From Umezawaea endophytica (GTDB lineage: Bacteria; Actinomycetota; Actinomycetes; Mycobacteriales; Pseudonocardiaceae): a DNA stretch of 42,004 nt. A program made the position numbers and the translations under genes. This document shows, piece after piece, positions 1 to 42,004 of this stretch; the stretch's first letter is position 1, and the number at the start of each line of letters is the position of its first letter. The notes under the pieces are model-generated. The model was not told where the DNA came from and made no database searches. It was given only the letters and a program-made list of their open reading frames with translations. The stretch is from assembly GCF_025061645.1 (NCBI RefSeq), contig NZ_JANYMP010000004.1:952-42955 (forward strand). Reading direction: 5' to 3'.

Positions 1-53
1 GGCTCTTTTCGTTTGTCAAGGCATCTTTCCCGCCTTGACAAACGAAAAGAGCC
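1..53. terminator. Perfect 22-bp inverted repeat, likely bidirectional terminator
   Basis: Arms 1-22 and 32-53 are exact reverse complements around a 9-base loop. The arms carry internal CTTTT / GAAAAG tracts. No U-run follows the right arm on the + strand. The repeat lies about 140 bp before pafB, which has its own promoter, so it most likely ends the gene to the left of the window. An operator role is less likely because of the length and perfect pairing. Confidence 0.65.
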
Positions 54-182
54 ACGAGACACTCGCGCCGATCGGGGTTCGACCGGAACCACCCCACACA
101 TACCCGTGGGTCAAAAACCCATGAACGGGCCGTTCAACAGAGCCAACAGCGGCCACGGACGCATCCGGTCGTCGGACGGGGT

Positions 183-188
183 TAGGGT
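183..188 (+). promoter_or_regulatory. Leaderless -10 element of pafB
   Basis: TAGGGT ends 6 bases before the GTG at 195, so the predicted transcript start falls on the start codon. There is no Shine-Dalgarno sequence before that GTG. The same spacing recurs at several other genes in this window. Confidence 0.5.
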
Positions 189-194
189 TGCGCG

Positions 195-1187
195 GTGTCC
201 ACGACCCGTGCTGAACGGCTTGTCAACCTGGTGCTGTGCCTGCTGTCGACCCGTCAGTTCCTGAGCGCCGAGCGCATCCGTGGCATCGTGCCCGGCTACT
301 CGGACGCGCTCAGCGACGAGGCGTTCTACCGGATGTTCGAGCGCGACAAGACCGAGTTGCGGGATCTCGGGGTGCCGTTGGAGACCGGGCGGACGGGGTC
401 GTTCGAGACGACTGACGGGTATCGGATCGCGCGGCGGGACTACGAGCTGGGGGACATCGACCTGGAGCCGGACGAGGCGGCCGCGGTGGCGTTGGCCGCG
501 CGGCTCTGGGACTCGCCGCAGTTCACCGGGGCCGCGCACGGGGCGTTGATCAAGTTGCGGGCGGCCGGTGTGGACGTGGACCAGGACGTGCGGGCCGCGG
601 TGGAGCCGAAGGTGCGGACCAGCGAGCCCGCGTTCCCGTCGTTGCTGGCGGCTGTTCAAGCAGGTCAGGTGGTGGAGTTCGACTACCGGCGGCTGCCCGC
701 GACGGACGTGGCGACGCGGACGATCGAGCCGTGGGGCGTGGTGGCGCGGCGCGGGCGGTGGTACCTGGTCGGGCACGATCGCGACCGGAACGCCGCGCGG
801 TGCTTCCGGCTGTCGCGGGTGGTCGGGCAGGTGCGGACCGTGGGCAAACCGGGTGTAGTTGAACGGCCCGCCGACGTCGACCTGCTGAGCTTCGTCGCGA
901 CGACGCAGAACGACCCGGCGCCCGCGTCGCCGACCCGGCTGTGGGTGGCGAAGGGCCGGGCGCAGGGGCTGCGGCGGCGCGCGAACGTGGTCGGGGAGCA
1001 GCTCGTGGACGGTGAGCTGGGCGACCTGGTGGAGATCGAGCTCCGGTTCCCGGACTCGGCGGCCAGGTGGATCGCCGGGTTCGGGCCGGACGTGCTGGTG
1101 ATCGAGCCCGAGGTGCTGGCGAAGTCGGTGCGGGAACGGCTGCTGGGCGCGCTGCGCTCGCAGCGCGGTGCGGAGGTGGGGTCGTGA
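195..1187 (+). CDS. pafB: WYL-domain transcriptional regulator PafB
   Basis: 330 aa, GTG start. The N-terminal ~60 residues form a DeoR-like winged helix (RAERLVNLVLCLLSTRQFLSA), and the WYL domain follows around residues 140-220 (VEFDYRR, then RGRWYLVGHDRDRNAARCFRLSRV). PafB partners with PafC in the mycobacterial LexA/RecA-independent DNA-damage response and is encoded beside the Pup-ligase gene pafA. Here it is directly followed by pafC through a GTGA overlap and then by tatA and tatC, the order expected for this locus. The start has no SD but sits 6 bases behind a TAGGGT -10 box, so leaderless translation is likely. The symbol rests on context plus domain type. Confidence 0.88.
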   Translation: MSTTRAERLVNLVLCLLSTRQFLSAERIRGIVPGYSDALSDEAFYRMFERDKTELRDLGVPLETGRTGSFETTDGYRIARRDYELGDIDLEPDEAAAVALAARLWDSPQFTGAAHGALIKLRAAGVDVDQDVRAAVEPKVRTSEPAFPSLLAAVQAGQVVEFDYRRLPATDVATRTIEPWGVVARRGRWYLVGHDRDRNAARCFRLSRVVGQVRTVGKPGVVERPADVDLLSFVATTQNDPAPASPTRLWVAKGRAQGLRRRANVVGEQLVDGELGDLVEIELRFPDSAARWIAGFGPDVLVIEPEVLAKSVRERLLGALRSQRGAEVGS

Positions 1188-2155
1188 GCGCGTCGTCCGA
1201 ACGGGTGCCGCGCCTGCTGGCGCTGGTGCCGTACCTGCTGGCCAGGCCGGGGATCCCGCTGCGGGAGGTCGCCGAGGACTTCGAAGTGCCGGAGAAGCAG
1301 CTCCGCAAGGACCTCGAACTGCTGTGGATGTGCGGGCTGCCGGGGTACGGGCCGGGCGACCTGATCGACCTGTCGTTCGAGGGCGACACGGTCACCGTCG
1401 GCTTCGACGCGGGCATGAGCCGTCCCCTGCGGCTGACCGCGGCCGAGGCGACATCGCTGCTGGTGGCGCTGCGCGCGCTGAGCGACACGCCGGGCATGCT
1501 GGACGCCGAGGCGGTCCAGCGGGCCGTGGCGAAGATCGAGGCCGCCGTGGGGCAGGCCCAGCCCGCCGGTGTCACGGTCGGGCTCGCGATCCGCGAAGCG
1601 CCGGAGACCGCGCAGGTCAGGGACTCGCTCCAGGACGGCGTGCGCCGGGAACGGGCGTTGCGGCTGCGGTACTACACGCCGTCGCGCGACGAGATCACCG
1701 ACCGGGTCGTCGACCCGCTGCGGATGCTGCTCGTGGAGGGCTACAGCTACCTGGAGGCCTGGTGCCGCCAGGCCGACGGCGTGCGGCTGTTCCGGCTCGA
1801 CCGGATCGACGAGGTCGAGGTGCTGGAGGAGCGCGCGGCCCCGCCGCCGCACGCGCGGCTGACCGACACCTCGGAGGGGTTGTTCCAGCCGGACCCGTCG
1901 CAGCGCATCGCCGTGCTCGTGGTCGAGCCGGACGCCCGGTGGGTCAGCGAGTACTACCCGGTCGAGGACGTGATCGAACTCGGCCGCGGCCGGGCGCGGG
2001 TGATGATGCGCTACACCGACCTGTCGTGGATGGCCAGGCTGACCCTGGGTCTCGGCGGCGACGTGCGGGTCGAGCACCCCGCCGAGCTGGCGGACGAGGT
2101 CGTCCGCCAGGCCACCGAGGCGCTGCGCAGGGTAGAGCACCTGCCGGCCACCTGA
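1184..2155 (+). CDS. pafC: WYL-domain transcriptional regulator PafC
   Basis: 323 aa. I place the start at GTG 1184, which overlaps the pafB stop (GTGA). The open frame extends further upstream, but that extension only reads through pafB in another frame and looks non-coding (Arg/Gly/Ala-rich). The protein opens SASSERVPRLLALVPYLLARPGIPL, a typical PafC N-terminal helix-turn-helix (residues ~5-70, with EDFEVPEKQLRKDLELLWMCGLPGY). A WYL domain follows (RALRLRYYTPSRDEITDRVVDPL, EGYSYLEAWCRQADGVRLFRLDRI). It is expected to act with PafB, and the overlap implies translational coupling and roughly equal amounts of the two proteins. Confidence 0.87.
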   Translation: MSASSERVPRLLALVPYLLARPGIPLREVAEDFEVPEKQLRKDLELLWMCGLPGYGPGDLIDLSFEGDTVTVGFDAGMSRPLRLTAAEATSLLVALRALSDTPGMLDAEAVQRAVAKIEAAVGQAQPAGVTVGLAIREAPETAQVRDSLQDGVRRERALRLRYYTPSRDEITDRVVDPLRMLLVEGYSYLEAWCRQADGVRLFRLDRIDEVEVLEERAAPPPHARLTDTSEGLFQPDPSQRIAVLVVEPDARWVSEYYPVEDVIELGRGRARVMMRYTDLSWMARLTLGLGGDVRVEHPAELADEVVRQATEALRRVEHLPAT

Positions 2156-2161
2156 GACCAG

Positions 2162-2167
2162 TACGGT
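2162..2167 (+). promoter_or_regulatory. Leaderless-type -10 element before the small membrane gene
   Basis: TACGGT is followed by six bases (GGGGGA) and then the GTG at 2174. The GGGGGA could also act as a very close SD if transcription comes through from pafC. Confidence 0.4.
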
Positions 2168-2173
2168 GGGGGA

Positions 2174-2425
2174 GTGCCGTACTTGCCGAGCCTGGTGCTC
2201 GTGGTCGTAGGAGTGGTCGCGCTGGTCGCGGTCGTGATCCGGGTGGTCGGTTCTCTTCGTCACTTCACGAAGGCCAGCTCGCTGGTGGGTGACAATGTTG
2301 GCGACGGTGTGGGGTTGCTGAAGGCGCGGTCGGCCGCGCTGGGGGTGGCCTTCGCCGAACGGCGCAAGGATCAGCCCCGCGTACGATCGACGGACCGGGG
2401 GAGACAGGAGGACCACCGTGCCTAA
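2174..2425 (+). CDS. Small single-span membrane protein between pafC and tatA
   Basis: 83 aa, GTG start, stop TAA inside the beginning of tatA (8-bp overlap). Residues 5-27 ([27 protein letters not shown]) form one transmembrane helix. A polar, basic cytoplasmic tail follows ([22 protein letters not shown]). Such short membrane ORFs are found at this position in related actinomycetes, but no function is known to me. The tight packing suggests co-expression with the Tat genes. The overlap with the tatA start argues that the reading frame is real. The last ~15 residues overlap the tatA SD and may not be constrained. Confidence 0.65.
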
Positions 2426-2741
2426 CCTCGGAGTTCCAGAGTTGATCATCATCGCTGTGGTGATCATCCTGCTGTTCGGCGCGAAGAAGCTGCCCGACAT
2501 GGCGCGCTCGCTCGGCAGGTCGGCGAAGATCCTCAAGGCGGAGACCAAGGGTCTGCGCGAGGACGACGACCAGAACCAGCAGCCGCCCGCGCAGCAGCAG
2601 TACGCGCCGCAGCCGCCGGTCCAGCAGGCGCCGCAGCAGTTGCCGCCCGCGCAGCCGCCCGTGGTCGCGCAGCCGCCCGTGGCCCAGCCGCAGCCGGTCG
2701 CGCAGCAGCAGCCGGTTGACCAGAAGAACACCAACAACTGA
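2418..2741 (+). CDS. tatA: Sec-independent protein translocase subunit TatA
   Basis: 107 aa, GTG start preceded by an AGGAGG SD at 2407-2412. It opens [44 protein letters not shown]: a single transmembrane helix, the hinge FGAKKLP, and an amphipathic helix, all diagnostic of TatA/E. The rest (residues ~50-107) is a Gln/Pro-rich disordered tail. TatA polymerises to form the pore through which folded twin-arginine substrates cross. At least two such substrates are encoded in this window (16137 and 17020). tatC follows 20 bases later; no tatB is seen here. Confidence 0.93.
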
Positions 2742-2761
2742 GCTGAAGGACGGACCAGACG

Positions 2762-3748
2762 GTGGGCGCAAGTCCCGTCCGGTGGCTGGTGCAGCTCCGG
2801 GACCGCAGGAACAAGACCAGTCGTCGGGGCAATCCCGACGGCACCATGTCCCTCAAGGACCACCTGTACGACCTGCGGAGCAGGTTGGCGTGGGCGATGC
2901 TGTTCATCGCGGTCGGCGCCATCTTCGGCTTCCTCTGGTGGAGCTGGCGGATCTTCGGCCTGCCCAGCCTCGGCGACTTCGTGATCAGCCCGTACTGCGG
3001 CATCCCGCTGGAGGCCCGGCTGCACCAGGGCGACAACTCGTGCCAGCTCTTGCAGACCGAGCCGTTCGAAGCCTTCATGATCCAGTTGAAGGTGGGCGCC
3101 GCGGCCGGGATGGCGTTGACCGCGCCGCTGTGGCTCCACCAGGTCTGGAAGTTCATCGCGCCGGGCCTGTACTCGAAGGAGCGCAAGTTCGCGCTGACCT
3201 TCGTGTTCGTCGCGTCCCTGCTGTTCATCCTGGGCGCGGTGCTGGCGTTCTACGTCGTGCCGCAGGGCCTGAGCGTGCTCGTCGGCTTCGGTGACAACAA
3301 GTTCCTGACCGCGCTGTCGGGTGGCGCGTACATCAACTTCGTGCTGGCCCTGCTGCTCATCTTCGGCGTCAGCTTCGAGCTGCCGCTGGTCGTCGTGATG
3401 CTCAACCAGGTCGGCATGGTGAGCTACGAGAAGCTGAGCAAGTGGCGTCGGGGCATCATCTTCGCGCTGTTCATCTTCGCCGCCATCGCCACTCCGGGCA
3501 CCGACCCCATCTCGATGGTCGCACTGGCCGTGGCGTTGACGCTGCTGTTCGAACTGGCCATCCAGATAGCCCGCGTGCACGACCGGCGGGCCGCCAAGAG
3601 GCTCGCCGCCGAAGGCCTGGCCGACCTGGACGACAACGAGGCGGCGCCGTTCGACTACACGCCCACCTCGATCGAGGAGGAGCAGCCGCAACCGGTGCCG
3701 CCCGCGAAGGCGGAGTCCAAACGCGTGGACTACGACGACGCGACCTGA
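2762..3748 (+). CDS. tatC: Sec-independent protein translocase subunit TatC
   Basis: 328 aa, GTG start with AAGGACGG ~10 bases upstream. After a basic N-terminus of ~28 residues comes the family signature GTMSLKDHLYDLRSRL, then six predicted transmembrane segments (around residues 40-60, 100-125, 140-170, 180-215, 225-240, 245-265). The conserved YLFxP-like region is represented by LSVLVGFGDNKFLTALSGGAYINF. TatC recognises the twin-arginine signal peptide. The C-terminal ~55 residues are an acidic, Pro-rich cytoplasmic tail typical of actinobacterial TatC. A strong terminator immediately follows, closing the paf-tat unit. Confidence 0.94.
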   Translation: MGASPVRWLVQLRDRRNKTSRRGNPDGTMSLKDHLYDLRSRLAWAMLFIAVGAIFGFLWWSWRIFGLPSLGDFVISPYCGIPLEARLHQGDNSCQLLQTEPFEAFMIQLKVGAAAGMALTAPLWLHQVWKFIAPGLYSKERKFALTFVFVASLLFILGAVLAFYVVPQGLSVLVGFGDNKFLTALSGGAYINFVLALLLIFGVSFELPLVVVMLNQVGMVSYEKLSKWRRGIIFALFIFAAIATPGTDPISMVALAVALTLLFELAIQIARVHDRRAAKRLAAEGLADLDDNEAAPFDYTPTSIEEEQPQPVPPAKAESKRVDYDDAT

Positions 3749-3751
3749 CGA

Positions 3752-3778
3752 CGGGCCCCGCCACTCCGGCGGGGCCCG
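3752..3778 (+). terminator. Rho-independent-type terminator after tatC
   Basis: An 11-bp G/C stem (3752-3762 with 3768-3778, core GGGCCCCGCC) has a 5-base loop ACTCC and is followed by CTCTTATT. It starts 4 bases after the tatC stop. Confidence 0.8.
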
Positions 3779-3808
3779 CTCTTATTCCGGGATATACGGA
3801 CGAATTCC

Positions 3809-3836
3809 TTGGCCGCACCGCCCGGAACGGTATGCT
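3809..3836 (+). promoter_or_regulatory. Candidate promoter of the lipid kinase gene
   Basis: TTGGCC (3809-3814), a 16-base spacer and TATGCT (3831-3836) precede the gene by about 43 bases. It follows the tatC terminator directly, as expected for a new transcription unit. Confidence 0.4.
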
Positions 3837-3878
3837 CCCCCCCCGATCATCTCGACCGACCGGATGGGATCACGCACC

Positions 3879-4751
3879 ATGACGCACGCGGCCCTCCTGG
3901 TGTGCCCCACGTCGGGCAAGGGCAAGGCCGCGCGGATGGCGGGAACGGTCGCCGCGAGCCTGCGCGACGCCGTGGACCGGCTCGACCTGCACGTCGGCTA
4001 TAGCGCGGGCGACACGGCGCGGCTGGCCCGCAAGGCGGTCGCGGACGGCGTGGACGTGCTGGTGGTCCTCGGCGGTGACGGTGGCGCGCACCTCGGTGTC
4101 CAGGCGTGCGCCGAGAGCGGCACGGCGTTGGCCGTCGTGCCCGCGGGCACCGGGAACGACCTCGCCGCGGTGCTCGGCACGGCGACCGTGGCCGACGTGG
4201 TCACGGCCCTGCGGTCCGGGTCGCGCACGCCGTTCGACCTCGGACTGGTCTCGAACGGGACGTGGTTCGCGACGGTGCTGTGCGCCGGGTTCGACTCCGC
4301 GGTCAACGAGCGCGCGAACGCCATGCGCTGGCCCGCCGGTCCGAGGCGGTACGACCTGGCGATCCTCGCCGAACTGGCGGCCCTGCGGTCGTTGCCGCTG
4401 GTCGTGGAGACCGAGCACGGCGTGGAGGAGTTGGACGCCACGCTCGTCGCGGTCGGCAACACGCCCAACTACGGCGGCGGCATCCCGATCTGCCCCGACG
4501 CCGACCCGGCGGACGGCCTGTTCGACGTCACCGTCGTCACGGCGGTGAGCCGCACGGCACTGGTGCGGATGCTGCCGACGTTGCGGACCGGTGGTCACGT
4601 GGAGCACGTGGCCGTGCGGACCCTGCGCGCCAAGTCGGTGCGCCTCGCGGGTGACAACGGCTGGGTCGGCTACGCCGACGGCGAGCGCGTCGAGGAGTTG
4701 CCGCTGACCGCGGAGTGCCGTCCCGGCGCGTTGACGGTCGTCTCCGCCTAG
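3879..4751 (+). CDS. Diacylglycerol kinase family lipid kinase
   Basis: 290 aa from ATG 3879, chosen because GGATGGG lies 10 bases upstream; an in-frame ATG at 3864 would add MGSRT. Residues 1-120 form the DAGK catalytic domain. These include TSGKGKAARM, the nucleotide-binding loop VLGGDGGAHLGVQAC (residues ~66-80), and VVPAGTGNDLAAVLG (residues ~87-101). The C-terminal beta-rich half contains the family pattern NTPNYGGGIPICPDADPADGLFDV. The family phosphorylates diacylglycerol or related lipids (DgkB / YegS / sphingosine-kinase fold) at the membrane face. Substrate cannot be read from sequence. It commonly follows tatC in actinomycetes. The GGDGG replaces the more usual GGDGT, a mild variation. 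Confidence 0.88.
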   Translation: MTHAALLVCPTSGKGKAARMAGTVAASLRDAVDRLDLHVGYSAGDTARLARKAVADGVDVLVVLGGDGGAHLGVQACAESGTALAVVPAGTGNDLAAVLGTATVADVVTALRSGSRTPFDLGLVSNGTWFATVLCAGFDSAVNERANAMRWPAGPRRYDLAILAELAALRSLPLVVETEHGVEELDATLVAVGNTPNYGGGIPICPDADPADGLFDVTVVTAVSRTALVRMLPTLRTGGHVEHVAVRTLRAKSVRLAGDNGWVGYADGERVEELPLTAECRPGALTVVSA

Positions 4752-4862
4752 CGCGGTGACCACGATCCTCCGGGTCCGGCCGACTGCCGGGCACCCTCGC
4801 TAGCCCTGGTTGCAACACTCGGCCGATTTCTTTCTCGTGAAAGGTCCGTTACGGTCTGTGTC

Positions 4863-4876
4863 TGGGAGCGTTCCCA
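4863..4876. promoter_or_regulatory. CebR-type (LacI family) operator before the CBM2 gene
   Basis: TGGGAGCGTTCCCA differs at one base from the 14-bp cellobiose/cellotriose repressor (CebR) consensus of Streptomyces, TGGGAGCGCTCCCA. It ends 18 bases before the start codon, overlapping the expected transcription start. The downstream gene encodes a cellulose-binding secreted protein, which fits the known regulon logic. Confidence 0.7.
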
Positions 4877-4894
4877 GAACTCTGAGGAGTAACC

Positions 4895-6034
4895 GTGCCA
4901 AGGTTGTCGCGTGTGCTCGCCGTCCTGCTCGCCTGCGTGTCCGTCGGCGCCCTGGTGCTGATCGGCGGCCGAGCCGCCTCCGCGGCACCGGCCTGTCTGG
5001 TCACCTACCAGCCCAACCAGTGGTCGGGCGGGTTCACCGCCAACGTCGGCGTCACCAACAACGGCGCCCCGGTCACCGCGTGGACGGTGACCTGGACCTA
5101 CACCGGCAGCCAGCAGATCACCTCGGGGTGGAACGCGGACGTCCGCCAGACCGGCAAGCAGGTCACGGCGAAGAACGTCGCCCACAACGGGACGCTCGCG
5201 ACCGGCGGCAGCACGCAGTTCGGCTTCCAGGCCACGTTCTCGGGGACCAACGACACCCCGGTCGACTTCGCGCTCAACGGCGTCGCCTGCAACGGCCAGC
5301 CGCCGACCACGACGACGACCACCACCACGACCACCACGACCCCACCGCAGCCGGGCACCTGCCCGACGGGCGCGGTGTGCGACGACTTCGAGCGGCAGAC
5401 CGGCACGTCGCCCAGCGGACTGTGGACCGTGGGCGCCGCCAACTGCACCGGCACGGGCACGGTCTCGGTGGACAACGCCGTCGCCCACGGCGGGTCGCGC
5501 TCGGTCCGGGTCGACGGCAAGGCGGGCTACTGCAACCACGCGTTCTTCGGCACCTCCGTCACGACGACCGGTGTCCTGCGCGTCCGGTACTTCCTCCGCC
5601 ACACCACGCTCCTGCCCACGAGCCACGTGACGACGGCCGCGCTGAAGGACTCCGCGGACGGCGGTCGCGACCTGCGCTTCGGCGGCCAGAACCAGGCGCT
5701 CCAGTGGAACCGCGAGTCCGACGACGCCACGCTGCCCGCGCAGAGCCCGGCCGGGGTGGCGCAGAGCGTGCCGCTGCCGGTGAACCAGTGGACCTGCGTC
5801 GAGTTCGAGGTCGACCGGGCGGGCGGACTGCGCACGTGGCTCGACTCCCGCGAGATCGCCGGGCTGAAGGTCGACGGCGTGCCGACGCCGGACGTCGACC
5901 AGCAGTGGCTCGCGCGGTCGAACTGGCGGCCGAGCCCGGTCGACCTGCGGCTGGGCTGGGAGAGCTACGGCGAGGGCGCCGACACGCTGTGGTTCGACGA
6001 CGTGGTGATCAGCGGGTCCCCGATCGGGTGCTGA
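4895..6034 (+). CDS. Secreted CBM2 protein with C-terminal Cip1-like domain
   Basis: 379 aa, GTG start with SD GAGGAG at 4884-4889. Residues 1-30 are a Sec signal peptide with probable cleavage after AASA. Residues ~31-131 are a family 2 carbohydrate-binding module (CLVTYQPNQWSGGFTANVGVTN, TAWTVTW, FGFQATFSG, FALNGVAC), which binds crystalline cellulose or chitin. A Thr-rich linker follows (~134-147). Residues ~150-379 resemble Cip1, the cellulose-induced jelly-roll protein of Trichoderma (TGTVSVDNAVAHGGSRSVRV, GYCNHAFFGT, NRESDDATLP, WFDDVVISGSPIGC). This match is from memory of the family. Cip1 relatives include glucuronan lyases, but the activity here is unknown. The CebR-type operator upstream suggests induction by cello-oligosaccharides. 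Confidence 0.85.
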   Translation: MPRLSRVLAVLLACVSVGALVLIGGRAASAAPACLVTYQPNQWSGGFTANVGVTNNGAPVTAWTVTWTYTGSQQITSGWNADVRQTGKQVTAKNVAHNGTLATGGSTQFGFQATFSGTNDTPVDFALNGVACNGQPPTTTTTTTTTTTTPPQPGTCPTGAVCDDFERQTGTSPSGLWTVGAANCTGTGTVSVDNAVAHGGSRSVRVDGKAGYCNHAFFGTSVTTTGVLRVRYFLRHTTLLPTSHVTTAALKDSADGGRDLRFGGQNQALQWNRESDDATLPAQSPAGVAQSVPLPVNQWTCVEFEVDRAGGLRTWLDSREIAGLKVDGVPTPDVDQQWLARSNWRPSPVDLRLGWESYGEGADTLWFDDVVISGSPIGC

Positions 6035-6054
6035 GGACGGTCACTCGAACGGCT

Positions 6055-6060
6055 TAACAT
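6055..6060 (+). promoter_or_regulatory. Leaderless -10 element of the GNAT gene
   Basis: TAACAT ends 7 bases before the GTG at 6068, and no SD is present. Confidence 0.45.
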
Positions 6061-6067
6061 CATCGGG

Positions 6068-6868
6068 GTGCCCACGCCTCTGAACGTCGAGCAGGTCGAA
6101 GCCGAGTCCGCGTTCGCGGTGGTGTCCGGTGCGCCGGACGACGTCGCGAAATCCCTCGGCACCGCCACCCGCCGGATCGGCGGCGGTGTCGCGCTGTCGA
6201 TGCGCGACGACCCGACGAACTTCTGGACCAAGGCGCTCGGGTTCACCGAGCCGCTGACCGAGGATGTCATCGCCGAGGTGTGCGACTTCTACCGGGAGCA
6301 GGGCGTGTCCCGCGCGGTGCTCCAGCTCGCCCCCTCGGTGCTGCCCGTCGAGTGGGACGAGATCCGCGCGAAGCAGGGCATCACCGCGGGGACGACGTGG
6401 GTCAAGCTCGCACATGGCGGAGGCCCGGTCCCGGCGGTGGACACCTCGCTGCGCGTCGACGCCGTCGACGCCGAGCACGCGGAGGAGTGGTCGGCGGTGC
6501 GGTTGACCGGGTTCGGCATGCCGCTGGACGGCTTCCGGGAGCTGTTCGTCGCGACCCTCGCCCACCCCGGCGTCACCGCTTACGGGGCGTGGGACGGCGA
6601 CCGGCTCGTCGCGGGGGCCTCGCTGTTCACCCACTGCGGCGCGGCCGAGTTCGCGGGCGCCTCGACGCTGCCGGAGCACCGGGACAGGGGAGCGCAGTCG
6701 GCGCTGCTGGCCCGGCGGATCGCCGACGCGACCGCCGCGGGCCGCACCGTGCTGAGCGCCGAGGCCGTCAAGCCCGCGGAGGGCGAGCGGAACCCCTCCC
6801 TGGAGAACATGCGGCGGTTGGGCTTCGAGGTGCTGTACGACCGGGTCAACTGGGTCTGGACGCCCTGA
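6068..6868 (+). CDS. GNAT family N-acetyltransferase
   Basis: 266 aa, GTG start. The C-terminal ~130 residues form a GNAT domain. It has the acetyl-CoA-binding segment GASTLPEHRDRGAQSALLARRIADA (around residues 197-221), preceded by VTAYGAWDGDRLVAGASLF and ending NMRRLGFEVLYDRVNWVW. The N-terminal half looks like a degenerate second GNAT-like fold (ALGFTEPLTEDVIAEVCDFYREQG). The acceptor substrate is unknown. It converges on the TetR gene, the two ends overlapping by 23 bp (6846-6868), so there is no terminator between them. Confidence 0.8.
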   Translation: MPTPLNVEQVEAESAFAVVSGAPDDVAKSLGTATRRIGGGVALSMRDDPTNFWTKALGFTEPLTEDVIAEVCDFYREQGVSRAVLQLAPSVLPVEWDEIRAKQGITAGTTWVKLAHGGGPVPAVDTSLRVDAVDAEHAEEWSAVRLTGFGMPLDGFRELFVATLAHPGVTAYGAWDGDRLVAGASLFTHCGAAEFAGASTLPEHRDRGAQSALLARRIADATAAGRTVLSAEAVKPAEGERNPSLENMRRLGFEVLYDRVNWVWTP

Positions 6869-7409
6869 GCCCCGCGACGAGGGTCGCGACCATCCGCCGC
6901 GCGTCGTAGCGGGAGTTCTTGCCCGACCCCGCGCACAGCCCGCCGATCCCGAGCATCAGTTCGTGGGCGTCCTGCCCGGCGCGGATCTCGCCCGACCCCG
7001 CCGCCGCTTCGAGCAGCCGGTCGCACACCGGCACGAGCCGGTCGAGGAAGTACGAGTGCAGGGGGTCGAAGCACGGGTCGTCGGACTGGAGCACGACGGC
7101 GAGCCCCTGCTTGGTCACCACGAAGTCGACGAACAGGTCGGCCCACCGCTCCAGCGCGGCGTACGGGCCCCGGCCGTCGGCCAGCAGCGCCGGTCCGGCC
7201 TCGGCGAGCGACTCGACCTGGTGCCGGTAGACGGCCACGATGAGGTCCGCCCGCGTGGGGAAGTGGCGGTAGATCGTCGCCGTGCCCACGCCGGCCTCCG
7301 CCGCGATGGCCCGGATCGGCGCCTCCACCCCCGCCTTCACGAAGACCGCCGCTGCCGCCGCGAGCAGGGTCTCCTCGTTGCGCCGCGCGTCCGCTCGCTT
7401 GGTCGTCAC
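6846..7409 (-). CDS. TetR family transcriptional repressor
   Basis: 187 aa, GTG start at 7409 with an excellent SD (AAGGAGG, reverse strand, ~6 bases upstream). The DNA-binding domain occupies residues ~1-55 (ETLLAAAAAVFVKAGVEAPIRAIAAEAGVGTATIYRHFPTRADLIVAVY). The C-terminal ligand domain resembles the SCO1712/SBD-type TetR proteins (RWADLFVDFVVTKQGLAVVLQSDDPCFDPLHSYFLDRL). It is divergent from an alpha/beta hydrolase, and the 78-bp intergenic region holds two matching palindromes, so it very likely represses both itself and the hydrolase. The natural ligand is unknown. Confidence 0.88.
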   Translation of the reverse strand: MTTKRADARRNEETLLAAAAAVFVKAGVEAPIRAIAAEAGVGTATIYRHFPTRADLIVAVYRHQVESLAEAGPALLADGRGPYAALERWADLFVDFVVTKQGLAVVLQSDDPCFDPLHSYFLDRLVPVCDRLLEAAAGSGEIRAGQDAHELMLGIGGLCAGSGKNSRYDARRMVATLVAGLRASRPS

Positions 7410-7429
7410 ACCCGTCCTCCTTGCTAACC

Positions 7430-7471
7430 GGGACAGTGTCCCATATCGTTAAACGGGACAGTGTCCCGTTT
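7430..7471. promoter_or_regulatory. Twin TetR operators in the divergent promoter
   Basis: Two copies of GGGACAGTGTCCC are centred at 7436 and 7461, 25 bp apart. The second extends to perfect 10-bp arms (AAACGGGACA and its complement around a single G, 7451-7471). The first is imperfect outside the 13-bp core. Both lie between the divergent TetR gene and the hydrolase gene. Confidence 0.82.
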
Positions 7472-7487
7472 ATGGCTGGAGAGAACC

Positions 7488-8189
7488 TTGACGACATACG
7501 TGCTGGTACACGGCGCCTGGCACAGCGGGCAGGCCTGGGACCGGGTGGTCCCGCTGCTGGAATCGGCGGGCCACCGGGTGTTCGCGCCCTCGCTGACCGG
7601 CTACGGCGACCGGGCGCACCTGCTCGGCCCGGAGGTGGGGCTCGACACCCACGTCGACGACGTCGTCGGGCTGATCACCGGCGAGGACCTCACCGACGTG
7701 GTGCTGGTGGGCCACAGCTACGCCGGGCTGGTCATCTCGTCCACGGCCAACAGGATCCCGGAGCGGATCGGGCGCCTGGTCTACCTCGACGCGATGGTCC
7801 CGGAGGACGGTGAGACCGCGGTCGACGTGATGCCCATCAGCCAGGTCCTGATCGACCTGGCGCTGAAGTCCGAGAGCGGGTGGCGGGTACCGCCGATGCC
7901 CGAAACGCCCGCAGGCCTGTTCGGGGTGACCGACCCGGACGACGTCGCCTGGCTGCGCTCGATGCTCTCCGACCAGCCGGTGCTCTGCCTCCAGCAGCCC
8001 GCTCACCTGGACAACCCGGCCGTGAAGGCGGTCCCGCGCACGCACGTCCACTGCACGGTGGGCATTCCCGAGGGCCTGGAACGCCGCCCCGCTCCCGCGA
8101 ACGCCGAGGTGTACGAACTGGCCACCGGTCACGACTGCATGGTCACCATGCCGGGCGAGCTGAGCGAACTGCTGCTGAAGATGGCCTGA
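7488..8189 (+). CDS. Alpha/beta hydrolase
   Basis: 233 aa from TTG 7488. That start has SD GGAGAG (7478-7483) and gives the typical N-terminus MTTYVLVHGAWHSGQAWD. The upstream in-frame GTG at 7461 is the centre of the TetR operator and so is unlikely. The nucleophile elbow is GHSYAG (Ser77) and the catalytic His is in ATGHDCMV (His215). The oxyanion HG motif is at residues 8-9. The family is often annotated salicylate esterase / MenH-like; the substrate is unknown. It should be induced when the neighbouring TetR protein is released from the twin operators. A hairpin terminator begins 13 bases after the stop. Confidence 0.85.
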   Translation: MTTYVLVHGAWHSGQAWDRVVPLLESAGHRVFAPSLTGYGDRAHLLGPEVGLDTHVDDVVGLITGEDLTDVVLVGHSYAGLVISSTANRIPERIGRLVYLDAMVPEDGETAVDVMPISQVLIDLALKSESGWRVPPMPETPAGLFGVTDPDDVAWLRSMLSDQPVLCLQQPAHLDNPAVKAVPRTHVHCTVGIPEGLERRPAPANAEVYELATGHDCMVTMPGELSELLLKMA

Positions 8190-8202
8190 GGTAGGGAGAG
8201 GT

Positions 8203-8230
8203 CCCCCGGAGACGACGCTGTCTCCGGGGG
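8203..8230 (+). terminator. Terminator hairpin after the hydrolase gene
   Basis: Stem CCCCCGGAGAC (8203-8213) pairs with 8220-8230 around the loop GACGCT. Confidence 0.7.
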
Positions 8231-8355
8231 TGATCCGCCGGTGAGGGAAGGATCAGTCGCCTTCGGCGGCTTTCCGAAGGCTTCGCCTTCGGGAGACAAC
8301 GCTGTCTCCGGGGGCGTTTAGATGCCCGATCAAGCGATCAAGCGATCAAGCGATC
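8208..8355. repeat. Intergenic repeat cluster: duplicated hairpin and GATCAAGC tandem repeat
   Basis: A ~23-bp unit, GGAGAC then RACGCT then GTCTCCGGGGG, occurs at 8208-8230 and again at 8292-8314. Between them is a further hairpin, CCGAAGGC-TTC-GCCTTCGG (8274-8292). From 8328 the octamer GATCAAGC is repeated three times, followed by GATC (to 8355). The gltD stop codon (8346-8348, reverse strand) lies inside this tandem repeat. The hairpins probably terminate transcripts arriving from both sides. Confidence 0.65.
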
Positions 8356-9789
8356 GGACGGTCGGTGGGCTCGATCGGGCGGGGCAGCAGGTCTCGGCCG
8401 GTGAGGTACGCGTCGACGCCCGCGGCGGCCGAGCGGCCCTCCGCGATGGCCCACACGATCAGCGACTGGCCGCGGCCCATGTCGCCCGCGACGAACACGC
8501 CGTCGACGGTCGTGGCGAACGAGCGGTCGCGGACGACGTTGCCCCGCGGGTCCAGCTCGACGCCCAGCTCCTCGATCAGCCCGGCCTTCTCCGGTCCGAG
8601 GAAGCCCATCGCCAGCGTCACGAGCTGGGCCGGGATGACCCGTTCGGTGCCCTCGACGGGCACGAACTTCCCGGCCTCGAACGCGACCTCCACGAGCTTC
8701 AGCGACTGGACAGCGCCGTCCTCGTCACCCTGGAACTCCACTGTGGACACCGCGTAGACCCGCTCGCCGCCCTCCTGGTGGGCGGAGGACACCCGGTAGA
8801 TCATCGAGTACGTCGGCCACGGGTTGTTCGCGGCCCGCGTCTCCGGCGGCCTCGGCATGATCTCCAGTTGGGTCACGGACGCCGCGCCCTGCCGGTGGGC
8901 GGTGCCGACGCAGTCCGCGCCGGTGTCACCGCCGCCGATGACGACGACGTGCTTGCCCTCGGCGTGGATCGGCGACCGCTCCAGGTCGCCGCGCGCCACC
9001 TTGTTCGCGGGCGGCAGGTACTCCATCGCCTGGTGCACGCCCGTGAGCGAGCGGCCGGGGATCGGCAGGTCGCGCCACGCCGTGGCACCGCCCGCCAGCA
9101 CGACGGCGTCGTACGAGGCGCGCAGTTCCTCGACGGTGACGTCGACACCGACGTTGACCGACACCCGGAACTCGGTGCCCTCGGCCCGCATCTGGTCGAG
9201 GCGCCGGTCGAGCCGCCACTTCTCCATCTTGAACTCGGGGATGCCGTACCGCAGCAGCCCGCCGATCGCGTCGGCGCGCTCCAGCACCACGACGTCGTGG
9301 CCCGCGCGGGTGAGCTGCTGCGCGGCGGCCAGCCCCGCGGGCCCGGAGCCCACCACGGCGACCTTCTTGCCGGTGCGGACCTCCGGGACCTGCGGGGTGA
9401 CCCACCCCTCGTCCCACGCCCGGTCGATGATCGAGATCTCGACGCGCTTGATGGTCACCGGATCGTCGTTGATGCCGAGGACGCAGGCGGTCTCGCAGGG
9501 GGCGGGGCAGAGCGTCCCGGTGAACTCCGGGAAGTTGTTCGTGGCGTGCAGGCGTTCACTGGCGTCGCGCCAGTCCTGCCGCCACACCAGCGTGTTCCAC
9601 TCGGGGATCAGGTTGCCCAGCGGGCAGCCCTGGTGGCAGAACGGGATGCCGCAGTCCATGCAGCGCCCGGCCTGCTTCTCCAGCCGCTGCCCCTCGAACT
9701 CGTCGTAGACCTCGCGCCAGTCCTTCAGGCGCAGGAACACCGGCCGGGTGGTCGGCACCTCGCGCTCGGTGGTGAGAAAACCCCTCGGG

Positions 9790-9797
<8 letters not shown>
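8346..9797 (-). CDS. gltD: Glutamate synthase small subunit
   Basis: 483 aa, ATG start at 9797. The N-terminal 4Fe-4S region (residues ~38-60 and ~95-108) has [23 protein letters not shown] and [12 protein letters not shown]. Next come the FAD-binding [13 protein letters not shown] (~152-164) and the NADPH-binding [18 protein letters not shown]. The length is normal for GltD. It supplies electrons from NADPH to the large subunit for reductive transfer of glutamine amide to 2-oxoglutarate. It overlaps the gltB stop by 8 bp, so the two are translationally coupled. The stop codon lies inside a GATCAAGC tandem repeat. Confidence 0.96.
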
Positions 9798-14328
<4,531 letters not shown>

Positions 14329-14717
14329 AGCCTGCGGCCCTCCCATGACTAGTAGCTGACAGGGGCTCACGTCGTTCGGGCACACGTCGGTGGCCGGCGC
14401 CCTGCACGACGAGGTGTCGAGGGCACGGCCTGCTCGGGTACGGCGAAACGTCGGTTTGCTACCGGTGGAGATGACCGCACGCCGTTGTGCGGGAGGCACT
14501 GCGTTGTGCTCGCGCACTTCGGCCGGATGGCGGATCGTGGTGCGCCGTGGTGCTGCGCCGGGGGTGACCCGGTCTTGTGACGATAGTGTGAATTCGCCGT
14601 TATGGCTCTAGTCCGTCCAGGGCTCGTGGGAAATCCCACCCCGTGTTGACTTTCTCCCGGTGGTTGGAACGGCAACCGGGCTACTCCGAACGGGTATTTC
14701 GGCAGGTCACTCGGGGG
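14329..14717. other. Non-coding leader between gltB and cobF
   Basis: There is no convincing gene in this ~390-bp stretch. It should hold the gltB promoter (reverse strand). The only structure I see is a 14-bp palindrome, GTGGGAAATCCCAC, at 14626-14639, about 300 bp upstream of gltB. The frame extending gltB upstream lacks good coding character (Arg/Pro-rich) and is not needed for the protein. Confidence 0.5.
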
Positions 14718-15470
14718 TCAGGGCTTGCGTCGGAGCAGGTAGGTGTCCATGATCCAGCCCTTTCGCTCGCGCGCCTCGGCCCTGGTGGCGACGATCTGCT
14801 CACCCACCTCGCCGACGGTGCCCGAAATGAGCAGTTCGTCCGGAGTTCCCACGTACGCACCCCAGTAGACCTGCACGTCGTCCCCGACACCGGTGAACGA
14901 GTTGTGCGCGTCGAGCATGACGACCACGTCGTCGACGTCCTCGGGGAAGCCCTCGGCCAGGCGGCGCCCGGTGGTGATCTGCACGGGCCGCCCGACCCGG
15001 TTGAGGCTCGTCCGGTGCTTCGCGACCAGCGCCTGCACGCTGGTGATGCCGGGGACGACCTCGTAGTCGAACTCCACCGCGCCGCGCGCCAGGATGTCCT
15101 CGATGATCGCCAGGGTGCTGTCGTAGAGGGCGGGGTCGCCCCACACCAGGAACGCGCCGGTCTGCCCGTCCGCCAGCTCCGCGCGGATCAGCTCCTCGCA
15201 CACGTCCGCGCGGCGGCGGCGCCAGTCGTGCACGGCCTCGGCGTACGCGGGGGCCGTCCGGTCCCGTTCGGGGTCGCGCGCCTCCACGACCCGGTAGGGC
15301 CGGTCGACGTGCCGGTCCAGGATCTCCTGCCGCACGTCCACCAGGTCCTGCTTGACCTCGCCCTTGTCGAGGACGAAGAACACGTCGACCCGGTTGAGCG
15401 CTTTGACCGCCTGGATCGTGACGTAGTCCGGGTCGCCCGCGCCGATGCCGATGAGGAGGATCTGCTTCAC
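14718..15470 (-). CDS. cobF: Precorrin-6A synthase (deacetylating)
   Basis: 250 aa from GTG 15470, giving the family N-terminus KQILLIGIGAGDPDYVTIQAVKALNRVDVFFVLDKG with the SAM-binding GxGxGDP. Upstream in-frame sequence reads through the small membrane gene in another frame and is not homologous. Further tetrapyrrole-methylase signatures are FLVWGDPALYDSTL and EVVPGITSVQAL. CobF methylates C-1 of precorrin-5 and releases acetate in the aerobic cobalamin pathway. It is isolated from other cob genes here. The 32-base gap to the preceding small gene leaves no room for a cobalamin riboswitch, so it may be transcribed from the promoter of that gene. Confidence 0.92.
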   Translation of the reverse strand: MKQILLIGIGAGDPDYVTIQAVKALNRVDVFFVLDKGEVKQDLVDVRQEILDRHVDRPYRVVEARDPERDRTAPAYAEAVHDWRRRRADVCEELIRAELADGQTGAFLVWGDPALYDSTLAIIEDILARGAVEFDYEVVPGITSVQALVAKHRTSLNRVGRPVQITTGRRLAEGFPEDVDDVVVMLDAHNSFTGVGDDVQVYWGAYVGTPDELLISGTVGEVGEQIVATRAEARERKGWIMDTYLLRRKP

Positions 15471-15502
15471 GGCCCGGAGTCTGCCGGCTCCGGACCCCTC
15501 GG

Positions 15503-15706
15503 CTACTCGTGCTCGCGCATGGCGCCGCGCACACACCCGGCGGCGGCGACCAGCAGCAGGGCGGCCAGCACGGCGGGCCAGACCATCGCCGACGTGACCG
15601 CGATGGCGATGTTCGTCAGCCCCGTGATCGCGAACAGGACCGCGGGCACCAACCACGCCCGGTCGTAACCCTGCGTGACCCGGTATCTCACCGATTGGCT
15701 GATCAT
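15503..15706 (-). CDS. Small two-span membrane protein
   Basis: 67 aa, ATG start at 15706 with a strong SD (GGAGG, 4-5 bases upstream). Two hydrophobic helices are evident (residues ~19-38 LVPAVLFAITGLTNIAIAVT and ~41-60 VWPAVLAALLLVAAAGCVRG), with charged ends. No function is recognised. It may share a transcript with cobF, which starts 32 bases downstream. It could instead be an independent envelope gene, since cobF has no obvious promoter of its own. Confidence 0.6.
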   Translation of the reverse strand: MISQSVRYRVTQGYDRAWLVPAVLFAITGLTNIAIAVTSAMVWPAVLAALLLVAAAGCVRGAMREHE

Positions 15707-15821
15707 GGCGCACCTCCAAGCCCTGTGACGCCTGTATCGGCGGCACCCCGAGCTGGGTTACCCACTTACGGGTGGATCTACTCCTGATTCCGGCGAGCGG
15801 TAGTTCTGGTGAGACGGGCGG

Positions 15822-16035
15822 TCACGTGCGGTCGCATCCGGGGGCATGGAAGGCCGCTGCCAGCGGAATCGTGACTATGGTGGCCATCACAGCGAGCGGG
15901 GTCCATCCATTAAGGACGGCGGCGACCGTTATGACGTCCGACACGTCCTGTGACCCTCGGTGCGAGGAGGCGGTTTTCCACAGCGTGGTAAACGAAGACG
16001 AGCACGGCCGCCGCGATGCTTACGGGGAGTGACAT
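15822..16035 (-). pseudogene. Remnant of an AI-2E family (PerM-type) transporter C-terminus
   Basis: On the reverse strand the frame from 16035 reads SIAAAVLVFVYHAVENRLLAPRVTGR. It then breaks near 15945. A second frame continues VSDVITVAAVLNGWTPLAVM, then ATIVTIPLAAAFHA, and stops at 15822. Joined, these match the C-terminal pattern of AI-2E/PerM transporters (Y-x2-E-N-x2-L-x-P-R-V, then LxGxxLG and IPVAAA-like segments). Only the last ~70 residues of a normally ~350-residue protein remain, with one frameshift inside them. No such protein is encoded intact nearby. The identification is by pattern memory, not by search. Confidence 0.55.
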
Positions 16036-16136
16036 CGGGGGTTCGTTTCTGTCGCGTCTACGGCAGGATTGGCCGCACAGAAAACCTACAGCGACCTCAC
16101 AGGGTCCTGCCGGGTTCGACCGCGAGAGTCGGTGCC

Positions 16137-16958
16137 ATGAGCGGACACACACCAGACCACGACCGGGGCCTCGCCTTCGACCTGGCGACGCTCAACCGCC
16201 GCCGCGTGCTCGCCCTCTTCGGCGGCGCGGGCCTGGCCACCCTCGTCGGCTGCGCGAGCGGGTCCACGGGCCAGGCCACGTCCTTGGCAGCGGGCGCCAC
16301 GACCACCACGACCACCACGACCACCACGTCGGCCGCCGCGTGCGCCACCGAGATCCCGGAGGAGACGGCCGGTCCGTACCCCGGCGACGGGTCGAACGGG
16401 CCGAACGTCCTGACCGAGAGCGGCATCGTTCGCGGCGACATCCGGTCCAGCTTCGGCAGCTCGTCCGGGACCGCGCAGGGCGTGCCGCTGACCGTCACCC
16501 TGACCGTGCAGAAGGACTGCGCGGCGTACGCGGGCGCCGCCGTCTACCTGTGGCACTGCGACCGCGACGGCAACTACTCGATGTACTCCCGCGGCGTCAC
16601 GGACCAGAACTACCTGCGCGGCGTCCAGGAGGCCGACGGGTCGGGCAAGGTCACGTTCACCAGCATCTTCCCGGCCGCCTACGACGGCCGCTGGCCGCAC
16701 ATCCACTTCGAGGTCTACCCCGACCTGGCCGAGGCGACCACCGCGGGCGAGCCGGTGAAGACCACGCAGCTCGCGTTCCCCAAGGACGTGTGCGAGACCG
16801 TCTACGCCACCGACGGGTACGGCGCGAGCGTCCGGAACCTGGCGTCCACCTCGCTGGAGTCGGACATGGTGTTCCGCGACGGCCACGACACCCAGCTCGC
16901 GACCGTGACCGGCGACGTCGCGACCGGCTACACCGCGACCCTGGTCGTCGGGGTGTAG
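16137..16958 (+). CDS. Tat-exported intradiol ring-cleavage dioxygenase-like lipoprotein (copy 1)
   Basis: 273 aa. The N-terminus carries a twin-arginine motif (LNRRRVLALFGG, residues 19-30) and a lipobox LVGC with Cys39, so it should be exported folded and lipid-anchored. A run of ten Thr (~55-64) links it to the catalytic domain. Domain residues match the non-heme Fe(III) ligands of intradiol dioxygenases: Tyr147 (DGNYSMY), Tyr182 (FPAAYDG), and His188 and His190 (WPHIHFEV). The family opens catechol or protocatechuate rings; secreted forms may act on lignin- or plant-derived aromatics. The substrate is not known. A close paralogue follows, and the upstream sequences also match, so the pair arose by tandem duplication. 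Confidence 0.85.
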   Translation: MSGHTPDHDRGLAFDLATLNRRRVLALFGGAGLATLVGCASGSTGQATSLAAGATTTTTTTTTTSAAACATEIPEETAGPYPGDGSNGPNVLTESGIVRGDIRSSFGSSSGTAQGVPLTVTLTVQKDCAAYAGAAVYLWHCDRDGNYSMYSRGVTDQNYLRGVQEADGSGKVTFTSIFPAAYDGRWPHIHFEVYPDLAEATTAGEPVKTTQLAFPKDVCETVYATDGYGASVRNLASTSLESDMVFRDGHDTQLATVTGDVATGYTATLVVGV

Positions 16959-17019
16959 ACAGCGGGTCGACAGCGGCTTCACAGGGTCGTGTCAGGTGCG
17001 GGCGCGAGACTCGGACCCC

Positions 17020-17808
17020 ATGAGCGGTCACACCACCGAGCACGACCTGGGTCTCGCGCACGACTTGGCGACGCTGAACCGGCGCCGCGCGCTCGCACTG
17101 CTGGGCGGGCTCGCCGTCGCCGCGTGCACGCCGTCGGCTCCGGGTTCGTCGGGCTCGTCCACGCCGGGTTCGTCGGGCTCGGGGTTGAAGCCCATCCCGG
17201 ACGAGACCGCGGGCCCGTTCCCCGGTGACGGCTCGAACGGCCCGAACGTCCTGACCGAGAGCGGCATCGTGCGCTCCGACGTGCGGTCCAGCTTCGGCGG
17301 GGCGACCGGGACCGCGCGCGGCGTGCCGCTGACGATCACGCTCACCGTGCGGGACACGGCGAAGGGCGGCGCCCCGTACGCCGGGGCGGCGGTGTACATC
17401 TGGCAGTGCGACGGCGACGGCAACTACTCGATGTACTCCGACGGCGTCGCGGACCAGAACTACCTGCGCGGCGTCCAGGAGACCGACGGGTCCGGCAAGG
17501 TGACGTTCACCAGCGTCTACCCCGGCGCGTACCCGTCGCGGTGGCCGCACGTGCACTTCGAGGTGTACCCCGACCTGGTCGAGGCCACCAAGGCGGGCGA
17601 CCCGGTCGCCACCTCGCAGCTCGCGTTCCCGAAGGACGTGTGCGACGTCGTGTACGCCGCCGCGGGCTACGAGCGGAGCGCGGTGAACCTGGCGAAGGTG
17701 TCGCTGGACTCCGACCTCGTGTTCCGCGACGGCCACGACGCGCAGCTCGCCGTGCTCACCGGTGACGTCGCGTCCGGTTACGCGGCGACGCTGGAGGTGC
17801 CGGTCTAG
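17020..17808 (+). CDS. Tat-exported intradiol ring-cleavage dioxygenase-like lipoprotein (copy 2)
   Basis: 262 aa, strongly similar to the preceding gene over nearly the whole length. Twin-arginine motif LNRRRALALLGG, lipobox LAVAAC with Cys36, then a Ser/Gly/Pro linker in place of the Thr run of copy 1. Predicted Fe(III) ligands are Tyr136, Tyr171, His177 and His179. The ~40 bases before each ATG are also alike (shared CACAGGGTC block and MSGHT start). The 61-base gap has no terminator, so co-transcription is likely. It converges on the patatin-like gene, sharing 4 bp at the stops. The changed linker and catalytic-site surroundings suggest diverged specificity or anchoring, which is inference. 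Confidence 0.85.
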   Translation: MSGHTTEHDLGLAHDLATLNRRRALALLGGLAVAACTPSAPGSSGSSTPGSSGSGLKPIPDETAGPFPGDGSNGPNVLTESGIVRSDVRSSFGGATGTARGVPLTITLTVRDTAKGGAPYAGAAVYIWQCDGDGNYSMYSDGVADQNYLRGVQETDGSGKVTFTSVYPGAYPSRWPHVHFEVYPDLVEATKAGDPVATSQLAFPKDVCDVVYAAAGYERSAVNLAKVSLDSDLVFRDGHDAQLAVLTGDVASGYAATLEVPV

Positions 17809-18635
17809 CCCCAGAACGCGGCGACCTCGGCGGCCGCGGCGAGCCCCTGGAGCCTGCCCGCGCGGGCGACGGGCTCCCTGGTCGTCGGGTCGAGCGGGTT
17901 GGGGCCGATCGCGGCCAGGCTCGTCTCGTCGATGCCGACCACCAGCACCTCCGACCCGCCCGCGCGCAACGCCTCCACCTGCGGGCCGAGACCGCTCAGC
18001 TCCTCCACCGCCATCGCCTGGAGGACCAGCACGAGGTCGTGGCCCGCGGCGAGGTCGGCGTTCTCCGCGCTGCGGATGCCTCCGTCGACGTACCGGGCGT
18101 CGCCGATGGTGACCGGCGGCCAGATCACCGGCACCGCGCAACTCGCGGCCACCGCGTCCACCAGCCCGACCCCGCTGTCGGCGTCGAACACCCGCTCCAG
18201 CCCGGTCGCCGCGTCCACCGCCACCAGCCGCAACGGCGTCGCGGGCCACACGTCGACCGGCACCCGCGCGGCGATGACCTCACGCCGCCGCTCCTCCGGC
18301 ACGGTGGGGGCTTCGAGCGCGGACCGCCCGATCCGCCGCCGCGTCCCCACCGGATCGCCGTCGACGTCGAGCCCGAACAGCTCGGTCAACCGGTCCAGGT
18401 CGAAGTCCGCCGCCAGCTCGGGCGTCTGGGAGGCCGGATCGGTCTGCCTGCGCAACAACTCCGCCAACCCGACCCCGCTGGTGACCTGCGCTGCCACCGT
18501 CGCCCCCGCCGACGTGCCGACGACCAGGTCCGGCCGCGTCACGTCCACACCGCCTTCGGCCAACCCGGCGAGCAAGCCGATCTCCCAGGCGATCCCCGCC
18601 ACCCCACCACCGCCGAGCACCAGTGCGCGTGTCAT
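17805..18635 (-). CDS. Patatin-like phospholipase family protein
   Basis: 276 aa from ATG 18635 (SD GGTGGAGG just upstream on the reverse strand). The open frame extends further, but into the divergent gene. Patatin landmarks: glycine-rich oxyanion loop GGGGVAG (residues 8-14), nucleophile elbow GTSAG with Ser42, and catalytic Asp184 in YVDGG. The serine/aspartate dyad acts on acyl esters, usually phospholipids or neutral lipids. There is no signal peptide, so it is probably cytoplasmic or membrane-peripheral. It is divergent from the VIT transporter with only 33 bp between start codons. Confidence 0.88.
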   Translation of the reverse strand: MTRALVLGGGGVAGIAWEIGLLAGLAEGGVDVTRPDLVVGTSAGATVAAQVTSGVGLAELLRRQTDPASQTPELAADFDLDRLTELFGLDVDGDPVGTRRRIGRSALEAPTVPEERRREVIAARVPVDVWPATPLRLVAVDAATGLERVFDADSGVGLVDAVAASCAVPVIWPPVTIGDARYVDGGIRSAENADLAAGHDLVLVLQAMAVEELSGLGPQVEALRAGGSEVLVVGIDETSLAAIGPNPLDPTTREPVARAGRLQGLAAAAEVAAFWG

Positions 18636-18668
18636 GCCTCCACCAGTACCACGTGCTTTGATCACCGC

Positions 18669-19373
18669 GTGGCCCATCCCGGAGAACCCCACCACGACGA
18701 CCTCGCGGGCAGGCTGAACTGGCTGCGGGCGGGCGTGCTCGGCGCCAACGACGGCATCGTGTCGACGGCCGGTCTGGTGGTCGGCGTCGCGGGCGCGACG
18801 ACCGACCGGACCGCGATCCTCGCCGCGGGCGTGGCGGGACTGGTCGCGGGCTCGCTGTCGATGGCGGGCGGCGAGTACGTGTCGGTCAGCACCCAGCGGG
18901 ACACCGAGCAGGCCGCGCTCGACAAGGAGCGGCGGGAACTGCGCGACATGCCCGCCGAGGAGGAGCGCGAACTCGCGGGCATCTACCAGGAGCAAGGGCT
19001 CTCGGCGGAACTCGCCGCCCAGGTCGCCGCGGAGCTGACCGAGAAGGACGCCTTCCGCGCCCACGCCCAGGCCGAGCTCCAGATCGACCCGGACAACCTG
19101 ACCAGCCCGTGGCAGGCCGCGTGGGCGTCACTGGTGTCGTTCGCGCTCGGCGCGCTGGTGCCGGTCGTGGCGATCACCGCCCCGCCCACCTCGTGGCGGG
19201 TCTGGACGTGCGTGGTGTCGGTGCTGCTCGGCTTGGTGGCGACGGGTCTCGTCAGCGCGCGGCTCGGCGGAGGTGAACCGCGGCGGGCGGTCGCGCGGAA
19301 CGTCCTGATGGGCGCGACGACGATGGTCGTCACCTACTACATCGGCGTCCTGTTCGGCGTCACGGTCGGCTAG
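18669..19373 (+). CDS. VIT/CCC1 family Fe2+/Mn2+ transporter
   Basis: 234 aa from GTG 18669. Upstream in-frame sequence runs antisense through the patatin gene and is not coding. The first helix has the family signature LRAGVLGANDGIVSTAGLVVGVAGA, followed by VAGLVAGSLSMAGGEYVSVSTQRDTEQA. The cytoplasmic metal-binding loop is Glu-rich (residues ~75-130, ERRELRDMPAEEERELAGIYQEQGL). Three C-terminal helices complete the five-helix topology. It should move ferrous iron or manganese out of the cytoplasm. TTTGAT at 18657-18662 ends 6 bases before the GTG, so the message may be leaderless. Confidence 0.9.
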   Translation: MAHPGEPHHDDLAGRLNWLRAGVLGANDGIVSTAGLVVGVAGATTDRTAILAAGVAGLVAGSLSMAGGEYVSVSTQRDTEQAALDKERRELRDMPAEEERELAGIYQEQGLSAELAAQVAAELTEKDAFRAHAQAELQIDPDNLTSPWQAAWASLVSFALGALVPVVAITAPPTSWRVWTCVVSVLLGLVATGLVSARLGGGEPRRAVARNVLMGATTMVVTYYIGVLFGVTVG

Positions 19374-19386
19374 CGGGAGGAAGCAC

Positions 19387-19842
19387 GTGGACGAGGTTCG
19401 CAAGGTCGACACCGGAACGAGGACGGTCACCCGCCAGGTGGTGGTGAACGCCCCGGCGGAGACGCTGTTCGCGATGCTCGCCGACCCCCGCAGGCACGGC
19501 GAGGTCGACGGCTCCGGCACCGTGCTCAGCGGCGTCCGCGGCCCGGTCCGCCTCAGCGACGGCGCGGAGTTCTCCACGGCGATGAAGATGTACGGCTTCC
19601 CCTACCGCATCACCAGCCGCGTGACGGCCTTCGAGGACGGCAGGCTGATCGAGTGGCGCCACCCGATGGGCCACCACTGGCGGTGGACGTTCGACGAGCA
19701 CGACGGCCGCACCACCGTGACGGAGACGTTCGACTACAACGGCTCGCGCTCGCCGAAGGTGCTCGAACTGCTGAAGATGCCCGCGCTGAACGCGAAGGGC
19801 ATCCGGTCCACGCTGGCCGGGCTGCGGGACCGGTTCGCGTAA
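19387..19842 (+). CDS. SRPBCC family protein
   Basis: 151 aa, GTG start with SD GGGAGGA at ~19374. START/Bet v1-like fold features: RTVTRQVVVNAPAETLFAMLADPRRHGEVDGSG at the N-terminus and VTETFDYNGSRSPKVLELL at the C-terminal helix. These proteins bind small hydrophobic ligands or act as polyketide-cyclase-like folds; no function can be assigned. It begins 13 bases after the VIT transporter stop, so both are probably one transcript ending at the hairpin 19849-19877. Confidence 0.82.
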   Translation: MDEVRKVDTGTRTVTRQVVVNAPAETLFAMLADPRRHGEVDGSGTVLSGVRGPVRLSDGAEFSTAMKMYGFPYRITSRVTAFEDGRLIEWRHPMGHHWRWTFDEHDGRTTVTETFDYNGSRSPKVLELLKMPALNAKGIRSTLAGLRDRFA

Positions 19843-19848
19843 CGGCTC

Positions 19849-19877
19849 GGTGGGAGGCCGCCGGTCGGCCTCCCACC
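19849..19877. terminator. Bidirectional terminator between SRPBCC and DUF397 genes
   Basis: A perfect 12-bp stem GGTGGGAGGCCG (19849-19860) pairs with 19866-19877 around the loop CCGGT. It sits exactly between the stop codons of two converging genes. Confidence 0.82.
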
Positions 19878-19880
19878 CGG

Positions 19881-20078
19881 TCAGCCGTCGAAACGACCGG
19901 CCTTCACCGCTGTCAGGAACCGCTCGGCGGTGCGCCGGTCGAACTCCAGCGGGACGCCTGCCGGGTCCTTCGAGTCGCGCACCGCTCGGCCGTGGAGGGC
20001 CAGCTCGACGCACTGTCCTCCGTTGCCGCCAGAGCGGCTGCTCTTGCGCCAGACAGCGCGGGTGAGGTCGAGCGTCAT
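19881..20078 (-). CDS. DUF397 domain-containing protein
   Basis: 65 aa. The DUF397 pattern is clear: AVWRKSSRSGGNGGQCVELAL, then VAVRDSKDP-like AVRDSKDPAGVPLEFDRR, ending in a helix (AERFLTAVKAGRF). The ATG overlaps the stop of the upstream regulator (ATGA), so the two are translationally coupled. DUF397 proteins are almost always encoded beside XRE/DUF5753 regulators in actinomycetes and are proposed to behave as toxin-antitoxin-like or developmental regulatory pairs. What this pair controls is unknown. Confidence 0.92.
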   Translation of the reverse strand: MTLDLTRAVWRKSSRSGGNGGQCVELALHGRAVRDSKDPAGVPLEFDRRTAERFLTAVKAGRFDG

Positions 20079-20953
20079 GCCTGTGTCCCTTCAGGTTGTT
20101 CCCACAGTGTGCGTCTGAGGGTATCCAGCAGCGCACGTGAGTCGTCCGGTCCGAGCGCGGTACGGGTGGTCTCCTGGAAGACCTGCACGTAGTAGTCGAG
20201 GTCGCTGGGCTTTTCCAGGTAGGAGGCGGTTCTCAGGTTCTCCACGTAGACGACGTCCATGGTTGGCGTGTCCTCGAACCGCAACACGGTGAAGCCCGCA
20301 CCGAGTGCACTGTGCGAGCCGGCTGAGAAGGGGACGACCTGGAGCGTCACACTCGGCAGTTCGGCCACCTCCGACAGATGCGCCAGTTGCTCCGCCATCA
20401 CTGATGGTCCGCCGATCGCGCGGTGGAGGACAGCCTCGTCGAGGACGACTCGCAGGGTCAGAGGACGTGCTGCCTTGAGCCGCTCCTGTCGGGCGATGCG
20501 AAGTGCCACGAAACGTTGTAGGACCTCTTCGCTCGCATCCGGGGTCGCGTCGAGGTGCACCGCCCGGATGTACGCGGGGGTCTGGAACAGGCCGAACACC
20601 CAGCCGGGTTCGTGCACGCGCAGTTCCTCGGCGTAGGCCTCCAGTTCGAAGTAGTCCCGTGCGAAGTCGGGCACGGTGTCGGAGTGGTCCACCAGGAGTC
20701 CGCGGTCGTCGGACTCGGCGGCCATCCTGAGCAACTGGTCGACCTCGGGTGAGTTCACGCCGTAGCACTGGGCCAGCAGGCGGACGTGCTTCACCTCGAT
20801 GGGCTGGGCGGCGTTCTCGATCTTCGAGATGGTCGACTGGGACAGTCCGGTCCACGACGCGGTCTCCACCTGCGACTTCGGTACCGCCTTGCGCAGCTCG
20901 GTCAGTCGGATCGCGAGCTTGCGGCGGCGGATCGGGGCGGGTTGGGCTGTCAT
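20075..20953 (-). CDS. XRE family regulator with DUF5753 (Scr1-type antitoxin-like)
   Basis: 292 aa from ATG 20953, preceded by GGGAG; an in-frame ATG at 20995 would add 14 residues with weaker support. The helix-turn-helix is at residues ~12-70 (KLAIRLTELRKAVPKSQVETASWTGLSQSTISKIENAAQPIEVKHVRLLAQCYGV). The rest is DUF5753 (VPDFARDYFELEAYAEELRVHEPGWVFGLFQTPAYIRAVH, LRVVLDEAVLHRAIGG). It is coupled to the DUF397 gene and divergent from two small ORFs. A dyad at 21039-21059 in the intergenic region is a candidate binding site. Confidence 0.92.
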   Translation of the reverse strand: MTAQPAPIRRRKLAIRLTELRKAVPKSQVETASWTGLSQSTISKIENAAQPIEVKHVRLLAQCYGVNSPEVDQLLRMAAESDDRGLLVDHSDTVPDFARDYFELEAYAEELRVHEPGWVFGLFQTPAYIRAVHLDATPDASEEVLQRFVALRIARQERLKAARPLTLRVVLDEAVLHRAIGGPSVMAEQLAHLSEVAELPSVTLQVVPFSAGSHSALGAGFTVLRFEDTPTMDVVYVENLRTASYLEKPSDLDYYVQVFQETTRTALGPDDSRALLDTLRRTLWEQPEGTQA

Positions 20954-21038
20954 CACGCTCCCATGATCGACGAACTCCGCGTGTCCGGGCTTCACCCTGG
21001 TAGGGCGCGCGTTTCACCCGTCTGGAATACCTCGCCAA

Positions 21039-21059
21039 GAATATCAGTGTGAGATATTC
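21039..21059. promoter_or_regulatory. Dyad operator candidate between XRE and small genes
   Basis: GAATATC and GATATTC are separated by the 7 bases AGTGTGA. The sequence is locally AT-rich in an otherwise GC-rich region and lies in the shared divergent promoter, 32 bp before the GTG at 21091. Confidence 0.5.
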
Positions 21060-21090
21060 GACTAGTACGTTCGGAGTAGGAGGTAGCGAG

Positions 21091-21306
21091 GTGAGCCGCT
21101 TCGACGGTGTCCACGAGTTGGACGACGTTCGCGAGTGCCTGAGCAGGTTGTCGTTCGCGTTCACCGACCTGCTCGGTCATCAGCCCGACCAGGTGCTGGC
21201 CGTCCAACGGCTGGGCGAGCTGGCCGGGATAGCGCACGAGATCGGTGTCCTGTGCGAGCGGCGTGCGGCGAGGCTGACCGTCACGCCGGGGGAGGTGTGC
21301 CGGTGA
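21091..21306 (+). CDS. Small hypothetical protein divergent from the XRE-DUF397 pair
   Basis: 71 aa from GTG 21091, with SD GGAGG at ~21079-21083. A longer in-frame start at 21049 lies inside the dyad and is less likely. The sequence is helical and Leu-rich (DDVRECLSRLSFAFTDLLGHQPDQVLAVQRLGELAGIAHEIGVLCERRAARL), with no transmembrane segment. I do not recognise a family. Its stop overlaps the start of the next small gene, and both face away from the XRE regulator, so they are plausible targets of it. Confidence 0.6.
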   Translation: MSRFDGVHELDDVRECLSRLSFAFTDLLGHQPDQVLAVQRLGELAGIAHEIGVLCERRAARLTVTPGEVCR

Positions 21307-21518
21307 TGGGCGTTCGACCGTTCCGCTGGTTCCCGGCCGCGGGCGGCAGGCACGCGATCCCGGACGAGTTGGCCATGACCGACGAGGGCGCGACGCTGTG
21401 CGGCATCGAGATCACCGTTCCGCGCGGCCGGGGGACGAAGAGCGAGTGGTGTTGGCCGACGTGCGCCACCTGTGACTCGCGGTGGCGGGAGCGGGAGCGG
21501 CTCAGCCCGCCTCGGTGA
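21306..21518 (+). CDS. Small zinc-finger-like protein
   Basis: 70 aa from ATG 21306 (GTG 21303 is the alternative), with SD GGAGG at 21291-21295. It opens MGVRPFRWFPAAGGRHAIPDEL and carries cysteines in the spacing TLCGIEI ... EWCWPTCATCDSRW, plus a His near the N-terminus. This suggests a small treble-clef or zinc-ribbon-like fold common as short ORFs near DUF397/XRE loci in Pseudonocardiaceae. It is coupled to the preceding ORF by overlap. The 3' end overlaps the converging gene by 17 bp. Confidence 0.6.
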   Translation: MGVRPFRWFPAAGGRHAIPDELAMTDEGATLCGIEITVPRGRGTKSEWCWPTCATCDSRWRERERLSPPR

Positions 21519-22059
21519 TCTTCCAGCGCGGGCCGTCGGTCCAGTTCGCCTCCAGCTTCGACTTCTCCGCCGAGCTCTGGAACTCCACGACCAGCGACGT
21601 CCCCGCGGGCTGCTGCACGGACACCGCGAACCCCTGCCGAGGCGTCGCCGAGATCGTCTGGACCGAGTCCGAGCCGAAGCGGACCGCGACCTCGCCGCCG
21701 TCGAGCTGGAAGCTGCGGATGTAGACCTGCTTGCCGTTCTCCTCGGTCCAACTGCCCTCCGTGGACGCCAGTCGGGCGGGCGGGGACGCCGACGTGGACG
21801 TGGACGTCGGCACGGAGGACGACGTGGACGGGGGAGTGGAGGACGAGGGTGGGGCGCTGGTCCTGGAGGTCGTGGTCGTGGTGGTGACGGTGGGGGTCGC
21901 GCTGCTCGCCACGAGGGTCTGGCCGGTGACGACCTGCGGTCTCTGCTGCACGCCCGCGTCGAGCACGGAGCGGACGCCGAGCCAGGACAGCGCCACGGCC
22001 ACGGCCGTCGACGCCAGCCAAGCCGCGATGTACCGGATGCCATGTGCCACGGGTGGCAT
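21502..22059 (-). CDS. Membrane-anchored Ser/Thr-rich protein of unknown function
   Basis: 185 aa from ATG 22059; an in-frame GTG at 22050 is possible. One N-terminal transmembrane helix (IRYIAAWLASTAVAVALSWLGV, residues ~8-29) is followed by a long Ser/Thr/Pro spacer (~50-95). A compact C-terminal beta-rich domain of ~85 residues follows (SWTEENGKQVYIRSFQLDGGEVAVRFGSDSVQTISATPRQGFAVSV). The topology places that domain outside the membrane. The gene is divergent from the response regulator with 20 bp between starts, so it may belong to the regulon of that two-component system. No family is recognised. Confidence 0.75.
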   Translation of the reverse strand: MPPVAHGIRYIAAWLASTAVAVALSWLGVRSVLDAGVQQRPQVVTGQTLVASSATPTVTTTTTTSRTSAPPSSSTPPSTSSSVPTSTSTSASPPARLASTEGSWTEENGKQVYIRSFQLDGGEVAVRFGSDSVQTISATPRQGFAVSVQQPAGTSLVVEFQSSAEKSKLEANWTDGPRWKITEAG

Positions 22060-22067
22060 CCTGCCAG

Positions 22068-22073
22068 TACCTT
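22068..22073 (+). promoter_or_regulatory. Leaderless -10 element of the response regulator
   Basis: TACCTT ends 6 bases before the ATG at 22080, with no SD present. Confidence 0.5.
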
Positions 22074-22079
22074 CCTCCC

Positions 22080-22760
22080 ATGCCTTCGGTGCTGCTCGTG
22101 GAGGACGATCCGGTGGTGCGGTCGGCCGTGACCAGGGCCCTCACCGCGCTCGGCAACGCGGTGACCCCGGTGGGGACCGCGCTGGACGCGTTGCGGGAGA
22201 TCACGTCGGGGACGTTCGACGTGGTCGTGCTGGACCTCGGTCTGCCGGACATGGACGGCAGCGACGCGCTGCGCATGATGCGCGGCGTGTGCGACGTGCC
22301 GGTGATCGTGGCGACCGCGCGCGACGACGAGACGGAGATCGTGCGCCTGCTCAACGCGGGCGCCGACGACTACCTGGTGAAGCCGTTCTCCAGCGACCAC
22401 CTCGCGGCGCGGCTCGCGGCCGTGCTGCGCCGAGCCAGACGCGACGACGCGCACGAGCCGTTGCGCGTCGGTGAGCTGGTGGTGGACCTGGAACGGCGCG
22501 AGGCGTCGCTGGGGTCGCGGACGCTCGCGCTGACGCGCAAGGAGTTCGACCTGCTCGCGTACCTGGCCGCCCGCGAGGGCAAGGTCGTGCCGCGCGCCGA
22601 GCTGCTGTCGAACCTGTGGAACATGCCGGGCAACCAGGACGACCAGACGCTGGACGTCCACCTGTCGTGGCTGCGGCGCAAGCTCGGTGAACGCGCCGCG
22701 GCGCCCCGCTACCTGCACACCGTGCGCGGTGTCGGCTTCAAGCTGACGGCGGCTGGGTGA
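22080..22760 (+). CDS. OmpR-family response regulator
   Basis: 226 aa. The receiver domain (1-115) has the acidic pocket VLLVEDD, phospho-acceptor Asp52 in VVVLDLGLPDMDG, and Lys101 in LVKPF. The C-terminal winged helix (~125-226) contains RTLALTRKEFDLLAYLAAREGKVVPRAELLSNLW and VHLSWLRRKLGE, ending RGVGFKL. ATG 22080 is favoured because the protein begins directly with the receiver strand. The sensor kinase gene overlaps the stop (GTGA), forming a coupled pair. The signal and targets are unknown. Confidence 0.95.
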   Translation: MPSVLLVEDDPVVRSAVTRALTALGNAVTPVGTALDALREITSGTFDVVVLDLGLPDMDGSDALRMMRGVCDVPVIVATARDDETEIVRLLNAGADDYLVKPFSSDHLAARLAAVLRRARRDDAHEPLRVGELVVDLERREASLGSRTLALTRKEFDLLAYLAAREGKVVPRAELLSNLWNMPGNQDDQTLDVHLSWLRRKLGERAAAPRYLHTVRGVGFKLTAAG

Positions 22761-24043
22761 GGCGCTCGCTCGCGCTCGTCGCCCTCGCGGTCACGTCCAT
22801 GATCGCGTTGGCGTTCCTGATCCCACTGGCGATGGTGGTGGCACAGCTCGCCGAGGACCGCGCACTCGCCGAAGCCGAACGCCAAGCCGTGGCGCTCACA
22901 CCCGTGCTCGTCATCACCAACGAGCCCAAGGCCATCGAGCAGGCCCTCGCCAGCACGCAGTACGGCGGCGCGGGCCGGATCGCGGTCCACCTGCCGAGCG
23001 GGCAGGTGCTCGGGTTCGTGAAGTCGACGCCCGAACAGCTCGCCACCGCCAAGGAGGAGGGCAAGTCGTTCACCGCGTCGGTGTCCGACGGCCGCGTCTA
23101 CCTCCAGCCCGTGGTGCTCGACCGGGGCCGGGTGGCCGTCGTGGAGGCGTTCATCCCCGAGGCCGACCTGTCCAGGGGCGTCGAGTCCGCGTGGCTGGCG
23201 CTGTCCGGTGTCGCGATCGTGCTGGTGCTCGGGTCGGTGCTGGTGGCGGACCGGCTGGGCGCGCGGGTCGTGAGCGCGGCGTCCGCGCTGGCCGACGGCG
23301 CCCGCAAGATGGAGCAGGGCGACCTGAGCGCGCGCGTGGAGCCCACGGGTCCGCCGGAACTGGTCGAGGCGGGCGGCGCGTTCAACCGGATGGCGGCGCG
23401 GATCGGTCAGCTCGTCGCCTCCGAGCGGGAGGTGCTCGCGGACCTGTCCCACCGGCTCCGCACACCGCTGACGGCATTGCGGCTCGATTCCGAAACCCTC
23501 GGGACGGACAGCAGCGCGAATCGCGTTCGGCAGGCCGTGCACGCGCTGGAGCGCGAGGTCAACGAACTGATCCGCGCGGCCCGCCGGGAACTGGCGGACC
23601 CGGACAGCAATCGCTGTGACGCTGCTCTCGTCGTGCAGGACCGGCTGGTGTTCTGGTCCGCGCTCGCCGACGACCAGCAGCGCCTGTGGAACCTCCGCGG
23701 CACCGAGAAGCGGGCCATGGTCGGCCTCGCCAGGTCCGACCTGGCCGCCGCGATGGACGCCGTGATCGGCAACATCTTCCGGCACACCCCTGAGGGCACG
23801 AACTTCGTCGTCGCCCTGTTCCACCAGGCAGAACGCGTCGTGATCGTGATCGAGGACGCCGGTCCCGGCATCCCGGACACGGCGGCGGCGATGCGGCGGG
23901 GCGTGAGCGGCGCGGGGTCGACGGGGCTGGGCATGGACATCGTCCGGCGGGCGGCCGAGGCCACCGGCGGGTCGCTGCGGATCGACCGGGGACCGCTGGG
24001 CGGCACGCGGGTGCAGTTGCGCCTGACCAGGCTGCCCGACTGA
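22757..24043 (+). CDS. Two-component sensor histidine kinase
   Basis: 428 aa, GTG start overlapping the response-regulator stop. Topology: transmembrane helix ~6-30, an extracytoplasmic sensor region ~31-142, then a second helix ~143-165. A HAMP domain follows (~166-225). The phospho-acceptor His232 is in DLSHRLRTPLTAL. The HATPase domain has N339 (GNIFRHTPEG), G1 box DAGPGIP (367-373) and G2 box GSTGLGMDIV. All catalytic boxes are intact. The extracytoplasmic domain shows no recognised ligand motif. Confidence 0.95.
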   Translation: MRRSLALVALAVTSMIALAFLIPLAMVVAQLAEDRALAEAERQAVALTPVLVITNEPKAIEQALASTQYGGAGRIAVHLPSGQVLGFVKSTPEQLATAKEEGKSFTASVSDGRVYLQPVVLDRGRVAVVEAFIPEADLSRGVESAWLALSGVAIVLVLGSVLVADRLGARVVSAASALADGARKMEQGDLSARVEPTGPPELVEAGGAFNRMAARIGQLVASEREVLADLSHRLRTPLTALRLDSETLGTDSSANRVRQAVHALEREVNELIRAARRELADPDSNRCDAALVVQDRLVFWSALADDQQRLWNLRGTEKRAMVGLARSDLAAAMDAVIGNIFRHTPEGTNFVVALFHQAERVVIVIEDAGPGIPDTAAAMRRGVSGAGSTGLGMDIVRRAAEATGGSLRIDRGPLGGTRVQLRLTRLPD

Positions 24044-24055
24044 TCACGGGAATTC

Positions 24056-24138
24056 TTGAATTATCCTGAAGGCAACATTAAATGTACCATAAATAATTGT
24101 TCCTTGACATTGTTTTGAATGCGGCTAGTGTTTTGCGA
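24056..24138 (+). promoter_or_regulatory. AT-rich promoter of the CAP-domain lipoprotein gene
   Basis: TTGACA (24104-24109), a 16-base spacer and TAGTGT (24126-24131) make the best housekeeping-type promoter in the window. Upstream, roughly 24056-24120 is strikingly AT-rich for this chromosome and holds a small dyad ACATT-A-AATGT (24075-24085). Confidence 0.65.
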
Positions 24139-24179
24139 GGTCTTTGTTTCCGCCTAAGCCGCAGAAGAGGAACCTCACC

Positions 24180-24926
24180 GTGCCACGCACAACGACCGTC
24201 ATCCGCTCGCTCCTGCTGGCCGTCAGCACCGTCGTGCTGGTCGCCGGATGCGAGGGCGGTGGCACCGTCGGTGCGGGCGGTGGGGCGGGCGGCGGCGGCT
24301 TCGTGACCCAGTTGCCGAGCCCGGTCGAGACGGCGCCCTCCACGGAGGGGCTGGTCGGGTCGAACTCCGCTTCGGCGTCCGCGACCAGCAGTTCGGCGCC
24401 GAGCAGCAGCGCCGAGTCGTCCGCGCCGACGACGACCACCACGACGGCGACCACGACCAGCGAGACCTCCACGGTCGCCGCGCCTCCGCCCACCACGGAG
24501 AAGCCCGCCGACCCGCCCGCGGAGCAGACCCCGCCGCCGAGCGGGGCCAGCGCCCAGGAGACGAAGGTCCTGGAGATCACCAACCAGGAACGCGCCACCG
24601 CGGGCTGCGCGCCCCTCAAGGCCGACGACCGCCTCACCACGGCCGCGCGCGGGCACAGCGTGGACATGGCCACGCAGAACTACTTCGACCACGTGTCCAA
24701 GGACGGCCGCACGTTCGTCGACCGCATCAAGGCCACGGGCTTCCCCAGCCCCGGCGCGGAGAACATCGCCGCGGGCCAGCAGACGCCCGAAGCGGTCATG
24801 AAGAGCTGGATGGAGTCCGCGGGCCACCGCGCGAACATCCTCAACTGCGACCTCAAGTTCCTCGGCGTCGGAGTCGGCAAGGGCGGCAAGTTCGGCATCT
24901 ACTGGACCCAGAACTTCGGCCGGTAG
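24180..24926 (+). CDS. CAP (SCP/PR1) domain lipoprotein
   Basis: 248 aa from GTG 24180 (SD AGAGGA ~9 bases upstream); the frame upstream to 24144 has no usable start. Lipoprotein signal with lipobox LVAGC, Cys24. A long low-complexity linker (Gly, Ser, Thr, Pro; ~25-125) separates it from the C-terminal CAP domain (~130-248). That domain has VLEITNQERATAGCAPL, ARGHSVDMATQNYFDHVSKDG, GAENIAAGQQTPEAVMKSWMESAGHRANIL and YWTQNFG, the conserved His and Glu positions of the family. Bacterial CAP proteins are cell-surface proteins of mostly unknown activity. The strong promoter suggests high expression. Confidence 0.9.
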   Translation: MPRTTTVIRSLLLAVSTVVLVAGCEGGGTVGAGGGAGGGGFVTQLPSPVETAPSTEGLVGSNSASASATSSSAPSSSAESSAPTTTTTTATTTSETSTVAAPPPTTEKPADPPAEQTPPPSGASAQETKVLEITNQERATAGCAPLKADDRLTTAARGHSVDMATQNYFDHVSKDGRTFVDRIKATGFPSPGAENIAAGQQTPEAVMKSWMESAGHRANILNCDLKFLGVGVGKGGKFGIYWTQNFGR

Positions 24927-24932
24927 TTCGTT

Positions 24933-25056
24933 CAGAAGGTTCAACCCAATACTCAGGCACCCCGAGCCCCCGGAGGCGCAGCCTTCGGAAGCTTTTGCCC
25001 TTCTGGAGGCACAGCCTCCAGAAGGTTCAACCCAAAATCTCAGGCACCCCGAGCCC
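24933..25056. repeat. Direct repeat with internal hairpins downstream of the CAP gene
   Basis: A ~37-bp unit beginning CAGAAGGTTCAACCCAA and ending CTCAGGCACCCCGAGCCC occurs at 24933-24969 and 25019-25056 with small differences. Between the copies are two hairpins, one near 24969-24990 and a perfect 10-bp one, TTCTGGAGGC-ACA-complement, at 25001-25023. The second repeat copy forms the left arm of the terminator, while the first has lost its right arm. This suggests partial duplication of a terminator. Confidence 0.7.
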
Positions 25057-25080
25057 TGCACTCGGGGTGCCTGTCTTCTT
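25041..25080. terminator. Strong terminator between the CAP gene and the Lrp gene
   Basis: A perfect 13-bp stem CAGGCACCCCGAG (25041-25053) pairs with 25061-25073 around a 7-base loop, followed by TCTTCTT. It lies between converging genes. Confidence 0.85.
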
Positions 25081-25087
25081 CCCGCCG

Positions 25088-25573
25088 TCAGTCCCCTGGT
25101 GAGTGCAACTCGTCCAGCACCAGCACGGTGTGGCTGGACGTCACGTCCGGCATCGTCTGCAACCGGTTCAGCACCAGGTCCCGCAGGCTGTGCGCGTCCG
25201 GCGCCCTGACCAGCAGCACCAGGTCGTAGTCGCCCGACACCAGCGCGCCGTGCCACACCTCGGGGATCTCCAGGATCCGCCGCCGCACCGCCTTCCACGA
25301 GTGCTGGCTGATCTTCAGGTACACGTACGCCGAGATCCCGAACCCGTACCGCTCCGGGTCGACGTCGGCGCTGTACCCGGTGATCACCTTGTCCCGGTGC
25401 AGCCGGTCCACGCGCGAGTACGCGCTCGCCCGCGAGATGTGCAGCCGTTCGGCCAGCGCCCGCATCGACAGCCGACCGTCGCCGCGCAGTTCCTCCACGA
25501 TGCGGCGATCGGTGTCGTCCAGGGGGTCCAGACGTCCAGTCGACGCGGTGTTCACACGGGGCTTCGTGGGCAT
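25088..25573 (-). CDS. Lrp/AsnC family transcriptional regulator
   Basis: 161 aa from ATG 25573. The frame is open further upstream, but the homologous region begins at LDDTDRRIVEELRGDGRLSMRALAERLHISRASAYSRVDRLHRDKVITGY (residues ~18-67, helix-turn-helix). The C-terminal half is the ligand-binding RAM/ACT-like domain (ISAYVYLKISQHSWKAVRRRILEIPEVWHGALVSGDYDLVLLVRAPD). It is divergent from the dehydrogenase operon, the position of BkdR-type regulators, so control of that operon in response to branched-chain amino acids is the likely role. The message appears leaderless. Confidence 0.92.
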   Translation of the reverse strand: MPTKPRVNTASTGRLDPLDDTDRRIVEELRGDGRLSMRALAERLHISRASAYSRVDRLHRDKVITGYSADVDPERYGFGISAYVYLKISQHSWKAVRRRILEIPEVWHGALVSGDYDLVLLVRAPDAHSLRDLVLNRLQTMPDVTSSHTVLVLDELHSPGD

Positions 25574-25579
25574 TTGGCC

Positions 25580-25585
25580 ACGGTA
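25580..25585 (-). promoter_or_regulatory. Leaderless -10 element of the Lrp gene
   Basis: On the reverse strand TACCGT is followed by six bases (GGCCAA) and then the ATG at 25573. Confidence 0.5.
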
Positions 25586-25686
25586 ACCGCTGTTCAGGGC
25601 CGTTCGTCCAGGGAAAGGCCGCAGATCTAGAACATTGGCAGTGACCCGGTTCACCATGAGCCTCACCCTGGGCCCGAGGAGGACAC

Positions 25687-26778
25687 ATGGCACGCACCAG
25701 CCTGCCCGCGCGGGAGCGGTCGCTGCTCCCGACGGACGCGCCGTTGTCCCTGCTGACGAAGACCGGTGAGCCGGTCGTCGACCCCGAGCTGGTGATGCCG
25801 GACGACGACGTGCTGCTGGAGCTGCACCGCCGCATGGTGGTCGGCCGCCGGTTCGACACCCAGGCCACCGCGCTGACCCGCCAGGGCAGGCTCGCGGTGT
25901 ACCCGTCGAGCCGCGGCCAGGAGGCGTGCGAGGTCGGGTCGGTGCTGGCGCTGCGCGAGCAGGACTGGCTGTTCCCCACCTACCGGGACTCGGTCGCGCT
26001 GGTGACCAGGGGAGTGCCCGCCGTGGAGACGTTGACGCTGCTCCAGGGCGGCTGGCACAACGGCTACGACCCGCACGAGCACCGGGTCGCGCCGCAGTGC
26101 ACGCCGCTCGCCACCAACACGCTGCACGCCGTGGGCCTCGCGCACGCCGCGAAGCTCAAGGGCGAGGACACCGTCGCGCTGGTGCTGGTCGGCGACGGCG
26201 CCACCAGCGAGGGCGACACGCACGAGGCGCTGAACTTCGCCGCGGTGTGGCAGGCGCCCGTGGTGTTCCTGGTGCAGAACAACGGCTACGCGATCAGCGT
26301 CCCGATGAGCAAGCAGAACGTCGCGCCCTCGCTGGCGCACAAGGGCGTCGGCTATGGCGTGCCGTCCGTGCTGGTCGACGGCAACGACCCGGCGGCCCTG
26401 TACGCCGTGGTGCGCGACGCCGTCCGCGTGGCCGCCGAGGGCGGTGGCCCCACGCTGATCGAGGCCATCACCTACCGGGTCGAGGCGCACACCAACGCCG
26501 ACGACGCGACCCGCTACCGCGACGCCGACGAGGTGGCCGCGTGGCTGGACCGCGACCCCGTCGACCGGATCGAGGCGTACCTGACCGCCCGTGGTCTGCT
26601 GGACGACGCCCGCCGCGCGACCGTCGCCGCGGAGGCGGAGGCGTACGCCGCGAGCGTGCGCGAGGTGATGAACGCCGACGTCGAGGTCGACCCGGCCGAG
26701 CTGTTCGAGCACGTCTACGCCGAGCCGACGCGGCAGTTGCGGGAGCAGGCCGCGCTGCTCGCGGAGGAGCTGGCATGA
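25687..26778 (+). CDS. bkdA: Branched-chain 2-oxoacid / pyruvate dehydrogenase E1 component, alpha subunit
   Basis: 363 aa, ATG start with SD CGAGGAGGA. Thiamine-diphosphate motif: GDG at 169-171 (VGDGATSEGDTHEALNFAAVWQAPVVFLVQ) ending in the Asn pair 198-199. Further E1 alpha signatures are SSRGQEACEVGS and LFPTYRDSVALVTRG. It decarboxylates the 2-oxoacid and, with the beta subunit, acylates the lipoyl group of E2. The split alpha/beta form, the absence of an E3 gene and the divergent Lrp regulator favour branched-chain substrates, hence the bkd symbol. A pyruvate role cannot be excluded from sequence. Confidence 0.86.
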   Translation: MARTSLPARERSLLPTDAPLSLLTKTGEPVVDPELVMPDDDVLLELHRRMVVGRRFDTQATALTRQGRLAVYPSSRGQEACEVGSVLALREQDWLFPTYRDSVALVTRGVPAVETLTLLQGGWHNGYDPHEHRVAPQCTPLATNTLHAVGLAHAAKLKGEDTVALVLVGDGATSEGDTHEALNFAAVWQAPVVFLVQNNGYAISVPMSKQNVAPSLAHKGVGYGVPSVLVDGNDPAALYAVVRDAVRVAAEGGGPTLIEAITYRVEAHTNADDATRYRDADEVAAWLDRDPVDRIEAYLTARGLLDDARRATVAAEAEAYAASVREVMNADVEVDPAELFEHVYAEPTRQLREQAALLAEELA

Positions 26779-27767
26779 GCACGCTGTCCATGTCCGGAGC
26801 GCTGAACATGGCGCTCGCCGACGCGCTCGAGGCCGACGAGCGGGTGCTCGTCTTCGGCGAGGACGTCGGCCCGCTCGGCGGGGTCTTCCGGATCACCGAC
26901 GGGCTGGCCGCGCGGTTCGGCGACCGGCGGGTGTTCGACACGCCATTGGCCGAGTCCGGCATCGTCGGCACCGCGATCGGCATGGCCATGAACGGGATGC
27001 GCCCGGTCGTGGAGATGCAGTTCGACGCGTTCGCGTACCCGGCGTTCGAGCAGATCACCAGCCACCTCGCCAAGATGCGCAACCGCACCCGCGGCAAGGT
27101 GGAGGTGCCGGTCGTCATCCGCATCCCCTACGGCGGCGGCATCGGGGGCGTGGAGCACCACTGCGACTCCTCCGAGGCCTACTACACGCACACGTCCGGG
27201 CTCCGCGTCGTCACGCCCGGCACCCCGCAGGACGGCTACGACCTGCTGCGCGACGCGATCGACTCGCCGGACCCGGTGATCTTCCTCGAACCCAAGCGCC
27301 GCTACTGGTCCAAGGGCGAGGTCGTGGCGGACCAGCGGCGGACCGGGTTCGACCGAGCGCTGATCCGCAGGCCGGGCGAGGACGTCACGCTCATCGCGTA
27401 CGGCCCGATGGTCGCGACCGCGCTGGAGACCGCCGAGGCCGCGAAGGAGGAGGGCTGGGACGTCGAGGTCGTCGACCTCCGCAGCCTGTCGCCGTTCGAC
27501 GACGAGACGGTGTGCGGATCGGTGCGCCGCACCGGACGCGCGGTCGTCGTGCACGAGGCGGCCGGGTTCGGCGGGTACGGCGCGGAGGTGGTCGCGCGGG
27601 TCACCGAACGCTGCTTCCACCACCTGCACGCCCCGGTGCTGCGGGTGACGGGCTTCGACATCCCGTACCCGCCACCGAAGCTGGAGGAGCACTTCCTCCC
27701 CGGCGTGGACCGGATCCTGGACACCATCGGCCGCTTGCAGTGGGACGACGAGGTGCGCGGTGCCTGA
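26775..27767 (+). CDS. bkdB: Branched-chain 2-oxoacid / pyruvate dehydrogenase E1 component, beta subunit
   Basis: 330 aa, ATG overlapping the E1 alpha stop (ATGA). Typical beta-subunit segments: GEDVGPLGGVFRITDGLAARFGDRRVFDTPLAESGIVGTAIGMA, EMQFDAFAYPAFEQITSHLAKMRNRTRG, and the C-terminal transketolase domain (VVHEAAGFGGYGAEVV, RVTGFDIPYPPPKLEEHFLPGVDRIL). It contributes to the ThDP site and binds E2. Length is normal and nothing is missing. It is coupled to the genes on both sides by overlaps. Confidence 0.9.
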   Translation: MSTLSMSGALNMALADALEADERVLVFGEDVGPLGGVFRITDGLAARFGDRRVFDTPLAESGIVGTAIGMAMNGMRPVVEMQFDAFAYPAFEQITSHLAKMRNRTRGKVEVPVVIRIPYGGGIGGVEHHCDSSEAYYTHTSGLRVVTPGTPQDGYDLLRDAIDSPDPVIFLEPKRRYWSKGEVVADQRRTGFDRALIRRPGEDVTLIAYGPMVATALETAEAAKEEGWDVEVVDLRSLSPFDDETVCGSVRRTGRAVVVHEAAGFGGYGAEVVARVTERCFHHLHAPVLRVTGFDIPYPPPKLEEHFLPGVDRILDTIGRLQWDDEVRGA

Positions 27768-28968
27768 CTTCCTGCTGCCCGACCTCGGCGAGGGGCTGAC
27801 CGAGGGCGAGATCGTCACGTGGCTGGTGTCGGTGGGGGACGAGGTGTCCGTCGACCAGCCCGTCGTGGAGGTCGAGACCGCCAAGGCCGTCGTCGAGGTG
27901 CCGTGCCCGTACGCGGGTGTCGTGACCGCCACGCACGGCCGGGCCGGTGAGTCCCTCGCCGTCGGCTCGGTGCTGCTGACCGTTGGCGCGGAAGGGTTCC
28001 AGGAGCCCGGTGTCGTCGTGCCCGAGCAGGGCAGCGGCAACGTCCTCATCGGCTACGGCACGTCCGAGGCCCCGCGCCGCAAGCGCAGGCGTGCCCGTGC
28101 CGCCGCACCAGCCGCACCCGCAGCGACCACGGCGGTCGCCACCCCGAAGCCGGGCGTGATCTCGCCGCTGGTCCGGAAGTTGGCGCGGGACAACGGGATC
28201 GACGTCGGCGCGCTCACGGGGTCCGGGCCGGGCGGCGTCGTCCGCCGCCACGACGTGGAGCGGGAACTGGCCCGCCGGGTCGTGCCGGAGAAGACGACCG
28301 GTGGCAGGCGGATCCCGTTGAAGGGCCTGCGGAAGACGGTGGCGGACAAGCTGTCCGCGTCCCGCCGCGAGATCCCCGAGGCGACGGTGTGGGTCGACGT
28401 CGACGCCACCGACTTCCTCGCCGCCCGCGCCGCCCTCAAGGACGTCGGGCTGCTCGCCCTGCTGGCCCGGTTCACGGTGCTGGGCCTGAAGAAGTTCCCC
28501 GAGCTGAACTCCCGCGTCGAGGGTGACGAGATCGTGGTGCTCGACCACGTCAACCTCGGCTTCGCCGCGCAGACCGACCGCGGACTGGTCGTCCCCGTGG
28601 TGAAGGACGCCCAGGACCTGACCGCGAGCGAGCTGTCGGCGGCGCTTGCCGACCGCACGGCCGCCGCCCGCGCGGGCAGGCTGTCGCCCGCCGACCTGAC
28701 CGGCGGCACCTTCACGGTCAACAACTACGGCGTGTTCGGCGTGGACGGCTCGGCCGCGATCATCAACCACCCCGAGGCCGCGATCCTCGGCATGGGCCGG
28801 ATCATCGACCGGCCCTGGGTCGTCGACGGGCAGTTGGCGGTGCGCAAGGTGTGCGAGCTGACGCTGGCCTTCGACCACCGGGTGTGCGACGGCGGTGTGG
28901 CGGGCGGGTTCCTGCGGTACGTCGCGGACTGCGTCGAGTCGCCGGTGTCCGCGCTGAGCGACCTCTAG
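27760..28968 (+). CDS. bkdC: Dihydrolipoamide acyltransferase (E2) of the 2-oxoacid dehydrogenase complex
   Basis: 402 aa, GTG start overlapping the E1 beta stop by 8 bp. Domains: a single lipoyl domain with Lys42 (VEVETAKAVVEVP), then a basic, Ala/Pro linker. The peripheral subunit-binding domain follows (ISPLVRKLARDNGIDVGALTGSGPGGVVRRHDVE, ~135-165). The catalytic acyltransferase core comes last, with RIPLKGLRKTVADKL and active-site His373/Asp377 in FDHRVCDGG. It transfers the acyl group from lipoamide to CoA. No lipoamide dehydrogenase gene is present, so E3 is supplied from elsewhere. The stop overlaps the converging DUF1772 gene by 4 bp. Confidence 0.92.
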   Translation: MPDFLLPDLGEGLTEGEIVTWLVSVGDEVSVDQPVVEVETAKAVVEVPCPYAGVVTATHGRAGESLAVGSVLLTVGAEGFQEPGVVVPEQGSGNVLIGYGTSEAPRRKRRRARAAAPAAPAATTAVATPKPGVISPLVRKLARDNGIDVGALTGSGPGGVVRRHDVERELARRVVPEKTTGGRRIPLKGLRKTVADKLSASRREIPEATVWVDVDATDFLAARAALKDVGLLALLARFTVLGLKKFPELNSRVEGDEIVVLDHVNLGFAAQTDRGLVVPVVKDAQDLTASELSAALADRTAAARAGRLSPADLTGGTFTVNNYGVFGVDGSAAIINHPEAAILGMGRIIDRPWVVDGQLAVRKVCELTLAFDHRVCDGGVAGGFLRYVADCVESPVSALSDL

Positions 28969-29438
28969 GCGCGCAACGCCAGCACCAGGCAGAAGAACCC
29001 GGCGGTCGACGCGACCGCGCGGGTGGTGTTCCACCGCACCCAGGTGGCCTCGAAGGCTTCGCGCACCGAGGCCAGGTCGGGGGCGGTGGCGGGGTCGCCG
29101 ACGGCGTCGAGCGCGTTGTTCAGCGGGACGTTGACCGCGCCGGTGATCACGATCGTCGCCACGTAGAGCACCGCGCCCGCGACGACCCAGCCGAACCCGG
29201 CGCGGCCGAGGTGCAGCACCGCGGCCAGCACGCCGAGCACCGCGGCGCCGAGGAACGCGAGGAGGAACCAGCCGTTGACGATGGCGACGTTGATCCGCTG
29301 CATGGTGCTGACGAACGCCTGGTCGTCGGCGCCCCTGAGCGAGGGCATCACCGAGCAGGCGTAGGCGAAGTAGAGACCCGCGACGAGGCCGGTGGCCAGC
29401 GTGGCCGCGATGAGTGCGATGGCGCGCAACGTGTCCAT
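28965..29438 (-). CDS. DUF1772 (anthrone oxygenase-like) membrane protein
   Basis: 157 aa, ATG start at 29438. Four predicted transmembrane helices (around 5-27, 52-75, 80-100 and 135-155). It has the family pattern GLYFAYACSVMPSLRGADDQAFVSTMQRINVAIVNGWF and a conserved polar segment NVPLNNAL before the last helix. The family includes fungal anthrone oxygenases, but most bacterial members have no proven activity. It is divergent from an AraC regulator with 82 bp between starts, so it is a candidate target of that regulator. Confidence 0.85.
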   Translation of the reverse strand: MDTLRAIALIAATLATGLVAGLYFAYACSVMPSLRGADDQAFVSTMQRINVAIVNGWFLLAFLGAAVLGVLAAVLHLGRAGFGWVVAGAVLYVATIVITGAVNVPLNNALDAVGDPATAPDLASVREAFEATWVRWNTTRAVASTAGFFCLVLALRA

Positions 29439-29508
29439 GCCGTGCAGTCAAGTGGACCCGGTGCCGCCCGGACCATCGTTCAGGCGCTCCCGCACGTGCG
29501 CCTCCGTC

Positions 29509-29514
29509 TAGGCT
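29509..29514 (+). promoter_or_regulatory. Leaderless -10 element of the AraC gene
   Basis: TAGGCT ends 6 bases before the GTG at 29521, with no SD. Confidence 0.5.
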
Positions 29515-29520
29515 TGAGCC

Positions 29521-30444
29521 GTGGACGCACTGGTGGGGTTGCTGGACGGGCCGAGGGCTCGCAACGCGTTCCTGCTCCGGACCGTGCTGGACCCGCCGTG
29601 GTCCATCCGCATCCAGGACGAGGCGCCGCTGACCGTCGTCTCGCTGGTGCGCGGGCACGCGTGGATCGTGCACGACGACGATCCGCCGCTGCTGCTGACC
29701 GCCGGTGATGTCGCCGTGATCCTCGGTCCGGAGCCGTACACCGTCGCGGACCACCCGGACACCGCGCCGCAGGCGGTCATCCACCCCGGCCAGCGCTGCG
29801 AGACGCCCGACGGCCGCAGCCTGGCCGCGAGCATGGGGCTCGGCGTCCGCACGTGGGGCACGAACCTCGACGGCCGCATGATGATGCTGACCGGCGCGTA
29901 CCCGATGCGCGGCGAGATCAGCCGACGGCTGCTCGACGCGCTGCCGAAGCTGCTGGTGCTGCGCGAGGACGAGTGGGACTGCCCGGTCGTCCCGCTGCTG
30001 ACGGCCGAGATCGTCAAGGACGAGCCAGGCCAGGAGGTCGTCCTCGACCGGCTGCTGGACCTGCTGCTGATCGCGGTGCTGCGCGCGTGGTTCGCCCGTG
30101 CCGACGCGCCCGCGTGGTACAGCGCGTTCGCCGATCCCGTGGTGGGGCAGGCGGTCCGGCTGTTGCAGCAGAACCCGGCGCACCCGTGGACGGTGGCGTC
30201 GCTGGCCGCCAAGATCGGCGTCTCGCGGGCGGCGCTGGCCCGCCGGTTCACCGACCTCGTCGGCGAGCCGCCGATGGCGTTCCTGACCGGCTGGCGGCTC
30301 GCGCTGGCGGCGGACCTGCTGCGCGAGACGGACGCCACGGTCGGCGCGGTCGCCAGGCAGGTCGGCTACGGCAGTTCGTTCGCGTTGAGCACGGCGTTCA
30401 AGCGCGAACGGGGTGTCAGCCCGCAGGAGTTCCGGGCGACCTGA
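29521..30444 (+). CDS. AraC family transcriptional regulator (cupin_6 type)
   Basis: 307 aa, GTG start. The N-terminal cupin domain (~1-190) has VVSLVRGHAWIVHDDDPPLLLTAGDVAVILGPEPYTVAD. The C-terminal double helix-turn-helix (~205-307) has HPWTVASLAAKIGVSRAALARRFTDLVGEPPMAFLTGWRLALAADLLRETDATVGAVARQVGYGSSFALSTAFKRERGVSPQEFR. Such proteins often control the divergent gene, here DUF1772. It also sits immediately upstream of the RiPP locus at 30686; a role there is possible but unproven. Confidence 0.92.
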   Translation: MDALVGLLDGPRARNAFLLRTVLDPPWSIRIQDEAPLTVVSLVRGHAWIVHDDDPPLLLTAGDVAVILGPEPYTVADHPDTAPQAVIHPGQRCETPDGRSLAASMGLGVRTWGTNLDGRMMMLTGAYPMRGEISRRLLDALPKLLVLREDEWDCPVVPLLTAEIVKDEPGQEVVLDRLLDLLLIAVLRAWFARADAPAWYSAFADPVVGQAVRLLQQNPAHPWTVASLAAKIGVSRAALARRFTDLVGEPPMAFLTGWRLALAADLLRETDATVGAVARQVGYGSSFALSTAFKRERGVSPQEFRAT

Positions 30445-30685
30445 CCCTCGGCGGTCATCGTGGGCAATTCGGCCGATCGAGTGAAGTCGATTTGTCCGTC
30501 TTGGTTCGCCTGCTGCTTTTTATATCACCGGCTATGGCTGCTACCTGCGGTGATGTGCCCGCTCGGTCCTTTCGAGATGGCCGGGATCGGTCCTCTCCTG
30601 CTGTTATAAAAGTTTCGGTCGACCGAGCGAAAGCGGAATTCCGGATTCCGCGGCCAACCGAACGACTGATCTAGGAGGTTCCCTC
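30445..30685 (+). promoter_or_regulatory. AT-rich leader of the RiPP locus
   Basis: This 241-bp stretch has no convincing gene and is much richer in A+T than its flanks. TATAAA at 30605-30610 is a possible -10. It also has a 10-bp palindrome CGGTCGACCG (30616-30625) and a hairpin GCGGAAT-TCCGG-ATTCCGC (30633-30651) in the presumptive 5' leader. No clear -35 is seen. The SD AGGAGG of the precursor gene is at 30673-30678. Confidence 0.45.
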
Positions 30686-30763
30686 GTGACGCTGGTGCGT
30701 TTCGTGAAGAGGATCATGCCGAAGCGGAGCCTGAAGGCTTACGCCTGGTACGGCTGGATCTGA
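30686..30763 (+). CDS. Atropopeptide-type (tryptorubin-like) RiPP precursor peptide
   Basis: 25 aa, GTG start, perfect SD AGGAGG (30673-30678) with a 7-base spacer, TGA stop. The leader is short and basic (Arg/Lys at 5, 8, 9, 13, 14, 17). The C-terminus is AYAWYGWI, so the probable core is the hexapeptide AWYGWI (residues 20-25) with two Trp and one Tyr. As I recall it, the tryptorubin A core is AWYIWY, and atropopeptide loci consist of just such a tiny precursor gene followed by one cytochrome P450 that forms C-C and C-N bonds between aromatic side chains. A P450 gene follows here. Relative to tryptorubin, Ile4 is Gly and the final Tyr is Ile. Protease and export genes are not adjacent. Confidence 0.82.
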   Translation: MTLVRFVKRIMPKRSLKAYAWYGWI

Positions 30764-30770
30764 TCGACGA

Positions 30771-30808
30771 GGCCGTGCCCGGCGGGGCGCCGCTCGCCGG
30801 GCACGGCC
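30771..30808 (+). terminator. Hairpin (probable partial terminator/attenuator) between precursor and P450
   Basis: A perfect 14-bp stem GGCCGTGCCCGGCG (30771-30784) pairs with 30795-30808 around a 10-base loop. It starts 7 bases after the precursor stop. There is no U-run. It could lower P450 expression relative to the precursor or protect the precursor message 3' end. Confidence 0.6.
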
Positions 30809-30828
30809 CCCACCCCCTGGAGCCCGCC

Positions 30829-31854
30829 GTGCCCACCACCCGCGTCACCGCGTTCGCGCCCCGCATCGACGACCTCCTCCAGCGGTACCGGGGCCGCTCC
30901 GTCTTCCGCCTGGAACGGGACACGATCGGTGTCGCGGGCGCGGACGTGATGGAGGAGCTGCTCCGCAGCCGCCCGGCGGGGCCCGAGGAGCGGCCGACGT
31001 TCAAACCGGTGCGGGGACGCGTCGTCAGCCGCGCGGACAGCACCGCGTCCATGCGGGCCGTGTCCGCCGACGTCCGGGTGGCGCTGAAGAAGCCGCTCGG
31101 CCCGGTGGACCTGACGGGGACGTGGCCGAACGTCGCCCACGTCCACCTGCGCGACCTGGTGTTCGGGCGCGAGGACGCGCGCTTCCGCGTGCTGGTCGAC
31201 CGCAGGCTCGAACTGACGCCCAAGCTGACGTGGTCGGCGGTGGCGGCGGGCGCGGCGCTGTTCGGCGGGGCGGGGGAGGGGGTGCCGCTGTCGAACCTGG
31301 CCTCGCTCGTGCGGGAGGCCGAGTCGTACGCGGACCGGCGCTACGCCCTGTACCTGTACCGGCGGGTCGCGGCCCCGGTGTGCTTCACCGTGGCCGCCCT
31401 CGTCACGAACGCGCTGTGGCTCGGGGCCCCGTTCGCCGAGGGCGTGCCCAACCGGCACGTCCTGCACGAGGCGCTGCGCCTGCTGCCACCGTCGTGGAAC
31501 ATCCTGCGGCGGGCGTCACCGGGGTTCCCCGCCGTCGACCGCCGCATCGGCGCCGCCGACGACGTCCTGCTGCTGCCGCTGCTCAGCCACCGCGACCCCG
31601 CGCTGTGGGACGACCCCGACGACTTCCGGCCTGAGCGGTGGGACGCGCTCGACCCCGACACCCACCTCGGCTACCTGCCCTTCGGGCACTCCGGCGAGCG
31701 CTGCTGGGGACGGCACCTGGTCCTGCCGCTGGCCGAGCGGCTGCTCGACGTCGTCCGGCGGGACGGGCTCGTCGTGAGTCCGGAACAGCGGGTCGGGAGG
31801 GTGGAACTCGACGGCCTGCTGGAGGTCTCGCGCGTGCGGGTCGTCCGCGGCTAG
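30829..31854 (+). CDS. Cytochrome P450, predicted RiPP crosslinking enzyme
   Basis: 341 aa from GTG 30829 (SD TGGAG, 6 bases upstream). GTG 30775 in the same frame lies inside the hairpin and lacks an SD. Heme-binding loop FGHSGERCWG with axial Cys292, and ExxR motif HEALR with Glu214, followed by PPSWNILRRASPG and WDDPDDFRPERW. It is ~60 residues shorter than usual bacterial P450s. The I-helix position reads AAPVCFTVAALVTN, without the usual acid-Thr pair, which suggests chemistry by hydrogen abstraction or radical coupling rather than standard hydroxylation. Placed 65 bases after the precursor gene, it is the likely sole tailoring enzyme for the Trp/Tyr crosslinks. Confidence 0.85.
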   Translation: MPTTRVTAFAPRIDDLLQRYRGRSVFRLERDTIGVAGADVMEELLRSRPAGPEERPTFKPVRGRVVSRADSTASMRAVSADVRVALKKPLGPVDLTGTWPNVAHVHLRDLVFGREDARFRVLVDRRLELTPKLTWSAVAAGAALFGGAGEGVPLSNLASLVREAESYADRRYALYLYRRVAAPVCFTVAALVTNALWLGAPFAEGVPNRHVLHEALRLLPPSWNILRRASPGFPAVDRRIGAADDVLLLPLLSHRDPALWDDPDDFRPERWDALDPDTHLGYLPFGHSGERCWGRHLVLPLAERLLDVVRRDGLVVSPEQRVGRVELDGLLEVSRVRVVRG

Positions 31855-32234
31855 GTGCGCCAGGTCGCGTTGTAGCGGGCCTGCTGGTCGTCGTCCGTGC
31901 GCCGCGCGCGGGTCTCGCCCGCCGCGCCGTGCGGGTAGCCGTACTTGGTGATCCGGTTCTCGACGCTCTCGGCGGCGTAGGACAGCGAGAAGTAGACGCC
32001 GACGATGAGGCCGAGCGCGCCGCACGCCACCGCCAGGCCGATGGGGGAACCCAGCAGCACCACCAGGAGCACGCCGATCACCAGGCTCAGCGGCAGGACC
32101 TGGAGCAGCGAGCGGGCGGTGAAGTGCAGCAGCCAGTTCGGCCGGGTGACGTTGTGGAACACCCACTCGCGGTGGCGCTGCGGCAGGCGGCCACCCAGGT
32201 AGTACCAGAGGCGGAGAACGAGGTTCGGCTTCAC
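31851..32234 (-). CDS. DUF5313 family membrane protein
   Basis: 127 aa from GTG 32234 (SD AGGAG), overlapping the MarR stop (GTGA). Pattern KPNLVLRLWYYLGGRLPQRHREWVFHNVTRPNWLLHFTARSLLQ is typical of DUF5313. Two adjacent transmembrane helices follow (~52-72 and ~76-98). The C-terminus is charged (KYGYPHG, RARRTDDDQQARYNATWRT). The function of the family is unknown. Coupled to the MarR regulator, it converges on the P450 gene with a 4-bp stop overlap. Confidence 0.78.
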   Translation of the reverse strand: MKPNLVLRLWYYLGGRLPQRHREWVFHNVTRPNWLLHFTARSLLQVLPLSLVIGVLLVVLLGSPIGLAVACGALGLIVGVYFSLSYAAESVENRITKYGYPHGAAGETRARRTDDDQQARYNATWRT

Positions 32235-32671
32235 GGCTGCTCCTGGTGTGCGGCGGCGATGACGCGGGTCAGCGAGCTGTGCAGGGTGCGCAGCTCGTCG
32301 AGGCTCATGCCGAGCTTGCCGACGATCGCTGGCGGGATCTTGAGCGCTTCGTCGCGCAGCGCGCGGCCCGCGGCGGTGAGGGTGACGGCCAGCGCGCGCT
32401 CGTCGGCGCGGTCGCGCTCGCGGGTGATGTACCCGGCCGACTCCAGGCGCTTCAGCAGCGGGGAGAGGGTGCCGGGGTCGAGCTTGAGCAGTGAGCAGAG
32501 TTCCCTGCCGGACAACGGGTCCCGCTGCCACAGTGCGAGCATCACCAGGTACTGCGGGTGGGTGAGGCCCATGGGTTCCAGCAGCGGCTTGTAGACGGCC
32601 ACGACGCCGCGGGCGGCGATCGAGAGCGCGAAGCAGACCTGGTTCTCCAGGGCCAGCGGGTCCTCCTCCAT
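32231..32671 (-). CDS. MarR family regulator, OhrR-like
   Basis: 146 aa from ATG 32671. Winged-helix MarR protein opening EEDPLALENQVCFALSIAARGVVAVYKPLLEPMGLTHPQYLVMLALWQRDPLSG. The Cys at position 13 in QVCFAL matches the peroxide-sensing Cys of OhrR, and LTxPQYLVMLALW is also OhrR-like. DNA-binding part: LCSLLKLDPGTLSPLLKRLESAGYITRERDRADERALAVTLT. OhrR proteins repress an organic hydroperoxide reductase gene (ohr), but none is next to it; the coupled gene is DUF5313. Repeated TTGG-x-ACAC motifs just upstream are candidate operator halves. Confidence 0.88.
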   Translation of the reverse strand: MEEDPLALENQVCFALSIAARGVVAVYKPLLEPMGLTHPQYLVMLALWQRDPLSGRELCSLLKLDPGTLSPLLKRLESAGYITRERDRADERALAVTLTAAGRALRDEALKIPPAIVGKLGMSLDELRTLHSSLTRVIAAAHQEQP

Positions 32672-32677
32672 GTGGTT

Positions 32678-32700
32678 AGTGTACCAACGATTGGTGTGCC
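32678..32700 (-). promoter_or_regulatory. Leaderless promoter and operator region of the MarR gene
   Basis: On the reverse strand TACACT (32683-32678) is followed by AACCAC and the ATG at 32671. TTGGTACAC and the upstream TTGGCACAC form a near-direct repeat overlapping the promoter, plausible as MarR half-sites. Confidence 0.45.
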
Positions 32701-32738
32701 AACTAATTTTTCGGCTGTGTGGTTCGTCATGGATCGGG

Positions 32739-32744
32739 TTAGGT
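32739..32744 (+). promoter_or_regulatory. Leaderless -10 element of the DUF2087 gene
   Basis: TTAGGT ends 7 bases before GTG 32752. This argues against the in-frame GTG at 32743, which overlaps the -10. Confidence 0.4.
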
Positions 32745-32751
32745 GGGGGTC

Positions 32752-33270
32752 GTGACCCCCGAACACCTCGTCGGCCTGCTGGCCGAACCGGACCGGCTCC
32801 GCGTGGTGGCCGCCGTCGTGCTGGGCGCCAGTTCACCGCCGGAGATCGCCCTCGCCTCCGGCCTCGACGTCCGGGTGGTGCTGAAAGCGTTGCGGCGGTT
32901 GGAGTCCGGCGGACTGGTGACGACCGGCGCCGCCGGGGTCGTCCTGCACGACGAGCTGTTCAAGGAGGTCGCGAGCGCGGTCGTCGCGGCACCGCCGGAG
33001 CACGAGGACCAGGTGCTGCGGGCGTTCGTCCGCGGCGGGCGGCTGGTGCGGTTCCCGGCGGCGGGGGCCAAGCGGTTGACGGTGCTGGAGCACGTGGCGC
33101 AGACGTTCGAACCGGGGCGCAGGTACCCGGAGTCCGAGGTGAACGCCGCCCTGCGGGCGTGGTGCGAGGGCGGCGAGGCCGACCACATCTCGCTGCGGCG
33201 GTACCTGATCGACGCGGGCCTGCTGAGCAGGGACGCCGGGCTGTACTGGCGGTCCGGCGGGCCGGTCTAG
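32752..33270 (+). CDS. DUF2087 domain protein with ArsR-like helix-turn-helix
   Basis: 172 aa from GTG 32752. N-terminal winged helix (~1-70: TPEHLVGLLAEPDRLRVVAAVVLGASSPPEIALASGLDVRVVLKALRRLESGGLV). The C-terminal DUF2087 domain (~85-165) has VLRAFVRGGRLVRFPAAGAKRLTVLEHVAQTFEPGRRYPESEVNAALRAWCEGGEADHISLRRYLIDAGLLSRDAGLYWR. This is the standard architecture of a small predicted regulator with unknown signal. It is divergent from the OhrR-like gene and converges on the TetR gene with a 4-bp overlap. Confidence 0.88.
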   Translation: MTPEHLVGLLAEPDRLRVVAAVVLGASSPPEIALASGLDVRVVLKALRRLESGGLVTTGAAGVVLHDELFKEVASAVVAAPPEHEDQVLRAFVRGGRLVRFPAAGAKRLTVLEHVAQTFEPGRRYPESEVNAALRAWCEGGEADHISLRRYLIDAGLLSRDAGLYWRSGGPV

Positions 33271-33863
33271 GGGCGGCGGATCCCGTCGAAGGCCATGTGG
33301 CACACGGTGTCCGCCAGTTCGGCGTGGTCGGAGCCCCGGCGCGGGCGGTACCACTCGGTCAGCGAGTTGACCATGCCGAAGAGGAGCCTGGCGACCGTCG
33401 CCGGGTCGAGCCCCTCCCGGACGTCGCCCTCGGCCTCCGCCTGCTTCACCAGGTCGGTGATGAGGTGGTCGAACTCGCGGCGCCGCGCCAGCGCGGCCCG
33501 TTCCACCTTCGTGTTGCCCCGGACGCGCAGCAGCAGTGTGACGAAAGGCAGTCGCTCCACCAGGACGGCGACGCTGCCGCGCAGCACGTGCTCCAGCCGG
33601 TCGATCGCCCGGCCCGGCAGGTTGTCCACCTCGGCGACGACGGCGAACAGGCCGTCCAGCGCCCGGTCCACGGCCAGCCGGAGGAGTTCGTCCTTGCTGG
33701 GCACGTGGTAGTAGATCGCGGACTTGGTGATGCCCAGCTTGCGCGCCAGGTCCTCCATGCTGGTGCCGTCGTAACCCCGTTCGTTGAACAGCTTCACGGC
33801 CACCAGGAGCAGTGACTCCAGGTCGTAGCCCGGACGGCCGCGCTTCGTGGTCATGGCCCGCAT
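33267..33863 (-). CDS. TetR family transcriptional regulator
   Basis: 198 aa from ATG 33863 (SD GAGAGGTGG upstream on the reverse strand); ATG 33854 is the alternative. DNA-binding domain: LESLLLVAVKLFNERGYDGTSMEDLARKLGITKSAIYYHVPSKDELLRLAVD (~18-65). C-terminal domain of the type found in acyl-CoA-responsive regulators (FDHLITDLVKQAEAEGDVREGLDPATVARLLFGMVNSLTEWYRPRRG). Divergent from a thiolase, with a PaaR-type operator between them, so it probably represses thiolase and its own gene and responds to an acyl- or aryl-CoA. Confidence 0.9.
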   Translation of the reverse strand: MRAMTTKRGRPGYDLESLLLVAVKLFNERGYDGTSMEDLARKLGITKSAIYYHVPSKDELLRLAVDRALDGLFAVVAEVDNLPGRAIDRLEHVLRGSVAVLVERLPFVTLLLRVRGNTKVERAALARRREFDHLITDLVKQAEAEGDVREGLDPATVARLLFGMVNSLTEWYRPRRGSDHAELADTVCHMAFDGIRRP

Positions 33864-33886
33864 TGTCGCCCACCTCTCGTTTCCTG

Positions 33887-33907
33887 ACCGAACGGACGGT
33901 GGATAAT
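33887..33907. promoter_or_regulatory. PaaR-type TetR operator and thiolase -10 box
   Basis: ACCGAACGGACGGT (33887-33900) fits the spaced dyad ACCG-NN-CG-NN-CGGT known for PaaR-like TetR regulators. It is followed at once by GATAAT (33902-33907), a near-consensus -10. Repressor bound here would block the thiolase promoter. Confidence 0.65.
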
Positions 33908-33936
33908 GGGGGCCCTGGCGAGGAAGGGAAACCCTG

Positions 33937-35115
<1,179 letters not shown>

Positions 35116-35118
35116 CCG

Positions 35119-35159
35119 GACCGAGGCGGCCACCCCGTGGTGGGGTGGCCGCCTCGGTC
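35119..35159. terminator. Bidirectional terminator between thiolase and secreted hydrolase
   Basis: A perfect 18-bp stem (35119-35136 with 35142-35159, core CGAGGCGGCCACCCC) closes on the loop GTGGT. It lies between converging genes, 3 bases after the thiolase stop. Confidence 0.9.
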
Positions 35160-35166
35160 GGCCGTT

Positions 35167-35976
35167 CTAGCGGGCGGCTCGGGTGATCAGGTCGGCCACC
35201 TCCGCCGGGCGGGAGACCGTCACCGCGTGCGAGGCGCCGCGGAGTTCGACCACGCCGCGGGCGTCGGCGCGCTTCGCCATGAAGCGCTGGGCCTCCAGGG
35301 GGATGTTCTTGTCCGCGGTGGGGATGAGGAACCACGACGGGATGGCGCGCCAGGCGGGAGCGCCCGCGGGACCGGTCAGCGCGGCGTCGCGGATCGGGCG
35401 CTGGGTGGCGGCCATGAGCGCGGCCTCCTGGCGGGGCACGTCGGCGGCGAACTGCTCGCGGAACAGGTCCTGCCTGATGGTCAGGTCGTTGGTGCCGTCG
35501 CCGAGCGGGATCGAGTTCAGCGTCGGGGGCAGGGTGCTGCCGGGGAACTTGCCGGTCAGGTCCAGCGCCGACTCACCGGCTTCCGGGGCGAAAGCGGCGA
35601 TGTAGGCGAGGGACTTGACGTTCGGGTTGCCCGTCGCCGCTCCCGAGATGACCATGCCGCCGTAGGAGTGCCCGGCCAGCACCACCGGCCCTTCGACGCC
35701 GGCGAGCACCGCCTTGACGTAGGCGACGTCCGTGTCCAGCGACCGGAGTTGGTTGGCGACCGCGATCACCGGATAACCCCGGTCGCGCAGGCGGGACACG
35801 ACGCCGTTCCAGCTCGCCGACTCGGCGAACGCCCCGTGCACGAGGACGACGGTCGGCTTGGGCGCGCCGTGGCGCTCGGCCGCCGCGGTGTCGGCCGCGG
35901 CGAACGAGAGCGGCAACGCGGTGGCGACCAGGCCCGCCACCAGGGCCACGGCCGAGATCAGGGTGAACTTGCGCAT
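35167..35976 (-). CDS. Secreted alpha/beta hydrolase
   Basis: 269 aa, ATG start at 35976 with SD GGAGG. Signal peptide residues 1-28 (TLISAVALVAGLVATALPLSFAAADT). Then PTVVLVHGAFAESASWNGVV, nucleophile Ser104 in AGHSYGGMV, and catalytic His250 in GASHAVTVS. Related secreted proteins are annotated as esterases or C-C hydrolase-like; the substrate is unknown. Two CTTGTGCA boxes upstream suggest a dedicated regulator encoded elsewhere. It is unlike the cytoplasmic hydrolase at 7488 apart from the fold. Confidence 0.88.
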   Translation of the reverse strand: MRKFTLISAVALVAGLVATALPLSFAAADTAAAERHGAPKPTVVLVHGAFAESASWNGVVSRLRDRGYPVIAVANQLRSLDTDVAYVKAVLAGVEGPVVLAGHSYGGMVISGAATGNPNVKSLAYIAAFAPEAGESALDLTGKFPGSTLPPTLNSIPLGDGTNDLTIRQDLFREQFAADVPRQEAALMAATQRPIRDAALTGPAGAPAWRAIPSWFLIPTADKNIPLEAQRFMAKRADARGVVELRGASHAVTVSRPAEVADLITRAAR

Positions 35977-35996
35977 CGGGTCCTCCGTTGATTTAC

Positions 35997-36020
35997 CTTG
36001 TGCACAAGTTGCTTGTGCAA
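35997..36020. promoter_or_regulatory. Palindromic operator with tandem CTTGTGCA boxes
   Basis: CTTGTGCACAAG (35997-36008) is a perfect 12-bp palindrome, and a second CTTGTGCA starts 15 bp later at 36012. Both lie 21-44 bp upstream of the secreted hydrolase start, in its promoter. Confidence 0.6.
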
Positions 36021-36105
36021 GAGGAAATCTAGCACGAGGTATCTGCTGCCGCGCAACCCCTGTCTCGATTCGCGCCCCGTGACGCCGCCCGCCGCGGCCG
36101 TCGGA

Positions 36106-38139
36106 TCAGACCTTCGCCGCGTGCCGCCCGGTGGTCAGCTCCCGGCCGTTGTCGACGAGCTGCTCGGCCATCCGGTCGACCGCCTCGGTGAAGTCCCGCT
36201 CGGTGTCCCAGTCCGTGAGCTGCTCCAGCAGCCACAGCCGCCACGCCCCGACCAGCCTGCCGAACGTGTCGGCACCGAGCCGGGTGAACGTGTGGTGGCC
36301 CTGCGACTCGGCCACGTAACCCAGGTCGACGAGTTGGCGCGCGGTCGGCTCGAAGATCCCCGCGGGCACCCCCGTCTCCGCCGAGATCTCCAGCAGGGTC
36401 GCGTTGCCGTCGTCCACGGCGTGCCGGTAGATCCGGACGATCAGCCACGCCTGCGCCTCGGTGAGCGGCACGCCGGACCGGGCCACCAACTCGGGGCCGG
36501 GGTTGGTCTTCTGCCTGCTCCACACCTGCCCGACCAGCTTCTCCAGCTCCTGCCGCGAATCCGTGGACGCGGGCGGCGAGAACCCCTCTCCCACACCGCT
36601 GTTGCCCTCGGCCGAGGCCCGCGCGGTGTCGCGCAGCCGCACCTCCGGCAGGAACAGCGCGACCGCGAACGCCACCACGCCGACGGGCACGGCGTAGAGG
36701 AACACCGTGTGCAGCGCGCCGACGTAGGCGTCCACGAAGGGCGCCTTCACCTCCGCGGGCAACGCGTGCAGGCCCTTCACCGTGGAGACCGCGCGCGGGT
36801 CCACACCCGGCGACGCGGCCAGCGCGGCCGCCAGCCGGTCCGGCAGCTCACCCGCGTAGACCGTGCCGAAGACCGCGACGCCGAACGAACTGCCCATCGT
36901 GCGCAGGAAGCTGACGCCGGACGTCGCGACGCCCAGGTCCGCGTAGGCGCTGGTGCTCTGCACGACGATGATCGGCACCTGCATCGTGCAGCCGATCCCC
37001 AGTCCCAGCACCAGCATGGACGCCGACGCCTCCGCGAACGAAGTGTCGGCGTCCAACCTGGACAGCAGGTACAGGCCCGCGACGATCAGCGCCGAGCCGC
37101 CGATGGGGAAGTAGCGGTAGTGGCCGGTCTTGCTGATCACGTTGCCGGTGGCGATCGAGCTGACCAGCAGGCCGAGGATCAGCGGGAGCATCCGCAGTCC
37201 GGACTCGGTCGCGCTCGCGCCCTGCACGTACTGGAGGTAGGTCGGCAGGAACGTGATGCCGCCGAGCATCGCGAACCCGACGATGAAGCTCAGCACCCCC
37301 GCGACGGTGAACACCCGGCTGCGGAACAGGCGCATGGGCAGCATCGGCTCGGCGGCGCGCAGTTCCACGAGGACGAACGCGGCCAGCGCCACCAGCGACC
37401 CGGCGGCCATCCACAGGATCGTGGGAGAGCCCCACGGGTACTCGGTGCCGCCCCAGCTCGTGACCAGCGTGAGGCCGGTCGCGGCCAGCGCGATCAGCAG
37501 GATGCCCGCGTAGTCGATCACCGGTTTGACGGCGCCGCGGGCCGACGGCAGCGCCACGGCGGCCACGCCGAGGACGACCAGGCCGAGCGGGACGTTGACG
37601 TAGAACGCCCAGCGCCAGCTCAGGTGGTCCACGAAGAGACCGCCGAGCAGCGGGCCCGCGACCGTCGCCACGCCGAACATCGCGCCCATCGCGCCCTGGT
37701 ACTTGCCGCGTTCGCGCAGCGGCACCACGTCGGCGATGACGGCGGACGCGGTGACCATCAGGCCGCCCGCGCCGAGGCCCTGGACCGCTCGGAAGAGGAT
37801 CAGTCCGGTCATGGTGTCGGTCCAGCCGCAGAGGAAGCTGCCCGCCATGAACAGGACGACGCTGGCCAAGAACGCCTTCTTGCGGCCGAAGAGGTCGCCG
37901 AACTTGCCGATCAGCGCCGTCATGATCGTTTCAGCCAGCAGGTAGGACGTCACCACCCAGCTCAGGTGGTTGCCGCCGCCGACGTCGCCCACGATCGTGG
38001 GCAGCGCCGTCGCCACGATCGTCTGGTCCAGTGCCGCGAGCAGCATCCCGAGCATGATCGCGACCACGACCAGGGTGCGCGAGCGTCGGGTGAGCCCCTG
38101 CGCCGGGTCGTGCCGTTCTGCCTGTTCCGCGACCGCCAT
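36106..38139 (-). CDS. DHA2-type MFS drug efflux transporter with C-terminal helix-turn-helix-like domain
   Basis: 677 aa, ATG start at 38139. Residues ~20-505 form a 14-helix DHA2 (EmrB/QacA) transporter. Motif C/D1-like segments are LDQTIVATALPTIVGD, the loop FGDLFGRKKAFL, and RAVQGLGAGGLM. About 170 further residues are cytoplasmic. They contain a MarR-like winged-helix pattern (VPLTEAQAWLIVRIYRHAVDDGNATLLEISAETGVPAGIFEPTARQLVDLGYVAESQGHHTFTRLGADTFGRL). Similar long forms occur in actinomycetes. Proton-driven export of hydrophobic or cationic drugs is expected. It is 93 bp from the divergent hisG. Confidence 0.9.
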   Translation of the reverse strand: MAVAEQAERHDPAQGLTRRSRTLVVVAIMLGMLLAALDQTIVATALPTIVGDVGGGNHLSWVVTSYLLAETIMTALIGKFGDLFGRKKAFLASVVLFMAGSFLCGWTDTMTGLILFRAVQGLGAGGLMVTASAVIADVVPLRERGKYQGAMGAMFGVATVAGPLLGGLFVDHLSWRWAFYVNVPLGLVVLGVAAVALPSARGAVKPVIDYAGILLIALAATGLTLVTSWGGTEYPWGSPTILWMAAGSLVALAAFVLVELRAAEPMLPMRLFRSRVFTVAGVLSFIVGFAMLGGITFLPTYLQYVQGASATESGLRMLPLILGLLVSSIATGNVISKTGHYRYFPIGGSALIVAGLYLLSRLDADTSFAEASASMLVLGLGIGCTMQVPIIVVQSTSAYADLGVATSGVSFLRTMGSSFGVAVFGTVYAGELPDRLAAALAASPGVDPRAVSTVKGLHALPAEVKAPFVDAYVGALHTVFLYAVPVGVVAFAVALFLPEVRLRDTARASAEGNSGVGEGFSPPASTDSRQELEKLVGQVWSRQKTNPGPELVARSGVPLTEAQAWLIVRIYRHAVDDGNATLLEISAETGVPAGIFEPTARQLVDLGYVAESQGHHTFTRLGADTFGRLVGAWRLWLLEQLTDWDTERDFTEAVDRMAEQLVDNGRELTTGRHAAKV

Positions 38140-38232
38140 GCACGGAGAGTAGGGCCGTGGTCGCGGTCCGGCAGCACGAACGTGGTGGCCTTGATTGTGG
38201 AATGGCGGAGGCCTTGTGCGACCATTGCGATC

Positions 38233-39096
38233 ATGTCTCTGCTTCGTGTCGCCGTGCCGAACAAGGGTTCATTGAGCGGCGCTGCCATGCAGTTGCTGAC
38301 CGATGCTGGTTATCAACTGCACCGAAACAATCGCGAGCTTTCGATGCTCGACGTCGCACACGGTGTCGAATTCTTCTTCCAGCGCCCGAAGGACATCGCC
38401 GTCTACGTCGGAAGTGGCGCGCTCGACGTCGGCATCACCGGTCGGGACCTCCTCCAGGACTCGGGGGCCGCGGCGAGGGAAATCCTCCCACTCGGATTCG
38501 CCAAGTCGCTGTTCCGGTTCGCCGCCAAGCCGGACGGCCCCTCCGCCGTCGTGGGCCTCGACGGGCTGAAGGTGGCGACGAGCTACCCGACGCTGGTCGG
38601 GAAATACCTGGTGGGAGTGGGTGTGAACGCCCACCTGGTCAAGCTGGAGGGTGCCGTGGAGAACGCGGTCGCCCTCGGGCTCGCCGACGCCGTCGCCGAC
38701 GTCGTCGAGACCGGGACGTCCCTGCGCAACGCCGGTCTGACGGCGTTCGGCGAGCCGATCCTCGCGTCGGAAGCGGTCCTCGTCCGCACTGAGGGCTCAA
38801 AGTTGTCACCCGAGTTGGAGACCGCCGTTGAGGTGCTGGTGCAGCGCTTGCAAGGCGTGCTGCACGCCCGTGAATTCGTGTTGATCGATTACGTGTGCCG
38901 CACGGACGTGGTCGACCGCGCGTGCGAATTGACCCCTGGCCGTGAATCCCCGACGTTGTCCCCGCTAGCGAAAGATGGATGGGTCGCCGTGCGTTCCCTC
39001 GTCGAGCGGCACGGAATTCAACGGCTCATGGACGAGCTGATGACGATCGGCGCCGAGGCGATTCTCGTGACGAAATTGGAAGCCTGCCGGATCTGA
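38233..39096 (+). CDS. hisG: ATP phosphoribosyltransferase, long form
   Basis: 287 aa, ATG start. HisG landmarks: LLRVAVPNKGSLSGAAMQLLTDAGY, EFFFQRPKDIAVYVGSGALDVGITGRDLLQDSG, the PRPP loop ADAVADVVETGTSLRNAGL, and the C-terminal regulatory domain (ESPTLSPLAKDGWVAVRSLVERHGIQRLMDELMTIGAEAILVTKLEACRI). It condenses ATP with PRPP in the first step of histidine synthesis. No other his gene is nearby, whereas actinobacterial hisG normally follows hisE. Several stretches at both ends use less G/C at third positions than neighbouring genes. This may be a second, acquired copy; that is inference. Confidence 0.9.
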   Translation: MSLLRVAVPNKGSLSGAAMQLLTDAGYQLHRNNRELSMLDVAHGVEFFFQRPKDIAVYVGSGALDVGITGRDLLQDSGAAAREILPLGFAKSLFRFAAKPDGPSAVVGLDGLKVATSYPTLVGKYLVGVGVNAHLVKLEGAVENAVALGLADAVADVVETGTSLRNAGLTAFGEPILASEAVLVRTEGSKLSPELETAVEVLVQRLQGVLHAREFVLIDYVCRTDVVDRACELTPGRESPTLSPLAKDGWVAVRSLVERHGIQRLMDELMTIGAEAILVTKLEACRI

Positions 39097-39103
39097 CCCG
39101 TTG

Positions 39104-39664
39104 TCACGGCTTCCAGCGCGGATCGCGCCCGGTCAACCCGAGCACCCGGTCCAAGGTGGACGCCCCGTCGGGCACGACGACCTCCGCGCCGTACACCCCC
39201 ATGGCGCGGCCCTGGTCCGCGGTCTTCGCCACCTCGCCGAGGGCGAACTCCAGGACGTCGTCGTCCCACTCCGGCCGCTGCCCGCTGCCCCGGCCGAGGT
39301 CCCACCCGTGCACCACCAGCTCCGCCAGCACCATCCCGCCGACCAGGTCCGCGGGCATCTCCGTCGGGCCGCCCATGTGCGTCGTGCCCTCCCACGCGGA
39401 GTCGTCGCCCCACGCCGCGGCGATGTCCGCCACCTGGGCCTCCAGCCGCTCCGCCCAGTCGTCGCCGACGCGCACGTCCTCCAGCGGTGGCACGGACTTC
39501 CCGCGTCCCGCGCCCGCCAGTGCGGGCCCCCAGGTGAGCAGGTGCGCGACCAGCGCGCGCACGTCGAACTCCGCGCACGGCGTCGGCGCGTCCAGGTCGT
39601 CGACGCCGCGCACCACCGCGACCGCCGTCGTCGCCGCGCTGGTGACCAGTGAACCCGCTGCCAT
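39104..39664 (-). CDS. TIGR03086 family metal-binding protein (mycothiol-dependent type)
   Basis: 186 aa from ATG 39664 (SD GGGGAG on the reverse strand, ~9 bases upstream). DinB / maleylpyruvate-isomerase-like fold: DLDAPTPCAEFDVRALVAHLLTWGPALAG (with a metal-ligand His in VAHL) and MVLAELVVHGWDLGRGSGQ (second His pair region). Members use mycothiol or a divalent metal in thiol-transfer reactions; this protein's substrate is unknown. Stops 7 bases beyond the converging hisG stop, and is divergent from an AraC regulator. Confidence 0.85.
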   Translation of the reverse strand: MAAGSLVTSAATTAVAVVRGVDDLDAPTPCAEFDVRALVAHLLTWGPALAGAGRGKSVPPLEDVRVGDDWAERLEAQVADIAAAWGDDSAWEGTTHMGGPTEMPADLVGGMVLAELVVHGWDLGRGSGQRPEWDDDVLEFALGEVAKTADQGRAMGVYGAEVVVPDGASTLDRVLGLTGRDPRWKP

Positions 39665-39748
39665 GTCTCGTGCTCCCCACTCGTGCGTTTCCCGTTGTGC
39701 CGCCACGGTAGGAGCGCGTCGCGGACCTGTCTTGGACTAACGCGACAG

Positions 39749-39754
39749 TAGGGT
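39749..39754 (+). promoter_or_regulatory. Leaderless -10 element of the second AraC gene
   Basis: TAGGGT ends 6 bases before GTG 39761, with no SD. Confidence 0.5.
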
Positions 39755-39760
39755 TCCCCC

Positions 39761-40546
39761 GTGGTGGAACGGGACGTCAGGGAGATCGGCGGGGCGTGGG
39801 CGAGCTTCCAGGCCCACTCGTTCCCCGAGCCCGCCGCCGACCTGGCGCCCTTCGTGGACCACTTCTGGGCCGTGTCCTGGGACCTGGGCGGCCGACCGCC
39901 GTACCGGCAGTTGATCGTGCCGAACCCGACCGTGCAGCTCTCCTTCCCCAACGGCGCCGCCGAGGTGCACGGGGTCGGCCGCCGGTCCGGGTACAAGGTG
40001 TTGGCCGACGTGGGCCGGGTGTTCGGGGTGGCGTTCCGGCCCGGCTGCTTCCGGCCGTTCCTCGGCCGGTCGGTGTCGACGATCACCGGCGAGGTCCTGC
40101 CCGCCGCGGACGTGTTCGGCCCGGTCCCCGCCCGCGCGATGGCGGAGGCGGCGGACGAGCGGGAGCAGGCGCGGATCGCGGAGGAGTTCCTGCGGTCGGT
40201 GTGGCCGCAACCGGATCCGACGGCCGAGCACGTGGCGTCGGCGGTCGCGCTCGTGGCCGGGGATCCGGGCATCACCAGGGTCACCGAGCTGGCCGAGCGC
40301 CTCGACACGCACGTGCGATCATTGCAGCGCCTGTTCGCCGAGTACGTCGGTGTGGGCCCGAAGTGGGTGATCCGCCGGTACCGCCTCCGCGAGGTGACGG
40401 ACCGGATGGAGCGCTCGGCGGTGATCGACTGGGCCGGTGTGGCCGCCGAACTCGGTTACGCCGACCAGGCGCACCTGACCCGCGACTTCACCGCCATGAT
40501 CGGTGAGTCACCGACCCGCTACGCCGCGCGGTACCCCGCACCATGA
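39761..40546 (+). CDS. AraC family transcriptional regulator (DUF6597-like N-terminus)
   Basis: 261 aa, GTG start. The N-terminal domain has the pattern APFVDHFWAVSWDLGGRPPYRQLIVPNPTVQLSF and VFGVAFRPGCFRPFLG. The C-terminal AraC domain is at ~170-258 (ITRVTELAERLDTHVRSLQRLFAEYVGVGPKWVIRRYRLREVTDRM, DWAGVAAELGYADQAHLTRDFTAMIGESPTRYAARY). The divergent TIGR03086 gene is its likeliest target. The carotenoid oxygenase gene follows 76 bp downstream and could also be controlled. Confidence 0.9.
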   Translation: MVERDVREIGGAWASFQAHSFPEPAADLAPFVDHFWAVSWDLGGRPPYRQLIVPNPTVQLSFPNGAAEVHGVGRRSGYKVLADVGRVFGVAFRPGCFRPFLGRSVSTITGEVLPAADVFGPVPARAMAEAADEREQARIAEEFLRSVWPQPDPTAEHVASAVALVAGDPGITRVTELAERLDTHVRSLQRLFAEYVGVGPKWVIRRYRLREVTDRMERSAVIDWAGVAAELGYADQAHLTRDFTAMIGESPTRYAARYPAP

Positions 40547-40622
40547 CGTGCCCGCTTGCTTGACTACCGAATCACAACGGTGTTCCATAACGAGGTTTCC
40601 ACCAACCGGGAGTAGGTCTGCC

Positions 40623-41975
40623 ATGCGCGGGGTGCAAGACGGGGTGGCCGTGGACGTTCCCGCACCCGTGCTCCCGGTCGAGGGCGCCGTGCCGAACTGG
40701 CTCTCGGGCACTCTACTGCGCACCGGCCCCGCCACCTCACCCTCGGCCTTCCGCAACTGGCTCGGCGGCCCGTCGGCGTTGCACCGCTTCGGTTTCGGCG
40801 GCGGAGCGGTGTCCTACCGGTCGGTCTCCCCGGACGGCCCACCCGCCCGGCACGGTCGGGGTCGCATCGACTTCGCGGAGTTCACCGCCGACCCGTGCCT
40901 CTCGCTGTTCTCCCGTTTCCTGACCCGCTACCGGATCGCGCCCAACGCCGCCGCGAACGTGCTGTCGCTCGCGGACCGCCAGTGGGCCCGCCACGACACC
41001 CCGATCGCGGTCGACTTCGACCCCGGCGTGCTCGACGGCGTCGGCATCGCGGGCGGCCTGTCGACGCCCGTGCCCAGCGCGCACCCGCACCACGCGCCGC
41101 TCACCGGCGACGTGCTCGACTACGTCCTCCGGTTCGGCGAGCACAGCGAGTACCGCGTCCACCGCAGACGCCCCGGCAGCAGATCCAGGGAACTCCTGGT
41201 GGCCGTGCCGACCGAGAACCCCGGTTACCTGCACAGCTTCGCGGTCACGGACCGGTTCGTCGTGCTGGTCGAGTACCCGTTCGTCGTGGACCCCCGCCAC
41301 CCGCTCACGCCCGGCAGGCCGTTCACCTCCAACCACCGCTGGCGGCCCGAACTGGGCACCCGGTTCATCGTGGTCGACCAGGCGGACGGCCGGATCGTCG
41401 CGGACCACCGCACCGAGGCCTTCTTCGCGTTCCACCACATCAACGCCCGCGACGCGGGCAACCGCGTGGTGCTGGACATCTGCTCCTACGCCAACGCCGA
41501 CCCGGTCAACGCGCCCCGGCCCTCCCGCTGGCGCGGCGAACTCCCACTCGCCCTCCCGACCCGCTACGAGATCGACCTGCTCGGCGGCGTCCTGCACACC
41601 CGGCGCCTGGCGGCCGAGCCGTTCGAGCTGCCCCGCATCTCCTACCGCGCGCACAACGGCGGCGACTACCGGTTCGCCTACGGCGTCGGCGTCCAGGACC
41701 CGCGCGGCGGAGCCGCGTTCGACCGCCTGGTGAAGCTCGACGTGAACTCGGGCGAGACCTGGGTGTGGCACGAGCCGGGCCAGCACCCCGGAGAGCCTGT
41801 CTTCGTGCCCTCGCCGACGGCCCGGCACGAGGACGACGGCGTGCTGCTGTCCGTGGTGCTGGACGGCCACGACGGGCGGGCGGGGATGGTCGTGCTGGAC
41901 GCCAGGACGTTCGAGGAACTGGCCCGCGTCGGTGTGCCGCACCACGGGGTCGCCGCGGTTTCCACCGCGAGCTGA
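40623..41975 (+). CDS. Carotenoid oxygenase family protein, apparently frameshifted near the C-terminus
   Basis: 450 aa from ATG 40623 (SD GGGAGTAGG upstream). Family features: AVPNWLSGTLLRTGPA, HRFGFGGGAVSYRS, and three expected iron-ligand regions (SAHPHHAPLTGD, GYLHSFAVTDRFVVLVEYP, FFAFHHINARDAGNRVVLDI). These enzymes cleave a polyene double bond of carotenoids or stilbenoids with Fe(II). The reading frame ends ARVGVPHHGVAAVSTAS, but the expected C-terminal ending with the fourth His ligand (GFHREL) is present in another frame at 41957-41980. The gene is therefore either truncated by a frameshift or affected by a sequence error. The shifted frame stays open to the window end. Confidence 0.82.
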   Translation: MRGVQDGVAVDVPAPVLPVEGAVPNWLSGTLLRTGPATSPSAFRNWLGGPSALHRFGFGGGAVSYRSVSPDGPPARHGRGRIDFAEFTADPCLSLFSRFLTRYRIAPNAAANVLSLADRQWARHDTPIAVDFDPGVLDGVGIAGGLSTPVPSAHPHHAPLTGDVLDYVLRFGEHSEYRVHRRRPGSRSRELLVAVPTENPGYLHSFAVTDRFVVLVEYPFVVDPRHPLTPGRPFTSNHRWRPELGTRFIVVDQADGRIVADHRTEAFFAFHHINARDAGNRVVLDICSYANADPVNAPRPSRWRGELPLALPTRYEIDLLGGVLHTRRLAAEPFELPRISYRAHNGGDYRFAYGVGVQDPRGGAAFDRLVKLDVNSGETWVWHEPGQHPGEPVFVPSPTARHEDDGVLLSVVLDGHDGRAGMVVLDARTFEELARVGVPHHGVAAVSTAS

Positions 41976-42004
41976 TCGTCGGGCGGTCCGGTGGAGGTGC
42001 CACT

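Follow-up and report, generated by a model that had tools for sequence, protein, structure and literature searches.

Does the small open reading frame that directly precedes a cytochrome P450 gene in this stretch of Umezawaea endophytica DNA (the whole 42,004 nucleotides that were analysed are called the window here) encode the precursor of an atropopeptide, and if it does, what would the P450 make of that precursor and how would the output of the two genes be balanced? The initial annotation had read the locus at 30686-31854 as a precursor gene followed by a single P450 gene. The small gene with a perfect Shine-Dalgarno sequence and an AWYGWI tail that it described is indeed present, and the gene order and the 3′ end of the locus stand as given; the beginning of the P450 gene likely lies at GTG 30829. 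The parts of the operon are listed here.

30673-30678, plus strand: Shine-Dalgarno sequence AGGAGG, 7 nt ahead of the precursor GTG, from reading of the sequence.
30686-30763, plus strand: predicted atropopeptide precursor gene, product of 25 aa, from the open reading frame and its match to NCBIfam NF038372.
30725-30736, plus strand: putative leader recognition motif RSLK, a variant of KSLK, residues 14-17 of the precursor, from the translation and the list of variants in PMC11450843.
30743-30760, plus strand: predicted core AWYGWI, residues 20-25 of the precursor, with W2, Y3 and W5 as the expected crosslinking residues, from the translation and the bonds of varsorubin B1 (PMC11450843).
30819-30822, plus strand: GGAG, likely the Shine-Dalgarno sequence of the P450 gene, 6 nt ahead of GTG 30829, from the sequence and an alignment of relatives.
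30829-31854, plus strand: predicted atropopeptide-modifying cytochrome P450, 341 aa, from its Pfam PF00067 match, the clade that it shares with the varsorubin P450 and comparison of a structural model with P450 structures.

The precursor frame runs from GTG 30686 to a stop codon at 30761-30763, and its 25-residue product is MTLVRFVKRIMPKRSLKAYAWYGWI. We place the P450 start at GTG 30829, which likely gives the true 341-aa protein, rather than at 30775, because the matches in all 100 distinct P450 rows of the sample described below (window included) begin at residues 1-9 of the 341-aa reading. At the site that corresponds to the window GGAG, most of 23 aligned relatives have GAGGAG or AAGGAG.

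Comparison of the 25-residue peptide with RiPP precursor sets had been proposed as a check on the locus, and the peptide passed it: in a profile search it scored 41.5 bits against NCBIfam NF038372 (tryptorubin_fam), the curated model for tryptorubin-family precursors, whose cut-off is 33. It is the sole match to this model in its own genome at E values up to 10. No match over the cut-off was present in any of 14 control genomes (seven of them have sub-threshold matches), and 30 of 390 genomes of the family, own genome counted, have one. The family would be Pseudonocardiaceae, as its genome G155 and the genome with the Amycolatopsis eburnea locus L080 have their match at one and the same position, C55:214278-214349. 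It had also been argued that the A-W-Y-x-W match in the tail was unlikely to arise by chance. The ending alone does not bear this out, as W..[WY].? endings are found in seven of the window's 771 stop-to-stop frames with 15 codons or more, the precursor included, and a W..[WY] ending taken by itself is weak evidence against chance. The argument holds on other grounds, namely the NF038372 score, the leader motif and conservation, and by our reading of the sequences it is the last two that carry the more-than-chance case for the precursor.

The P450 protein matches Pfam PF00067 with 47 bits (cut-off 22.8) and has the residues E214 and R217 of the ExxR motif and F285, G286 and C292 of the haem-binding region, all five of which are kept in 54 of 54 aligned proteins. 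Its AlphaFold model is confident, with a pLDDT of 88.8, and contains a long helix (residues 167-199) that includes residues 184-198 (window 31378-31422). The I helix of P450s usually carries an acid-threonine pair. When the four commonest letters in each column of residues 184-198 are listed (two cells lie outside those shown), the letters listed include one Asp, at one position in one of the 54 rows, and no Glu; with this stretch nearly free of Asp and Glu, the usual pair therefore seems to be absent from the I-helix stretch throughout the family. Among the 50 best Foldseek matches listed for the model against the PDB are generic P450s with TM scores (by query) of 0.45-0.63 and rmsd values of 6.4-12.6 Å, and P450Blt (8u2m) stands at rank 39 among these matches; so loose a superposition of the model supports a P450 fold and nothing finer. 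Against NCBIfam NF050147 (RiPP P450 ApyO, aminopyruvatide) the protein scored 68 bits, below the cut-off of 525, and the varsorubin P450 likewise falls far under that cut-off with 57.9 bits.

A scan of a genome collection with the P450 returned 78 loci, comprising 76 close (L069-L144) and two remote (L145 and L146) ones. P450 identity in the close loci is 56-76% over the best segment, and nearly all of these matches cover almost the whole length (L123 is cut by a contig end). The remote P450s, at 37% and 26% identity, have no precursor beside them and were left out of further comparison. By a strict motif scan a precursor lies upstream of the P450 in 67 of the 78 loci, and a looser scan of nine of the remaining 11 loci found it in eight of the nine; in all, a precursor precedes the P450 in 75 of the 76 close loci. 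The exception is L120 (around 6001, Streptomyces sp. RPT161), a close P450 relative beside which these patterns detect no KSLK-type precursor; its precursor may be divergent or displaced.

For the comparison of precursor and P450 as pairs, 110 loci were scanned, two of which gave no pair: L120 for want of a KSLK-type precursor by those patterns, and L127, which has a precursor but showed no open P450 frame in the scan. The first haem pattern did not recognise L078 and L081, and these two loci were entered manually. Because some genomes are represented twice among the loci, the 109 rows obtained (108 loci and the window) hold 100 distinct P450s. This sample was drawn by likeness to the window P450 and relatedness to its own genome, so that the counts given from it are not population frequencies. 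Its 100 loci are phylogenetically non-independent.

We placed the 100 distinct atropopeptide P450s in a tree with eight ordinary P450s of the own genome (eight of 70 match rows), built by a quick method with no bootstrap and with outgroup branches that are very long according to a warning of the tool. In it the window P450 is set apart from the eight ordinary P450s and belongs to a 38-row clade (SH-aLRT 99) in which 36 rows have xWYGW[ILV] cores and the other two have SWYQWL and AWYNWI. Two further Gly4 cores, AWYGWY and AWYGWD, fall outside this clade. The latter, found at L011 and L042 (both G013), has an acidic last residue, and its P450 is diverged (56% identity, long branch).

These comparisons bear directly on whether the P450 could be an ordinary hydroxylase and the small open reading frame a chance one. 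The initial annotation had said how this would show itself, by a P450 that clusters with ordinary hydroxylases and a small frame that is not conserved beside its relatives, and neither outcome was observed. Chance W..[WY].? endings do occur in the window at the frequency given above, and the P450 has the ExxR motif and haem cysteine usual in its superfamily, as an ordinary hydroxylase would. However, the precursor lies over the NF038372 cut-off, the P450 is separate from the eight ordinary P450s of its own genome, and conservation of the frame beside 75 of 76 close relatives contradicts a chance origin; we regard this explanation as extremely improbable.

The surroundings of the operon were compared by blastn with two congeners, G001 and G002, with these results.

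30437-31851, no strand assigned, approximate: stretch found here that both congeners lack, from blastn.
30445-30685, plus strand: region upstream of the operon, the presumed promoter region, with a G+C content of 0.577 against 0.711 for the window, from base composition.

The matching pieces end at window 30435 or 30437 and resume at 31858 or 31845, whereas in G001 the pieces are separated by 12 bases and in G002 they overlap by 6, so that about 1.4 kb is extra in the window. In both congeners an AraC-type gene abuts a DUF5313 gene, with a MarR-type gene also downstream. By this comparison the operon would have been either gained here or lost in both congeners, and three genomes cannot decide between the two. 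A divergent pair of genes occupies 28965-30444, an anthrone-oxygenase-type gene on the minus strand and an AraC-type regulator with a cupin domain on the plus strand. We considered the AraC-type gene (29521-30444) as a regulator of the cluster and rejected it: at 84-85% identity it is conserved in both congeners, which lack the operon, so it belongs to the flank and is probably unrelated to the P450 operon. Within the stretch of about 1.4 kb the lists of open reading frames contain, overlapping shadow frames aside, only the precursor and the P450 as recognised genes. Extra tailoring genes were sought among frames of at least 90 aa in 20 neighbourhoods (20 of the 38 rows of the clade), and the P450 and shadow frames were all that these have in common; since no other such frame is shared, the host presumably supplies the leader protease.

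Could the operon be a degenerate or silent remnant? Its absence from both congeners searched would fit this, as would the lack of any match to a sigma-70-type promoter consensus in 30400-32000, and at 341 aa the P450 is short for a superfamily in which about 400 aa is typical. Against a remnant, the matches of its relatives span residues 1-9 to 331-341 of the 341 in 99 of 100 rows (L123 is the one cut by a contig end); in addition, the haem and ExxR residues are intact, both ribosome sites are present, and the P450 gene and the gene next to it have similar GC3 values (0.965 and 0.958, respectively). We consider a remnant very unlikely and take the two-gene locus to be genuine and apparently complete.

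Atropopeptides are defined in PMC11450843 by a P450 of their own class, a KSLK-type leader motif and Trp at core position 2, with RSLK, ESLK, KSRK, KPLK and PSLK as allowed variants of the leader motif. The window precursor has RSLK at residues 14-17 and Trp at position 2 of AWYGWI, and beside it lies a P450 with 56-76% identity to those of the 76 close loci, the varsorubin P450 among them, in the 38-row clade described above. KSLK is by far the commonest leader motif in the 100 pairs (91, against three with RSLK). The same article recognises the bitryptides as an atropopeptide subfamily (PMC11450843), and the window core, with Trp at positions 2 and 5, agrees with their xWxxWx pattern and KSLK-type leader; we see no difference between the two. 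The original proposal of an atropopeptide-like precursor with one P450 finds support in the sequence families, the phylogeny and the pairing of the genes, and the window operon is very probably an atropopeptide operon, an assessment that takes in neither the bond pattern of the product nor the role of the hairpin described below.

Several known systems help to place this operon. Tryptorubin A, the type member of the atropopeptides, has the core AWYIWY; the window locus resembles it in the precursor family model, the single P450 and the A-W-Y-x-W core, and differs at core positions 4 and 6, which are Ile and Tyr there and Gly and Ile here. WYIWY is the core given for the lau cluster, which yields tryptorubin B (PMC11450843, PMC12352619). 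The closest comparison is with varsorubin (sva) from Streptomyces varsoviensis. Row L081, with the SWYQWL core, is the varsorubin locus: its P450 match at 9555-10571 of contig NZ_JOBF01000044.1 lies inside the sva interval, 9,365-10,577 (PMC11450843). The two loci share the two-gene layout, the P450 clade (63% identity) and a core with W2, Y3 and W5, and they are alike in the leader motif (KSLK in varsorubin, RSLK here), an aliphatic residue 6 and a 14-bp intercistronic hairpin; the cores themselves differ (SWYQWL versus AWYGWI). Amyxirubin and clavorubin likewise come from two-gene clusters, in Amycolatopsis and Streptomyces (PMC11450843). Loci L147 (on a Streptomyces clavuligerus plasmid) and L067 (in a genome of the window's family) both have the core AWYIWW, and their P450s are 59.6% identical; an identity of 59% is given for the jum and amyxirubin P450s in PMC11450843. 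From this we infer that AWYIWW is the core of amyxirubin and clavorubin, with L067 as a candidate amyxirubin locus; the product of AWYGWI is thus probably a compound other than amyxirubin.

Gly4 and terminal Ile6 had been thought to be new combinations, and this is not the case. AWYGWI is found in 34 of the 100 distinct pairs (window included), which makes it the commonest core in this sample, biased as it is toward the window P450, with AWYLWY (21) and AWYIWY (13) next. At core position 4, 38 pairs have Gly. Trp occupies position 5 in all 100, where the scan pattern admitted Trp or Tyr alone, and position 6 holds Tyr (56 pairs) more often than Ile (37). Tyr3 is kept in 98, the exceptions being AWALWY and TWFIWYS. 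The first of these unusual cores belongs to L125 (Kutzneria sp. 744), which also has the motif TSLK; Tyr3 is replaced by Ala in it, and the Trp-Tyr bond therefore cannot form there. Named bearers of AWYGWI include species of Streptomyces, Kitasatospora, Nocardia and Amycolatopsis. The strings AWYGWI, AWYGW and WYGWI were not found in a search of literature text, a search that figures, supplements and several subscription papers lie outside. We regard the locus as a well-founded addition to an established family and not as the source of a molecule of a new kind.

By analogy with the characterised relatives, the precursor would be translated from its strong ribosome site, and its basic leader with RSLK would bind the P450 encoded downstream, which would then crosslink the tail. 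A host protease encoded outside the cluster would free the tail as the hexapeptide AWYGWI or, with Ala removed as well, as WYGWI, a pentapeptide. Varsorubin B1 (WYQWL, with no final Tyr) has Trp-Trp, Trp-Tyr and Trp-backbone bonds and a loss of 4 H (PMC11450843). All three bonding partners are present in AWYGWI, which makes a tryptorubin-type bicycle the likeliest product, and we think it probable that the P450 installs Trp2-Trp5, Trp2-Tyr3 and Trp5-backbone bonds and that, following varsorubin B1, 4 H are lost. Loss of the last Tyr had been expected to remove a crosslinking side chain and so to give a smaller or differently bridged cyclophane. Neither expectation follows from the sequence, because every core residue but the sixth belongs to the bicyclic ring system (PMC11450843) and Ile6 removes no standard crosslink; indeed, varsorubin B1 keeps its three bonds without a final Tyr. 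Laurentirubin, which is made with a second P450, is the only case of a bridged sixth residue (PMC11450843).

A true atropopeptide operon might also give a simpler product, a monocyclic W-x-x-W peptide with one C-N or C-C bond and a loss of 2 H, differing from the bicycle in bond number only. There are precedents for this, as scabrirubin (WFIW) and varsorubin B2a each have a single bond (PMC11450843) and of 15 precursors given to the ScaB P450, 13 became monocycles (PMC12352619). The clade of the window P450 is, however, that of the varsorubin P450, the maker of a three-bond product, and the near-constant Tyr3 in the 100 cores also speaks against a monocycle, which we judge to be unlikely here. 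The sequence does not reveal how many bonds form, because the varsorubin P450 itself yields one product with three bonds and another with one, and scabrirubin has one bond (PMC11450843). For the favoured bicycle, AWYGWI minus 4 H, the computed m/z is 791.3511, and for WYGWI minus 4 H it is 720.3140; AWYGWI minus 2 H, the mass of a monocycle, would give 793.3668, and WYGWI minus 2 H would give 722.3297. The computed values for WYQWL minus 4 H and minus 2 H are identical to those for AWYGWI minus 4 H and minus 2 H. AWYGWI minus 4 H is thus isomeric with varsorubin B1, and mass alone cannot separate them.

Between the two genes lies one further element.

30771-30808, plus strand: hairpin between precursor and P450, with a perfect 14-bp stem, a 10-nt loop and no T-run after it, from a stem scan and alignment.

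Perfect stems of at least 10 bp are present in 46 of the 100 intercistronic regions and missing from the other 54 loci; the corresponding figures are 63 of 3000 for random windows of the same length from the same loci, nine of 98 just after the P450, two of 100 before the precursor and five of 1000 for shuffles (perfect stems only were counted throughout, controls included). The xWYGW[ILV] group is richer in such stems (26 of 36) than the remaining loci (20 of 64). In an alignment of 23 close loci, in which rows L051 and L052 are misaligned, 94.2% of the stem cells pair, and this falls to 18.5-61.6% when the partners are slid by 1-3 columns. Cells changed on both sides number 13, against a shuffled mean of 3.9; in a control with a +1-column slide, five pairs are changed on both sides where the structure has four, though far fewer cells pair. 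Taken alone, the fold of the window region is modest (z-score −1.90, with six of 200 shuffles as good). The hairpin was considered as a terminator and rejected, as no T-run follows it and a scan of 30400-32000 that allows loops of 3-8 nt only found no terminator consensus. Nor does any known RNA family fit, there being no Rfam match at E values up to 1 in the same interval.

Other RiPP operons are known in which a stem between the precursor and enzyme genes holds down expression of the downstream gene. The hairpin here would probably keep expression of the P450 below that of the precursor. In the varsorubin operon, which also has its 14-bp stem between the genes, addition of a ribosome site before the P450 raised the yield about 100-fold (PMC11450843). 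By analogy, this gain fits a throttled P450 without showing that the hairpin is the cause, and a weak ribosome site might explain it with no contribution from the stem. On a term search, the main texts of PMC11450843 and PMC12352619 make no mention of an intercistronic hairpin, and literature searches on stem-loops in RiPP operons returned nothing about atropopeptides among the papers listed.

We tentatively suggest that the xWYGW[ILV] cores mark a large sub-clade, spread over Pseudonocardiaceae, Streptomycetaceae and Nocardia, with a product undescribed in the texts examined, and that many atropopeptide operons, those of this group above all, share a hairpin that is conserved in structure and variable in sequence and that would throttle the P450 relative to the precursor. 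With a core as common as AWYGWI, a single product would represent many strains, and the isomerism with varsorubin means that such products should not be identified from their mass only. If the hairpin does set the precursor-to-P450 ratio, it would offer a simple handle on yield.
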